Positions 1 to 64,000 of a DNA stretch of 64,000 nt are shown one piece after another. The stretch spans positions 3,162,001 to 3,226,000 of the forward strand of contig NZ_CP016895.1 in assembly GCF_001704115.1 (NCBI RefSeq), given 5' to 3'. The notes under the pieces are model-generated. The model was not told the origin of the DNA, did not search any database, and saw only the letters and a program-made list of their open reading frames with translations. Source of the DNA: Acinetobacter larvae (GTDB taxonomy: Bacteria > Pseudomonadota > Gammaproteobacteria > Pseudomonadales > Moraxellaceae). The first letter of the stretch is position 1. Every line of letters begins with the position of its first letter. Made by a program: the position numbers and the translations under genes.

Positions 1-67
1 TAGTTATTTTCGATTGCCATCTGGCTGTAGCTTTGTTTAAATCATGCTACACATCGAAAATTAGGAT

Positions 68-634
68 ATGTCAATGTCATTAAAATTATTAAAACTGAGT
101 GCTTGCTGTAGTATTGCAGCAGCCGCTTTATTGGGGTGTAACACAGCAACCACACAAACAGAAAATCTCAGTCAAACAACTGTACATCGTGTCACTGTAC
201 ATGCGGTAAGCCCTGCAGGGGTCGGTGCTGCCATTGGTACAGTAAAACTCAGTGACAGCGCGCAAGGATTGGTTATTGAAAATGACTTATCCCAATTAAC
301 CCCAGGCTATCATGGCTTCCACATCCATGAAAAAGGCTCTTGTGAACCAGCTGAAAAAGATGGCAAGATGGGGGCAGCATTGGCGGCAGGTGGTCATTTT
401 AACCCGAACAATGCACCACATCACGGCACGCCCAATGATGGTCACTTAGGTGATTTACCGGTACTCAATGTCGACAGTGATGGTAAAGCCCAAACCACGG
501 TCATTGCACCACGGTTAAAATTGGCAGACATCAAAGGGCTTGCCATTATGGTACATGAGGGAGGTGATAACTATTCTGATAGCCCTGCGCCACTAGGTGG
601 CGGAGGTAACCGTGTAGCTTGCGGTATTATCTAA
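68..634 (+). CDS. sodC: Cu/Zn superoxide dismutase, lipoprotein
   Basis: Converts superoxide to hydrogen peroxide and oxygen in the cell envelope. The 188-residue product starts with a lipoprotein signal peptide whose lipobox LLGC lies near residues 21-24, so it is probably membrane-anchored in the periplasm. The Cu/Zn ligand set looks complete: GFHIHEKGSC (two copper His plus the first disulfide Cys), GGHFNPNNAPHHG and DGHLGDLP (bridging His, zinc His and Asp), MVHEGGDNY (last copper His), and the second disulfide Cys in RVACGII at the C-terminus. The ATG at 68 is closely followed by a second in-frame ATG (residue 3), so the exact start is uncertain by two codons. It is followed by a perfect hairpin and then the yccS-like gene. 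Confidence 0.93.
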   Translation: MSMSLKLLKLSACCSIAAAALLGCNTATTQTENLSQTTVHRVTVHAVSPAGVGAAIGTVKLSDSAQGLVIENDLSQLTPGYHGFHIHEKGSCEPAEKDGKMGAALAAGGHFNPNNAPHHGTPNDGHLGDLPVLNVDSDGKAQTTVIAPRLKLADIKGLAIMVHEGGDNYSDSPAPLGGGGNRVACGII

Positions 635-688
635 TGCTTGAAGATTTGATCGGATGATAATGATCTGATTATTATTATTATGATGATG

Positions 689-719
689 ATGTGGATATCT
701 ACGAAGATATCCACATTTT
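689..719 (+). terminator. Perfect 12-bp hairpin after sodC
   Basis: ATGTGGATATCT and its exact reverse complement flank a four-base loop (acga), followed by four T. The stem is strong but the T-tract is short. It most likely ends or stabilises the sodC transcript, and it lies about 30 bases before the next start codon. A GAT/ATT-rich simple-sequence stretch precedes it. Confidence 0.6.
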
Positions 720-749
720 GATGATACCCTGCACTTTGCATCATGATGG

Positions 750-2909
750 ATGCCGATGATGACAGCTTGGCAAGCGCTACGACAGCACCTTAGCAGTAAC
801 TCTTTATTGCTGTATTGCATACAAATTGCAATTGTACTCAGTGGCACCACACTGGGATTATATTTTCTTGATAATCAGTCACTCATCGTCCCGGTGACCT
901 TAGGTGCTATTGCAGCAGCGCTCACAGATTTTGATGATCGCCTAAGTATTCGGCTTAGAAATCTCATTTATGTCTGTGTTTTATTTTTTGCAGTCAGTAG
1001 CCTATTAAGCCTCATCTATCCTTATAAAATACTGTTTGTGGTTTATTTTTCTTTATCCAGTGCTGCTTTGATTTTATTGGGTGCCTTGGGACAACGTTAT
1101 GCGGTTATTTCGTTTGGTGCAGTCTTATTATCTATCTATACACTCTTTGGTATCGGTGAATATCCACACTGGTCGACCCAAGCCAGTTATTTTGTGTTAG
1201 GCGCTTTATATTATGGTCTGAGCTCGATCATTTTTTATTTACTCAAACCGACGCAAGCATTACAAGATAATCTCGCGCAAAGCTTTAGCCAAATTGCCGA
1301 CCTACTCTATGCCAAAGCACGGCTATTTGATCCCGATAATTATGACAATGTCGAACAACTGCTCTATACCCTGTCACAGTACAATACGCCTATAGTGCAC
1401 AGTCTAAATCAAACCAAACGCGCATTACTGACCCGTCTAAAAGCCTCACGTGCCAATGCCACTACCATTTACTGGTTAGATTTATATTTTCTAGCCCAAG
1501 ATTTACATGAGCATGCCAGCTCCAATTTTGTCCATTATCAACAACTACAAACACAATTTAGTCGCAGTGATTTGATTTACCGTATTCAAAAAAATATTCG
1601 TTTACTGGCACAGTCCTGCCAACACATTTCACAATGTATTTTGCATCGTCAAAACTATCAGGAAAATCCAGAACAACGCTATGCCCTGACACAACTAGAA
1701 TACTCTATGCAAGACTGGATCAGTGCCAATCCCAAACAATTACAAGTTAAAAACCTTAAACTGATTTTAAATAATCTCACATCACTGCAAGAGCAATTGC
1801 AACGTCTCAGCCAACAACAAAGCATAGAATCACCGAAAAATAGCCAGCAAGTTGAACATCTCAAACTGTTAGATGACGATATTCAAGGGCTCGGTGATTT
1901 ATGGCTCAAGCTCAAGCAGCACCTCAATACCGACTCGGCTCTTTTTCGTCATGCGGTTCGTATTGCGGTGGTCTTTCTGATCGGTAATCTGATCTCCTTA
2001 CTGCCCATCACAGAACACGGTTATTGGATTTTATTAACCAGTTTATTTGTTTGTCAGACCAGTTATTTTGCGACCAAAAGTCGCTTAAAACTCCGCACCC
2101 TCGGTACGGTTCTAGGGGTATTCCTCGGTATTCCAATTCTGTATTTTGTTCCCAGCATGACTGGACAATTATTATTGACCATTATTTTTGGCGTATGCTT
2201 TTTTTATTTACGTTCCAAAAAATATGCCATGGCAACCCTCATGGCCACCTTGATGGTATTGTTAATTTTCAATTTAAAAGGCGCAGGTTATAGCGTCATT
2301 CTGCCCCGTATTATCGACACGCTATTGGGCTGTTTAATCGCATGGTTTGCTGTCAGTTTTATCTGGCCAGATTGGAACTTTAGAAATATTAGTCGCAATA
2401 TTCGTCAGAGTAACCTCAATAGCATGGCTTATTTTGATGAAGTGGTACAACAGTATTTGCAGGGGCGCAATAACCATACTGCTTATCGCAAAGCACGGCG
2501 CTATGCGCATAATGCGCAGATTGAACTATCCAATATGATTTCGAGTTTAAGTACCGAACCACACCCCAATGCTGAACTAATCCAGCAAGCTTTTCGTTAT
2601 CTGGTTTATAGTCATAGTCAATTGAGCTATATCGCCGCTTTGGGTAGCCATCGGCAGTACACGGCACAAACTGCCATCCGCCAATTACTCATAAACTGCC
2701 AGCAGCTATTACAACACAGCGTAGTCCAGCAACAACCGCTTGATGAACAACAATTACAGCAATTGAGTACGCAAATTGCTGCGCTCAGTTTCGGCAATGA
2801 TCATGATGAACACATATTATTGGTACTCAAACAACTGAGTTTGCTATTAGAAACTTTGCCTGAGTTTTTATTATTACAACAGCAATTATTGGCTTGGGAA
2901 ATTCGCTAA
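750..2909 (+). CDS. yccS: YccS/YhfK-type FUSC-family inner membrane protein
   Basis: A 719-residue integral membrane protein with two clusters of hydrophobic segments. The N-terminal cluster (about residues 20-165) and the C-terminal cluster (about 400-545) are separated by a long soluble, Gln-rich region. This two-block layout and length fit the YccS/YhfK (fusaric acid resistance-like) family. Those proteins resemble the inner membrane part of aromatic-acid and fusaric-acid exporters, but the substrate is unknown. No periplasmic adaptor gene is adjacent, so it probably acts alone. The symbol is by family resemblance only. Two further ATG codons follow the first within four codons. Confidence 0.8.
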   Translation: MPMMTAWQALRQHLSSNSLLLYCIQIAIVLSGTTLGLYFLDNQSLIVPVTLGAIAAALTDFDDRLSIRLRNLIYVCVLFFAVSSLLSLIYPYKILFVVYFSLSSAALILLGALGQRYAVISFGAVLLSIYTLFGIGEYPHWSTQASYFVLGALYYGLSSIIFYLLKPTQALQDNLAQSFSQIADLLYAKARLFDPDNYDNVEQLLYTLSQYNTPIVHSLNQTKRALLTRLKASRANATTIYWLDLYFLAQDLHEHASSNFVHYQQLQTQFSRSDLIYRIQKNIRLLAQSCQHISQCILHRQNYQENPEQRYALTQLEYSMQDWISANPKQLQVKNLKLILNNLTSLQEQLQRLSQQQSIESPKNSQQVEHLKLLDDDIQGLGDLWLKLKQHLNTDSALFRHAVRIAVVFLIGNLISLLPITEHGYWILLTSLFVCQTSYFATKSRLKLRTLGTVLGVFLGIPILYFVPSMTGQLLLTIIFGVCFFYLRSKKYAMATLMATLMVLLIFNLKGAGYSVILPRIIDTLLGCLIAWFAVSFIWPDWNFRNISRNIRQSNLNSMAYFDEVVQQYLQGRNNHTAYRKARRYAHNAQIELSNMISSLSTEPHPNAELIQQAFRYLVYSHSQLSYIAALGSHRQYTAQTAIRQLLINCQQLLQHSVVQQQPLDEQQLQQLSTQIAALSFGNDHDEHILLVLKQLSLLLETLPEFLLLQQQLLAWEIR

Positions 2910-3012
2910 CTTACGGGTAGAGCTGGCTTTGCAAACACTGAGATTTCAATGCTTGGCTTTGCAAAACTGAAGTTTCACAGCTAGCGTTTCAGTATTTGAT
3001 TTTCACAACTAA

Positions 3013-3057
3013 GCTTTTTAAAACTGGGCTTTTTAAAACGAGGCTTTTTAAAACTGG
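3013..3057 (+). repeat. 15-bp tandem repeat, three units
   Basis: Three head-to-tail 15-mers: GCTTTTTAAAACTGG, GCTTTTTAAAACGAG, GCTTTTTAAAACTGG. They sit in the spacer between yccS and the convergent exporter gene. The surrounding 2920-3060 also contains degenerate ggctttgcaaaactga-like copies. No gene is convincing here; an open frame through the repeat would encode a reiterated LFKTG motif and lacks support. Confidence 0.8.
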
Positions 3058-3189
3058 GACTTCAAAGCGGGATAGTCATGCTGGTTTAATCCAGCAAGTT
3101 GTGCATCGCACAAACATTGCTGAAGAAAACCCTAACTCTCATCGACACTGGCTCTCATCGACAAATGACGTCATCTAGACCATGCTAGA

Positions 3190-4419
3190 TTAGAACTGCT
3201 GATTGGCAGCACGTTCTTGCATGATCTTTTTAAGCTCTGTACGCGGTAAAGTAAACCACAGTAATAGCAATACCAAACAACAGAAAGCAAAGGAGATGAT
3301 ATGAAAATGCTCATATAACACGCGGGCAATTTCAATAATACTAAAGAACAAAGTCATTAATAATAATGAAATGGCTGCAGCAACCGTTCCTTTTGAAACT
3401 TCAGATGACATTAATGCCAAACGATAAACAATAGAAAATCCAATTCCCTCACCAAAACTAATCAAGCTCAAACCCAGTAAAATACAAGGCAACACATAGT
3501 CTTGATGAAAAGTACCGAATAATAAAATCAAGGCACCGACCAACATAATCGGTACACCGATTAAAACAGTTTTGCCCAATGGATATTTATCTACGATCCG
3601 CACCAAAACCAAATTACCCAAAATTAAAGCACCGAGAATGGGAAATTGACTTAGACCATATTCAACACTACTCAAGCCCAATTCATCGACCAACATCACG
3701 GGGGATAACGCGATCCAAAGCATCAGTGGCATACTTAGCAAAGGCAATGATGCCGTCATGATTAAAAAACGCTTATTGTGATAAACCTGTTTAAAATCTT
3801 GCAGCATATAACGTAGCGAACGTTTGGGAACAGAGACTTGTATATCTGGCATTTTGCTTTTGAGACCAAACCAACTGAGCCCAGCCATGGCAGCAATACC
3901 AATAAAGCCCCAATGCCAAGAGACATGTTCTATCAGTCCTGCACCGACCACAGGACCTAATAAAGGTGCCAATAGCGAAATATTTGCCATCAACGCCATC
4001 ACCTTAATAGCATCACGTTCCGCAAAACTTTCTTGGATTGCAGCATAGCCGACAGCAGAAATGACCGTCAGACCAAAGCCTTGTAAAAAACGCAAAGCCA
4101 GAAACTGATAAATATTTTGCGTCAATAAAATCAATAAACAGGTCAGTACAAAAAAGAGTACGCCACCGAGCAATACTTTTTTACGACCTAAACGATCGGA
4201 TAAAGGTCCTAATAACCAGGCGACACAAGCCCCACCCAATAAATAAAAAGACATGGATGACGGTGCCCATGTGCTACTCACGCCGAAGTCTCGTGTAACG
4301 GCAAGCATCGCAGGTTGGACTAAATCATTTCCGATATATACCGAAAATTCGAACAGCACCAATGCCAATGGAAACATTAACGTAGCGCGGCTCAAGGTGG
4401 TAGTTGGAACCTTTTGCAT
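3190..4419 (-). CDS. craA: CraA/MdfA-like MFS drug exporter
   Basis: Proton-driven multidrug exporter of the inner membrane, DHA1 family, 12 predicted membrane segments, 409 residues. It resembles E. coli MdfA and Acinetobacter CraA (chloramphenicol efflux) along its length. The first membrane segment carries LFEFSVYIGND, with the acidic residues E24 and D32 matching the functional E26 and D34 of MdfA. The loop motif GPLSDRLGRKKVL follows the second segment. GYAAIQE and the SKGTVAAAISLLLM stretch are also MdfA-like. It is transcribed alone, convergent with yccS. A short inverted repeat, ATCTAG-accatg-CTAGAT (3173-3190), lies at its stop codon. Drug specificity is inferred from the family. Confidence 0.87.
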   Translation of the reverse strand: MQKVPTTTLSRATLMFPLALVLFEFSVYIGNDLVQPAMLAVTRDFGVSSTWAPSSMSFYLLGGACVAWLLGPLSDRLGRKKVLLGGVLFFVLTCLLILLTQNIYQFLALRFLQGFGLTVISAVGYAAIQESFAERDAIKVMALMANISLLAPLLGPVVGAGLIEHVSWHWGFIGIAAMAGLSWFGLKSKMPDIQVSVPKRSLRYMLQDFKQVYHNKRFLIMTASLPLLSMPLMLWIALSPVMLVDELGLSSVEYGLSQFPILGALILGNLVLVRIVDKYPLGKTVLIGVPIMLVGALILLFGTFHQDYVLPCILLGLSLISFGEGIGFSIVYRLALMSSEVSKGTVAAAISLLLMTLFFSIIEIARVLYEHFHIISFAFCCLVLLLLWFTLPRTELKKIMQERAANQQF

Positions 4420-4856
4420 TTTAATCTACACACAAAAATTGTACTTGCTGCCCCAAATACAGACCAAGCCTGCATGAGCGAACACAAGTAGGATATAAAC
4501 AATATAGAGATTTTTAGAGGTTGCTAGGAAAGTCGGTGCCAAAAAGCACAGCAACAAGAAAATTTATACCTAGCACATAGATACACCGTATTCACAAGGT
4601 GTCTAAAGCAATTCAAAAGAGAATGATAGAATTGTTTTCACTTAAAACAGACAGTATCAAGTCAGAAAATTCTAACAGATTTTTTTAGTAATACTAAACA
4701 TTTTTATCAGCTTTTCTTCAACATAACCCATTTATGCTCACGGCAAAGTGGATCACTTGGTAAATCAGCGCACTTTTGCTAAGCTACGCCTCGCACAATT
4801 GCATCAGCATAGCCTCCTATTATTCATTTAACGTATTACAAAATCATTGCAAAAAT
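4420..4856. other. Intergenic region between divergent exporter and monooxygenase genes
   Basis: About 440 AT-rich bases that should hold the divergent promoters for the minus-strand exporter and the plus-strand monooxygenase. The monooxygenase frame is open upstream to 4776, but those 27 codons do not resemble the family N-terminus. I see no RNA gene, strong palindrome or additional coding sequence. Confidence 0.5.
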
Positions 4857-6164
4857 ATGCCGACAACAACAAGTTTACATTTTGCCATTATTGGAGCAGG
4901 AACCGCTGGCTTAGCTGCCGCGATCGTGCTCGCCAAACTTAATATACGGGTCAGTCTTTATGAACAAGCACCGCGCTTAGCCCCTGTAGGAGCTGGCTTG
5001 TTGTTACAACCCGCTGGCTTAGCAGTGTTTGAACACTTAGGATTATTAACGCAGGTTCAGCAACTGACTGCTGAGATTTCTGGTTTAAAAGGTTGCTTGC
5101 CAGATGGTCGTTTGGTGGTCGATAGCCATTATTCACAAGCAGATACTGCGTATTATGGCCTGGGTATTCATCGTGCTAGCTTATGCCATGTGCTACAACA
5201 AGGTCTCTTGCCCTATCGCGATCTGATCGACTGCCACTTCAATACACGCATTCAGCGGATTGAGGAACAGTCACAGCATGTACTCCTCCATGGTGAAGTC
5301 ATATCACAGCAGCCAACGCAACAATCGTCTCAAGCTTTTCAACAGGTTCATGATGCCGTGTTCATTGCCAATGGTGCGCGCAGCCAATTACGTCCCGCCG
5401 CTTGGGTCAAAATCGAGCAAGTTTATCCTTGGGGTGCAGCCTGGTGTATTGTGCCAGAACAGCAAGATCACACCCTGTTTGAACAGAAAATTTTGCATCA
5501 ATACTATGCCGGTGCTCAAGTCATGCTGGGCATCCTACCCTCGGGCTGTATACCACATGCCCCCACACAGCGTCTCAGCAGCATTTTTTGGAGCATGCCG
5601 AGCAAGCAGCTTCCCGCCTTTATCCAACAACATGATCATGAAGTTTGGCTACAGCAGATTGCACAACATTGGCCCAAAGTTGCACAACACTTGGCACAGA
5701 TTTGGCAACATAGCGCACAGCCACCACAATGGCTGGCGGCTGAATATCGAGATGTGGTCCTCAAGCGCTTTGGCATGGGGCGTATTGGTTTGATCGGTGA
5801 TGCAGCACATGCCATGAGCCCGCAATTAGGGCAAGGTGCCAACATGGCATTGCTCGATGCTTGGGCACTGGGACAAGCGATACAACAAGCACGTCAGCAC
5901 GAACAAATGGACTGGGCAAAACTATGGCAGCATTATCATCTACTGAGACAACCTTCGACCGCTTTTTATCAAACGCTGAGTCGACTGCTCACCCCTTTAT
6001 ACCAATCACACAGCCGTAGTGCGGGCTATTTTCGTGATGTCTGTTTTCCACTGATGAATCAAATTCCCTATTTACAAAGACAGATGGCATTGACCATTGC
6101 AGGTCTAAAGCGTAATGCCTTACAACAATTTTCCTATGCTGACATCGCCAAAACTTGCCGTTAG
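4857..6164 (+). CDS. FAD-dependent monooxygenase (UbiH/PHBH fold)
   Basis: Flavoprotein of the aromatic hydroxylase superfamily, 435 residues. The ATG at 4857 is preferred because the FAD dinucleotide motif FAIIGAGTAGLAAA then starts about eight residues in, as usual; the longer frame from 4776 adds 27 unconserved codons. The second FAD motif, GRIGLIGDAAHAMSPQLGQG, is intact near residue 315. Between them lie the typical PVGAGLLLQPAGL segment and a substrate domain with several Trp and Gln. The substrate cannot be read from the sequence; phenolic or quinone-like compounds are usual for the family. No neighbouring catabolic genes suggest a pathway. Confidence 0.85.
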   Translation: MPTTTSLHFAIIGAGTAGLAAAIVLAKLNIRVSLYEQAPRLAPVGAGLLLQPAGLAVFEHLGLLTQVQQLTAEISGLKGCLPDGRLVVDSHYSQADTAYYGLGIHRASLCHVLQQGLLPYRDLIDCHFNTRIQRIEEQSQHVLLHGEVISQQPTQQSSQAFQQVHDAVFIANGARSQLRPAAWVKIEQVYPWGAAWCIVPEQQDHTLFEQKILHQYYAGAQVMLGILPSGCIPHAPTQRLSSIFWSMPSKQLPAFIQQHDHEVWLQQIAQHWPKVAQHLAQIWQHSAQPPQWLAAEYRDVVLKRFGMGRIGLIGDAAHAMSPQLGQGANMALLDAWALGQAIQQARQHEQMDWAKLWQHYHLLRQPSTAFYQTLSRLLTPLYQSHSRSAGYFRDVCFPLMNQIPYLQRQMALTIAGLKRNALQQFSYADIAKTCR

Positions 6165-6249
6165 CAGCCGCTGTGTCACATAGCGATGTTCATGATGGCA
6201 AAAAATGGGTAAAATCGAGCTAATTTATTTATAGTATAGAAACTTAATT

Positions 6250-6453
6250 ATGTTCGCGCGCCAAAATAGCTCACTGCTCAAAACAAGTCTTTGCTTTGGG
6301 CTCTGCTTTAGCTTTTTATTTGCTTGTTTTTTCCTATCACAACAACCGCATATAAACTTAAATCGTATCGCGTTGTTATTGTTCATCGCGGCATTGGCAA
6401 GCAGTTTATGGGCGATCCTGATGTATTTTTGGCAGCAAAAAACTCGCTCTTAA
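6250..6453 (+). CDS. Small two-helix membrane protein, unknown function
   Basis: A 67-residue protein with two hydrophobic segments (about residues 13-30 and 39-60), separated by a short polar turn containing QQPHINLN and ending in a basic tail, QQKTRS. It lies 85 bases after the monooxygenase in the same direction. A tatagtat box just upstream could serve as a -10. The hydrophobicity pattern supports a real inner membrane protein, but the ribosome binding site is weak and no family is recognised. Confidence 0.5.
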   Translation: MFARQNSSLLKTSLCFGLCFSFLFACFFLSQQPHINLNRIALLLFIAALASSLWAILMYFWQQKTRS

Positions 6454-6815
6454 GCCCAGCACATGCGGCTTTGCCTCAACGACAAATCAATAGACACAGC
6501 TATACTTCAGTATAGACCAGCCAGTTGGCCGCTAGACGACCATTGGCTGCCCCCTAGAGTCATGCTATAAACTTGATGTTTTTCAATTAAATAATTTAAT
6601 ATAAAGAAGTTGACAATACATCATGTCAATTATTGTTCATCGCTAGATCAATGTCATGCACACGATGTATTGAAAATGGATAAGCATGTACTGTGCCAAC
6701 AGCAGTGCATGCTCTCATCCAATCCACGCATTCGATGCAGTATTTTAAGACTTAATATTTTTAGATTTAATATTTCGAATTCAAGTTATAAGCAACACGA
6801 TATCTGGGGCATTTC
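6454..6815. other. AT-rich intergenic region with inverted repeats
   Basis: About 360 bases upstream of the saccharopine-dehydrogenase-like gene. A perfect 9-bp inverted repeat, CAATACATC (6614-6622) and GATGTATTG (6664-6672), encloses 41 bases. A second imperfect pair around GCATG and GCATGC follows at about 6684-6712. Tandem TTTAATATTT-like motifs at 6745-6775 may contain the promoter. No convincing gene is seen. Confidence 0.45.
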
Positions 6816-7994
6816 ATGAAAGTATTAGCAATAGGTGGTAGTGGTGGTATGGGACGTGCTGCCGTTCGTGCAGCATTAAGCTTTGACTTTATTGAAGAAA
6901 TCATTATAGCGGGCATCGATGCTGACTTAGGAGAGCGTTTTGCTGCATCCCTCAACGACCCGCGCGCCCGTAGTATCTTTTTAGATGTCACCGATCAAGA
7001 ACAACTGCGATATGCGATTGCCGCAGTCGATGTGGTCCTCAACTCAGCAGGACCTTTCTTCCGTTTTGGCGTTCCCATTTTGTCTGCGGCCATTGCTGAA
7101 GGCAAACACTATTGCGATATTTGTGATGACTGGCAGCCAACCGTAGCCATGCTGGAATTACATGAACAAGCCAAACAAAATAATGTCATTGCTGTTATTG
7201 GTTTAGGTGCAAGTCCAGGCATTATTAACCTGCTCTGTGTCAAAGCAGCGCAGCAATTGGATCGTGTTGATCGCATTATTTCGGCCTGGAAACTCTCGGG
7301 TGCCGTCAATGCCGATGATGGTTTTCAAACAGCACCCGTTGCAGGCAGTGTTGATGCCGCTGCAGTACACTTAATGCATTGTTTGTCTGAAAAAATTCGG
7401 ATTATTCGCGAAGGTAAAAGCATTGAAACCGATGCACTGGAACACTCGACTATTGATTTCCCTGAGTTTGGTTTAATGGACGTTTGGTCATTGGGGCATC
7501 CAGAAGCCATTACCTTGCCACGGCACTTTACGCAATTACAAAGCTGTTATAACGGCATGTTAGGCATTGCTGATTGGGTTGATAGTTTACGCCAAGCTGC
7601 CCAAGCCATTGCTGCTGGACAAATCAGTGTCGATGATGCAGCACGCAAAATATTGCAACAGGTACAGCAAGATGCCCCAACGACTCAAGCCAGTCCCGTG
7701 GCAGTAAAAACCCCGGGCTCATTTGCTTTTGCTGCGGGTCTCAAAGACAACAAACCGACGCGCGTCGGTGCCTACTTAAAACACTTGCCAGCAGGTGGGA
7801 TGGCCACCCTGACCGGTATTCCACAAGCATTATTTTTACCCTTGTTGCAGCAAGGTCATTTCCAACACGCAGGCGTCTTTTCACCAGAGCAAGTTATAGA
7901 TCCAGATGCCTTCTTTGCATTGTTTGATGGTTTTTGTGGTTCAGAAGGTGCTGGCGTGACCGTACTCACCGCACAAGATAGCGCGGCACTTTAA
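6816..7994 (+). CDS. Saccharopine dehydrogenase-like NAD(P) oxidoreductase
   Basis: A 392-residue protein with an N-terminal Rossmann domain: VLAIGGSGGMGRAAVRAAL is the nucleotide-binding loop, followed by an acidic strand end, IIIAGIDADLGERF. The order continues with VDVVLNSAGPF and the YCDICDDW and GLGASPGIINLL segments, typical of saccharopine dehydrogenase/homospermidine synthase-like enzymes. The C-terminal half is the substrate domain. The start has a GGGGC-like Shine-Dalgarno sequence. True saccharopine dehydrogenase activity is unlikely in this genus; many such proteins act on other amino or keto acids. It is monocistronic as far as the spacing shows. Confidence 0.78.
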   Translation: MKVLAIGGSGGMGRAAVRAALSFDFIEEIIIAGIDADLGERFAASLNDPRARSIFLDVTDQEQLRYAIAAVDVVLNSAGPFFRFGVPILSAAIAEGKHYCDICDDWQPTVAMLELHEQAKQNNVIAVIGLGASPGIINLLCVKAAQQLDRVDRIISAWKLSGAVNADDGFQTAPVAGSVDAAAVHLMHCLSEKIRIIREGKSIETDALEHSTIDFPEFGLMDVWSLGHPEAITLPRHFTQLQSCYNGMLGIADWVDSLRQAAQAIAAGQISVDDAARKILQQVQQDAPTTQASPVAVKTPGSFAFAAGLKDNKPTRVGAYLKHLPAGGMATLTGIPQALFLPLLQQGHFQHAGVFSPEQVIDPDAFFALFDGFCGSEGAGVTVLTAQDSAAL

Positions 7995-8202
7995 GTTTCA
8001 CGCTTGCGCACTGCATTTTGCCCAATCCATGATCAGGGTACAGGACAGCTTTTTAGTGTCTTGAGTCCTGATTATGGATTTAGTCGTGTTAGTATTTACA
8101 AGCAGGCACACATGCTTGCATGATAACATGCAGCAAAATATCGCTTGCCAAGACACAGCATATTGGCAAGCCATACGTGAAATAAACAAAAGGTGAACCC
8201 TC

Positions 8203-8991
8203 ATGGCAAATACGCAATGGCTTGATGAAGTCAAATTTAATCAACAAGGTCTAATCCCTGCCATTGCTCAGGATCATCGTAGCGGTCGCGTGTTGATGGT
8301 GGCATGGATGAACCGTGAAGCCCTGAGCTTGAGCGCTGAAAAAAATCAAGCCGTTTATTATTCTCGTTCTCGCCAAAAACTTTGGCATAAAGGCGAAGAG
8401 TCGGGGCATTTTCAAAGTATTCATGAAATCCGCTTAGACTGTGATGCCGACGTGATCATCTTATCTGTCGAACAACACGGCGGCATTGCCTGTCATACCG
8501 GGCGCGAGTCCTGCTTCTACCGTAAACTCACGGCACACGGTTGGGAGGTGGTGGATGCTCAGCTTAAAGATCCAACACAGATCTATGCCGAAAAAAGCCC
8601 AAGCCCAAATGCACATAGCCAAGTCATGCAAGCTTCCAATGCACAAGCTGAACAAGTTGAAGTTCTCAACTATTTGGCAGACTTGATGCAACAGCGTAAA
8701 ACGGCGAATCCCGATAGCTCTTATATTGCTCAGCTTTACCATAAAGGGCTCAACAAGATCCTCGAAAAAGTCGGTGAAGAAAGCATAGAGCTGATTCTAG
8801 CAGCCAAAGAATATGCACAAGACCCTTGTGCCGACCATAAAAATGACTTTATCTATGAAGTGGCTGATGTCTGGTTCCATAGTATTATCGCGCTAGGCTA
8901 TTTCGATATCGACCCACAAGTTGTGCTCAATGAATTGGCACGCCGCCAAGGGCTATCTGGCTTAGTGGAAAAAGCCAATCGTCAAGCATAA
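8203..8991 (+). CDS. hisIE: Bifunctional phosphoribosyl-AMP cyclohydrolase / phosphoribosyl-ATP pyrophosphatase
   Basis: Catalyses steps two and three of histidine biosynthesis in the cytoplasm. The 262 residues comprise an N-terminal HisI domain (about 1-130) and a C-terminal HisE domain (about 155-262), joined by a Ser/Ala/Gln-rich linker. HisI shows [24 protein letters not shown] and ESCFYRKL, containing the metal-binding Asp and Cys residues. HisE shows [15 protein letters not shown] and [13 protein letters not shown], the MazG-like acidic metal site. The gene stands apart from the other his genes in the window (31.4-35.0 kb). The ATG at 8203 follows an AAAGGTGA Shine-Dalgarno sequence. 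Confidence 0.95.
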
Positions 8992-9042
8992 GCCAGTCAT
9001 CAATCATAAAATGTGGGGCTGCGCCATTAGACCAGCGCCACA

Positions 9043-9074
9043 ACATCAAACACCTACGTGATGGTGTTTGATGT
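9043..9074. promoter_or_regulatory. Perfect 12-bp inverted repeat upstream of the AraC gene
   Basis: ACATCAAACACC is followed after eight bases (tacgtgat) by its exact reverse complement, GGTGTTTGATGT. It lies 51 bases after the hisIE stop and 23 before the preferred AraC start. It has no T-tract, so an operator or 5' hairpin is at least as likely as a terminator. A TTG at 9068 that could extend the AraC frame falls inside its right arm, which argues against that start. Confidence 0.6.
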
Positions 9075-9097
9075 CACTGTTGAAGGAGTCTGACACC

Positions 9098-9871
9098 ATG
9101 CATTATCATCATGGTCATCTTGACTATCCTATTTTTGCCTTTGCACAGCATTATGCACATGGTTGTACCGAACCCTTTCACCAACACGACCGCATTCAGT
9201 TATTACACAGTTTAAGTGGCGCGATCCACGTACAAACACGGCAAGGCATCTGGGTCATTCCCCCCAATAAAGGGGTATGGATTCCTGCACAGACTGAACA
9301 TTGTATTAAGATTTATGGTCAGGTCGAAGCCCATGGGGTGTTTATCGATCCCTATGCCAGAGCCGATTTAGCCAATCACTGCCAAGTGGTCGCGATTAGC
9401 CCTTTACTGTCCGAATTGATCAATAGTGCACTGAGCATTCAACATGCTGTACAAGCGCATAGCCGCGATGAACGTCTGCTACAATTGATCTTAGATGAAG
9501 TTCGTTTCTTGGAACAATTGCCTTTTCAGCTACCCGAAGCCAAATCGGCAACGCTACAGAATATTTGTCTGTATCTTAGTCAAAATCTTGGACAAAACAT
9601 CAGCTTAGAACAATTAGCCCAACAGTTTCATTTGAGCAGTAAAACCATTAGCCGTTATTTTTTACGCGAAATGCAAATGAGTTTTGGGCACTGGCAACGA
9701 CAAGCCAAATTATTACACGCGTTAACTGCGCTCTCTCTCAACACACCGATTCTCACCATTGCACTTGATCTCGGCTATGACAGCCCGAGTGCTTTTAGTT
9801 ATATGTTTAAGCGTGAAATGGGCTGTACCCCAAGCCAATATCTCAAAACCGCACCGACGATTGATGCTTAA
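9098..9871 (+). CDS. AraC-family transcriptional regulator with cupin sensor domain
   Basis: A 257-residue DNA-binding regulator. The N-terminal half is a cupin-type sensor (HQHDRIQLLHSLSGAIHV, GIWVIPPNKGVWIPAQTEH). The C-terminal 100 residues carry the two helix-turn-helix motifs: ISLEQLAQQFHLSSKTISRYF, then ILTIALDLGYDSPSAFSYMFKREMG ending in TPSQYL. The ATG at 9098 is preferred because AGGAG lies nine bases upstream; the in-frame TTG at 9068 falls inside an inverted repeat. The type resembles NimR-like regulators, which usually control an adjacent exporter, but none is adjacent here. The target and ligand are unknown. Confidence 0.85.
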   Translation: MHYHHGHLDYPIFAFAQHYAHGCTEPFHQHDRIQLLHSLSGAIHVQTRQGIWVIPPNKGVWIPAQTEHCIKIYGQVEAHGVFIDPYARADLANHCQVVAISPLLSELINSALSIQHAVQAHSRDERLLQLILDEVRFLEQLPFQLPEAKSATLQNICLYLSQNLGQNISLEQLAQQFHLSSKTISRYFLREMQMSFGHWQRQAKLLHALTALSLNTPILTIALDLGYDSPSAFSYMFKREMGCTPSQYLKTAPTIDA

Positions 9872-10016
9872 GTGAATGCTTAAGTTGCTCGGCTCCACAT
9901 CGCAAATCAACCGCAAAAACAAATGTCTTTTATTCGACAGCATTAGTCTATGCCGCGTTAGATAGACATAGGCTGAGCTTGGCATGATGGTCTTATCTGC
10001 CAAAGAGGTCTTTGTT

Positions 10017-11708
10017 ATGTTAGAACAACCACAACAAAAATATCGTCCATTTATATTTATGGATTTCCCTGAACGCACATGGCCCAGCCGTCGTATTCAG
10101 CAAGCACCAATGTGGTGCTCGACCGATATGCGTGATGGCAACCAAGCCCTTGCCAATCCGATGGATCACGACAAGAAAAAAGCTTTTTTTGAATTATTGC
10201 TGGGCTGTGGCTTTAAGCAAATTGAGGTCGCCTTCCCTGCTGCCTCACAAACTGATTTTAATTTTGTCCGCTATCTTATTGAAGAACAAAAAATTCCTGA
10301 TGATATCACGATACAGGTGATGACTCAGGCGCGAGCAGATCTGATCGACCGAACTTTTGCGGCATTAAAAGGTGCCAAAAGTGCCATTGTGCATGTCTAT
10401 AATGCGACGGCGGAAGTATTTAGGCGTATTGTTTTTCAAAAAAGTCGAGCGGAAATCATCCAACTTGCCATTGCAGCCACGGCGCAAATCAAAGCTCGTT
10501 GCGCGGAACAAGCAGACACCCAATGGACCTATCAGTATTCACCAGAAACCTTTTGTTTTACTGAAATGGATTTTGCCTTGGAAATTTGTGAAGCCGTCGC
10601 TGCGGTATGGCAACCCAGTGCCGATCGTCCAATGATTATCAACCTTCCGACCACGGTAGAGGTCAGTACGCCCAATGTTTTTGCCGATCAAATCGAATAT
10701 TTCTGCCAGCATTTTTCACAACGTGATGCTGTCAGCATCAGTATTCATCCGCACAATGACCGTGGTACAGGAGTGGCAACGGCAGAGCTCGCTTTAATGG
10801 CAGGTGCCGATCGGGTAGAAGGCTGTTTGTTTGGCAATGGTGAACGTACCGGTAACGTCGATTTAGTCAATATTGCACTAAATTTATATAGCCAAGGTAT
10901 TGCGCCTCAACTTGATTTTTCAGACATTCGTAAAGTCGCAGAGATTGTACAGCAATGCAATGAATTGCCGATTCATCCACGTCACCCCTATGTTGGTGAA
11001 TTGGTCTTTACTGCCTTTTCGGGAAGCCACCAAGATGCCATCAAAAAAGGCTTTCAAGCCCGGCAACAACAAACGCATTGTTATTGGGAAGTACCATATT
11101 TGCCGATTGATCCTGCCGATTTAGGCTGTAGCTACGAGGCGGTTATTCGGGTCAACAGTCAATCGGGCAAAAGTGGTGCGTCGTGGATTTTACAACAAAA
11201 TCATGGTTTGGAATTGCCCGCAAGCTTACAACGTGATTTTAGCCAAGTGATTCAACAACACACCGAACAAGCCAATCGCGAACTCAGTGCAGCGGAAATT
11301 TGGCAAATTTTCTGTCAAAGTTATGGAATACACGCTACACCACATTTACAGTTGCTAGACTATCAAAGTCAAAAAATGACAGATGCGAGCTATCAAGTGC
11401 AGCTCAACATTGATGCTGCGGGGCGCAAGTCCAAACTCCAAGGGCATGGTAATGGTTTACTTTCGGCATCATTACTTGCTTTACAACATAAATGGCCTGT
11501 TGCAATGACCATTGCGGAATATAGCGAACATACCTTAGGCAGCCGCAGCCATAGCCGTTGTATTAGTTATATCCGTTGTTTAGATGCACAAGGTCAAAGC
11601 TATTGGGGCGTTGCCATTGATCACGACATCGCCAGCAGTTCCGTACAAGCCTTACTCAATGCCCATGCCAATTATTTGGCACAACAAGGTCTGTCCTTAA
11701 GCGCTTAA
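10017..11708 (+). CDS. leuA: 2-isopropylmalate synthase
   Basis: First committed step of leucine synthesis: condenses acetyl-CoA with 2-oxoisovalerate. The 563 residues match the longer (type 2) form. The catalytic TIM barrel begins with WCSTDMRDGNQAL (residues about 35-47), and the metal-binding HPHNDRGTG motif with the following GADRVEGCLFGNGERTGNVD is intact. The C-terminal ~130 residues form the regulatory domain expected for leucine feedback. ATG 10017 is chosen because AGAGG lies eight bases upstream; the frame is open to 9984. No leader peptide with consecutive Leu codons is evident in the 145-base spacer. Confidence 0.95.
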   Translation: MLEQPQQKYRPFIFMDFPERTWPSRRIQQAPMWCSTDMRDGNQALANPMDHDKKKAFFELLLGCGFKQIEVAFPAASQTDFNFVRYLIEEQKIPDDITIQVMTQARADLIDRTFAALKGAKSAIVHVYNATAEVFRRIVFQKSRAEIIQLAIAATAQIKARCAEQADTQWTYQYSPETFCFTEMDFALEICEAVAAVWQPSADRPMIINLPTTVEVSTPNVFADQIEYFCQHFSQRDAVSISIHPHNDRGTGVATAELALMAGADRVEGCLFGNGERTGNVDLVNIALNLYSQGIAPQLDFSDIRKVAEIVQQCNELPIHPRHPYVGELVFTAFSGSHQDAIKKGFQARQQQTHCYWEVPYLPIDPADLGCSYEAVIRVNSQSGKSGASWILQQNHGLELPASLQRDFSQVIQQHTEQANRELSAAEIWQIFCQSYGIHATPHLQLLDYQSQKMTDASYQVQLNIDAAGRKSKLQGHGNGLLSASLLALQHKWPVAMTIAEYSEHTLGSRSHSRCISYIRCLDAQGQSYWGVAIDHDIASSSVQALLNAHANYLAQQGLSLSA

Positions 11709-11770
11709 ACGCTTGACCGTAGCACTTGGTTTTAGCGTTTGGTTTTAGCGCTGCATCTGAGACCTGAGAA

Positions 11771-11805
11771 CTTTGCCAGCAAGCACAGCTGTCTTGTTGG
11801 CAAAG
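11771..11805 (+). terminator. Hairpin downstream of leuA
   Basis: CTTTGCCAGCAAG pairs with CTTGTTGGCAAAG over 13 positions with one G-T wobble; the loop is cacagctgt. There is no long T-tract, so termination may depend on Rho or the stem may only protect the leuA mRNA end. Confidence 0.5.
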
Positions 11806-11916
11806 CTCAGCAATACAGCGCAAATCTCCCCGCCATGTGAATATTTTGCTATACTCAAGCCTGCGCATTGCGACCTCTGGTCACAATCTTTGCCAACCCT
11901 TTGACCTATAGACGCT

Positions 11917-13416
11917 TTGCTTGTGCCTCAAATATTAAAACCAACCGCAGAACAAAGTCTTGCCATTACGCAAGCCGCAAAAGGTGAATCTTTTAAAGTC
12001 ATTGCCTATGCGGGTACGGGTAAGACCACGACCTTAGAAATGATCAGTAATGCCTTGTCGCAACGACGTGGGATGTATCTGGCATTTAACAAGGCCATTG
12101 CCAATGAAGCCCAAGCTAAATTTCATCAAAACGTCAACTGCCGTACTTTTCACTCCTTGGCTTTTCGCAGTGTGCCACGAGGAGTCACCGACAAATTACG
12201 CCTGCCGCGTTTAAGTCCAAGCTTTATGGCCAATGAATACCGTCTGACACCGATTACGCTCAGACGTTTAATGGGGGGACGATATGAAAAATACCTGCTC
12301 ACCTCAAGTCGTCTCGCCAGTCTGGTGGCCAATGCCGTCAGTTACTTTTGTTCAACCAGTTCACAATACCCAGCACCAAGACATTTGCAAGCACCCTCAT
12401 GGTTGCATCCGGACGATATCGACAGCTTGCAAAAACATCTCTATCCTGCGGTGGAACGTCGTTGGTTGGAGTCAATAGACCCGCAGCATCAAGCGGGTAT
12501 TGGTCATGATATCTATTTAAAACTCTGGGCTTTATCTGAACCCAATATTCCTGCTGACTATGTGCTATTTGATGAAGCACAAGATGCCGATCCACTTATG
12601 TTGGGTATTTTACTCAAACAAAGGCAAACCCAAGTGATTTATGTCGGTGATGCCCATCAACAAATCTATGCTTGGCGTGGTGCCATCAATGCCATGCAAA
12701 AATTGCCGCTCCCCGAGTCTCGGCTCACCACCTCTTTTCGTTTTGGTGACGAAATTGCAGAGGTTGCCAATGCCTTACTCGGTGGGCTAGATGAAGCAGT
12801 ACCCTTAATCGGCAATGCTGAACGCAAATCGCGTGTAGTCAACAAACCACATACCAAAATGCGTGATGCAATCTTATGTCGTACCAATGCACGTGCCATG
12901 GAATTACTGTTATCTGGTTTAGTACAAGGTGATAAAGTCAGCTTACAAGCCGATCACCTAAAGTTAAACCGTTTTGTCGATGCAGCCAGCTTGCTGAAAC
13001 AAGGCAAACGGGTAACCGATGTGCCAGAGCTGGCATGGTTCAATTCTTGGCATGATGTACACGAATACTGTGAAACCAATGACGGTAGTGATATCAAGCC
13101 TTTGGTAAAATTGGTCGATGAGCATGGCACCGCCCCCTTAAAAAAAGCTTTGGCTAAAATCAGCCCGTTAGATCAAGCAGATTATGTCATTTCTACCGCC
13201 CATAAAGCCAAGGGCTTAGAATGGGATCGGGTGCATTTAGAAGATGATTATCAGTTTAAAATCAATGGGCTTGATCATAAAATTCAGGATGAAGAACTGC
13301 GCTTACTCTATGTCGCATGTACCCGTGCCAAAAGTAGCCTCAATATCCACCATATTTATGATCTTGTTCAGCAACTTAAACTCAAACGCGGTCAGGCTAA
13401 CATCGCAACAGCCTAG
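11917..13416 (+). CDS. UvrD/Rep-like superfamily 1 DNA helicase
   Basis: A 499-residue ATP-dependent helicase-like protein, shorter than UvrD or Rep (about 670-720 residues). Motifs in order: Walker A VIAYAGTGKTTTLEM (about 28-42); motif Ia MYLAFNKAIANEA; Walker B DYVLFDEAQDADPLML; motif III VIYVGDAHQQIYAWRGA; motif IV-like TTSFRFGDEIA; motif V ISTAHKAKGLEWDRVHL; motif VI LRLLYVACTRAKSSL. All catalytic motifs look intact. The layout is closest to compact UvrD-like/FBH1-like helicases. The TTG at 11917 begins the frame; a GTG two codons later is an alternative. It probably acts in DNA repair or recombination (inference). Confidence 0.8.
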   Translation: MLVPQILKPTAEQSLAITQAAKGESFKVIAYAGTGKTTTLEMISNALSQRRGMYLAFNKAIANEAQAKFHQNVNCRTFHSLAFRSVPRGVTDKLRLPRLSPSFMANEYRLTPITLRRLMGGRYEKYLLTSSRLASLVANAVSYFCSTSSQYPAPRHLQAPSWLHPDDIDSLQKHLYPAVERRWLESIDPQHQAGIGHDIYLKLWALSEPNIPADYVLFDEAQDADPLMLGILLKQRQTQVIYVGDAHQQIYAWRGAINAMQKLPLPESRLTTSFRFGDEIAEVANALLGGLDEAVPLIGNAERKSRVVNKPHTKMRDAILCRTNARAMELLLSGLVQGDKVSLQADHLKLNRFVDAASLLKQGKRVTDVPELAWFNSWHDVHEYCETNDGSDIKPLVKLVDEHGTAPLKKALAKISPLDQADYVISTAHKAKGLEWDRVHLEDDYQFKINGLDHKIQDEELRLLYVACTRAKSSLNIHHIYDLVQQLKLKRGQANIATA

Positions 13417-13793
13417 CCGACCGCATAGCGACAAAACTGTCTAAAACGTATTAAATACAGCATACAATTTCATTGCGAAATCGCTATAGCAGATACATGC
13501 CAGATCAGCACAATAGCACCATAGCATGCAGCCAAACGCCGCATCTGCTGCGCTTCTCGGTTTTTTATTGAACAGATCAAGCAACACAAAATCACTATGA
13601 TCAGGTAATAATTGCAAATAAGCGCTAGGGAGAATCCACACATTCTGCTAAGGTATGCCGACATAAATACTATGAAAATATGAGTTATTTTATTTATAAA
13701 CGCGCTGCCCACCATCCAGCAAACACAGCAATCTGAGGTAGCCCGTGCGCTCGCGTTGTACACAACACAGTTCTGCTGTGATCCGAGGTGATT
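13417..13793. other. Intergenic region between helicase and ATPase genes
   Basis: About 375 bases. On the minus strand a frame ending at 13470 could encode a 64-97-residue protein with hydrophobic stretches, but it lacks a ribosome binding site and overlaps another open frame, so I do not call it. The end of the region carries the GAGGTGAT Shine-Dalgarno sequence of the ATPase gene. Confidence 0.4.
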
Positions 13794-15209
13794 ATGTTAT
13801 TAAAATCGGTAACACTCAAAAACACATATTGTTTTTCACAGCTGCATATCGAGTTTGATTATAAAAAAAGTTTAATCAGTGTGATTTTAGCCGACCAAGG
13901 CTGTGGCAAAACTGCAGTTATAAAAAACATCTTCCATGCATTGAGCTGGTTTCCTGCGCGCCTCAAAGATATGCGCTATGCAGGAATCGTCTTGGCAGAT
14001 TGGGAAATCAAGGCTGGGCAACGTTCAGCCAGCACCGAAGTTTGTGTGCAAATTGCAGAAGAAATTGGGCAACTTTCCGAAGTCGATCATGTCGCGGCAA
14101 CTGACCTCTCTTTATGCCATTGGCAGCTTTTTAAGAATCTTAATGCTCAAGATGTTGGCATGAGCCGTGTTGAAACAGAACAATTAGAACAACTGATCAC
14201 ACGCTATCAACGCACGCTAAAACAGGATAGCCTACAAACGCTGCCATTATTGGCGTATTATCCTGAAACACGTTTTGTGCATGAGATCAATTTATTAAAT
14301 AAAAATAACCCCGCCCAATTCAATCTACACAATGCCTATGAGCTTACGGCAGTGCCGTTTACTACATTTAACCGTTTTTTTGAATGGTTACGTGAAATTA
14401 CCGATATTGAAAATGCAAAGAGTGCTTATTATTTTCAACAATTACTTGGACCCAGTGCACAACAGATGCTCAATCAGCAAGCATCTTCTACTTTTTTTCA
14501 TGATGCCCTGCTTCAAGCACGTACTGAACAGCATTCACCGTGTTTACATGCCCTCAAACAAAGTCTGTGTACTGTATTCCCTGAGCTCAGTGAGCTGTAT
14601 CTGGTCTATGAACCAAAATTACAATTGATGCTGGAATACCAAAATCAAAAATATAGTTTTCAACAACTTCCTCACCATCTTAAAGTCTGGATCGCTTTGG
14701 TCGGCGATATCGTACGACGTTTGTGTTTGCTCAACCCGCTTAGTCTTTATCCCCAGCAAGAAGGCTATGGTATTGTGCTGATTGACCAAATTGATGCCGA
14801 ACTCGATAGTGATGCATGCCGTAGTATTTTAAGCCGTCTACAACACGCCTTCCCGCAGCTACAATTTATTGTCAGTGCCAGTGATCCAGCAATCTTAGAA
14901 AATGCCGAAGATTATCAATGCCTACGCCTCAAATCTAACGGTATTTTCCCAATTGAACTGGATGCACACTGGCAACAACATCAAACACACTATCTTGAGC
15001 TTGCGCCTGTTGCAGAACCCCACGCGCCAGCTGAAACCGCAGAGCAGCTGCCTGAAACAACAGCCCTTGATCATCATGCAGCGGACCAAGATGTACAGCA
15101 ACTCTTTGCCCAGATTCAAGCATTAAATCTCACGCAACAGGCGGCTTTATCGCGTTTATTGGCTGAAGACAACGACCGCAAAAGTAATATTTTTTATCCA
15201 GAGTGCTAG
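13794..15209 (+). CDS. ABC-type (AAA_23/RecF-like) ATPase, probably catalytically degenerate
   Basis: A 471-residue P-loop protein resembling stand-alone ABC/SMC-like ATPases such as the PtuA and retron-associated group. The N-terminus has the typical beta-strand LLKSVTLKNTYCFSQLHIEF and a Walker A, ADQGCGKTAVI (first Gly replaced by Ala). The region equivalent to LSDG reads FQQLPHHLKVWIALVGD, so the signature Ser and Gly are missing. Walker B reads GIVLIDQIDAELDSD, with Gln where the catalytic Glu normally is. The switch region FIVSASDPAIL lacks the usual His. An Ala/Glu-rich tail follows. ATG 13794 is favoured over GTG 13788, which overlaps the GAGGTGAT Shine-Dalgarno sequence. No nuclease partner is adjacent. 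The function is unknown. Confidence 0.72.
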   Translation: MLLKSVTLKNTYCFSQLHIEFDYKKSLISVILADQGCGKTAVIKNIFHALSWFPARLKDMRYAGIVLADWEIKAGQRSASTEVCVQIAEEIGQLSEVDHVAATDLSLCHWQLFKNLNAQDVGMSRVETEQLEQLITRYQRTLKQDSLQTLPLLAYYPETRFVHEINLLNKNNPAQFNLHNAYELTAVPFTTFNRFFEWLREITDIENAKSAYYFQQLLGPSAQQMLNQQASSTFFHDALLQARTEQHSPCLHALKQSLCTVFPELSELYLVYEPKLQLMLEYQNQKYSFQQLPHHLKVWIALVGDIVRRLCLLNPLSLYPQQEGYGIVLIDQIDAELDSDACRSILSRLQHAFPQLQFIVSASDPAILENAEDYQCLRLKSNGIFPIELDAHWQQHQTHYLELAPVAEPHAPAETAEQLPETTALDHHAADQDVQQLFAQIQALNLTQQAALSRLLAEDNDRKSNIFYPEC

Positions 15210-15433
15210 ACCTAAGCGTTGTCTCACTTTGCAGCAAAATGATGCGAAATTTCACGTATAAATAATGTGAATATCTATGTAATTATTATTGATGTTCACC
15301 GAGTCATGTAATAAGATCATTACGATCATATATCTTGCAGCATCAGTATTTTACTGCATTTTATACTTCAAATCTGATCGACAGTGAGTTGCGCAATACA
15401 ACTGACTCCTAATTTATTTTAATTTTCGTTTGG

Positions 15434-15514
15434 CTTTCAAGATCGAGCATTTTGGAACTCCTTTTGAGTTCCTGTAATCCTTGAAAGATAATATCCACAT
15501 AGGTTTCGACCTAT
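15434..15514 (+). promoter_or_regulatory. Nested hairpins at the start of the mrp operon
   Basis: An outer stem, CTTTCAAG (15434-15441) with CTTGAAAG (15480-15487), encloses an inner perfect hairpin, GGAACTC-ctttt-GAGTTCC (15454-15472). A third hairpin, ATAGGT-ttcg-ACCTAT (15499-15514), has a stable UUCG-type loop. The outer right arm covers the first possible TTG start of mrpA (15481). The arrangement suggests a structured mRNA leader that could control translation. No known riboswitch class was recognised. Confidence 0.5.
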
Positions 15515-18360
15515 TCACGACATTGGATACGCGTGTGCTACCGATTATCATCTTATTTCCTTTAGTCATTGGCACAATACTGGTGCTCTGGCTAAAACGC
15601 TACTCAAGGGGGCTTACCGCCTTAGGGGCAATCAGTGCCAGTCTCACCAGTTTTATCTTATTACTTAGCCAAGCAAAATCGGTATTACACGGTATAGTCA
15701 TCACAGAAACATGGTCTTGGTTACCGCAATTGGGCATCGATCTCAGTTTCCGCTTAGATGCGCTGGGTTTAATTTTTTCGCTACTGATTAGTGGCATCGG
15801 TACCCTGATTTATATTTATGCTTATTATTATCTTAGCCCGCCCAATTCATTGAGCAAGCTATATGCCTTGTTCATGCTGTTTATGACGGCAATGCTCGGC
15901 ATTTCACTTTCAAACAACCTCATTATTTTATTGGTTTTTTGGGAGTTAACCAGTATTTCATCCTTTTTACTGGTGGGCTATTGGAGCCAGTACGAAGCAG
16001 CACAAACTGGCTCACGGATGGCACTGACGGTCACTGGACTGGGTGGTCTCGCAATGCTGGGTGGTTTTATCTTATTAGGGCAAGTTACTGGCACTTATCA
16101 AATAGATGAGCTCCTCAATATGGGACCACAGATTCAGAGTAGTCCATTATTTGTGCCTATTTTGCTGCTGATTTTATGTGGTGCATTTACCAAAAGCGCG
16201 CAATTTCCTTTTCACTTTTGGCTCCCCAATGCCATGGCAGCCCCCACTCCGGTTTCGGCTTATTTGCACTCCGCCACCATGGTCAAAGCCGGTATTTTCT
16301 TACTTGCCCGTTTGTTGCCGATCTTTGCTGGGGCAGCGCTTTATCATGGTATCGTGACCACGATTGGCTTATTGACCTTCTGCATGGCAGCATGCTTTGC
16401 GATTTTCAAAGATGACCTCAAAGGTTTATTGGCATATTCCACTATTAGTCATCTGGGGTTGATCGTCTGCCTATTAGGCATTGGCTCGCCTTTGGCTGTT
16501 GCCGCAGCTATTTTCCATATCATTAACCATGCCACCTTTAAGGCTGCATTGTTTATGATTGCCGGTATTATTGACCATGAAACTGAAACACGTAATCTCA
16601 GAAAGTTACGCGGTGTCTGGCAAGTTCTACCGTTTACAGGGACCTTAACCATGATCACGGCGGCAGCGATGGCTGGCGTACCGCTGACCAATGGTTTTAT
16701 CTCTAAGGAAATGTTCTTTACCGAATTATTAGCCAACCTCAGCAGCTCAGCAGTCGTGATTGCCGCCATTGTTGCAACCCTAGCAGGGTTATTTGCGGTG
16801 GCGTATTCAACACGCTTTGTACATGGGGTATTTTTTGATGGTCCTTTGGGACGTGATATCCCCAACCAACATGCGCATGAACCCAGCCTAGGCATGCGTG
16901 CGCCGGTTATCCTACTGGCGGCACTGTGTCTTGTAGTTGGGATCGTACCGGCTATTAGCGTACAGATTTTTGTCAATGCCGGCGCCATGGCAAGTAGCCA
17001 AGACTATAGTATGCAGTCTGTGCACCTTGCAATTTGGCATGGCTTTAATGCACCACTCTTGATGAGTGCCATCGCCCTGTTCGGTGGCGTGCTATTTTAT
17101 AGCGTCTTGGCACGTGGTGATCGTATCCGACATATCGCGCTAGAGCGCTATCTCGGTCCTGTGCAAGGCAAACTGATCTTTGAAAAAATCCTAAAATATC
17201 TGAAGAAATTTGCTGCGCAGCTAAAAAAATACACCGAAACAGGTTCATTACAAAACTATCTCTTTCTGATTGTGCTCTTTAGCGTGGTGATCGTCAGCGT
17301 CCCTCTGCTCAACCAAGGCTTAAGCACAGGTCAACGCACGCTCACCGCCGCACCGTGGACCGCCATCGTATTATGGTTACTTTTATTCTCTGCATGTTGG
17401 ATGATGCTCTGGTTTCACCATGAGCGGATCAAAGCCGTTTTAATCAGCGGTGCCATTGGTCTAGTTGTCACCATGGTCTTTGTTGCCTTATCTGCACCAG
17501 ATCTTGCTTTAACGCAAATCAGTGTAGATGCTGTCACCACGGTCTTATTGCTGATGGGGCTTGGTCTACTTCCTCAGCTCACACCATATGAATCACGCAG
17601 TGCAAGACGCTGGCGTGATGGGATCATTGCAGTACTTGCCGGTGTCGGTATTGGCTGGATCAGTTGGCTCATGCTCACACGCGACCACAGCTCAATTTCA
17701 TGGTTTTTCGTCCAACAGTCCTTGCCTCTAGGTGGTGGTTCCAATGTGGTGAATGTAATCTTAGTCGATTTCCGTGGCTTCGATACCTTCGGTGAAATTA
17801 CCGTCTTAGGCATTGCTGCAATTGGTGCACTGTGCATGATGGATGGCATGCGAGCACATGGCACCACGGTAACACAAGGTCTAACCTATCGTTTTAGTCC
17901 CTCTCCCCTGATGCTACGCATGACAGCTTCTTGGATTTTACCTCTGGCATTGGTGGTAAGTTTTTATATCTTCCTACGTGGTCACAACTATCCTGGGGGT
18001 GGATTTATTGCAGGTCTGATCACGGCGATGGCACTGGTCATCCAGTTTATGGCCATTGGACAGGACCATGCCGAATCCATTCTCAAAGCCAAATCTGGGC
18101 GACGTTATGAAAGCTGGATCGGTACTGGATTATGCATCGCTGGACTATCTGGTATGGCATCATGGTTTTGGGGCAGACCCTTTCTCACCAGCGCGCATAT
18201 TTATGTCGATGCACCCTTATGGGGGAAAATGCATCTTGCATCTGCGGCAGCATTTGATCTGGGTGTTTACGTCACCGTCGTGGGTGCCACCATGTTACTC
18301 ATTTCTGTATTAGGCGACTCGCGACATTCTACGATGTCCGGTCCAGTACCCAAGGGATAA
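15481..18360 (+). CDS. mrpA: Mrp cation/proton antiporter subunit A (fused A-B)
   Basis: Largest subunit of the multisubunit Na+/H+ or K+/H+ antiporter, related to the NuoL subunit of complex I. In the 959 residues, the proton-channel part comes first (LVFWELTSISSFLLVGYW with the conserved Glu; FTKSAQFPFHFWLPNAMAAP; HSATMVKAG; IFHIINHATFKA). Then come an MbhD/DUF4040-like segment (LSAPDLALTQISVDAVTTVL) and an MbhE-like segment (DFRGFDTFGEI). A C-terminal MrpB domain contains GHNYPGGGFIAGL. This is the fused A+B layout seen in PhaA-type systems, so no separate mrpB is present. The start is uncertain: TTG 15481, TTG 15523 and GTG 15535 are possible, none with a good Shine-Dalgarno sequence, and a stop codon sits at 15475. 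Confidence 0.93.
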   Translation: MKDNIHIGFDLFTTLDTRVLPIIILFPLVIGTILVLWLKRYSRGLTALGAISASLTSFILLLSQAKSVLHGIVITETWSWLPQLGIDLSFRLDALGLIFSLLISGIGTLIYIYAYYYLSPPNSLSKLYALFMLFMTAMLGISLSNNLIILLVFWELTSISSFLLVGYWSQYEAAQTGSRMALTVTGLGGLAMLGGFILLGQVTGTYQIDELLNMGPQIQSSPLFVPILLLILCGAFTKSAQFPFHFWLPNAMAAPTPVSAYLHSATMVKAGIFLLARLLPIFAGAALYHGIVTTIGLLTFCMAACFAIFKDDLKGLLAYSTISHLGLIVCLLGIGSPLAVAAAIFHIINHATFKAALFMIAGIIDHETETRNLRKLRGVWQVLPFTGTLTMITAAAMAGVPLTNGFISKEMFFTELLANLSSSAVVIAAIVATLAGLFAVAYSTRFVHGVFFDGPLGRDIPNQHAHEPSLGMRAPVILLAALCLVVGIVPAISVQIFVNAGAMASSQDYSMQSVHLAIWHGFNAPLLMSAIALFGGVLFYSVLARGDRIRHIALERYLGPVQGKLIFEKILKYLKKFAAQLKKYTETGSLQNYLFLIVLFSVVIVSVPLLNQGLSTGQRTLTAAPWTAIVLWLLLFSACWMMLWFHHERIKAVLISGAIGLVVTMVFVALSAPDLALTQISVDAVTTVLLLMGLGLLPQLTPYESRSARRWRDGIIAVLAGVGIGWISWLMLTRDHSSISWFFVQQSLPLGGGSNVVNVILVDFRGFDTFGEITVLGIAAIGALCMMDGMRAHGTTVTQGLTYRFSPSPLMLRMTASWILPLALVVSFYIFLRGHNYPGGGFIAGLITAMALVIQFMAIGQDHAESILKAKSGRRYESWIGTGLCIAGLSGMASWFWGRPFLTSAHIYVDAPLWGKMHLASAAAFDLGVYVTVVGATMLLISVLGDSRHSTMSGPVPKG

Positions 18361-18363
18361 TTC

Positions 18364-18729
18364 ATGATCAGTCTCGAATTTTTACTCGCATCTGCTATTG
18401 GATTATTGGTTGCAACAGGTGTCTATCTTATTTTACGTGCCAGAACCTTCCCCGTAGTGCTTGGGCTTGCGGTGATTGGTTATGCCGTGAACTTATTCTT
18501 ATTTAGTACCGGACGCATTCAAGTCAATGCACCCGCGATCTTAAGCGATACGCTGGGGGTAACCGATCCACTGCCTCAAGCCTTGGTGCTCACTGCCATT
18601 GTTATTGGCTTTGCAACAACAGCCTTTATTGTGCAATTGGCCTTACGTAGTCGTTATGAAACAGGTTCAGACCATGTCGACTCCAAAGAAGAAATTCCTG
18701 TGACTGACCCGCGTGAGGATGAGCCTTGA
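18364..18729 (+). CDS. mrpC: Mrp antiporter subunit C
   Basis: A NuoK-like membrane subunit of 121 residues with three predicted helices. VVLGLAVIGYAVNLFLFSTGR and DPLPQALVLTAIVIGFATTAF are characteristic of MrpC/MnhC. The gene starts three bases after mrpA stops, and its end overlaps the start of mrpD by four bases, indicating translational coupling. The C-terminal tail is acidic (SKEEIPVTDPREDEP). Confidence 0.94.
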   Translation: MISLEFLLASAIGLLVATGVYLILRARTFPVVLGLAVIGYAVNLFLFSTGRIQVNAPAILSDTLGVTDPLPQALVLTAIVIGFATTAFIVQLALRSRYETGSDHVDSKEEIPVTDPREDEP

Positions 18730-20543
18730 TGATGAGTTTTTTTAATTTTTGGCAAACCCATACGCCGATCATTGGCATTTTAATTCCTGCAGTTACCGCC
18801 TTTCTTTTGGTGTTATTGGGTAACCCGGGTTCAGGTTCCTTATCGCATGACTGGCGTCAACCTTGGCGGCGTAGCATTAGCATGTTATCGGTACTACTGG
18901 GGTTGTGCACCGCCATTGCCTATTTGCTACAGGCCAATAACGGTCAGATTATCGTTTATCAACTCAGTGAATGGCGCGCGCCTTTTGGCATTGTGCTGGT
19001 GCTCGATCGACTCTCTGCCATGATGCTGCTGCTCACCTATAGCTTAGCGACAATTTTAATTTGGTTTGCCTGCAAACAATGGGATGAACGTGGTCGCTAT
19101 TTTCATGCCATGGTACATTTTTTACTGATGGGTTTAAGCGGTGCTTTCCTCACTGGCGATTTATTTAACCTATTTGTATTTTTTGAAATTTTGCTCATGG
19201 CATCCTATGTGTTGCTGCTGCATGGTCAAGGCAAGGCCCGTTTTCAGTTGGGCATTCACTATGTCACCATTAACTTATTGGCATCGGCCTTATTTCTCAT
19301 TGGCTTGGGTCTAGTCTACAGCAGTGTCGGCAGTCTCAATATGAGCGATGTTGCACGTATTATCAGCACACTTCCTCCCGATCAACAACGTTTGGCAAGT
19401 GCCGGTGGTTTATTATTATTTGTGGTCTTCGGCATCAAAGCAGCCATGCTTCCTGTCGGTTTTTGGTTGCCCAAAACCTATGCCGTTGCCACTACACCGG
19501 TTGCGGCATTATTTACCATCATGACCAAAGTCGGAATCTATGCCATCTTAAGGGTCAATGGTACTGTATTTGTCGACAGTCAGAGTCAACAAATTTTGGC
19601 GCAATGGCTATTGCCCATCGGCTTAATGACCACTTTATATGGTGCAGTGGCAGCATTAGCCAGTGACCGTTTACGCCGCTTTACTGGCTTTATGGTATTG
19701 TCCTCCATCGGCACCATTTTGGTTGCAATCGCCCTAATGAACAGTAATGCCTGGGCAGGTGCGCTGTATTATTTGGTCCACAGTACCCTCATCGCAGCAG
19801 CACTGTATTTACTCTGTGGTTGGGTAACATCGCAACGCGGTGAATTGAAAGACCATTTAAAAATTGCACCACAAATGAAACAACAATTTGCGGTTTCCAT
19901 GAGCTTTTTCATCATTGCCTTAATGATGGCCGGTCTACCGCCACTCAGCGGTTTCTTTGGCAAGATCATGATCTTACAAGCAACCATGCACAACTCAGCC
20001 CAAGCATGGGTCATTGCTGTCATCTTATTGGTCAGTCTCATCAGTATAATCGGCTTTAGCCGTGTGGGTTTGATCTTATTCTGGAAAGCAGAAAAACCGG
20101 AAACCGACCCGAAACAAGAGGCATATAGCAGCTACCAAGTACTGCCCAATCGTGCTCCACCACGCAATGACCATAGTATTTATTTATTGCTCAGTTTATT
20201 GGTTGCCTATGTTGTTTTTGCTGCCCCCATCACAAGTTATGTCGAACAAACTGCCGAACAGCTTTTTGATCAAAAAGCTTATCAGCAAGCGATTCTCACC
20301 CAAGATGCGCAAGGGCAAAATATTAGTGTACAGCCTTTTGATCCACTCTATGTGCCTGAAACCAAATATACTGGAGAAGCTGAAGATCCTTTAGCCTACA
20401 CCATTCCAGCCATTATTAGCCCACAAACGCTCAAGGGTGAACACATTACTGAACATAAATGGCGACTTACACAACAAGCGACGCCCGCCATAGATGAACT
20501 AGATGCAAGTCGCAGTATTGGAGCCCGCAATCATGAGCAATAA
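18726..20543 (+). CDS. mrpD: Mrp antiporter subunit D
   Basis: NuoN/NuoM-like proton-channel subunit, 605 residues and about 14 helices. FFEILLMASYVLLLHGQG holds the conserved membrane Glu. FGIKAAMLPVGFWLPKTYA and TPVAALFTIMTKVGIYA hold the channel lysines, and YLVHSTLIAAALYLLCG and GLPPLSGFFGKIMIL follow. The C-terminal ~120 residues form a hydrophilic extension after the last helix, longer than in many MrpD proteins. It overlaps mrpC by four bases and mrpE by 11 bases. Confidence 0.94.
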   Translation: MMMSFFNFWQTHTPIIGILIPAVTAFLLVLLGNPGSGSLSHDWRQPWRRSISMLSVLLGLCTAIAYLLQANNGQIIVYQLSEWRAPFGIVLVLDRLSAMMLLLTYSLATILIWFACKQWDERGRYFHAMVHFLLMGLSGAFLTGDLFNLFVFFEILLMASYVLLLHGQGKARFQLGIHYVTINLLASALFLIGLGLVYSSVGSLNMSDVARIISTLPPDQQRLASAGGLLLFVVFGIKAAMLPVGFWLPKTYAVATTPVAALFTIMTKVGIYAILRVNGTVFVDSQSQQILAQWLLPIGLMTTLYGAVAALASDRLRRFTGFMVLSSIGTILVAIALMNSNAWAGALYYLVHSTLIAAALYLLCGWVTSQRGELKDHLKIAPQMKQQFAVSMSFFIIALMMAGLPPLSGFFGKIMILQATMHNSAQAWVIAVILLVSLISIIGFSRVGLILFWKAEKPETDPKQEAYSSYQVLPNRAPPRNDHSIYLLLSLLVAYVVFAAPITSYVEQTAEQLFDQKAYQQAILTQDAQGQNISVQPFDPLYVPETKYTGEAEDPLAYTIPAIISPQTLKGEHITEHKWRLTQQATPAIDELDASRSIGARNHEQ

Positions 20544-21060
20544 AAACGGCTTTTTCGCGCGTTGCCTACCACATCCCTTTGTATCGGCTTGGATTGCTTT
20601 GGTTTGGTTGATGCTATCACATAGCGCAACTTTTTATGATATCAGCGTTGCGGGACTGCTCGGTCTTTGTATTCCCAAGCTGATTCAACCTTTTCTGATC
20701 AAAACCCAAGTCAATAGCTGGTCTTTGGCGCTACGGCTATTCTTTGTGGTGTTATGGGATATTATTTTATGCAATATCCAAGTCGCCAAACAAATTCTCG
20801 GTCCCACACATGCGCTGCAGCCAAAATGGTATCGTGTTCCACTGGATAGCGATCATGAATACGTCAACACCTTATTGGCAATGATCATCACCACAACGCC
20901 AGGTACAGTGAGTGCCGGGATTGATCAGGAGCGGGGTGATATTTTAGTGCATGCACTGAACAGCGATGATACCGAACAAGATATTCGAGACATTAAACAA
21001 CGTTATGAACAGCCGTTAATGGCAATCTTTAACGTCAAACCGCAGGAGAATGGCGCATGA
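20533..21060 (+). CDS. mrpE: Mrp antiporter subunit E
   Basis: A 175-residue membrane subunit required for assembly and activity in Mrp systems. The family patterns are two N-terminal helices, the DIILCNIQVAKQILGP segment, and the soluble stretch NTLLAMIITTTPGTVSAGID followed by ILVHALN. The ATG at 20533 lies inside the end of mrpD and gives the expected length; the frame is open further upstream but without family similarity. Its stop overlaps the mrpF start. Confidence 0.92.
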   Translation: MSNKNGFFARCLPHPFVSAWIALVWLMLSHSATFYDISVAGLLGLCIPKLIQPFLIKTQVNSWSLALRLFFVVLWDIILCNIQVAKQILGPTHALQPKWYRVPLDSDHEYVNTLLAMIITTTPGTVSAGIDQERGDILVHALNSDDTEQDIRDIKQRYEQPLMAIFNVKPQENGA

Positions 21061-21329
21061 TTTTAAAGTATGCTCTTGGGATTAGTCTGCTGATGGTGAC
21101 TTTATCAATGTTTATGTGCTTGATTCGTTTAATCAAGGGCCCTTCTATTGTCGACCGTCTCTTGGCTTTGGATACCTTATTTTTAAACGCCACCTGTTTA
21201 ATGATCATTCTTGGTATTTATTGGGCAACGACCTCTATTTTTGAGGGTGCTTTATTGGTTGCCATGCTTGGTTTTGTATCCACAGCTGCACTCGCCCGCT
21301 ATTTTACTAGCGGTCATGTCATCGATTAG
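21057..21329 (+). CDS. mrpF: Mrp antiporter subunit F
   Basis: A 90-residue membrane subunit with three helices. The conserved core FMCLIRLIKGPSIVDRLLALD, followed by the Glu-containing helix (IFEGALLVAMLGFVSTAAL), identifies MrpF/MnhF. It overlaps mrpE by four bases and precedes mrpG by nine, all in one operon. Confidence 0.93.
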   Translation: MILKYALGISLLMVTLSMFMCLIRLIKGPSIVDRLLALDTLFLNATCLMIILGIYWATTSIFEGALLVAMLGFVSTAALARYFTSGHVID

Positions 21330-21338
21330 GAGGCTCTG

Positions 21339-21722
21339 ATGGATATTCTCATGCAAATCTTGGTCAGCATTTTCTTACTGATTGGTGCTTTCTTTACAGT
21401 CGTCGGGTCAATTGGCATGCTAAAACTCCCCGATCTCTTTATGCGGCTCCATGCACCCACCAAGTCAAGTACTTTAGGGTTGGGAAGTTTTTTAATTGCA
21501 GCACTCATTTATGCTGCATTTCAAGGACGTTTTGGCTTTGCTGAATTGATCATTACCTTTTTAGCATTTATTACTGCGCCAGTCTCTGCCAACTTGATTG
21601 CACAAGCAGCCATCCACTTGCGTTTACGTTCTTTAAGTGGTGATGTACCGGAATCTATTGAGCGTCGACTCCCTTGGCAACGCCATCGAAAAATTAAAAT
21701 TTTTAAAGATGATGATCTCTAA
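21339..21722 (+). CDS. mrpG: Mrp antiporter subunit G
   Basis: Last subunit of the operon: 127 residues, three helices and a basic C-terminal tail. The diagnostic stretch is GSIGMLKLPDLFMRLHAPTK, then STLGLGSFLIAALIY, with ITAPVSANLIAQAA in the last helix. AGGAGG precedes the ATG at a good distance. A strong bidirectional hairpin ends the operon about 110 bases on. Confidence 0.94.
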   Translation: MDILMQILVSIFLLIGAFFTVVGSIGMLKLPDLFMRLHAPTKSSTLGLGSFLIAALIYAAFQGRFGFAELIITFLAFITAPVSANLIAQAAIHLRLRSLSGDVPESIERRLPWQRHRKIKIFKDDDL

Positions 21723-21828
21723 AGCAGAATGGATTAAAAAATCTACAAGATGCTGCGAACACGATCAGAAAGCGTCTCAGAAGCCGTATGAGTGTAATGG
21801 CATAATAAATCTAGCAAGTTCATCCCAA

Positions 21829-21860
21829 AAAAATGTCGTGCCCTAAAGCACGACATTTTT
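21829..21860. terminator. Bidirectional terminator between mrpG and the DHA2 exporter gene
   Basis: AAAAATGTCGTGC and GCACGACATTTTT form a perfect 13-bp stem with the loop cctaaa. The A and T tracts on either side make it work for the plus-strand mrp operon and for the minus-strand exporter, which ends at 21899. Confidence 0.9.
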
Positions 21861-21898
21861 ACTCGCTTGTAGATACTCACTGGGTTGGATCGATGTAC

Positions 21899-23269
21899 CT
21901 AACGATGACGCACAAAGCAGATAGCAAGTAAAAATAACGCCCCCATCAATAACACAGCGGCATGAAAAGCCAGTAGCTCAGCATGTTGTGCGCTATCGCC
22001 ATGTTGTTGCGCCAAAGCGGCAATCATGGTCATGCCGGTACCCAACACAGCGATGCCCATGGTCATCCCCAATTGGCGTAAGGTATTGAGTATCGCTGCA
22101 GCGAAATTACCATCTTCCGCATCAACACTGCTCATAATTAAGGTACTTGAGCCTGGTACAATGAGTCCCACACCAATCCCCATCAAAGCACCACAAACAA
22201 TAAATAATGCCAAGCTTGAATCGGCCTGAAAACTATACATTGCCAATAATGCTAAACCGGAAATCGCCAAACCAATTTTTAACAAATGCGCTACGGCAAA
22301 ACGTTGATGCAATTTGGCAAAAGCGATCGATACCACAGCTTGGGTTAAAAATTGCGGTGCAATCAGCCAGCCAGTTTGGGCAGCGCTTAATTGCACTTGA
22401 TTTTGATAAAACAGTGCAAAAACAAATAGTGAACTATAACCGGCAAATCCCAAGATAAAAGAAATGGCGTTATAGGCTAAAAAACGCTTATTTTTAAATA
22501 AATGATTTGGAATCAAAGGATGCTGCGCATGTTTTTGACGCCATGCAAAGGCCATCGTTGCAGCCACAAACAATAAGATACAGAGCAATAGCCAATGCCC
22601 CCAATGTGCTTGTTGCAAAGCGATGATGCTATAGGTCAATGTTGCTACAGCTGCTGCACTATAGAGTAAGCCTAAATAGTCAAAAGGTACGCTGCTTGTT
22701 TCTCGATCCACCTCAATCCCACAATAACCAAGATAGAGCGTCAATAGACCAACTGGAAGATTGAGCCAAAAAATACTTTGCCAGCCAAAATGATGCACCA
22801 TCAGCCCGCCCATTAAGGGACCGACAATCAACGAAAAAGCACTAAAGGAGCTCCAACGTCCGATTTCTCTTGCCTTATCTTGTGGTTGCTGAAAATGATG
22901 GGCAATAATCGCCAGCGCCAAAGGAATCAGCACAGCACCCGCAACACCTTGTACCAGACGTCCAATAATCAACAGACTGAAATTGCTTGCGAGCGCACAG
23001 ATCACTGAACCCATGATAAAAATCACGACCCCAAGTAACCATAAGTTTTTGCGTCCAATACGCTGACTGACCGCACCAACTGCCAGCATCAAACTCGATA
23101 AACTCAATGCATAACTGTCAATGACCCACTGTAAATCTGCCATATCACTATGAAATTCATCCTGAATACTCCCTAGTGCAAGGTTGACACTACTTAAATC
23201 GACCAGACAGAGAAAGGTACTGATATACAGCGCCGCGATAAGATAAATCGGCTTATGGCTCGCTTTCAT
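21899..23269 (-). CDS. DHA2-family MFS exporter (EmrB/QacA-like)
   Basis: A 456-residue inner membrane exporter with about 14 helices. DHA2 features include STFLCLVDLSSVNLALGSI in helix 1 (with the membrane Asp), LQWVIDSYALSLSSLMLAVG, SQRIGRKNLWLLG, and the antiporter motif RLVQGVAGAVLIPLALAII in helix 5. It diverges from the iron transporter operon. The shared promoter region holds a large palindrome and a Fur-like box covering this gene's -10, so iron- and TetR-dependent expression is expected. GGTGGAG lies just before the ATG. In this context it may export a siderophore, its breakdown product or a toxic compound (inference). Confidence 0.87.
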   Translation of the reverse strand: MKASHKPIYLIAALYISTFLCLVDLSSVNLALGSIQDEFHSDMADLQWVIDSYALSLSSLMLAVGAVSQRIGRKNLWLLGVVIFIMGSVICALASNFSLLIIGRLVQGVAGAVLIPLALAIIAHHFQQPQDKAREIGRWSSFSAFSLIVGPLMGGLMVHHFGWQSIFWLNLPVGLLTLYLGYCGIEVDRETSSVPFDYLGLLYSAAAVATLTYSIIALQQAHWGHWLLLCILLFVAATMAFAWRQKHAQHPLIPNHLFKNKRFLAYNAISFILGFAGYSSLFVFALFYQNQVQLSAAQTGWLIAPQFLTQAVVSIAFAKLHQRFAVAHLLKIGLAISGLALLAMYSFQADSSLALFIVCGALMGIGVGLIVPGSSTLIMSSVDAEDGNFAAAILNTLRQLGMTMGIAVLGTGMTMIAALAQQHGDSAQHAELLAFHAAVLLMGALFLLAICFVRHR

Positions 23270-23285
23270 GCTCCACCTTATATAT

Positions 23286-23304
23286 TCAAATGAGAATCAT
23301 TATA
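23286..23304. promoter_or_regulatory. Fur-box-like site in the divergent exporter/iron-transporter promoter
   Basis: The core AATGAGAATCATTATA agrees with the Fur consensus (GATAATGATAATCATTATC) at 14 of 19 positions over this window. It covers the -10 and start region of the leftward exporter promoter and lies just upstream of the rightward -35. Iron-bound Fur would be expected to repress at least the exporter. Confidence 0.7.
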
Positions 23305-23340
23305 TTACTTATTGACCGACGGTCGGTCAATAAGTATGAT
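23302..23340. promoter_or_regulatory. Divergent overlapping promoters built on a 31-bp palindrome (probable TetR operator)
   Basis: The palindrome runs 23306-23336: 15 bases, a centre G at 23321, then the exact reverse complement. Its core is GACCGAC-G-GTCGGTC. Each arm supplies a TTGACC -35 box. Rightward: TTGACC 23312-23317, 17-base spacer, TATGAT 23335-23340. Leftward: TTGACC (complement of 23325-23330), 17-base spacer, TAATAT (complement of 23302-23307). A bound repressor would block both promoters. The same core recurs at 29324-29338 before the receptor gene. The TetR protein at 26.4 kb is the obvious candidate. Confidence 0.75.
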
Positions 23341-23416
23341 GCAATACTGAAATACAGCGCATGCTTCCATCAAGAGCAACCCTTTATCTTCATCACTGAC
23401 AGCCTTTATACGCATT

Positions 23417-24559
23417 ATGAAAAAACTCGCCTTTCTGCTTTATCTCTATGTCCTGTTGTGCAGTACAACAGCTTGGACACAACAGCAGTTTCAAGCATTC
23501 ATGCTACAAGATCTCGCAAAACAACAAATCCAGATCAAACGACCTATCGAAAAAGTAATTTTAGCCAATGGTAACTTGGCCTATGCCGTTGCCCTCATCA
23601 ACCCGACTACAAATCCCTTTCAACGTATTCTAGCCTGGGGCGATGGCTTTAAAGTATCGGACTATACTGGATACCAAGCTTATCAACGGCGTTTTCCGGC
23701 ATTGTCATCCATTTATACCTTTAAAGACAATGATGTCAGCAGCGTCAATCTAGAAAAAATTATTTCACTGCGTCCAGATGTCGTGGTGTTCAACCTCAGT
23801 AGTAAGTCCACGGTCGATGCCTCGAAATTTCCATCGACACTCAGCAAGTTAGGTATTGCAATCGTCTATGTCGATTTTAGTTTAGACAGTGCCAATAACA
23901 CTGCACCAAGTATTGCCATCTTAGGGCAAATTTTTCAACAAAATGACAAAGCCAAACGCTTCAATCAATTTCGTCAACAGCAGATAGATTTGGTAATGCA
24001 AACAATCAAAAAAATACCAGCACAGCATAAACGCCCACAAGTTTTTATTGAACGTGCCGCCGGATTGTATGATGAATGTTGTCTATCTTATGGGCGACAT
24101 AATCTCGGACGGTTGATCCATCAACTCGGCGCAGACAATATTGCTGAACGTTGGATCAAAGGCTATGGCATGGTGCATCCAGAACAGCTCATGACCAGCC
24201 ATCCAGATCTCATCATCATGACTGGTGCGGATTGGAAATACTATTCGCCCTATGGGCAATGGATCAATCTTGGACCGGGTATCGATATTTCTAAAAGTCG
24301 TCGCAGTATGTTGGGCTTGTTACAACGCCCAGCTTATAAATATCTCACGGCAGTTAAACAACAACGTGTTTATGCTCTCTGGCATCCATTCTATGACAGC
24401 CCCTATCAATTTATTGCAATGCAACAAATTGCCAAATGGCTCTACCCCGATATTTTTAAAGATCTCAATCCTGAACAGAACTTCCAAAAACTGCATCATC
24501 AGTTCCTGCCCATTCCGTATCAAGCAGGTTATTGGTTCAATATGGACAAAAATTCATGA
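23417..24559 (+). CDS. Periplasmic iron-compound ABC transporter binding protein
   Basis: A 380-residue substrate-binding protein of the FepB/FhuD/BtuF type. Residues 1-20 form a signal peptide (KKLAFLLYLYVLLCSTTAW). The periplasmic binding pattern follows: a first lobe with ALSSIYTFKDNDVSSVNLE and LRPDVVVFNL, and a second lobe with HPEQLMTSHPDLIIMTGADW and QRVYALWHPFYDSPYQF. An unusual YDECCLSYGRHNLGRL stretch with adjacent Cys lies near residue 218. It is first in a three-gene operon, about 70 bases from the predicted TATGAT promoter. It probably binds a ferric siderophore, given the adjacent hydroxamate-type receptor (inference). Confidence 0.85.
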   Translation: MKKLAFLLYLYVLLCSTTAWTQQQFQAFMLQDLAKQQIQIKRPIEKVILANGNLAYAVALINPTTNPFQRILAWGDGFKVSDYTGYQAYQRRFPALSSIYTFKDNDVSSVNLEKIISLRPDVVVFNLSSKSTVDASKFPSTLSKLGIAIVYVDFSLDSANNTAPSIAILGQIFQQNDKAKRFNQFRQQQIDLVMQTIKKIPAQHKRPQVFIERAAGLYDECCLSYGRHNLGRLIHQLGADNIAERWIKGYGMVHPEQLMTSHPDLIIMTGADWKYYSPYGQWINLGPGIDISKSRRSMLGLLQRPAYKYLTAVKQQRVYALWHPFYDSPYQFIAMQQIAKWLYPDIFKDLNPEQNFQKLHHQFLPIPYQAGYWFNMDKNS

Positions 24560-25581
24560 GTCATCATTATCAAAAATTAGTGCACCGCCGCTTAATCATC
24601 TTGCTGCTATTGGCACTGATCACCTTATTGGCATTTATGGCTGAATTGGCACTCGGTCCTGCCAACTACAGTCTAGGGGCAATCAGCCGCGCCCTATTGG
24701 GACAATCTTCAGACCAAGCCTTAAATATGGTGCTTTGGGATATTCGTTTACCCATAGCCCTAACCGCAGTCTTGGTCGGAGCCAGTCTGTCTATTGCGGG
24801 CTTACAAATGCAGACGGTCCTCAATAACCCCCTTGCCAGCCCATTTACCCTCGGGCTTTCTTCTGCCGCAAGTTTTGGTGCGGCACTCACCATTGTACTG
24901 GGCATTAGTTTCTTGCCTGAGCAATGGTTGGTGTATGCGGTATCGGTAAATGCTTTTTTATGTAGCATGTTGGCAGCAGCTTTCATTTACTATTTTAGTC
25001 AACGTCATCAAGCCAGTACCGAAATGATTGTGTTACTCGGCACCAGTTTGGTATTTACCTTTAGTGCCCTCACCGATGCGCTACAGTATATTTCACCAGA
25101 ACAGGCAATCTCTGCCGTAGTATTTTGGAATATGGGCAGCCTTGCACGAACCAATTGGGTCAAACTAGCCATTGTTGCGCTCTGCTTTATCAGTTGTTTT
25201 TGCGTATTTGCTCGTCAATCATGGGCACTAACTGCACTGAAGCTGGGCAATAACCGCGCCAAAAGCTTTGGCATCTCTGTAGCAAGTCTACGTTTACAAG
25301 GGATTTTATTGAGCAGTGTTTTGGCTGCTTGCTGTGTAGCCTTTGTTGGCGTGATTGGTTTTGTCGGGCTGATTGGCCCTCATATTGCCCGTCTATTGGT
25401 TGGCGATGATCAACGTTTTTTATTGCCTGCTTCAGCTTTATCTGGCGCACTTTTACTCTCTTGTGCATCTGTTGCCAGCAAAACCTTAGTCACAGGGCAA
25501 AGTATTCCGATTGGTATTGTCACCGCCTTTGTCGGTGTTCCTTTATTTCTTATTTTGATCGTGCGAGCAGTTAAATTATGA
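24556..25581 (+). CDS. FecCD-family iron ABC transporter permease
   Basis: A 341-residue inner membrane permease with about ten helices, BtuC/FecCD fold. Family motifs: DIRLPIALTAVLVGASLSIAG, LQMQTVLNNPLASPFTLGLSS, and GFVGLIGPHIARLLVGDDQR, which holds the ATPase-coupling loop. ATG 24556 overlaps the binding-protein stop (ATGA), indicating translational coupling; the frame is open upstream to 24532. It probably works as a homodimer because only one permease gene is present. Confidence 0.92.
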   Translation: MSHHYQKLVHRRLIILLLLALITLLAFMAELALGPANYSLGAISRALLGQSSDQALNMVLWDIRLPIALTAVLVGASLSIAGLQMQTVLNNPLASPFTLGLSSAASFGAALTIVLGISFLPEQWLVYAVSVNAFLCSMLAAAFIYYFSQRHQASTEMIVLLGTSLVFTFSALTDALQYISPEQAISAVVFWNMGSLARTNWVKLAIVALCFISCFCVFARQSWALTALKLGNNRAKSFGISVASLRLQGILLSSVLAACCVAFVGVIGFVGLIGPHIARLLVGDDQRFLLPASALSGALLLSCASVASKTLVTGQSIPIGIVTAFVGVPLFLILIVRAVKL

Positions 25582-26348
25582 GTCATTTAATTCTTCAAGC
25601 CGTCGATGCACACTATGCCAATAAAAAAATTTTGCAACAGATCGACCTCGGTCCACTGGCAGCGGGACAATTACATGTCTTACTGGGTGCCAATGCTGCG
25701 GGTAAATCAACCTTATTAAAACGTATTTATGGTGAGTTAACAGGTCATGGGGAGATTTTTTGGGGCGCACAGTCCATATCTAAGTTAAAAAAAGAACACC
25801 CTCTTTTTCCGCGCTATGTGCCACAAGATACCCAAATGAACTCCAGCATGACAGTGTTTGAAGCAATCCTCATTCCACTCAAACAATCTGGTGCTTGGCA
25901 AGTTTCTGATGCAGATATGCGCAGCATCGATCAACTCATGCAACAACTCGCCATTGCACATTTAGCCGCACGGAAAATTCAACATCTCAGCGGTGGGCAA
26001 CGACAATTGGTTGCCATTGCACAAGCCCTCATCTGCCAGCCAAAAATTTTATTATTGGATGAACCGACCAGCGCCTTAGACTTACACCATCAATTTGAGT
26101 TATTACGCTTACTCAAACAGATCGCCAAAGCACAACAGATCTGTATCTTGACCATTTTGCATGATATCAATTTGGCTTTGAACTTTGCAGATAGCCTTAG
26201 TGTACTCCACCAAGGCGAAATCTATGCCAGCGGTACCCCACAACAGGTGATCACGCCTCAAATGCTTGCCGATGTGTATCGAGTACGCGCCCATTTGCTA
26301 CATAGCCACCACCAACAAGCCGTGGTGGTGGTCGAGGCTGCACTTTAA
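25578..26348 (+). CDS. Iron-compound ABC transporter ATPase (FepC/FhuC type)
   Basis: A 256-residue ATPase that powers uptake with the preceding permease. Walker A is GANAAGKSTLLKR, the Q-loop region is YVPQDTQM, the signature is LSGGQRQLVAIAQAL, Walker B is [13 protein letters not shown], and the switch His is in LTILHDINLAL. All catalytic residues are intact. It overlaps the permease stop by four bases. It ends two bases before the convergent tetR stop, so read-through would be antisense to tetR. Confidence 0.94.
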   Translation: MSHLILQAVDAHYANKKILQQIDLGPLAAGQLHVLLGANAAGKSTLLKRIYGELTGHGEIFWGAQSISKLKKEHPLFPRYVPQDTQMNSSMTVFEAILIPLKQSGAWQVSDADMRSIDQLMQQLAIAHLAARKIQHLSGGQRQLVAIAQALICQPKILLLDEPTSALDLHHQFELLRLLKQIAKAQQICILTILHDINLALNFADSLSVLHQGEIYASGTPQQVITPQMLADVYRVRAHLLHSHHQQAVVVVEAAL

Positions 26349-26350
26349 CA

Positions 26351-26965
26351 CTATTCAGCGCGCAGCATATTTAAATACTGCTGCGCGATGTGCTCTGAAA
26401 AGTCAGAAATATCTTTCAGTTGATTGGCAATCGCTTCATCGGCAACACCATGTACCCCGCAGTAAATCAAGAGCGCGGTTAAATGAGGTTGCTCAAGCCG
26501 CCAGATTCCAGCCTGCTCCCCCCCAGTTAAAATTCCAAGCAATTGCTCAACCACCATATTTTTTTCATTATTTTTGCGTTCATGATGATGCACCCCAAAA
26601 ACAATATCATGCACAGGATAGCTGTCTAAATAAGTCTGAATATTGGCAGAGACCCAAACTTTGAATTGGCTCACCCAATCCTCTGGGTCACATTGCGCAA
26701 CGGCTTGATCTAAAGCTTCAATAAAATAATCGATATAACGCTTTTTTAAGGCTTCAATAATATGCTGCTTAGACTCAAAATAGTGATAGAACGTACCTTT
26801 GGCAACACCCACACTGGCAATAATTTCGCTGATGGTGGTTGCCTCAACCCCTTTTTCTAAAAATAACGTTTGCGCGGCATTCATGAGCTCATCAATACGA
26901 ACTTCTGCTGGCTTAGTGCGTCTTTGGCGCGTCTTGGCGGAGGCGATTTGAGATTGAGATGACAT
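26351..26965 (-). CDS. TetR-family transcriptional regulator
   Basis: A 204-residue repressor with an N-terminal helix-turn-helix (about residues 20-65: LMNAAQTLFLEKGVEATTIS, then IASVGVAKGTFYHYFESKQH) and a C-terminal ligand-binding domain. ATG 26965 is preferred because GGGG precedes it closely and the predicted promoter (-10 at 26998-27003) would leave almost no leader for the upstream TTG at 26989. The gene lies between the iron ABC operon and the TonB receptor. GACCGAC-N-GTCGGTC palindromes occur in the promoters of both flanking units, so it probably represses them. Its own promoter lacks that motif. Confidence 0.9.
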   Translation of the reverse strand: MSSQSQIASAKTRQRRTKPAEVRIDELMNAAQTLFLEKGVEATTISEIIASVGVAKGTFYHYFESKQHIIEALKKRYIDYFIEALDQAVAQCDPEDWVSQFKVWVSANIQTYLDSYPVHDIVFGVHHHERKNNEKNMVVEQLLGILTGGEQAGIWRLEQPHLTALLIYCGVHGVADEAIANQLKDISDFSEHIAQQYLNMLRAE

Positions 26966-26997
26966 ATAGCCCCATTTATTTTCATACAATGTGGCTC

Positions 26998-27026
26998 ATT
27001 ATAGGTCAGCCCCACCCGATTCACAA
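26998..27026 (-). promoter_or_regulatory. tetR promoter
   Basis: On the minus strand, TTGTGA (27021-27026) and TATAAT (26998-27003) are separated by 17 bases, close to the sigma-70 consensus. The spacer overlaps one arm of the hairpin after the receptor gene. No GACCGAC-type operator is present. Confidence 0.65.
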
Positions 27027-27051
27027 TTTACATGCATGCACGGTGGGGCTG
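27007..27051 (-). terminator. Hairpin after the receptor gene
   Basis: CAGCCCCACC and GGTGGGGCTG form a 10-bp GC-rich stem around a 25-base loop that itself contains the palindrome TGCATGCA. It starts nine bases after the receptor stop. A U-tract is lacking, so it may stabilise the mRNA end or, as it overlaps the tetR promoter, act as a regulatory site. Confidence 0.45.
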
Positions 27052-27059
27052 TATTGGCT

Positions 27060-29285
27060 TTACCATTGATAGTCGAAGCTAAGACGAACATTACGGTCTT
27101 GACCGACAAAGCAATACATTTGCGAAGTACAGCTCGCCACATAGTGTTTATTGCTGACATTATCGACTTTCAATGCGATACTCGATTGTTTTAAGCTGGG
27201 TAGCATTGCATCCAAAGCATAATGCAGGCTGATATCCCATAATGTTGCTGCCGGAACTTTAAAATGATTTTTAGGATCGCCATAACTCGATCCCAAATAA
27301 CGTACCCCAGTACCTAAGGTTAAACCCGCCAACATCGTACGATCGAAATGATAATCTAACCACAGCGTTGCACTATGCTCAGGGGTTTGTGTCAATCCTT
27401 TACCTTGATAGGTCGTGTCTTTAATCAACTCATTATCTAAATAAGTATAGCCAGCATTGATATTAATCTGTGGGGTTAATTTTCCAATGGCTTGTAAGTC
27501 TAAGCCCCGACTACGCACTTCACCCGCTTGTAAATTAAAGCCCAAATGTTCAGCATCGCCAGTTTTTAAATTGGTTTGATTGAGCTGAAAAATAGCTGCT
27601 GTCAACAATAACTGCTGATTGGGCATTTTATATTTTAAGCCAAGCTCAGTTTGTTTGGTTTCCACAGGCACAAATAAACTGCCGTCATGTTTAGTGCCGA
27701 GTATTGGATCAAATGCGGTGGAATAACTGATATAAGGCACCCAGCCCTGTTCAAATACATAACTCAAGGCACCACGATAGCTCCATTTTTTTTCATTCTG
27801 ATTTAGCTCTGTCACGTTTGGAGAATAAATATTGGTTTTCTGATCATTTTTAGCATGGTCATAACGTGCTGCAACATTCAAGCGCCATCCCTGATAGGAC
27901 AATTGATCCTGCACATAAAAACCAATCCGATCAAAATCTTGTTGTTCTTTCCATGGTGCCGCATAACTGCTGCTAAAGTCAGGTGTCACTTCGGTATGAT
28001 AAGGCGGTTGATAAGGATCAAATAAAATAGGACCTACACTATATAAGGCATTTTTTAATGTGCCCGTCGTATAATCCACACCAACGGCTAAATCATGCCC
28101 AAGCGCTCCAGTATTGAATTGCCCTGTAATATACTGGTCAATAGAAAAAGTTGAAACTGTCGCTGGGGTATCCTCATAATAGCCTTTCAACATTGGGCGA
28201 CCATTCTGCTCTTGATAACCATAAACAATGCTACGATAAATATCTGAGTCAATATGCATATAACGTGCATTACTCACCAAACGCCATTGTTCATTCAAAC
28301 GATATTGCAGCAATGAACTCAGCGACTTTTGCGTACGAGATGAGCTATTCGCACGATAATCTGTATAACTCTGATGACGGTCCAATGCCGGATAAGTACT
28401 TTGGTTCAAACCATAAAATACTGCAGGTAGAGCATTATAATTGGGCAGTTCTGGTTCTCTGGTATAACTGCCCATTACAGTCCAGTCTAATTGTGCATTG
28501 GGACGCCATGTGATGGATGGCGCAAAATACAAACGACGATGATGGCTATTTTGAATTTGATTATCACTGTCTAATGCACTCACAACCGTACGATATAATA
28601 AACTCCCCGACTGATTTAATGGACCAGTACTATCAAGACCTAAACGTTTTTCATCATAGCGCCCATAACCAATTTGTATAGCGTGACGACTCTCTTCTTG
28701 CGGTCTTTTACTGATCTGGTTAACCACACCACCCCCCAAGCCCTGACCATATGTAGCCGATGCTGGTCCTCGTAATACTTCAATTTTTTCTAATCCAAAT
28801 GCATCGATTTGCGGTAACCAGCTACCCGGGTTACTCACCACACGGATTCCATCGAGATAATAATCTGCATCAACCCCACGAATCCGAGTTAAATCTAAAT
28901 AACTACCAAAGCCACCAAACTTTTCACTATTTAACCCCGCACTATAACGTAAGGCTTCACTGCTACTGTGTGCTTGTTGCAATGCCATTTGTTGCTGGCT
29001 CACCACATTAATCGACTGTGGTGTTTCAGCAAGATCGACTGCAATTTTATTGGCAACCTGTACTTTTTTAGATAAACCATAGGGATCTTGTTGCGTATTC
29101 TCAGAAGCCGCATAAACAATGGTAGGTAATACGGTAATGTCATCATCATCGCTATTTGGCGCAGCAAAACTATTCAAGGGCATCAACATTAAGCTGGTAG
29201 CAAAACACGTTGATGTACAGCATGCGAATGCGCATTGTTGCAATGCCATCACCAAGCGCTTAACCGGAAAAAAGATGGGTTCCAT
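27060..29285 (-). CDS. TonB-dependent siderophore receptor (hydroxamate type)
   Basis: A 741-residue outer membrane receptor. Order: signal peptide with several Cys, ending near NSFAA (about 41); plug domain with ETPQSINVVSQQQM, RIRGVDADYYLDGIRV and the plug end EVLRGPASATYGQGLGGGVVN; then a 22-strand barrel ending in the aromatic C-terminus SFDYQW. The late pattern NKHYVASCTSQMYCFVGQDR, with its Cys pair, is typical of FhuA/FoxA/FhuE-type receptors, so a ferric hydroxamate is the likeliest ligand (inference). A short leader after the operator-overlapping promoter supports the 29285 start; an inner ATG at 29249 is possible. Confidence 0.92.
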   Translation of the reverse strand: MEPIFFPVKRLVMALQQCAFACCTSTCFATSLMLMPLNSFAAPNSDDDDITVLPTIVYAASENTQQDPYGLSKKVQVANKIAVDLAETPQSINVVSQQQMALQQAHSSSEALRYSAGLNSEKFGGFGSYLDLTRIRGVDADYYLDGIRVVSNPGSWLPQIDAFGLEKIEVLRGPASATYGQGLGGGVVNQISKRPQEESRHAIQIGYGRYDEKRLGLDSTGPLNQSGSLLYRTVVSALDSDNQIQNSHHRRLYFAPSITWRPNAQLDWTVMGSYTREPELPNYNALPAVFYGLNQSTYPALDRHQSYTDYRANSSSRTQKSLSSLLQYRLNEQWRLVSNARYMHIDSDIYRSIVYGYQEQNGRPMLKGYYEDTPATVSTFSIDQYITGQFNTGALGHDLAVGVDYTTGTLKNALYSVGPILFDPYQPPYHTEVTPDFSSSYAAPWKEQQDFDRIGFYVQDQLSYQGWRLNVAARYDHAKNDQKTNIYSPNVTELNQNEKKWSYRGALSYVFEQGWVPYISYSTAFDPILGTKHDGSLFVPVETKQTELGLKYKMPNQQLLLTAAIFQLNQTNLKTGDAEHLGFNLQAGEVRSRGLDLQAIGKLTPQININAGYTYLDNELIKDTTYQGKGLTQTPEHSATLWLDYHFDRTMLAGLTLGTGVRYLGSSYGDPKNHFKVPAATLWDISLHYALDAMLPSLKQSSIALKVDNVSNKHYVASCTSQMYCFVGQDRNVRLSFDYQW

Positions 29286-29311
29286 GTCTGAGATCTTTTA
29301 AAAATAAAAAG

Positions 29312-29340
29312 ATTATATTTACCGACCGACCGTCGGTCAA
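29312..29340 (-). promoter_or_regulatory. Receptor promoter overlapped by a GACCGAC-N-GTCGGTC operator
   Basis: On the minus strand, TTGACC (29335-29340), a 17-base spacer and TATAAT (29312-29317) form a near-consensus promoter. The palindrome GACCGAC-C-GTCGGTC (29324-29338) covers the -35 and spacer. Its core and the flanking sequence GTCGGTCAATAA match the site at 23306-23336. Predicted transcription starts about 20 bases before the receptor ATG. Confidence 0.75.
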
Positions 29341-29341
29341 T

Positions 29342-29360
29342 AATATTGAGAATAATTTTC
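29342..29360. promoter_or_regulatory. Fur-box-like site upstream of the receptor promoter
   Basis: The core ATTGAGAATAATTTTC agrees with the 19-base Fur consensus at about 14 positions. It lies immediately upstream of the receptor -35 box and next to the TetR-type palindrome, the same pairing as at 23.3 kb. Confidence 0.6.
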
Positions 29361-29527
29361 ATTTCATTCTGATTCAAGAACTGGACACCGGATAAATCAT
29401 GATCGATATTTTACAAATAAAATGCAGTGCACTCACATGCACTGCATGCCGACTCAACACAACAACAAAGTCTGCGGCTAAATCTTAAAGCCTAAATCTT
29501 AAATCAGACAAACTGTTGAACAGCTTA

Positions 29528-31147
29528 TTAGTGAAAGACTGCTTCCAATGCTTTTAAGCCCACTTTCGGATCCAGTAAGCCATTATAAATTTCTGGTATT
29601 TCTCTAGGAACCGCAAAGAAATGATAAATTGCTTGCATCGCACCACGTACCGAATATTCCACGGTAAAGACTACGTCATCTTCAATTTCCACAAATTGAC
29701 CGACAAAGGCAAAATTCTCAGCGCCCTTTGGAATAACCAATGGTCGATCCCCCGGTTTACGGCATGCAAATAATGCCGAGGCATAAGGCATCATCACGGT
29801 CGTTATCTCGGTATTTGCTAATACATGCGTTAAAATATCATCAAAACCTAACTGTAAAATAAGCTCTGTTAATATCTCTGTCCCTGTCGCTTCACTCATC
29901 GGTTTTTTAATATAATCGCCAATATGATCAATCTGGAAACCATAGCCCCACAAGGTATAGCTTCCATCAGGTAGGTCTGCAAAATGGGGCTGTGCAGGAA
30001 CAACAATTGACAAATGCCATCCCGACTCAAACCATGTCATTAATGCACCCGTACCCGGTTGATTTCCCGTATATTCAATAATACGATTGAGCAAAACATC
30101 ATCTTTTAAGGTCAACGTAAAAGACTCCCATTTATGCTCGTCCACATTGCCACAAAATGTCATGGGACGACCAAAATCTGGGGCTTTTTGAGAAATTTTT
30201 TGCCATAAACTCCAACCATGATCCAAACGATCACGAATCAATTCAGGTACATCATCTTGAGTAGCATATCGAGAATCAGCTGTGATTGAGCCTAGGGTAA
30301 AAATAGCGAGATCATGTGCTGGTAAATCTATTTGTTCAGAACCTTCTGGCAGTTTGACATATAAGCGTGTTGCACGGCGCTGCCCAGTCTGTTCATCCTC
30401 AACAAAATCGGCATCTTCTACATAATGTCCAAAGCGCACATCAACACCTTGTGCTTGTAACCAACGCTGTAGCGGTAAAATCATGGAATCATATTGATTG
30501 TATTTTGTACGCTTCACACCAGCTAGGGTATGGATACGAGGTAACTCCTGAATAAAACGCAGAAAATAACGGCGTAACTCAGCAGCACTATGCCACTTCT
30601 GAAAAGCAAAAGTTGTACGCCACATCCGCCAAAAATTGCATGCAAAGAAACTATCGTCAAAAAACTCATCGATACGCCGACTACCAATACGTTCCTCTTT
30701 TGATGCTAAAAGGCGTAACATTTGTGCGCGATGTAACGTGTTTAAACCTAATTTTTCTGCATCGACAATAACATGTTGTGCATCAATCAAACGCGCTTGT
30801 GCATGTGTCTGAATACGCGCATTGAATTCAAGGCATTCTTCTCGGACAGAAATATCTGGGTTTTCTAATGATGGAATACTCGAAAATAAATCCCATAAAC
30901 ATAAATAAGTTTCATCGGTCAACATACGTCCGCCACGCGTCACCCATGCTTTGGCGGCATTTGGTGTATGCCCACCATCCATTGCACCCCCCGAAATATC
31001 TAATTCCTCTAAAATATGAATATGTTGTGGCGGCACTTGAGCATCACGTATCGCGAATGCAGCTGCGGCCATACCCGCCACCCCACCACCAATAATCCAG
31101 ATATGTGCTTGTTTTGGGTCAAGTATATTGTGTTGATTATTTTTCAC
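29528..31147 (-). CDS. ohyA: Oleate hydratase
   Basis: FAD-dependent hydratase of the former myosin-cross-reactive antigen family. It adds water to the cis-9 double bond of unsaturated fatty acids to give 10-hydroxy acids. The 539 residues cover the full family length. The dinucleotide-binding motif IWIIGGGVAGMAAAAFAIRD is at about 16-35. The flavin motif GGAMDGGHTP and the loop VTRGGRML follow; many homologues have Glu after RGGR here, while Met is found in a distinct subgroup. ACNFWRMWRTTFAFQKWHSAAELRR and YDSMILPLQRWL are further family blocks. It is a single-gene unit; the role is presumably detoxification of host or plant fatty acids (inference). Confidence 0.93.
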   Translation of the reverse strand: MKNNQHNILDPKQAHIWIIGGGVAGMAAAAFAIRDAQVPPQHIHILEELDISGGAMDGGHTPNAAKAWVTRGGRMLTDETYLCLWDLFSSIPSLENPDISVREECLEFNARIQTHAQARLIDAQHVIVDAEKLGLNTLHRAQMLRLLASKEERIGSRRIDEFFDDSFFACNFWRMWRTTFAFQKWHSAAELRRYFLRFIQELPRIHTLAGVKRTKYNQYDSMILPLQRWLQAQGVDVRFGHYVEDADFVEDEQTGQRRATRLYVKLPEGSEQIDLPAHDLAIFTLGSITADSRYATQDDVPELIRDRLDHGWSLWQKISQKAPDFGRPMTFCGNVDEHKWESFTLTLKDDVLLNRIIEYTGNQPGTGALMTWFESGWHLSIVVPAQPHFADLPDGSYTLWGYGFQIDHIGDYIKKPMSEATGTEILTELILQLGFDDILTHVLANTEITTVMMPYASALFACRKPGDRPLVIPKGAENFAFVGQFVEIEDDVVFTVEYSVRGAMQAIYHFFAVPREIPEIYNGLLDPKVGLKALEAVFH

Positions 31148-31366
31148 TTCGCTACCTCATTGATCATAATAATGCACTTTTATAGTTGAACATGATCATA
31201 AGACAAAGTGGTGTAAATGAATTAATTTTTTCGCAATATTATAAAATTCAATGATTTTGATTAAATCAATCAGAAATCACGAATTTAAAATAACACCGTT
31301 CAAACGGTCAGAAGATCTCTATAACACTAAGTCACAAAATGTGTTGTGCACGAACCTTTCAGCAGA

Positions 31367-31402
31367 GCTCGCTCAAAAATCACAGCGTTTTTTTGAGCGA
31401 GC
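31367..31402 (-). terminator. Terminator after hisC
   Basis: GCTCGCTCAAAAA and TTTTTGAGCGAGC form a perfect 13-bp stem around a 10-base loop. The A/T half of the stem gives U-rich sequence for either strand. It lies just beyond the hisC stop on the minus strand. Confidence 0.75.
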
Positions 31403-31422
31403 CTACGTGTTCAAGTCTTGGC

Positions 31423-32517
31423 TTAAGACTTTAAAATATGCTGCTGCAAAGTGTCTAAGAGCCGTTGGTGCTGGGCTGGCGTCCCCACTGTAATTCGCAG
31501 AAATTGGTCAATACGCGCTTTATTAAAATAGCGCACGATGATGCCGTGTTCGCGCAGTTGTTGTGCTAAGTCTGCGGCATCATGTGCAGGGTGACGGGCA
31601 AAAATAAAGTTTGCTTTGGATGGTAAGACTTCAAATCCTAAAGCGCTCAACTGTGCTATTAATTGCTCACGATCCTCAATTACCTGCTGACAACGCGCAG
31701 CAAAATAATCCTGATCTTGAAATGAAGCCACCGCAGCGGCAATGGCAAAACGGTCGATTGGATAAGAGTTAAAACTATTTTTAACCGCTTCTAGTGCCTG
31801 AATCAAATGCGGTTGTGCAATGGCATAACCGACCCGTAATCCTGCCAATGAGCGTGACTTAGACGTGGTTTGACAGACCAGCAAGTTTTCATAACGTGTG
31901 ACCAAACTCACTGCTGACTCAGCACCAAAATCGACATAAGCCTCGTCAATGACCACCACACTGTCTGGATGCGCTTGCAATAGACGCTCAATCTGCTGCA
32001 ATGGCAAAGCAATACTGGTCGGTGCATTGGGATTGGCAATAATAATGCCACCATTCGCCTGCTGATAATCTTCGACATCAATTTCAAAGTGTTCATTCAG
32101 CGCAATCATTTTGCTTTCGATGGCAAAAAACTGGCTATAGACTGGATAAAAACTATAACTGATATCTGGATACAATAAGGGGCGTGGCTGACGAAAGAAG
32201 GCTTTAAAGATATGTGCCAACACTTCATCTGAACCATTGCCCACAAAAACATGTGTACTGTCTACCCCTTGCTGTGTAGCGATTGCTTGTTTTAATGCAC
32301 TGGCATCAGGGTCTGGATATAAACGTAAACATGCAGCATCATGTTGCAATAACTGTTGCACTGCTGCGACCACTTTCGGCGAAGGTGGATAAGGGTTTTC
32401 GTTGGTATTGAGTTTGAGTAAATTATCGATTTTAGGTTGTTCGCCAGGCACATAGGGCTCAAGCTGACGAACTTCTGGACTCCAAAAACGTTGTTGTTGT
32501 GCGGTGCATTGTGACAT
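31423..32517 (-). CDS. hisC: Histidinol-phosphate aminotransferase
   Basis: PLP enzyme that converts imidazole-acetol phosphate to histidinol phosphate. 364 residues, fold-type [16 protein letters not shown] marks the N-terminal substrate loop, [10 protein letters not shown] the cofactor phosphate region, [10 protein letters not shown] and [10 protein letters not shown] the PLP ring contacts, and [17 protein letters not shown] contains the Schiff-base Lys. It follows hisD after about 265 bases on the same strand, with a hairpin in that gap, so it may have its own promoter. Confidence 0.95.
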
Positions 32518-32740
32518 AACAGTTCTCTTGATTGTCTCTTGATTGCTGCATCCTGCAAGCCAACATCTGGATCATGCGCCACGTCTGTTTGCTCATGCAA
32601 AATGCTTCACATTAGATGATTTTAAGGGATATGCGCCTAAGGGGGTTCAGACCATCTTTAGACCTCATTGCCTTAATCGGCAGAATGTCTTAGAAAATAC
32701 TTTTACTGAATAGTCTTAGAAAGACACATCATGAAATCAT

Positions 32741-32771
32741 AGGTCGTTGTCTGCATTTCAGACCACGACCT
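32741..32771 (-). terminator. Hairpin between hisD and hisC
   Basis: AGGTCGT pairs with ACGACCT, with an inner TCTG/CAGA pair, located 12 bases after the hisD stop on the minus strand. No U-tract follows, so it could be an attenuating or stabilising stem rather than a full terminator. Confidence 0.4.
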
Positions 32772-32782
32772 AAACAGCGTAT

Positions 32783-34075
32783 TTAGGCCTGATGGCGATA
32801 ACGTGCTGAACGTGCATGGGCATCAAGATTTTCTTGCTGTGCCAATATATCCGCTGTTTTTGCGAGGGTTTTTACCCCTTGTTCAGAACACATAATCAAG
32901 CTGGAACGCTTTTGAAAGTCATAAACCCCTAGCGGTGAAGAAAAACGTGCCGTGCCGGACGTCGGCAACACATGGTTCGGACCAGCACAATAATCACCAA
33001 TTGCTTCAGGCGTATAACGTCCCATAAAAATCGCACCGGCATGACGAATCTGTTCAGACATCGCTACTGCTTCATCTAAACATAATTCCAAATGCTCTGG
33101 CGCCACTTGGTTAATCAGATCCACTGCTTCTTGACGGTTTTTCACCAACACCAAAGCCCCACGGTTGGCAATAGACTCGCGTGCAATATCTGCTTTGGGC
33201 AGAGCTTGTAAATGTGCTTCTATGGCTTCGGCAACGGCATCGAGTAATGCTGCATCGGGGCTAATAAAAATTGCCTGTGCCACGGTGTCATGTTCAGCTT
33301 GAGACAAAACATCCATCGCTAACCATTCGGCATTATTGGCACCTTCAGCATAAACTAAAATCTCCGAAGGACCGGCAATCATATCGATACCAACCTGACC
33401 AAATACCGCACGTTTCGCAGCAGCAACAAAGCGATTCCCCGGACCGGTAATTTTATCGACCGATGGAATGGTCTCAGTACCATATGCCAAGGCAGCAACA
33501 GCTTGCGCCCCACCAATGGTAAAGACGCGGTGTACACCGGCCAAGTGCGCTGCAGCCAATACCAAGGGGTTGAGCACGCCATTCGGGGCGGGTACCACCA
33601 TAATAATTTCTGTTACCCCAGCAACTTGCGCTGGAATTGCGTTCATTAATACCGATGAAGGATAAGACGCCAAACCACCAGGAACATAAATCCCCACGCG
33701 ATCAAGCGGTGTTACTTTTTGCCCCAAGGTATTTCCGAGCGCATCGACGTATTGCCAGCCCTCTTGCTTTTGCGCTGTATGAAAGGCACGAATACGCTCG
33801 GCGGCAAGCTGCAAAGCATTTTTAACCTCAGGATCTAACTGTTCAAAGGCTTGTTTTAAGCTGGCTTGCGAGAGTTCTAAATCGCTGAATTGATGCGCTG
33901 GATGTCGATCGAACTGTTGCGTAAGCTTAAGGACATGAGCATCGCCATGACGACGTACATCAGCAATAATCTGATCTACGGTCACCAATAACTCAGGGTC
34001 ATTTACGGTTTCAAAAGCCAACAAATCTGCAAATGTTTGTTGGAAGTTCTGATCTTCAGTCGATAAACGGCGCAT
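32783..34075 (-). CDS. hisD: Histidinol dehydrogenase
   Basis: Last two steps of histidine synthesis: NAD-dependent oxidation of histidinol to histidine, with zinc. 430 residues from ATG 34075, which has GGAG upstream; the frame extends 17 codons further without family similarity. Motifs: RVGIYVPGGLASYPSSVLMN, IFTIGGAQAVAALAYGTE, KITGPGNRFVAAAKR, the catalytic stretch QAEHD, APEHLEL, and YCAGPNHVLPTSGTARF, which holds the metal His. Confidence 0.95.
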   Translation of the reverse strand: MRRLSTEDQNFQQTFADLLAFETVNDPELLVTVDQIIADVRRHGDAHVLKLTQQFDRHPAHQFSDLELSQASLKQAFEQLDPEVKNALQLAAERIRAFHTAQKQEGWQYVDALGNTLGQKVTPLDRVGIYVPGGLASYPSSVLMNAIPAQVAGVTEIIMVVPAPNGVLNPLVLAAAHLAGVHRVFTIGGAQAVAALAYGTETIPSVDKITGPGNRFVAAAKRAVFGQVGIDMIAGPSEILVYAEGANNAEWLAMDVLSQAEHDTVAQAIFISPDAALLDAVAEAIEAHLQALPKADIARESIANRGALVLVKNRQEAVDLINQVAPEHLELCLDEAVAMSEQIRHAGAIFMGRYTPEAIGDYCAGPNHVLPTSGTARFSSPLGVYDFQKRSSLIMCSEQGVKTLAKTADILAQQENLDAHARSARYRHQA

Positions 34076-34216
34076 CAATTTACTCACTCCGTCAAAATAA
34101 ATGAAATGAATCAAGACATGATTCATCGGAAAGCTTTAGTGTACCTTGTTTCTGCGATCTTGTGATGAAGATATCGCGCTAAAATCAACAATATCATTCA
34201 TCACTTCCCACGCAGA

Positions 34217-34247
34217 CAAAAAGAAACCGCCGAAAAATCGACGGTTT
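34217..34247 (-). terminator. Terminator after hisG
   Basis: On the minus strand, AAACCGTCGA and TCGGCGGTTT pair around a short T loop with one mismatch and are followed by five T. It lies about 90 bases beyond the hisG stop and separates the murA-hisG transcript from hisD. Confidence 0.8.
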
Positions 34248-34338
34248 AGCTTTATAGACCATGTACCTTACAGCAAATGCCTTATAACGTGCAGCTTCGA
34301 TATTCAATAGACAAACTGCTCAATTCTATAAGGTTTGA

Positions 34339-36293
<1,955 letters not shown>

Positions 36294-36545
36294 TTAAGCT
36301 CCAAACATACTTGCTTTACGCCATTCTTCTTTGGTCATTGCACGAATGGTGACGGCATGTACTTCACCACTGGCAATATAAGCATTAATAGGCGCATAGA
36401 CAGCCTGTTGGCGCGCTACAGATCTTTGCGTTTCAAAACGATCATCGACGATGCGAAGATCAAATTTGCCTGCTTGCCCACTTACCGCGATTTCAGCCTC
36501 AGGAAAAGCTGCTTTTAAAATTTCAGTGAGCTGTTCACTATTCAT
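36294..36545 (-). CDS. ibaG: BolA-family protein IbaG (YrbA)
   Basis: An 83-residue BolA-like protein. FDLRIVDDRFETQRSVARQQ and the helix with GEVHAVTIRAMTKEEW fit the BolA fold, with a conserved His near residue 63. IbaG proteins work with monothiol glutaredoxins in iron-sulfur handling and are linked to acid and envelope stress. It sits six bases upstream of murA, a widely conserved neighbourhood. Confidence 0.88.
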   Translation of the reverse strand: MNSEQLTEILKAAFPEAEIAVSGQAGKFDLRIVDDRFETQRSVARQQAVYAPINAYIASGEVHAVTIRAMTKEEWRKASMFGA

Positions 36546-36655
36546 TGCAAAGACCTCTTAAAACACCGACGGTATAAAAACTGCTTATCTTACTAAAGTC
36601 ATGACAACAATTCATCTGCCATAACACATATATCTACAAAAAAAGGGGATGGTAC

Positions 36656-36688
36656 AAAAAAAGAGGTCAAAGCTAACCTCTTTTTTTT
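36656..36688 (-). terminator. Terminator after hpf
   Basis: AAAAAGAGGT and ACCTCTTTTT form a stem around caaagcta, with long A and T tracts on both sides. On the minus strand it follows the hpf stop by about 15 bases and precedes ibaG. Confidence 0.85.
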
Positions 36689-36702
36689 ATTAGAGATAAA
36701 AG

Positions 36703-37038
36703 CTATTCAATCGCTAAACTAGGATAATGATTTTGCATTGCACGATGACGCTGCAACTGACGTTTGATCTTTTCTAACATCTGCTTGATCGAACTATACA
36801 TATCGTCAGCAGATGCTTGTGCAAATAATTCAATGCCCGGCAGGCGAATAATCGCTTCAGCAATATGATTGGCACTGCCTTTTTTAGATCGTTTATCAAT
36901 TTGATGATCTTTGCTCAGCTTAATTTGCATGCTATTGATTTGATCCAGATGCTGCGTCATTTGCTGCAACTTACTACGAATGGAGTGTTCTATTGCGGGG
37001 GTAATGGATAAGTGATGACCACGAATTATTATTTGCAT
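36703..37038 (-). CDS. hpf: Ribosome hibernation promoting factor (short form)
   Basis: A 111-residue HPF/YfiA protein that binds the 30S decoding centre and inactivates ribosomes in stationary phase. It begins MQIIIRGHHLSITPAIEHSI and contains RLPGIELFAQASADDMYSSI, the beta-strand and helix pattern of the S30AE domain. It lacks the long C-terminal dimerisation domain, so it is the short form. GGAG precedes the ATG. It lies downstream of rpoN, as in other gammaproteobacteria. Confidence 0.92.
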   Translation of the reverse strand: MQIIIRGHHLSITPAIEHSIRSKLQQMTQHLDQINSMQIKLSKDHQIDKRSKKGSANHIAEAIIRLPGIELFAQASADDMYSSIKQMLEKIKRQLQRHRAMQNHYPSLAIE

Positions 37039-37312
37039 AATTTATCCCTCTCCTGTTTTAGGATGTCTTCAACAGTAGCGGCGAACGGCAACAGAGCAGA
37101 TAAACCACATTGAATGATTGCAATAACTCAAGTTGACATTCGAACCACTCCCTAATATCTAGCAACGCATCTCAGTATCTGTATTTAAAATCTCGCTCAA
37201 ACAATCCTATTCAAATGATCGGGTACAAGCGATCTTTCCCAACAAATATCTGAAAATTTAATTTGTCATTATGAGGTCATAATGCTCAATTAGCATAGTC
37301 CGACTGGCAAAT

Positions 37313-38773
37313 CTAGATCAATACTTTTCGGTCAGAAGATGCAGGAATATGTAACGATTCGCGATATTTCGCGATGGTTCTTCTGGCGACATCAATACCA
37401 TCTTGCTGTAATAAATTTGCAATCGCATTATCAGACAATGGCTTACGTGGGTTTTCTTCAGCAATCAGCTTTTTAATTTTCGCCCGAATTGCTGTTGAAG
37501 AAATTTCACCACCACTGCTGGTCGCAACATGACTGGAAAAAAAGTATTTCAGCTCAAATAATCCTCGTGGTGTCAGTAAATACTTATTGGTCGTGACACG
37601 TGACACTGTAGACTCATGCAAAGAGACTTCTTCAGCAATATCACGCAAGACCAATGGAATCATGCCTTCTGGACCCAGCTCTAAAAAACGCCGTTGATGT
37701 GCAACAATACAACTGGCAACCTTCAATAATGTTTTATGCCGTTCATCAATGCCCTTAATAAAGTTTTTAGCTTCTAGCATATGCTGACGTAAGTATTGAT
37801 TATCACTGCTTTGATCCGCTCGACGAATCATATTGGCATAATAAGGATTGACCCGTAATTTAGGCACGATGTCAGGATTTAATTGTACCTGCCAACGTCC
37901 CTGCTTCTGTGTCACCACCACATCAGGAATCTGATATTCATCTTGTTGTGCGTTAAACTGGCGCCCCGGATAAGGCGCCAAGGTCTTGAGCAAACGTATA
38001 GCGGACTTTAATTGTTCAGCATTTAAACCACTTTGTTTTAAAAGTTTGTTTAAATCATTGGCAATAAACAAATGCTCAAAACCCAAAAGACGTAGCGCCT
38101 CGTCCCGATAAGGTGTTGGTATCGGTAGCATATCTAATTGTATTTTTAAACATTCTGTTAAATGAGTCGCCCCCACCCCGACAGGCTCCAAACGCTGTAA
38201 ATGCTTCAATACAACTTTTATCTCATCAAGTTCTATCTGCTCAGCCTCTGGGTCATATTGCAACAAGAGCTGTTGTGCTGAAACAAGAACCTCATCAAGA
38301 CTGGCTTCTAAATAGCCGCGTTCATCTAAGGCATCCACCAAGCAATAGGCAATTATTTTCTCGATACTCGACAGATTTAACAGTTGCAATTGTTGTAGCA
38401 TATGTTGTTTTAAAGAACCAGTAACCGAATGATTATCCTCACGTTCTTCATATTCAGGACGTTCTAGCGCAGTGCTTTGATGGGTATAAATATCATCCCA
38501 TTGGGTATCGACAGGTAAATCGTTGGGTAGATGATCGGCATTGAGTTGTTCCGATACAATCTGGGTTTCCGCTTCCAGCGTTGTCTGCGGTACTGCATCC
38601 AATGGAACCTGCTGTTGTTCTTCTATTTTTTCTAATAATGGATTTAGTTCCAATTGTTCTTGTACTTCTTGCTCTAGTTCTAGGCTGGAAAGTTGCAGCA
38701 AACGTATAGCTTGTTGTAATTGTGGTGTCAAAGATAGTGAATTTGCAACTTTCAAACCTAACGATAACTTCAT
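37313..38773 (-). CDS. rpoN: RNA polymerase sigma-54 factor
   Basis: Alternative sigma factor for nitrogen and other activator-dependent promoters. 486 residues from ATG 38773, which is preceded by GGGGGAAG; the frame is open 11 codons further. The N-terminal Gln/Leu-rich region I, LTPQLQQAIRLLQLSSLELE, is followed by an acidic region II. The core-binding and DNA-binding domains follow (HESTVSRVTTNKYLLTPRG). The C-terminal RpoN box reads ARRTIAKYRESL. All regions are present. Confidence 0.96.
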   Translation of the reverse strand: MKLSLGLKVANSLSLTPQLQQAIRLLQLSSLELEQEVQEQLELNPLLEKIEEQQQVPLDAVPQTTLEAETQIVSEQLNADHLPNDLPVDTQWDDIYTHQSTALERPEYEEREDNHSVTGSLKQHMLQQLQLLNLSSIEKIIAYCLVDALDERGYLEASLDEVLVSAQQLLLQYDPEAEQIELDEIKVVLKHLQRLEPVGVGATHLTECLKIQLDMLPIPTPYRDEALRLLGFEHLFIANDLNKLLKQSGLNAEQLKSAIRLLKTLAPYPGRQFNAQQDEYQIPDVVVTQKQGRWQVQLNPDIVPKLRVNPYYANMIRRADQSSDNQYLRQHMLEAKNFIKGIDERHKTLLKVASCIVAHQRRFLELGPEGMIPLVLRDIAEEVSLHESTVSRVTTNKYLLTPRGLFELKYFFSSHVATSSGGEISSTAIRAKIKKLIAEENPRKPLSDNAIANLLQQDGIDVARRTIAKYRESLHIPASSDRKVLI

Positions 38774-39217
38774 TGTCTTCCCCCTTCGCATGACTAGCTT
38801 AAGCAAAAAGCATGCCTGAATTATTTTTATAGCATAGCTCTCATCAACATCCTATATCTGAATGCCAGTATCCAAACATAAAAGCATTCTTGTCGAACAA
38901 TTGTAGAACAAAGCACGCTACAAGATATTTTCTTGATCTTTATTTAAACACTTGACATCAGAATAATATTTCACCTATGTTGACGAAATGAAATGCTTGT
39001 TGTTACTCAGAATTTTTTTTATTTTACCCGTGAATGACAGACAAAGACGGCATGAACATGGCGATAAATAACGCGGTTGAATTTAAATTATAGTGACAAC
39101 CTCAATACAACTAGCTACATTAAACCTCAATAACAACACAGCATAAGGCGCTTGGATCGGCGCAAGACAACAACAGCAAAACACAGTGATGTGATATCGC
39201 AAATGGAGTGTTAAACC
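38774..39217. other. Intergenic region between rpoN and gltI
   Basis: About 440 AT-rich bases between divergent genes. A possible rightward promoter has a consensus -35, TTGACA (38952-38957), an 18-base spacer and TATGTT (38976-38981). No sigma-54-type GG-N10-GC element, RNA gene or repeat was recognised. Confidence 0.4.
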
Positions 39218-40117
39218 ATGAAAAATGTTTCAAATAAAATCCTGATGACCATTTTAGGCAGTTGTATTGCTTGTGGTGGTTATACCCAAGTATTGGCAGC
39301 CGATACACTGGCTAAAATCCGTAAAACAGGAAAAGTTGTCATCGGCTATCGTGAATCATCCGATCCTATTTCCTATGTGGTGGCGGGTAAACCGGTCGGT
39401 TATGCCGTTGATATCTGTAATCACTTTGCCAATGCACTGAAAACAGATTTAAAAATGCCCAACCTTAAAGTGGAATATAAAGCGGTGACCTCTTCAACGC
39501 GTATTCCTGAAATGCTCGCTGGCAATATCGATATGGAGTGCGGCACTACCACTAACTCTATCCAACGACAACAACAAGTCAGTTTTTCCACCAGTTACTA
39601 TGCGACAGAAGTTCGGATGGCAGTCAAAGCCAATAGTAATATTCAATCGATTGCCGACCTCAATGGTAAAGCCGTTGTGACCACACAAGGCACAACCTCA
39701 GATAAATACATCAAACTCAATGCACAAAAACTAAAAGTTAACGTCAAGAATGTCTATGGTAAAGATCATGCTGACTCCTTTGCCATGGTTGCATCCGGGC
39801 GTGCTGCTGCGTTTGTGATGGATGATAATATCTTAGCGGGTTTGATTGCCAAATCATCTGCGCCAGCGCAATACAAAATTGTTGGTCCCGTCCTTTCCTC
39901 TGAGCCTTATGGCATTATGCTACCTAAAGATGATCCTGCCTACAAAGCCATTGCCGACCGTGTCGTCACCGGCATGTGGAAAAATGGTCAAATGGATAGC
40001 CTCTACAAAAAATGGTTCCTCTCCCCCATTGCCCCCAAAAATATCAACTTAAAACTCTCTATGAGCAGTTCTTACCAGAAACTAAAAGCGAGCCCGAACG
40101 ACAAAGGCATTAACTAG
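39218..40117 (+). CDS. gltI: Glutamate/aspartate ABC transporter binding protein
   Basis: Periplasmic binding protein of the GltI/PEB1 type, 299 residues. A signal peptide ends near GGYTQVLAA (about 28). The amino-acid binding pattern follows: KVVIGYRESSDPISYV, GKPVGYAVDICNHFA, MLAGNIDMECGTTTN and DLNGKAVVTTQGTTSDKY. The MECGTTTN stretch is characteristic of the glutamate/aspartate subgroup. It is the first gene of the gltIJKL cluster and is separated from gltJ by a hairpin. Confidence 0.92.
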   Translation: MKNVSNKILMTILGSCIACGGYTQVLAADTLAKIRKTGKVVIGYRESSDPISYVVAGKPVGYAVDICNHFANALKTDLKMPNLKVEYKAVTSSTRIPEMLAGNIDMECGTTTNSIQRQQQVSFSTSYYATEVRMAVKANSNIQSIADLNGKAVVTTQGTTSDKYIKLNAQKLKVNVKNVYGKDHADSFAMVASGRAAAFVMDDNILAGLIAKSSAPAQYKIVGPVLSSEPYGIMLPKDDPAYKAIADRVVTGMWKNGQMDSLYKKWFLSPIAPKNINLKLSMSSSYQKLKASPNDKGIN

Positions 40118-40162
40118 AACTAGGCCATACAGCCAACCTTTTCCATAAGAGAAATCGCTCGA

Positions 40163-40192
40163 CCTTAGGGGATCTTATTTGATCCGCTAAGG
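40163..40192 (+). promoter_or_regulatory. Intercistronic hairpin between gltI and gltJ
   Basis: CCTTAG-g-GGATC pairs with GATCC-g-CTAAGG around the loop ttattt, one G-G mismatch within an 11-pair stem. It lies between the binding-protein gene and the permease genes, where such stems commonly keep binding-protein mRNA more abundant. Confidence 0.65.
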
Positions 40193-40225
40193 CGTGATCT
40201 TTCATGATTTGTAAGGAGTGTTCCT

Positions 40226-41071
40226 ATGTCTGTAGGTTCATTAAATTGGACTGCCTATTGTCTTGCATCAAATGAATATGGGCTCGATAAAGCCCAATGG
40301 GCTGAATCAATTTGCCAGCATATGGGTGGTGCAAGCTATAGTGCAGTGGCAGAAGCGCCAACCTGGTTACAACTGCTGGGCAATGGCGTGTGGACCATGC
40401 TCTGGACCTCCATTGCCGCTTTTATCGTGGCTTTTATCGTGGGGTCCTGCATCGGCATTTTACGCACCTTGCCCAATAAACTGATCGCCACACTGGCGAC
40501 TTGCTATGTAGAACTCTTTCGGAATATCCCCCTTTTGGTGCAATTATTCTTCTGGGCCTTTGTTTTTCCTGCACTATTACCACTCAGTTTAAGTACCGGA
40601 AGTGGTGAAATGGTGGCTGGGGGCTGGTGGCAAAATATTTTAAATGATAACCCAGCCGTCATCGGAGTCTTTGCCTTAGGTTTATATACTGCGGCACGCA
40701 TTGCAGAACAAGTCCGCGCTGGTATTTTAACGGTTTCACAAGGACAAAAATATGCCGCCTATGCGGTTGGTTTTAGCTTAGCGCAAAGTTATCGCTATGT
40801 GATTTTACCTGTCGCCTATCGGATCGTTTGGCCAACACTCACCTCTGAGGCCATGAACGTTTTTAAAAACTCAGCTGTGCTCTATGCGCTCAGTGTCTTA
40901 AACTTTTTTGCCTATACCAAAACCATGCGTGAAGAGACATCACAAGATATTATTATTTTGATTTTATCGACCCCAGTCTATCTAGTCATTACCTATAGCA
41001 TTAAATTGATGATGTCTTGGTTTGAAAAACGTATGGCGGTTCCCGGTTTAGGCTCGGGAGGTAAATCATAA
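40226..41071 (+). CDS. gltJ: Glutamate/aspartate ABC transporter permease
   Basis: A 281-residue inner membrane permease of the HisMQ family. The N-terminal ~55 residues are soluble and contain the GltJ-like NWTAYCLASNEYGLDKAQW. Then LGNGVWTMLWTSIAAFIV, VELFRNIPLLVQLFFWAFVFP and the coupling-loop motif EQVRAGILTVSQGQKYAAYAVG are typical. AAGGAG precedes the ATG. It overlaps gltK by one base. Confidence 0.92.
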   Translation: MSVGSLNWTAYCLASNEYGLDKAQWAESICQHMGGASYSAVAEAPTWLQLLGNGVWTMLWTSIAAFIVAFIVGSCIGILRTLPNKLIATLATCYVELFRNIPLLVQLFFWAFVFPALLPLSLSTGSGEMVAGGWWQNILNDNPAVIGVFALGLYTAARIAEQVRAGILTVSQGQKYAAYAVGFSLAQSYRYVILPVAYRIVWPTLTSEAMNVFKNSAVLYALSVLNFFAYTKTMREETSQDIIILILSTPVYLVITYSIKLMMSWFEKRMAVPGLGSGGKS

Positions 41072-41748
41072 TGGACTTTAGCGTTTTACAGCATCCCGAT
41101 GTGATCTCTGCATTGCTCAGTGGCTTTAAATTTACCCTTACAGTGACGATTTTATCGATCATTGGCGGTATTTTATTGGGTACCCCCTTAGCCATGATGC
41201 GCCTCTCCAATAATCGTGCCGCTAGTAGTTTTGCCAAGTTCTATGTCGATTTCTTTCGGGGAGTTCCCTTAATCCAAATTATTTTTATCTTTTATTTTTT
41301 ATTACCCAAATTCTTTGATTTCCAATATGACACCTATTATGGTCCGATGTTTTCCAGCATTGTAACCTTTGCTATTTTTGAAGCAGCCTTCTTTTCGGAA
41401 ATTGTCCGTTCAGGCATTCAATCGGTAAGTCGAGGGCAAGTTCATGCGGGTTATGCATTGGGTTTAAATTATCAACAAACGATGGCTCATGTCGTTTTAC
41501 CGCAAGCCTTTCGTAATATGCTGCCCGTATTACTGACCCAATCTATTGTCCTCTTTCAAGATGTCTCCTTGGTCTATGTGATTAGCGCACCAGACTTCTT
41601 AGGCAATGCCAATACCCTAGCCAATACTTATGGCTCAGAGTCCAAAGCTACATTTTATTTAAGTGTTGCGATTATTTATTTCTGTATTTCGTTTTTATTA
41701 TCGCAGCTCGTAAAAAAACTAAATCAAAAAATAGCGATTATTCGTTAA
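41071..41748 (+). CDS. gltK: Glutamate/aspartate ABC transporter permease
   Basis: Second permease, 225 residues, HisMQ family. [19 protein letters not shown] begins the transmembrane domain, [19 protein letters not shown] follows, and [22 protein letters not shown] is the ATPase-coupling loop. It overlaps gltJ upstream and gltL downstream, consistent with one operon encoding a heterodimeric channel. Confidence 0.93.
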
Positions 41749-41762
41749 TGAGGGAAATCAAT

Positions 41763-42506
41763 ATGCCAATGATCGATATACAAAACATTTCCAAATGGTA
41801 TGGTGATTTTCAAGTCTTGACTGACTGCACAACCCAAATCAATGCTGGTGAAGTTGTTGTGGTGTGTGGTCCATCGGGTTCAGGTAAATCTACTTTAATT
41901 AAAACGGTTAATGCCCTTGAACCCACTCAACAAGGCAATATCATTGTTGACGGTACATCGCTCAATGACCCCAAAACCGATTTAGCCAAATTTCGCGCCA
42001 AAGTAGGGATGGTCTTCCAGCATTTTGAATTATTTCCGCATATGACTGTATTGGATAATCTTTGTATTGCACAGCGTAAAGTACTCAATCGCAGCAAAGA
42101 TCAAGCAATGCAAAAGGCAATTCAATATCTGGATCGTGTCGGTTTAAGTGAACATAAAAATAAATTTCCCGGGCAACTGTCTGGTGGCCAACAACAACGG
42201 GTTGCTATTGCGCGTGGGCTGTGTATGGATCCCATTTGTATGCTCTTTGATGAACCGACCTCGGCTTTAGACCCTGAAATGGTCGGAGAAGTGTTGGAGG
42301 TCATGACACAATTAGCACAAGAGGGTATGACCATGATGTGTGTTACCCATGAAATGGGCTTTGCGCGTAAGGTATCTAACCGTGTGATTTTTATGGATCA
42401 GGGGAAAATTATCGAAGACTGTAGCACGCAAGAATTCTTTGAGCATCCAGAAAACCGTCACCAACGCACCAAATACTTCTTAGAAAAAATCTCTATGATG
42501 CATTAA
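41763..42506 (+). CDS. gltL: Glutamate/aspartate ABC transporter ATPase
   Basis: ATPase of the importer, 247 residues. Walker [14 protein letters not shown]-loop [12 protein letters not shown], signature [15 protein letters not shown], Walker [20 protein letters not shown], switch His in [10 protein letters not shown]. The ATG at 41763 is preferred because GAGGGA lies seven bases upstream; an ATG at 41748, overlapping the gltK stop, is an alternative. All catalytic residues are present. Confidence 0.94.
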
Positions 42507-42514
42507 ATCAAAGC

Positions 42515-42549
42515 TGCGTGCATAGGACCCTATTCAGCGTCTGCACGCA
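42515..42549. terminator. Hairpin between gltL and the convergent phytase-like gene
   Basis: TGCGTGCA and TGCACGCA form an 8-bp stem with a 19-base loop, nine bases after the gltL stop. No U-tract follows closely, so it is only a candidate terminator. Confidence 0.4.
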
Positions 42550-42604
42550 ACTTGTTCTCTAGAGCAAAACCAAATTTACCAAAACCAAATATAACGTCTG
42601 CAAT

Positions 42605-43876
<1,272 letters not shown>

Positions 43877-44043
43877 TTAAATACGCACTCAATCAGTAGA
43901 ACAGACTATTTAAACGAATTTAAATGACAGTTTTAGGAAATAGATCATTTTACCATCGGTCGTATTTCTCAAATACTCCAGCAACAAGCATTGACGCGCA
44001 ATGCTCTGAACCCTAGTATAGTCAACACTTTAAGTTTTGGGAT

Positions 44044-44658
44044 TTGTTGCGCTTTATGCTTTTCTCCAGCTTTACAGCCTCATCTTATCATTTAACATCA
44101 TCTCCCTTATCGATCTTCGCCTCACGATGGAAAGCCATCCTCGCAACAACGTGTTGTTGTTATTTAGTCGGTTGTGCCAGTACGCCCAAAACAGCGAGTC
44201 TTTCTCCGCGAGCACAACAACTTTCTTTAGGCATTCAACGTGCTTATGCTGTTTCTGAAAGTACCGCGAACAGATTATCTCCCATGATTATTCACCATGC
44301 AGATGCAAATGGCATATCTCCAGACCTGATGGCAGCATTAATTCACCAAGAATCGAGTTATCGAAGTCATGTTGTTTCTGGTGCTGGTGCGGTTGGTTTG
44401 ACCCAAGTGATTCCGCGCTATTGGAAAGAACAATGTCGTGGCGATCTGTATGATGAAAATCACAATATTCAATGTGGTAGTTTCATTTTGGCGCATTATA
44501 ACAAACTGACCAACAGCTGGCCTAAAGCGCTCGCCTATTATAATGTTGGTCCAACCGGCTATAAAAAAAGCCCGTATATGCAACAACAAGGACAAAAATA
44601 TGCCCGCTCTGTTGCACTGCATCAAGCCAAATTGAGTCAATATTTCATAAGTAACTAG
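44044..44658 (+). CDS. Lytic transglycosylase lipoprotein (SLT domain)
   Basis: A 204-residue peptidoglycan lytic transglycosylase. The lipobox YLVGC puts the lipidated Cys at residue 44, after an unusually long presequence with three Cys before it. The SLT domain follows: LMAALIHQESSYRSHVVSGAGAVG with the catalytic Glu, then LTQVIPRYW, NIQCGSFILAHYNKL and ALAYYNVGPTGYKKSPYMQQ. TTG 44044 begins the frame; ATG 44056 is an alternative. It sits next to the rRNA operon and is followed by its own terminator. The size suggests a small MltE/EmtA-like enzyme. Confidence 0.82.
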   Translation: MLRFMLFSSFTASSYHLTSSPLSIFASRWKAILATTCCCYLVGCASTPKTASLSPRAQQLSLGIQRAYAVSESTANRLSPMIIHHADANGISPDLMAALIHQESSYRSHVVSGAGAVGLTQVIPRYWKEQCRGDLYDENHNIQCGSFILAHYNKLTNSWPKALAYYNVGPTGYKKSPYMQQQGQKYARSVALHQAKLSQYFISN

Positions 44659-44703
44659 TAATTTTAAAGATTAAAAAAGCAACTCTGCTTCCCTCTTTTC
44701 TGC

Positions 44704-44736
44704 TTCCCTCTCTGTCTGGACTGAGAGGGAATTTTT
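44704..44736 (+). terminator. Terminator after the lytic transglycosylase gene
   Basis: TTCCCTCTC and GAGAGGGAA form a perfect 9-bp stem with a 10-base loop, followed by five T. A classical intrinsic terminator on the plus strand. Confidence 0.85.
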
Positions 44737-44873
44737 ATGGTTAGGATCAGCTAGTTTTTCTATATTGCATTGCGGGAATATTTCTTGAGTTGTCTGCCAT
44801 CACACTGCTTATTTTTATGTTTTTATTTTTATCTTTCGCTTTTGCTATTTCACCATTTTATTAAAATATAGCC

Positions 44874-44907
44874 AAAAAAAATCCCTCGATGTTTGACATC
44901 GAGGGAT
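44874..44907 (-). terminator. rRNA operon terminator
   Basis: On the minus strand, ATCCCTCGATG and CATCGAGGGAT form a perfect 11-bp stem with a five-base loop, followed by seven or more T (A at 44874-44880). It lies 13 bases beyond the 5S 3' end. Confidence 0.92.
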
Positions 44908-44919
44908 ATGTAATCATGA

Positions 44920-45033
44920 GCTGGCGATGACTTACTCTCACATGGGTAACCCCACACTACCATCAGCGCGAAGAGGTTTCACTTCTGAGTTCGGGAAGGG
45001 ATCAGGTGGTTCACTCTTGCTATTGTCGCCAGC
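44920..45033 (-). rRNA. rrf: 5S ribosomal RNA
   Basis: The minus-strand sequence begins GCTGGCGACAATAGCAAG and ends GTCATCGCCAGC, whose ends pair as the terminal 5S helix. The CCGAACTC-type loop and GGGTTACCC segment are present. It is last in the operon, about 190 bases after 23S. Boundaries are accurate to a few bases. Confidence 0.93.
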
Positions 45034-45221
45034 ACAACTGTTTATGGTGATTTCTGGTCTGATCTGAACATTTTTATTCAGTGCCATACTTTCTTAACCA
45101 AATGAGTTATTAACGGATTAGAACTGGGTCTGTATTGTAACTAGAATTTCACATGAATCAAGTAGATTTGATTTTAAATGAATCGAATGAGCTTTATACA
45201 ACAACTGTTTGGGTGTTGTAT

Positions 45222-48104
<2,883 letters not shown>

Positions 48105-48111
<7 letters not shown>

Positions 48112-48128
48112 ATACAACCCCAAACAGT
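48105..48128. other. 23S processing stem, 5' side
   Basis: This segment (CTTGACTATACAACCCC, then AAACAGT) is nearly the reverse complement of 45204-45228 at the other end of 23S. The two would pair in the pre-rRNA as the RNase III processing stem. Confidence 0.7.
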
Positions 48129-48427
48129 CGCTAGCACCTACAAGGAGCACTAACAACATCACAGTTCGAAGGTTCGTGTACTTAAACACTGTACAGCTTC
48201 AATCTAAATTCACATACCAAAACGCTTGATTCAGTGTTCATTTACTAGTTCTCAATTTGTCTTTTCAAACAAATCAAGTTGAACAATTTATTTCAGACTC
48301 AATTTCTAATCTGTTAATGATTTATCTTGCCTTCGTCAGGTCAAGATACTGTGATAAATCACAGAGGTTAATAAACTTCTGCTTACTAAGCTCTATAATC
48401 TTTCTTAGCCTTACTCATCATAATGAG
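48112..48427 (-). other. Spacer between tRNA-Ala and 23S
   Basis: About 315 bases of internal transcribed spacer, AT-rich, with the 23S processing stem at its 23S-proximal end. No further tRNA is seen. Confidence 0.7.
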
Positions 48428-48503
48428 TGGTGGAGACTAGGAGAGTCGAACTCCTGACCTCCTGCGTGCAAAGCAGGCGCTCTACCAACTAAGCTAAGTC
48501 CCC
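48428..48503 (-). tRNA. tRNA-Ala (TGC)
   Basis: Minus strand: the acceptor GGGGACT pairs with AGTCTCC, followed by A and an encoded CCA. D arm AGCTTAGTTGGTAGAGC; anticodon stem CCTGC/GCAGG around TTTGCAC, giving anticodon TGC; T loop GTTCGACT. 76 bases in the 16S-23S spacer. Confidence 0.97.
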
Positions 48504-48578
48504 AGCTTAAATCTACGAGATTATTTCGTATCTACTCTTCCGTCACCCTCTCACAAGATACCTTGCAAGCATAGTTAG

Positions 48579-48655
<77 letters not shown>

Positions 48656-48771
48656 TGAGAAAGTTTTAAAGCGCTGCTTTAAAACTTGCGCAAGACAGCG
48701 TAGCGATATTCGCTTCCATCCTGCCCTCATTTAAAGCGTCATACTTTAAAGTCTTTGACATTCGATACTCT

Positions 48772-48793
48772 GAAGAACAACTTGTTGTGGATT
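48772..48793. other. 16S processing stem, 3' side
   Basis: GAAGAACAACTTGTTGTGGATT here is nearly the reverse complement of 50481-50501 on the far side of 16S. The two form the long RNase III stem that loops out the 16S precursor. Confidence 0.75.
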
Positions 48794-48816
48794 CTTACCA
48801 ATCACTAATCTTTCGT

Positions 48817-50353
<1,537 letters not shown>

Positions 50354-50480
50354 AAATCATTAGTGACTTAAGGTCACAATTCTGGCTCATCAATTACTGA
50401 CAAAAAATTTGCTCAAATAAACTTCGAGTAATTTCTACCAATCAATCAATGATAATATTTTCGATCAATCAACCAGTAAA

Positions 50481-50501
50481 AATCCACACAAGTTGTTCTT
50501 C
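50481..50501. other. 16S processing stem, 5' side
   Basis: AATCCACACAAGTTGTTCTTC pairs with 48772-48793, allowing for one extra base on that side. It marks the leader side of the pre-16S RNase III stem. Confidence 0.75.
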
Positions 50502-50554
50502 ATAATCTCTTAATGATCTTCTTACTACTTCGTCAGGAGTAAGCTAGGTCGGCT

Positions 50555-50582
50555 ATTCTACGCCTTATCTTAGATAAGTCAA
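50555..50582 (-). promoter_or_regulatory. rRNA operon promoter
   Basis: On the minus strand, TTGACT (50577-50582), a 16-base spacer and TAGAAT (50555-50560), followed by a GC-rich discriminator (agccgacc), as is usual for stringently controlled rRNA promoters. An A/T-rich stretch upstream could serve as an UP element. A perfect 7+1+7 palindrome, CTTATCT-t-AGATAAG (50564-50578), fills the spacer and touches the -35 box. Confidence 0.8.
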
Positions 50583-50776
50583 GCAAAATTTAATGTTTAT
50601 TGAATTACTTTCTAATTCACTCAACTTAACTCATCACTCTGGATTTGCTAAGCATCTGATTTTAAAAAGCTTTTAATCAACATCACCGCCGATGGATGTG
50701 CATTATAGGCTATTTATTTTCTGGCGCAACCCCTTTTTAAGAAATATTGATGCGTTAGAGCAAATAACAAACGTTT

Positions 50777-51889
50777 TTAAGTAAAAAACTTATTTTTTGC
50801 ATTATTTTTATAAATAAGCGCTTCTGTCGCGGTTATTTTAGCGGGTGATCGCTGCTCTTGATCTTGTTCTTGCCAGTTTAAAGCACGACAATCGATATAC
50901 TCACAATACGCTGCTTCGCCACTAAAATATTCATCATTGAGCTGTACTTGATATTGAAAACTTCCAGCATAGCCAGCCGCGGCACCAAATTTATAATCAC
51001 CACGACTCTGCCCTACCACACGAATATGATAATTCGAATCTGTAGCCTGCCATTCAAATTCGCGTGCTAAATACATCCATTGTCCATTCGGGGTAGCAAC
51101 TTTGGGATAAACACGATGAATATATAACTGTACTGCTTTTTGAAAAACAAGTTGCTCTTGGGCTTGCCCAAATGCCGCAACAATATGCCGTAAAAAAATT
51201 TTTGATAGGAGTACTTGATTTAAACGATTACGCAACTGTATACAGATTAATTGACGTTGTTGATCTAGTTGAATCAATTGATAACAATAAAAAGCAGGTT
51301 GCACATAAGGCATATGCAGACTACGTGCATATTCAAAACTGCCCCAATGCGCAATTGAATAATGCTGTTGCTTATAATATAAACTGCCTTCCACCCAACA
51401 TGGCATTGACCAAAATTCAAATAGATCAAACCAAAATCGGCTATAACATGTGTACTGTGATGTTTGGGTATGAATATTTAATGTCACACTCAACTCATCA
51501 TCCCAACGGTGCAATACAAATGAGGGAAACTGCCCCAGCAGAGCACTATGATCGGCATAGTTATAATGGGCTGTATTAAAATAACAATGTTCAGCAAGAT
51601 TATATTGTCGAAAATGCCCATTCATATGTGCACTAATACTCGACATCACCACAGCACATTCTTTGGCTGATGCTGAATGCGGTGCTGGATATTGCACAAT
51701 GGGTAAATAATCCAAGCCCATTACCGCACGAAAATTAAAATAATGTAGCGGTGGCGGTAACTCGGGAACAATCAAGCCTTGTAGTACCGTACGATACCAA
51801 AAGTTGGGAGGATATAACTGATACTTTTGCTGTGCAGAAGCTGGTGATGCAGAAAAACCTTGCGTTGGTTTTGGTATAGAGTTTGACAT
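50777..51889 (-). CDS. Conserved protein of unknown function (possibly DUF6670)
   Basis: A 370-residue protein rich in Tyr, His, Gln and aromatic residues, with no signal peptide or membrane segment. It begins with a Ser/Pro/Ala-rich stretch, then YPPNFWYRTVLQGLIVPELP. Repeated strand-like segments (YKQQHYSIAHWGSFEYARS, GQWMYLAREFEWQATDSNYH, AGYAGSFQYQVQLNDEYFSG) suggest a lipocalin- or AttH/tocopherol-cyclase-like beta barrel, but I cannot name the family with certainty. ATG 51889 is preferred because AGGAG lies six bases upstream. Single gene between the rRNA operon and pssA. Confidence 0.7.
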   Translation of the reverse strand: MSNSIPKPTQGFSASPASAQQKYQLYPPNFWYRTVLQGLIVPELPPPLHYFNFRAVMGLDYLPIVQYPAPHSASAKECAVVMSSISAHMNGHFRQYNLAEHCYFNTAHYNYADHSALLGQFPSFVLHRWDDELSVTLNIHTQTSQYTCYSRFWFDLFEFWSMPCWVEGSLYYKQQHYSIAHWGSFEYARSLHMPYVQPAFYCYQLIQLDQQRQLICIQLRNRLNQVLLSKIFLRHIVAAFGQAQEQLVFQKAVQLYIHRVYPKVATPNGQWMYLAREFEWQATDSNYHIRVVGQSRGDYKFGAAAGYAGSFQYQVQLNDEYFSGEAAYCEYIDCRALNWQEQDQEQRSPAKITATEALIYKNNAKNKFFT

Positions 51890-51926
51890 CACAAGCTCCT
51901 TTTATTTTTATAAAGTGATTATCCCA

Positions 51927-52751
51927 TCACTTACTTTTCTGTCTAAACACAAAACTACTAATAAAACCTGATAAGGCATAGAGTATACAAACCACTAAAA
52001 TTCCCAATGGAATATCATATAAAATCATAGCCAAGATAATAATGACTGGCAACATCACCACAAAGGGCACACGCTTACGATCGACTTGTTTAAATGAATA
52101 GTACTTTACATTAGAAATCATCAGTAATCCCACAATCACCATAAAAGCCGCATACATGGCTTGGATTGCAGGATCTTTTAAACTAAAAATAAGTGGGTAA
52201 TCACGTCCTACCCAAATCGCAGATAAAATCATAATCGCTGCCAATGGGCTAGCAATACCAATAAAATAACGTTTATCGACAACCCCTATTTGCACATTAA
52301 AACGCGCCAAACGAAATGCAGCACAGGCAGTATAAATAAAACAACAGGCTAATCCTATACGTCCTAAATCATGCAACACCCAGCTATACATCAATATTGC
52401 TGGCGCTACACCAAAAGCCAAAAGATCTGACAAAGAATCAAACTGTTCACCAAAGGCACTTTGTGCGCCAATGGCGCGTGCAACGCGACCATCTAGACCA
52501 TCAAATAATGCTGCCAAGATAATGGCATAGATGGCGCGGGTATAATCCCCGCCCATACTGGCAATAATGGAGTAAAAACCACAGAGCAGTGCTGCTGTGG
52601 TAATGAGGTTTGGCCACAAATAAATACCACGACGTTTAATCTTTTCGCCCTCGTGCGTATGTTCTTCTTCTTCCACCTCAAATGTTATGCCGTCAAAAGA
52701 ATGATGATCCTGTAATGAATCATCATGTTGTGGCTTATTGCTCATTGTCAT
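51927..52751 (-). CDS. pssA: CDP-diacylglycerol--serine O-phosphatidyltransferase
   Basis: Makes phosphatidylserine, the precursor of phosphatidylethanolamine, at the inner membrane. 274 residues with about eight helices after a His/Glu-rich cytoplasmic N-terminus (about 55 residues). The CDP-alcohol phosphotransferase motif is complete: DGLDGRVARAIGAQSAFGEQ, then FDSLSD. GLIMISNVKYYSFK and similar loops fit the type II, membrane-bound PssA rather than the E. coli peripheral enzyme. Confidence 0.92.
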   Translation of the reverse strand: MTMSNKPQHDDSLQDHHSFDGITFEVEEEEHTHEGEKIKRRGIYLWPNLITTAALLCGFYSIIASMGGDYTRAIYAIILAALFDGLDGRVARAIGAQSAFGEQFDSLSDLLAFGVAPAILMYSWVLHDLGRIGLACCFIYTACAAFRLARFNVQIGVVDKRYFIGIASPLAAIMILSAIWVGRDYPLIFSLKDPAIQAMYAAFMVIVGLLMISNVKYYSFKQVDRKRVPFVVMLPVIIILAMILYDIPLGILVVCILYALSGFISSFVFRQKSK

Positions 52752-52858
52752 TGTGTCTATATTCCTAATACTTTATTTTTGAATCAAACCATGCATTTCT
52801 CAAATCATTCGCCTTATGTCCAAAGACCTACAAAGCATCACGCATGTTTTGCGGGATC

Positions 52859-53716
52859 TTATTCACCAACCAACCAACGAACTGCGGCACGTGGACCTTG
52901 TTCTTGCATTCTCAAATGCGGCAACAACCATTGCAATGCTTCACTCGCTTGCTGTGCAAACTGCCATGGTGGATTAATCACCAACAAGCCACAGCCATTT
53001 AATCCCACTGGCGTATCATCTGGCCATACACAAATTTCACAAATCAGCTGACGGCGAATCCCTGTTTTGATCATTTTCTTTTCAAAACGTTCGATCATCG
53101 CGCGATCCTTAATCGGATACCACAAGGCAATCACCCCTGTCGGCCATTTGCGATGTACATTTTGCAAAAGCTCAACCAATTGCGGAAAATCCTTACGTTC
53201 AATTTCATAGGGGGGATCAATCATAACCAAGCCACGTTTTTCTTGTGGTGGGATCACTGCCAATAAGCCTTCATAAGCATCGCGCTCATGTAATCCAGCA
53301 CGCTTATCGCGAATATTACTTTTCAGCTGTTGAAATACATCTCGTTGCATTTCAAATACGGTGGCTTTATCGATATCTCGCATTTGCGTCAAAGCAAACC
53401 AAGGCGAGCCCGGATAAGCGCCCTTACCTCTTTCTGCCCGAACATTTTCGACAATTTTTAAATACTGTTGTACGGCTTGCGGTGCGCTACGTACAGTGAC
53501 CTGATCCAATTTAACCAAACGATGAATACCATTTAGAAACTCACCGGACTTTTGCGCTTCGGCAGTCGATAAGTCATAAAACCCTGCACCACCATGCGTA
53601 TCGATATAACGGTAAACTTTGTCTTTGCTATTGAGACGGATCAAGAGTTGTAATAGCAAAACGTGCTTCATTACATCTGCAAAGTTGCCGGCGTGAAAAT
53701 GATGTCGATAATTCAT
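52859..53716 (-). CDS. rlmJ: 23S rRNA (adenine(2030)-N6)-methyltransferase
   Basis: Methylates A2030 of 23S rRNA using S-adenosylmethionine. 285 residues. The start MNYRHHFHAGNFADVMKHVLL is diagnostic of RlmJ (YhiR). The catalytic motif is LVMIDPPYE (DPPY type), followed by WPTGVIALWYPIKDR and LLVINPPWQFAQQ. GGAG-like sequence lies upstream of the ATG. Confidence 0.95.
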   Translation of the reverse strand: MNYRHHFHAGNFADVMKHVLLLQLLIRLNSKDKVYRYIDTHGGAGFYDLSTAEAQKSGEFLNGIHRLVKLDQVTVRSAPQAVQQYLKIVENVRAERGKGAYPGSPWFALTQMRDIDKATVFEMQRDVFQQLKSNIRDKRAGLHERDAYEGLLAVIPPQEKRGLVMIDPPYEIERKDFPQLVELLQNVHRKWPTGVIALWYPIKDRAMIERFEKKMIKTGIRRQLICEICVWPDDTPVGLNGCGLLVINPPWQFAQQASEALQWLLPHLRMQEQGPRAAVRWLVGE

Positions 53717-53832
53717 GTTAAATTAAATTCCTCTATTTGGTTGCCATTTTAGCACGAAAAAACAGTTCTTCACTGACCGGCCTTTGTTCTAATATATCCG
53801 AACATCTTTTCTTATTGTGATTTAGAGGTTCT

Positions 53833-54435
53833 ATGTCAGAGCACGTGCTCCCAGAGTCCTATCACATCGACCACATTTTAGATGCCCTAGAACAGCAAGG
53901 CTTTGCCATTGTGGACGATGTATATACGCCTCATTATTGTCAAAATTTACAGGAAGAATGCACCTCGCATTTAAACCAATTCAGAGAAGCAGCCATTCAG
54001 CATGGCGTGGTCAGTCGCATTCGCAGTGATCAAATTCTATGGATTGATGAATCCTTTCCCTGCGCACAGCAACATTTGCAAAACTTAAAACAACTCTCGC
54101 AACATTTTAATCAAAACTTCTTCTTAGGTATCAATGAAGTCGAAGCACATTTCGCATGTTATGATGCAGGGCAATTTTATGCGCGCCATCGTGATAATCC
54201 TCAAGCTAAAAATGATCGTATCATTTCTGCGGTCTATTATTTACACGACACATGGCATGCAGACTGGGGTGGGCAACTACACCTACAAGATAAACAACAA
54301 CATTGGCACATTCTACAACCCAAAGCCAATCGTTTAGTGTTATTTCAAAGTGATTTATTACATGAAGTATTCATAGCGCAACATCAGCGCCTATCCATCA
54401 CGGCATGGTTGCGCTGTAGCCGTCTTATTGAATAA
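53833..54435 (+). CDS. 2-oxoglutarate-Fe(II) oxygenase (prolyl hydroxylase-like)
   Basis: A 200-residue dioxygenase of the P4Hc type. Iron ligands: His and Asp in YARHRDNPQ and the distal His in SDLLHEVF, with the 2-oxoglutarate Arg in QRLSITAWLR. The core strand ISAVYYLHDTWHADWGGQLHL is typical. The substrate is unknown; bacterial relatives hydroxylate proteins such as EF-Tu or free amino acids. AGAGG precedes the ATG. Confidence 0.85.
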   Translation: MSEHVLPESYHIDHILDALEQQGFAIVDDVYTPHYCQNLQEECTSHLNQFREAAIQHGVVSRIRSDQILWIDESFPCAQQHLQNLKQLSQHFNQNFFLGINEVEAHFACYDAGQFYARHRDNPQAKNDRIISAVYYLHDTWHADWGGQLHLQDKQQHWHILQPKANRLVLFQSDLLHEVFIAQHQRLSITAWLRCSRLIE

Positions 54436-54715
54436 GCCACACCACATCCCATTAAAATAACACCAAGTTTATGGATGTTGTGTGCTCTAGCCTAATCAAA
54501 CATATCACGCTATTTTTATGAAGTATTCTTCGTTATATTGTTTATCGTATTGATACACGGCATCCCCAGCTCGCTTTAATGTCGCAGCCCCTCAAAGGCA
54601 TTTTTTCTTATGTCCAGCCATATTTTTTAGCCGTAGATTATAGATTCAACTTTAATTTTTACCATTTGACCCGATCAAAGCATAAAAGCATAAATGTCTT
54701 TATAGGAATTTCTTC

Positions 54716-55252
54716 ATGACCGCTGCAACCGCCAAGCTCATTGCGCAAATTGGTGCAACAGATCAACAATATCTTCAACACAACACACCGACTTTAGCTT
54801 TGCAACGTGGCGAACTACGTTTACAGTTGGTCGATATCAGCCATTCAAATCAGGAAAAAACATACTTCTTACAAGAGGCTATTGTTCTATTAGAGACCGC
54901 GCGGGTCGAATTTGAAGAAATGCCCTTGTCTTTATATTTGGCATTATCTGTACAACTTGCCAAAACGTATATGGTCTATTATGAAATTACTCAACAAAGC
55001 CGTTTTGCTTTGATTACCCAGCAGATTTTAAAACCCTTGGCACATTATCAACAAGATCAACAAGCTGAAATTTATTTTTATCTAGCTTATGCAGCGCATG
55101 TTAAACAAGAACCAGCACTATGCAAACATTGGCTCAAAAAATATGTTCAATGCCCCAAATCTTCGCTGCAACAACTACAACAGCATCCTGCTTTCATGCC
55201 CTTACACACAGCGCAGTGGTTTAAAGATTTGCTCAAATCACGTATGTGTTAA
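54716..55252 (+). CDS. Predicted helical repeat (TPR-like) protein, unknown function
   Basis: A 178-residue, mainly alpha-helical cytoplasmic protein. Helix pairs such as LALSVQLAKTYMVYYEIT, QAEIYFYLAYAAHVKQEP and ALCKHWLKKYVQCPKSS resemble tetratricopeptide repeats, and the end (HPAFMPLHTAQWFKDLLK) resembles the tail of many TPR proteins. AGGAA precedes the ATG by seven bases. No family is recognised. A bidirectional terminator follows. Confidence 0.7.
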   Translation: MTAATAKLIAQIGATDQQYLQHNTPTLALQRGELRLQLVDISHSNQEKTYFLQEAIVLLETARVEFEEMPLSLYLALSVQLAKTYMVYYEITQQSRFALITQQILKPLAHYQQDQQAEIYFYLAYAAHVKQEPALCKHWLKKYVQCPKSSLQQLQQHPAFMPLHTAQWFKDLLKSRMC

Positions 55253-55304
55253 ACGTCAACAAGATACTCAACAACCCAACTCAGCTAAACCCAATTCACT
55301 AAAA

Positions 55305-55335
55305 CAAAAGACATCCCATTGAAGGATGCCTTTTG
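55305..55335. terminator. Bidirectional terminator between the TPR-like gene and mdh
   Basis: CAAAAG-a-CATCC pairs with GGATG-c-CTTTTG around cattgaa, an 11-pair stem with one mismatch and A/T tracts on both sides, between convergent genes. Confidence 0.75.
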
Positions 55336-55426
55336 TTGGTGCTATATTCGGCTGAACAACCGCATGACTCTCAAATCATCATGCGCTGATTTACCGATAT
55401 TATTGCAAAAAAACGATCACCAAGAA

Positions 55427-56413
55427 TTAGTTAAAAAGATGTGCAATCGCAGCACGTTCTTCTTCAAGTTCATTCAAAGTTTTGTCCATGCATTTACGGC
55501 TGAATTCATCGATTTCTAAGCCTTCAACACGGGTATATTGACCGTTTTCACAAGTCACAGGTACACCGTAAATAACGCCTTCAGGAATACCATAAGAACC
55601 ATCAGATGGAATACCCATAGTCACCCATTCGCCATTGGTACCAAGTGCCCAATCACGCATATGATCAATCGCAGCATTGGCAGCAGAAGCTGCTGAAGAT
55701 AGACCACGTGCTTCAATAATTGCCGCACCACGTTTACCAACGGTAGGCAGGAATACATTTTCATTCCATTCTTGATCGTTGATCATGTCTTTTACGTTTT
55801 CACCATTAATGGTTGCAAAACGGTAGTCTGCATACATGGTTGGAGAGTGGTTACCCCAAACAATAAGGTTTTTAATATCTTTAACTGCTTTACCAGTTTT
55901 TGCTGCAATTTGACTTAACGCACGGTTGTGGTCTAAACGAAGCATTGCAGTGAATTGGCCAGGGTTTAGATCTGGTGCAGATTTCATCGCAATATAAGCA
56001 TTGGTATTTGCAGGGTTACCAACGACTAATACTTTGACATCACGACTGGCGTGATCATTGATTGCTTTACCTTGAACGGTGAAAATTTTAGCATTTTCTT
56101 GTAGCAAATCAGCACGTTCCATACCAGGACCACGTGGACGTGCACCAACCAATAAGCAGTAGTCTGCATCTTTAAATGCAACATTTGGATCGTCTGTACC
56201 AACCATACCCGCTAAAAGTGGGAATGCACAATCTTCAAGTTCCATCATCACGCCTTTAAGCGCTTGTTGAGCTTTCTCAACTGGGATTTCAAGCATTTGC
56301 AAAATAACTGGTTGATCTTTCCCTAACATTTCGCCGCTTGCGATACGGAATAACAAGCTATAACCAATTTGACCTGCAGCGCCAGTGACGGCAACACGAA
56401 CGGGTTGCTTCAT
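55427..56413 (-). CDS. mdh: Malate dehydrogenase
   Basis: NAD-dependent oxidation of malate to oxaloacetate in the citric acid cycle. 328 residues, the cytosolic-type family. [20 protein letters not shown] is the NAD-binding loop; [19 protein letters not shown] carries the mobile-loop Arg pair; [12 protein letters not shown] and [13 protein letters not shown] hold the catalytic Asp and His. Transcribed alone on the minus strand. Confidence 0.97.
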
Positions 56414-56773
56414 ATTTTTATCTCCAATTGAGGATCGTTAATGTGATCGACGACTTCATGACAGTCGATCTAAATAGCATAAACGGCAAAGATTGTACTC
56501 CAATACGCTGTAACTTGCATAAAAAACCTGAGGCATTTCAACGAAAGTCTGATAGGAAAAACAAATAAATCTAGTCAGCGCACAGAATAAAGGCATGATC
56601 ACTTTCACGCAGCACTTTTATTTTCAGCATTTTTATTTTAAGTTGCATTCATGTCGATGCTATGACTTGCATAGCATATAGAGCTGCGTCCAACAAATGC
56701 ATCACCTGATATGACCTCATTTATGTGGTATTGATGCTGTTTCATCTATCATTCAGCGTGTTTAAGCACCGCC
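56414..56773. other. Intergenic region upstream of mdh
   Basis: About 360 AT-rich bases with the mdh promoter region. A perfect 8-bp hairpin, ATGCTATG-acttg-CATAGCAT, lies at 56657-56677, about 100 bases from the end of the RNase T2-like gene, where it could act as a terminator without a U-tract. No gene is seen. Confidence 0.45.
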
Positions 56774-57442
56774 TTAATAGGTGCCTTTTACCATAAAACT
56801 ACTCGGACAATTCCCTTGCACACGTGTCGCACAAGATTTATAGCGCCCATTTACCTGATAACAAACATTGATTTCAGTTAAAAAAGTACGGCGTTTGGCA
56901 TCATTTTGGCAACTAAACTGTATGCCATTACTGGGTAGCCCAGGATTTAACCGGGTGAATTGACCGCGCAAACTGTCTAGTTCTACAGTTTTATCTTCAT
57001 AGTTCGTTAGGGTCGAAGGGATATTCAGTTTATCCGCCAAATTGGTCATGGTTCTAAAATACTGGCTGGCATTGTATGGTACGCAGCCACCATAGTTATG
57101 CCATAAACTGGTGCGAGCTTGTTCATCTGGCATCACCCGTGCAACCACGGTTGCTTGTAAAGGGCTCAAAGCCGCAGATGATGTTGTCGCACAGTTGGGT
57201 CGTGTCGTATCTGGGAATAAACCATTGATATTTAAAGTGTAACCCTGAAAACACTTCCGTTGTTTTTGCCTCGCGCCATCCAATGCACACACCGCAGGTG
57301 TCATTTGAATCTGCAATACATAACCACGCAACTCGTTGGAAGCAGCAGCACAAGGAGTATTGAAAATAAAATAAAGCCCTGTTACTGCGCAAAGCATGAT
57401 CAATCTGTGCTGTGAAATATAATGCAGACTAAAATCTCTCAT
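56774..57442 (-). CDS. RNase T2-family protein lacking catalytic histidines
   Basis: A 222-residue exported protein (signal peptide about 1-33, ending TPCAAAS) with the RNase T2/RNase I fold. The first conserved block reads YTLNINGLFPDT where active enzymes have HGLWP, so the catalytic His is Asn. The second reads SLWHNYGGC where E. coli RNase I has YEYAKHGAC, so Glu, Lys and the second His are replaced. The scaffold is kept: CVPYNASQYFRTMTNLADKL, GIQFSCQND, FLTEINVCYQVN, and the Cys residues. This looks like an inactive relative, perhaps a binding protein. It follows slt by 28 bases on the same strand, so the two are probably co-transcribed. Confidence 0.8.
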   Translation of the reverse strand: MRDFSLHYISQHRLIMLCAVTGLYFIFNTPCAAASNELRGYVLQIQMTPAVCALDGARQKQRKCFQGYTLNINGLFPDTTRPNCATTSSAALSPLQATVVARVMPDEQARTSLWHNYGGCVPYNASQYFRTMTNLADKLNIPSTLTNYEDKTVELDSLRGQFTRLNPGLPSNGIQFSCQNDAKRRTFLTEINVCYQVNGRYKSCATRVQGNCPSSFMVKGTY

Positions 57443-57470
57443 CTAGATTGCCACAACCTCATGTTGAGTA

Positions 57471-59444
57471 TTATTGAAAACGTACAGGAATATTTGGCAT
57501 ACGACTCTCAATAACCTGTGGACCTTGTTGCAATAAAATGCCGTAATGCACTGCATTACTCATGACATTTTTAACATAGTCGCGTGTTTCAGCCAAAGGA
57601 ATTGCTTCAACATACTGGTCAGCGGCTAAACTTTGTGTATCGGGTTGCCAACGTTTGGCACGATTGGGACCCGCGTTATAGCCTGCTGTTGCCAAGACTG
57701 GGTTTGCACTCAACTGATTTTGAATCATGGATAAATAATAAGTGCCATAACGGATGTTGGTATTACTGTCTGTTAATGCTGCCGGGTTATATGACTCACC
57801 CATTTGACGAGCCACCTGCTTGGCGGTATTGGGCATGATTTGCATTAGACCACCTGCGCCCACATGTGACCGTGCCGCGGTGACAAAACGGCTTTCTTGG
57901 CGCATAAGACCATAAGCCCATGCTGGGTCAATGCCCACATTACGGCTATGATTGACCACTGTAGTTTGATGCGGCGTGGCATAACGATACGCATAGTTAT
58001 GTTTATTGCTGGTGCGCTCCGCTGCATAGATCGCACGGTCATACCAGCCCATTTCGGTTGCACGTTTCGCCGCTGCCAATAACAAACCATCGTCATGTTT
58101 GAGGTAGGCTTGGCGCACTGCCCAGTTCCACTCTCGATTGACATAGCTGGCAGGTGCATTGATATTACGCAGCGTAAAAGCACGTCTAAAATGAATATCT
58201 TGATCCAAACGTTGTAGATCACTATGACTCGGTTGCTCGGCAGGCGGTGATTGATAATAACGTTGTCCCAAATGATCTTTGGCGAGTAGGTTATGATAGT
58301 CATCGCCAGCATTGGCGAGTTTTTGATAGATACCCTGTGCAGTTTGCTTGGACTGTGCATCATTGCGGGCATCATAGGCACGCGCCAACCAATATTGCCA
58401 ACGGTCTTCTTGCTTTTGTGTCACACTCATTTGTTCAATCGCAAGTAATACACTATTCCAACGACCAAAACGAATGGCTTGACGGGCATAAATTTCTGCT
58501 TCTTCTTCAGTAAACGGTACGCCATAACTGGCGTCAAATTGGTTCAGCACTTCGATATTAAAATTATTTTTCATGACTGTTGTGCCACCGATATACGCAA
58601 CAGTTCGAGATAAATATTTTTGTACATCGGTGGGTAAACCTTGCTGTACCCGAGGCAAAGTTTGTAAAGCTGAGTTTAAATCGCTATCTGCTGTTCGTCC
58701 TAAGGCAAAGACCAAGTAAGCATAATCGGTTAAGCTTTCTTTCGGTGCAGTCCACAGGTAATTGAGCGGATTGGCTTGAATTTGATTGAGTTGTGCCAAA
58801 GATAGATTCAAGCCAATACTTTGCGCAGTGGCGATGGCTGGACCTGATTGCCCAGCACGGAGTTGGGCATAAAGACGTTGTTGCCGATCACTACTGGTCA
58901 ATAAAGAACTCGATAACATCATCCGACCGAGACCATGACAAGATTCTGGCTGACTATTGGTGGTTAACCAAACATCTTTGTATTCTGCGAATACCAGCTC
59001 ATCACCAGTTTTGGCACGGACTTGTGCGACAGCACAGCGTTCTGCTTGGTCTGGATTGGTCACATAAGGCAATACAGGCTGAGCATCGCTAAATGCAGCC
59101 ATTTTAACTTTTTCTTCAACAAAATCAGCAGCAAGTTTTTCTGACATCGCAGCATTGGGGTAACGCTGTGCAAAGTGAATAATTGCATTGGCAGGTTGGG
59201 TGGCCAGATTGCTATTGAGCGTCCAATATTCTGGATAATAGCCCAACACATCATCTTGCATGCTGGCACTGTATTGTTGCAATTGACTGATATTACCTGC
59301 ATTGGCAGCACGTAAAGCATCATTAAATTGCTGTTCAGCGGCAATAACGGCACTACTCCCTAGCGCCCAAAAACTAAGTAAATATATTTTTATTGAACGT
59401 TGATAAAAATAACGAGAAACCCATCTTATTTGTTCAACCTGCAT
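57471..59444 (-). CDS. slt: Soluble lytic murein transglycosylase
   Basis: Periplasmic exo-acting lytic transglycosylase, 657 residues, close to E. coli Slt70. A signal peptide of about 36 residues is followed by a long superhelical U-shaped domain (about 40-470). The catalytic domain comes last: WAYGLMRQESRFVTAARSHV with the catalytic Glu, then GAGGLMQIMPNTAKQVAR, NIRYGTYYLSMI and ATAGYNAGPNRAKRW. Full length. It shares a minus-strand transcript with the RNase T2-like gene. Confidence 0.94.
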   Translation of the reverse strand: MQVEQIRWVSRYFYQRSIKIYLLSFWALGSSAVIAAEQQFNDALRAANAGNISQLQQYSASMQDDVLGYYPEYWTLNSNLATQPANAIIHFAQRYPNAAMSEKLAADFVEEKVKMAAFSDAQPVLPYVTNPDQAERCAVAQVRAKTGDELVFAEYKDVWLTTNSQPESCHGLGRMMLSSSLLTSSDRQQRLYAQLRAGQSGPAIATAQSIGLNLSLAQLNQIQANPLNYLWTAPKESLTDYAYLVFALGRTADSDLNSALQTLPRVQQGLPTDVQKYLSRTVAYIGGTTVMKNNFNIEVLNQFDASYGVPFTEEEAEIYARQAIRFGRWNSVLLAIEQMSVTQKQEDRWQYWLARAYDARNDAQSKQTAQGIYQKLANAGDDYHNLLAKDHLGQRYYQSPPAEQPSHSDLQRLDQDIHFRRAFTLRNINAPASYVNREWNWAVRQAYLKHDDGLLLAAAKRATEMGWYDRAIYAAERTSNKHNYAYRYATPHQTTVVNHSRNVGIDPAWAYGLMRQESRFVTAARSHVGAGGLMQIMPNTAKQVARQMGESYNPAALTDSNTNIRYGTYYLSMIQNQLSANPVLATAGYNAGPNRAKRWQPDTQSLAADQYVEAIPLAETRDYVKNVMSNAVHYGILLQQGPQVIESRMPNIPVRFQ

Positions 59445-59947
59445 AACTTGCCTTTAATTACCTTAGCAATTTTAGATGCTTAGTTTAATTTGTCTGATCC
59501 TTGCCTACTGTTCTGTTGTGTAACCTTATGATTAATACGCATAAAATAATACAAGCATGCAGTGACAAATTACGATTTAATCCATTTTTTTGTGTATAGG
59601 TTTGATCGTTTACAGATGCACCCCACACAAAATACCATCTCATCCTTCAAGTAACATATAGCTTAATCGATAACAGCATGTTTGAAAAACATATTTGAAG
59701 AACTTGGTTTTGATCAAGCTAACTTTTAAAAACTGGCTTTGAAAACTAAATTCGCGCGTGATGCCACGAAAAAATAGCAGTATCATTAGCTTATCAGCAA
59801 AAAAATATTGATTGCAAAACTACAAATACAAATAGATGATTTAAATTGCATCCTCTACGGCTAAATGCTGTAAAATATGCCGCTTTTCTAGCGACGAGTC
59901 GAAAGACGACTTAGCCCGATTTCGCTGTTATTCGTAAAGGAGCCTGT
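59445..59947. other. Intergenic region between slt and miaB
   Basis: About 500 AT-rich bases holding the divergent promoters. Near miaB, a TAAAAT box (59871-59876) with an upstream TTGCAT (19-base spacer) could be its promoter. A small hairpin, AGTCG-aaaga-CGACT (59897-59911), lies in the leader. A stretch around 59700-59750 has reiterated gaaaact/aaaactgg words resembling the repeat at 3.0 kb. No gene is seen. Confidence 0.45.
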
Positions 59948-61405
59948 ATGACGGTTCAAACCTTCATCCCCTCTGTTGCCAAAGCTGCCTCAGAAAACAC
60001 TGTCCACCAGCCACAGCACAGCCTTGTTCAATCTACAACAGTTAAAAAGCTGTACATAGAAACACAAGGTTGTCAGATGAATGAGTACGACAGTCACCGT
60101 ATGGCAGACCTTTTAGGCGACTCACATGGATATGTCCTCACCAATGATCCCAATGAAGCAGACATCTTATTGATGAATACTTGCTCAATTCGTGAAAAAG
60201 CCCAAGAGAAAGTTTTTTCTGAATTAGGTCGTTGGCGCAAACTGAAACAAAAAAATCCTGACCTCGTCATTGGTGTGGGGGGGTGTGTTGCATCTCAAGA
60301 AGGCGACAACATTCAAAAACGTGCCCCCTATGTCGACATGGTGTTTGGACCACAAACCTTGCACCGTTTGCCGCAAATGCTTGACCAACATCAAGAACAG
60401 ATTGAAAAACCTAAACAAGCAAAAATTCGTTTGGTTGATATTTCATTTCCTGACATTGAAAAATTTGATTTCTTACCAGAACCGCGTGTTGAAGGTCACA
60501 AAGCTTTTGTGTCCATCATGGAAGGTTGCTCAAAATACTGCTCTTTCTGTGTGGTACCGTATACCCGTGGTGAAGAAGTTTCACGTCCACTCGATGACGT
60601 TTTAGCAGAAATTGTCAGCCTTGCTGAAAAAGGCGTGCGGGAAGTGTCTCTGTTGGGACAAAACGTCAATGGCTATCGCGGTGAAACCTTCGATGGTGAA
60701 ATCTGTAACTTTGCACAATTACTGCGTTTGGTTGCTGAAATCCCAGGCATTGGTCGTATTCGCTATACCACCTCGCACCCCTTAGAATTCTCTGAAGAAC
60801 TCATTGAATGCTATCGTGATCTACCACAAATGGTGTCTCATTTGCATCTGCCGGTACAAAGCGGCTCCAATGCGGTGCTGCAAGCAATGAAGCGCAACCA
60901 TCATATTGATGTCTATATCGAGAAGATTGCCAAATTACGTAAAGTTCGCCCAGATATGCATTTGTCCAGTGACTTTATCATTGGCTTTCCTGGCGAAAGC
61001 GATGAAAATTTCGCGGAGACCTATCAGTTTATTCAAGATCTCGATTTCGACCATTCCTATAGCTTTATCTACTCCAAACGTCCCGGTACACCCGCAGCAG
61101 AGCTGGCGGATGACACGCCTGAAGATGTGAAAAAGCAACGTCTTGCCATGGTACAACAGTGGATCAAACAATCCAGTATTCGTAAAACCGATGCCATGTT
61201 AGGAAGCATTCAACGCGTCCTCATCGAAAAAGTGTCTGACAAAAATCCAGACTTATTGGTGGGCACTGCTGACAATACACGCCTAGTAACATTTATTGGC
61301 GATCCCGCATGGGTTGGGCGTTTCGCGGAAATTGAGATTACTGAAATCAAAACTTTAAATTTAGTTTATGGTGAACTCTTGAATCTTGAACCCGACGTGG
61401 CGTAA
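59948..61405 (+). CDS. miaB: tRNA-2-methylthio-N6-dimethylallyladenosine synthase
   Basis: Radical SAM methylthiotransferase that modifies A37 of tRNAs reading UNN codons. 485 residues with a ~35-residue N-terminal extension. The UPF0004 domain has [11 protein letters not shown] and [16 protein letters not shown], with [12 protein letters not shown] (three Cys for the auxiliary cluster). The radical SAM site is [16 protein letters not shown] (CxxxCxxC). The C-terminal TRAM domain is present. AAAGGAG precedes the ATG. Confidence 0.97.
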
Positions 61406-61443
61406 TGTAGGCACATAACATAACAACCCCCAAAGGATATCTC

Positions 61444-62529
61444 TTGACTGCAACGATTCGACGTACAGTAACTTTTCCTGGTGTTTCATTGGAACGTTTA
61501 CAAAGTATGCTGGGTGCATATAACGGTCATTTGAAACAAATCGAGCAACGTTTAAATGTCAGTATTTCCCATCGCGGTGATATTTTTGCTGTAGATGGGG
61601 AACTTGATGCCGTGGAGCGGGCAGAAAGTTTATTACAACGCCTCTACCTAGAAGCCGAAACGGCATCACAAATTAGCGCAGATACTTTACATCTGATGAT
61701 TCAAGGCAGCCAAACAGATCGAGAGTTACAAGAAGACCTCGATCAGGAGCACACTGGATTAGATGAAGTCTGGTTACAAACCCGTAAAGGACGTATCAAT
61801 CCACGTGGCGCCAACCAAAAACGCTACGTACAACGTATTTTGCAAAGTGATATTTCTTTTGGGATCGGTCCAGCAGGGACAGGTAAAACCTACCTTGCTG
61901 TGGCCGCCGCAGTCGATATGTTGGAACGTAATGAAATCCAACGTATTTTACTGGTACGCCCCGCCGTGGAAGCCGGTGAAAAACTTGGTTTTCTACCAGG
62001 TGATTTGAGTCAGAAAATTGACCCTTATCTACGCCCACTGTATGACGCTTTATATGAAATGCTTGGCTTTGAAAAAGTCGCCAAACTGATTGAGCGCCAA
62101 ATCATCGAAGTGGCACCGCTGGCCTATATGCGAGGTCGTACACTGAACCATTCTTTTGTCATTTTAGACGAAGCCCAGAATACCACCCCAGAACAAATGA
62201 AAATGTTCTTAACCCGACTCGGTTTTGGTTCTCGCGCTGTTATTACTGGAGACATCACACAAGTCGACTTACCCCGCGGTCAACAATCTGGTCTCGCGCA
62301 TGCTTTGCGTGTACTGGAGAAGGTCTCGGAAATTCATATTACCCGCTTTCATTCACGTGACGTAGTCCGTCACCAGCTGGTACAAAAAATTGTCGAAGCC
62401 TATGAAGGTTGGGACAGTGAGCAACATCGACTTTCAGCTGAAGCCCGTGCCGAACGTAAAGCGCGTCAAGAGGCATTAGAAGCCGAAAATGATGCCGCTG
62501 CAGATGCACAGCACCAAAGCCCAGTTTAG
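61444..62529 (+). CDS. ybeZ: PhoH-family ATPase (YbeZ)
   Basis: A 361-residue PhoH-like protein, partner of YbeY in ribosome and rRNA quality control. An N-terminal KH-like region is followed by [20 protein letters not shown]. Walker A is [20 protein letters not shown], Walker B is VILDEAQNT, and [17 protein letters not shown] and [13 protein letters not shown] are family blocks. It begins with TTG 61444 behind AAAGGA. It lies between miaB and ybeY, the usual order. Confidence 0.95.
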
Positions 62530-62545
62530 TTTTAAAGGATTGATT

Positions 62546-63031
62546 TTGAAACTCAGCCTCTCTGTACAACAGCCCTTTCAAGCACCAAATTTGGTGCTGA
62601 AACGGGGCTATCTCAAAAAAGTAATTTTAACTGCATTGCAACATCTAGATATTGAACAAGACTGTGAAATTGGCATTGCTTGTGTTGATGAACAGCAAAG
62701 CCAAACATTAAACGCAACCTATCGTCAAAAAAACAAACCGACCAATGTGCTGTCTTTTCCAAGCGAAGTTCCTGAATCGGTACTGCCAATGCTTGCAGCC
62801 AGACCTCTGGGTGATTTGGTGATTTGTATTCCCGTTGTTCTCGCTGAAGCGGAACAGCAGCAGAAAACAGCATTGGAGCATTTTAGCCATATGCTGGTAC
62901 ATGGCACACTACATTTATTGGGCTATGATCATGAAACCAGTGAACAAGATGCCGAAGAAATGGAAGCGTTAGAAATCGCTATTTTACATAAACTTGGCTA
63001 TGACGATCCCTATACCGTAATAGAGCCTTAA
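62546..63031 (+). CDS. ybeY: Endoribonuclease YbeY
   Basis: Single-strand endoribonuclease for 16S rRNA maturation and ribosome quality control. 161 residues from TTG 62546, which has AAAGGA six bases upstream and starts 16 bases after the ybeZ stop; the frame is open to 62489 inside ybeZ, without support. [11 protein letters not shown] and LGDLVIC precede the zinc motif [16 protein letters not shown] (three His). Full length. Confidence 0.94.
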
Positions 63032-63280
63032 CCTAAACAACATCACAGCCCAAACCATGCCTAACATTTCCACAGGGATTGCTTAGGCATCTCGCCAACA
63101 ACATCACATTTTATATTCAACAGCCCAAAACTAGTTTATACTGGGCAGCCTTTTGCTGGTGAAATGTTCTTCCTGGCAAGACTTCATAAAATAAACCTGT
63201 GCCAACTGACATGGCCTTGACAGCACCAGTATGTATGCTCGCTTGCTTGCGTCATACCACGATTTTGGGATTTACAGACG

Positions 63281-63946
63281 ATGTCAAATTTTATAAGTAA
63301 AATTGTTCAGCAAGTTCAAAGTGTTTATGAAAAAGCTGAAAACTTTATTGAAGAAGAAAGACGCTTCCCCATCTCGCAAGAATTCCTAAATGCCACACTA
63401 AAGCGTTATGTCACAGACAATGTCTCGTTTATTAAAGATTTACATGCCGACTTGCACGATGATTGGCTACGTCTCTATGCCACGATCGATATTGCAGGTT
63501 TATATACGGTGTTGTCTGTCGACCTCAAGTTACTGCAAATGCTAATGAATAAGGACCAGCAACTTATTGTCTTTGAACAAATAAGCCAAACTCAAGTGCT
63601 CGAAGCCAAATTCGAAAAACTCTGGTTAAAATGGGCATTTTATAGTGCCATCTTTGTTTATCATAAAATTTTAAAACGCGACCCTCTCGGTCCAATTCTA
63701 CAAAAATATGACATTGTGGAAGTCAAAGATGAACTCCTGCATCTCAGCCTAAACCGTTGGTTAGGTAAATCTGCTGCGATTATTGACACCCTCAATAAAG
63801 TCAATATCAATCACGCTACGGTTGCAGAAGAACAGCTCTACGTCTATGGCAATGTCAATATTGCTGCGCTATTCAATAAACTTGAGCAAAATACTGAAAA
63901 AACAGTTACATCTCCTATAGAAAACGATGAAATCGTGAGTGAATAA
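63281..63946 (+). CDS. Protein of unknown function
   Basis: A 221-residue soluble protein, largely helical. It begins MSNFISKIVQQVQSVYEKAE with an amphipathic helix. A middle part with YATIDIAGLYTVLSVDLKLL and KWAFYSAIFVYHKILKRDPLG is followed by a polar acidic tail (ENDEIVSE). No signal peptide, and no catalytic motif that I recognise. The start lies 250 bases after ybeY, behind an inverted repeat, ATGCCTAA/TTAGGCAT (63057-63090), so it is probably a separate unit. Confidence 0.65.
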   Translation: MSNFISKIVQQVQSVYEKAENFIEEERRFPISQEFLNATLKRYVTDNVSFIKDLHADLHDDWLRLYATIDIAGLYTVLSVDLKLLQMLMNKDQQLIVFEQISQTQVLEAKFEKLWLKWAFYSAIFVYHKILKRDPLGPILQKYDIVEVKDELLHLSLNRWLGKSAAIIDTLNKVNINHATVAEEQLYVYGNVNIAALFNKLEQNTEKTVTSPIENDEIVSE

Positions 63947-64000
63947 CAACTGTTCGATAATTGTTCTCCATCTATAAATGCTGTGTGCTTAACACCTTGA

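What the first reader, a model, noticed from the sequence alone, without database searches (positions are those of the whole stretch)
23286..29360. One TetR operator plus Fur box controls exporter, ABC importer and receptor of a siderophore locus
Seen: a 31-bp palindrome (23306-23336) and a second site (29324-29338) share the core GACCGAC-N-GTCGGTC and the flank GTCGGTCAATAA. Each site forms the -35 and spacer of TTGACC-N17-type promoters: two overlapping divergent ones at the first site and TATAAT-type at the second. A Fur-like box adjoins each. A tetR gene lies between. Known: TetR proteins bind such palindromes and respond to small ligands; Fur represses iron genes. Inference: uptake is switched on only when iron is low and a ligand, perhaps the siderophore itself, is present, a two-key control.
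Basis: partly seen in the sequence, partly recalled or inferred. Interest (0 to 1): 0.7.

Follow-up and report, generated by a model that had tools for sequence, protein, structure and literature searches.

The report
Chelator-sensing TetR switch for iron uptake
In a bacterial genome, likely of an Acinetobacter, the same rare DNA palindrome lies in front of exporter, importer and two receptor genes that are likely used for iron chelates; a neighbouring repressor is predicted to bind it, so the cell would turn on uptake of a foreign iron chelator, possibly the pink bacterial pigment proferrorosamine, only when that chelator is present and iron is low.

Summary
The core GACCGAC-N-GTCGGTC occurs three times in the 3.74-Mb genome, with no copies at one or two mismatches. 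Sites track this TetR: 5 of 6 tetR-bearing and 0 of 169 other genomes of the genus hold an exact core. In 80 related loci, copies front the MFS exporter (58 of 61), the receptor (16 of 16) and, in ros loci, proferrorosamine synthesis genes (8 of 9). Fur-like boxes adjoin 42 of 84 sites, against under 1% of controls. No synthesis gene is among 16 neighbouring proteins scanned, so this reads as uptake of a foreign chelator. Best reading: TetR represses exporter, importer and both receptors; a ros-type ferrous chelator induces; Fur adds iron control. Binding, ligand and two-key logic are untested. Against: many tetR-MFS pairs lack receptors, the third site has a weak Fur match, and tetR itself has no operator here.

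The parts
21899..23269 (-). MFS exporter gene, DHA2/EmrB-like
   Evidence: MFS_1 161 bits; TIGR00711 EmrB subfamily 205.6 bits, under its 230.2 cut-off
23291..23305 (.). Fur-like box 1, overlaps the exporter -10
   Evidence: 1 mismatch to WGAKAATNATTMTCW
23302..23330 (-). Predicted exporter promoter TTGACC-N17-TAATAT
23306..23336 (.). Operator O1, 31-bp palindrome with core 23314-23328
23312..23340 (+). Predicted importer promoter TTGACC-N17-TATGAT
23417..24559 (+). Periplasmic binding protein gene, YiuA-like
   Evidence: Peripla_BP_2 64.4 bits; model matches YiuA structures at 32-33% identity
24532..25581 (+). FecCD-type permease gene (listed from TTG; an ATG at 24556 is a likelier start)
   Evidence: FecCD 270.8 bits; sequence
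25578..26348 (+). ABC importer ATPase gene
   Evidence: ABC_tran 102.5 bits
26351..26965 (-). tetR gene, predicted repressor (ATG start at 26965 preferred over the listed TTG at 26989)
   Evidence: TetR_N 56.9 bits; relatives begin at the matching ATG
26998..27026 (-). Candidate tetR promoter TTGTGA-N17-TATAAT without operator
   Evidence: sequence; weakest of the promoter calls
27060..29285 (-). TonB-dependent siderophore receptor gene
   Evidence: TIGR01783 358.8 bits, cut-off 223.5; best solved relative by sequence is the enantio-pyochelin receptor 3qlb
29312..29340 (-). Predicted receptor promoter TTGACC-N17-TATAAT
29324..29338 (.). Operator O2, exact core
29347..29361 (.). Fur-like box 2, upstream of the receptor -35
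   Evidence: 1 mismatch to WGAKAATNATTMTCW

Best explanation
The same palindrome lies in front of the exporter, importer and two receptor genes of a likely iron-chelate system, where it fits as -35 and spacer of their predicted promoters, and the neighbouring TetR is predicted to sit on every copy as a repressor until an imported foreign chelator, likely of the proferrorosamine type, releases it. Shown by sequence and comparison: three sites in the genome, their promoter-like setting, their link to this TetR subfamily, and Fur-like boxes at the two window sites. Inferred: TetR binds and blocks RNA polymerase; the chelator enters through receptor and ABC importer and is expelled by the MFS pump after giving up iron; the chelator, free or with iron, is the inducer; Fur keeps the window promoters low when iron is ample. 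The loop would reinforce itself, as a little import yields inducer, which yields more receptor and importer.
For: Three exact cores in 3.74 Mb and none at 1-2 mismatches; all three lie before transporter or receptor genes. Site and tetR co-occur: exact core in 5 of 6 tetR-bearing and 0 of 169 tetR-less genomes of the genus; in 369 class-wide genomes the TetR profile rings in 2, both with sites, and 2 of the other 367 have poorer matches. The distal receptor and the 366-aa gene behind it are 74% and 64% identical to genes inside the A. rudis tetR locus. Sites with at most 2 mismatches front 58 of 61 MFS, 16 of 16 receptor and 8 of 9 rosA genes in 80 loci. Spacer 17 gives a -10 of at least 4/6 in 74 of 98 TTGAC half-sites, other spacers 0 to 30. 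Fur-like boxes near 42 of 84 sites, 0.7-0.8% in controls. ros genes in 9 of 80 loci, while RosD rang in 1 of 394 genomes of the order of E. persicina, the query genome itself. E. persicina NBRC 102418 (L060) is stated to hold rosA-G (PMC9650351 passages).
Against: No binding or expression data. Many of the 80 loci have tetR and MFS without a receptor gene (61 MFS genes against 16 receptor genes), so the inducer may be broader than one siderophore. In four Acinetobacter loci (L005, L006, L008, L012) tetR sits by an alkylsulfatase gene instead. ros-linked TetRs fall in other clades than the window's TetR, and Serratia/Pantoea ros-locus receptors are only 37-41% identical to the window's. The distal site has only a 3-mismatch Fur-like box. 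A cassette inherited whole would also make site and tetR co-occur; the split-off sites answer this only in part. The window's tetR lacks an operator, unlike the divergent pairs elsewhere.
Confidence: 0.6

Rival explanations
1. The same TetR regulon, but the inducer is another chelator or a broad set of aromatic or cationic compounds; ros clusters merely adopted the switch.
For: Many tetR-MFS pairs stand without receptor or ros genes; alkylsulfatase neighbours in four Acinetobacter loci; the exporter is of the EmrB/SmvA kind; the receptor's best solved relative is the enantio-pyochelin receptor.
Against: Receptor, ABC importer and Fur-like boxes point to iron chelates; ros genes are rare yet recur beside this tetR in 9 of 80 loci.
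Confidence: 0.3
2. TetR controls only the exporter; the copies before receptor and importer genes are relics or belong to another regulator, and Fur alone controls uptake.
For: The operator is shared by divergent exporter and importer promoters, so an exporter-only role is possible at O1; the commonest arrangement in the 80 loci is tetR-MFS alone.
Against: O2 and the distal site have no exporter beside them yet keep an exact core; 16 of 16 receptor genes in the 80 loci have a site with at most 2 mismatches.
Confidence: 0.07
3. Another regulator reads the palindrome and the tetR link is only linkage.
For: No binding data here.
Against: Presence and absence of site and tetR agree in 175 and 369 genomes; split-off sites in G000 and in Achromobacter insuavis also occur with the tetR.
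Confidence: 0.03

Closest known systems
Proferrorosamine (ros) clusters of Erwinia rhapontici and E. persicina
   Same: Same TetR subfamily and operator beside ros genes, with receptor, binding protein and exporter (ros content from PMC9650351 passages)
   Different: The own genome shows no rosD relative and the window no synthesis gene among those scanned; only transport and regulation are left
SmvR/SmvA TetR-MFS antiseptic efflux pairs
   Same: TetR-type repressor and a DHA2 MFS pump, with dyads in the shared promoter (PMC6362122 and PMC8429429 passages)
   Different: Different loci: SmvR/SmvA of P. aeruginosa are PA1283/PA1282, while the relative here sits by cyoABC and phnW; published P. 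mirabilis smvR/smvA primers are absent from the P. mirabilis stretch with the palindrome; the MFS is far under the SmvA cut-off
Ligand-induced siderophore uptake by PchR/AlcR (AraC type) or FecI/FpvI (sigma factor) systems (recalled)
   Same: Uptake genes under Fur plus a ligand-specific regulator
   Different: Those are activators or sigma factors; here a TetR-type repressor whose operator lies inside the promoter and which also covers an exporter
YiuA-type binding proteins of Yersinia
   Same: Fold and 32-33% identity; solved with iron and small chelators
   Different: Ligand and regulation of the window protein are not known

Membership tests
TetR-family regulator | N-terminal TetR_N DNA-binding domain and all-helical two-domain fold | tested here: met
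   TetR_N 56.9 bits over cut-off 24; model pLDDT 88.2, matches TetR-family structures
TetR-family regulator | Binds a palindromic operator and is released by a ligand | not testable with these tools
   Palindrome and co-occurrence shown; binding not testable
SmvR/SmvA pair | MFS over the curated SmvA cut-off | tested here: not met
   NF011571 137.3 bits, cut-off 701
SmvR/SmvA pair | Same locus as characterised smvR/smvA in P. aeruginosa and P. mirabilis | tested here: not met
   Different neighbours in P. aeruginosa; P. mirabilis primers absent from the 12.2-kb stretch, best 5-8 mismatches of 20
TonB-dependent siderophore receptor | Plug and barrel domains and TIGR01783 over cut-off | tested here: met
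   Plug 73.3, barrel 161.7 bits; TIGR01783 358.8 over 223.5
FhuA or ferrioxamine B receptor equivalog | Score over the curated equivalog cut-off | tested here: not met
   NF007465 459.8 of 803; NF010650 386.5 of 904
FecCD-type iron-chelate ABC importer | Peripla_BP_2, FecCD and ABC_tran in one operon | tested here: met
   64.4, 270.8 and 102.5 bits
Proferrorosamine producer (ros cluster) | RosD (AOC_like) and other ros genes present | tested here: not met
   No AOC_like match in G000, 0 of 175 genomes of the genus over the cut-off; the other ros genes were not searched in the whole genome
Fur regulon | Fur-like box at the promoter | tested here: met
   One mismatch at both window sites; distal site only 3 mismatches
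Fur regulon | Fur binding and iron repression | not testable with these tools
   Needs footprint and expression data

The most novel reading that the evidence does not exclude
A widespread proteobacterial TetR-MFS switch, kin to antiseptic-efflux pairs, is at root a ferrous-chelator trafficking system: the TetR senses the chelate itself through an invariant His/Asp/Arg set, and one operator locks synthesis (in ros producers), export, uptake and recycling into a single on-off unit that non-producers such as this Acinetobacter have kept as a piracy module.
Probability: 0.3. Interest if true: 0.75.

Novelty: new variant of a known kind. Interest (0 to 1): 0.57.

Why it matters
It would be a repressor-type, ligand-gated switch on siderophore piracy genes that also covers an exporter. 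It names a testable ligand class, proferrorosamine-type ferrous chelators; my paper searches showed no report of this operator or of regulation of ros uptake, with the founding ros paper not held. It also suggests a natural role for TetR-MFS pairs of a kind otherwise discussed as biocide pumps. The operator is rare enough that a plain pattern search predicts the regulon in a genome.

Tried and rejected
Rejected: sites as chance (0.006 expected, 3 found). Rejected: identity with SmvR/SmvA. Rejected: a PA3973-type regulator, whose published motif differs (PMC9736018 passages). Rejected: ferrichrome or ferrioxamine B as named ligand from family models, all under cut-off. Led nowhere: structure searches with the TetR model listed many TetR-family entries (EthR2, QacR, FadR, PfmR and others) and no ligand hint; no coordinates were at hand to see whether the conserved His/Asp/Arg residues cluster. 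Led nowhere: no RosD relative in the plasmid collection; the operator string in 0 held papers; one six-term paper search empty. Weak points: my ORF caller chose wrong frames in several GC-rich loci, so gene content was taken from tblastn with known proteins. In one search three MFS genes counted as misses (L020, L056, L063) have a 1-mismatch site overlapping the tblastn-extended 5' end; the one rosA miss is L058. One search dropped 2 of 86 sites as duplicates. One search left out L007 and L141 as duplicates and skipped hits under 500 query residues or with a stop; two distant rows (L043, L054) stayed in. One search aligned the window and 43 of 80 loci; one search aligned 13 binding proteins; one search covered the genomes of 23 of 80 loci; of 15 plasmid-collection records with the TetR I read 8. 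Whole-genome searches score a capped number of candidates per genome (17, 6, 8).
Full report
WHAT IS THERE. The window lies in a one-contig genome of 3.74 Mb, G000. The genus is Acinetobacter by inference: the nearest tetR relatives are in named Acinetobacter species (79-84% identity). From left to right: a DHA2/EmrB-like MFS exporter (-, 21899-23269); an operon of periplasmic binding protein, FecCD permease and ATPase (+, 23417-26348); tetR (-); a TonB-dependent siderophore receptor (-, 27060-29285); then oleate hydratase, hisC-like and hisD-like genes. None of the 16 proteins scanned between 13788 and 34126 is a siderophore synthesis enzyme.

THE SITES. Each site supplies the -35 hexamer and part of a 17-bp spacer: -10 TATGAT for the importer, TAATAT for the exporter, TATAAT for the receptor. 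Fur-like boxes with one mismatch adjoin both. Genome-wide the core occurs three times exactly, with none at one or two mismatches and 33 places at three, against 92 for the reversed control pattern (forward strand). Base composition predicts about 0.006 exact copies.

THE THIRD SITE. The copy at C1:2271628-2271642 lies just after dnaB (name recalled from the protein sequence) and 53 bp before the predicted start of a second TonB receptor, in a TTGACC-N17-TACAAT setting. That receptor (74%) and the 366-aa gene behind it (64%) have their relatives inside the tetR locus of A. rudis (G081 is taken as A. rudis because its site coordinates match those of L007's genome). At E up to 1e-150 the distal receptor was found in 2 of 175 genomes of the genus, both tetR-bearing. 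So the distal operon looks like a split-off part of the same system, joined to the rest by the shared operator.

SITE AND REGULATOR TRAVEL TOGETHER. Of 175 genomes of the genus, 6 have the tetR (E up to 1e-30) and 5 of these hold an exact core; 0 of the other 169 do. A named locus with this tetR but no site (A. ursingii, L006) has what look like transposase genes (recalled from sequence, no family call) where the exporter would be; I take the sixth genome to be of this kind, unproven. In 369 genomes drawn from the class the TetR profile rings in 2, both with sites, one having two sites 18 bp apart beside tetR; 2 of the other 367 have poorer matches. In 23 genomes of related loci a 17-base pattern gave, by my count with the two strands merged, 35 distinct sites in 22 genomes; by coordinates 34 lie in or within about 15 kb of the tetR locus and one, in Achromobacter insuavis, lies on another contig before an MFS relative. 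Caveat: a cassette inherited whole would carry site and gene together; the split-off sites are the stronger evidence.

WHAT THE SITES FRONT. In the 80 best tetR loci (of 326 relatives), sites with at most 2 mismatches lie within 450 bp upstream of 58 of 61 MFS genes, 16 of 16 receptor genes and 8 of 9 rosA genes; with at most 1 mismatch the counts are 56, 11 and 4. Of 78 sites with at most 1 mismatch, 72 were assigned to these genes. Beside tetR the half-site facing it has TTGAC in 4 cases and lacks it in 47. At spacer 17, 74 of 98 TTGAC half-sites have a -10 of at least 4/6; other spacers from 14 to 21 give 0 to 30. A Fur-like box with at most 2 mismatches lies within 60 bp of 42 of 84 sites, against 0.7% of random windows from the same loci and 0.8% of shuffled flanks. 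Outside that set, all five plasmid-collection records read that have both the TetR and an MFS relative show a site with at most 1 mismatch between them; of three alphaproteobacterial records without the MFS relative one shows a 1-mismatch site, one a 2-mismatch site and one none.

THE CHEMICAL LEAD. Nine of the 80 loci carry relatives of proferrorosamine genes: Erwinia (2), Serratia (3), Pantoea, Providencia, Xenorhabdus and Photobacterium. PMC9650351 (passages) says that the pink siderophore proferrorosamine is made by rosA-G and that the cluster is in all E. persicina strains of its study, NBRC 102418 (the strain of L060) among them. The gene kinds fit the pathway told in PMC11481915 (passages): a picolinate start, one type I PKS step, and the PLP enzyme RosC using O-acetylserine. 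In E. persicina the palindrome fronts rosA, an 83-aa gene that looks like a carrier protein (recalled), the binding-protein/receptor pair and, at 2 mismatches, the exporter. ros genes are rare: RosD rang in 1 of 394 genomes of the order of E. persicina, the query genome itself. G000 has no RosD-family match; the other ros genes were not searched there. Hence the reading: uptake and export of a chelator made by others. The names rosA-F in my tables were given by order and family, not taken from the deposited ros sequences.

OTHER PARTNERS. Two alternative modules go with the receptor-ABC set: an NtaA/DmoA-type flavin monooxygenase (for example Pseudomonas, Halomonas, Photobacterium, Erwinia), or an MmgE/PrpD protein and/or the 366-aa protein with a weak FGE-sulfatase match (for example Marinobacterium, Thiorhodococcus, Achromobacter, Serratia, Acinetobacter). 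No locus shows both. The window receptor groups with receptors of the first set (support 81/79, weak), the distal receptor with those of the second (89/94). G000 has only distant NtaA relatives (31-40%). I infer that these modules process the chelate after import.

THE REGULATOR. The alignment of 44 TetRs shows, in the ligand domain, invariant W104, Y112, H119, D120, R130, W155, H172 and D176 and a conserved HHHHDR-like stretch (VHHHERK in the window). That would suit a metal chelate (inference). The model is confident (mean pLDDT 88.2) but matches the family broadly. The binding protein resembles YiuA (32-33% identity), solved among others with iron and small chelators.

HOW IT LIKELY WORKS. 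TetR on the -35 and spacer blocks RNA polymerase at four promoters over three sites (inferred). Trace uptake brings the chelator in; in the cytoplasm it, or its iron complex, releases TetR (inferred). Receptor, importer and exporter rise together, so iron is taken and the stripped chelator expelled (inferred). Fur likely dampens the window promoters in iron plenty; its box overlaps the -10 only at the exporter promoter, so its effect on importer and receptor needs test. The window's tetR has no operator of its own and a candidate promoter of its own.

LIMITS. No experiment; the ligand is an association. 61 MFS genes stand against 16 receptor genes in the 80 loci, and four Acinetobacter loci pair tetR with an alkylsulfatase. 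ros-linked TetRs lie in clades apart from the window's. Literature: I saw nine search listings and passages of six papers, plus the outline and abstract of one of them; Born et al. 2016 is not held. I say only that those searches showed no report of this operator or of regulation of ros uptake.

Noticed in passing
L163 (Salmonella enterica IncHI2A plasmid CP048303.1, 90557-109117): A tetR-MFS pair with an exact core between, a relative of the 366-aa protein behind tetR, and a 2-mismatch site before an EamA transporter gene, between IS26 copies; the stretch also carries tet(C).
   Followed up: partly
L005, L006, L008, L012 (Acinetobacter loci): Close relatives of this tetR sit beside a 650-660-aa alkylsulfatase gene instead of receptor and importer genes; in L006 and L012 the exporter side looks disrupted by mobile elements.
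   Followed up: partly
L013-L026, L042, L138, L139: An NtaA/DmoA-type monooxygenase and an MmgE/PrpD or 366-aa protein seem to replace each other beside the same receptor-importer genes.
   Followed up: partly
L139 2120-2950: The A. rudis locus adds a siderophore-interacting (SIP) flavin reductase gene next to the 366-aa gene; whether G000 has one could not be searched.
   Followed up: no
window 27000-27050: A 9-bp inverted repeat (AGCCCCACC / GGTGGGGCT) between receptor and tetR, without a T run; it may end receptor transcripts or overlap the tetR promoter (read).
   Followed up: no
window 29528-31147: Oleate hydratase gene directly upstream of the receptor, same strand; no link to the regulon was tested.
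   Followed up: no
G471:C102:103448-103482 (loci L150, L152): A distant class member has two operator copies 18 bp apart beside its tetR.
   Followed up: no
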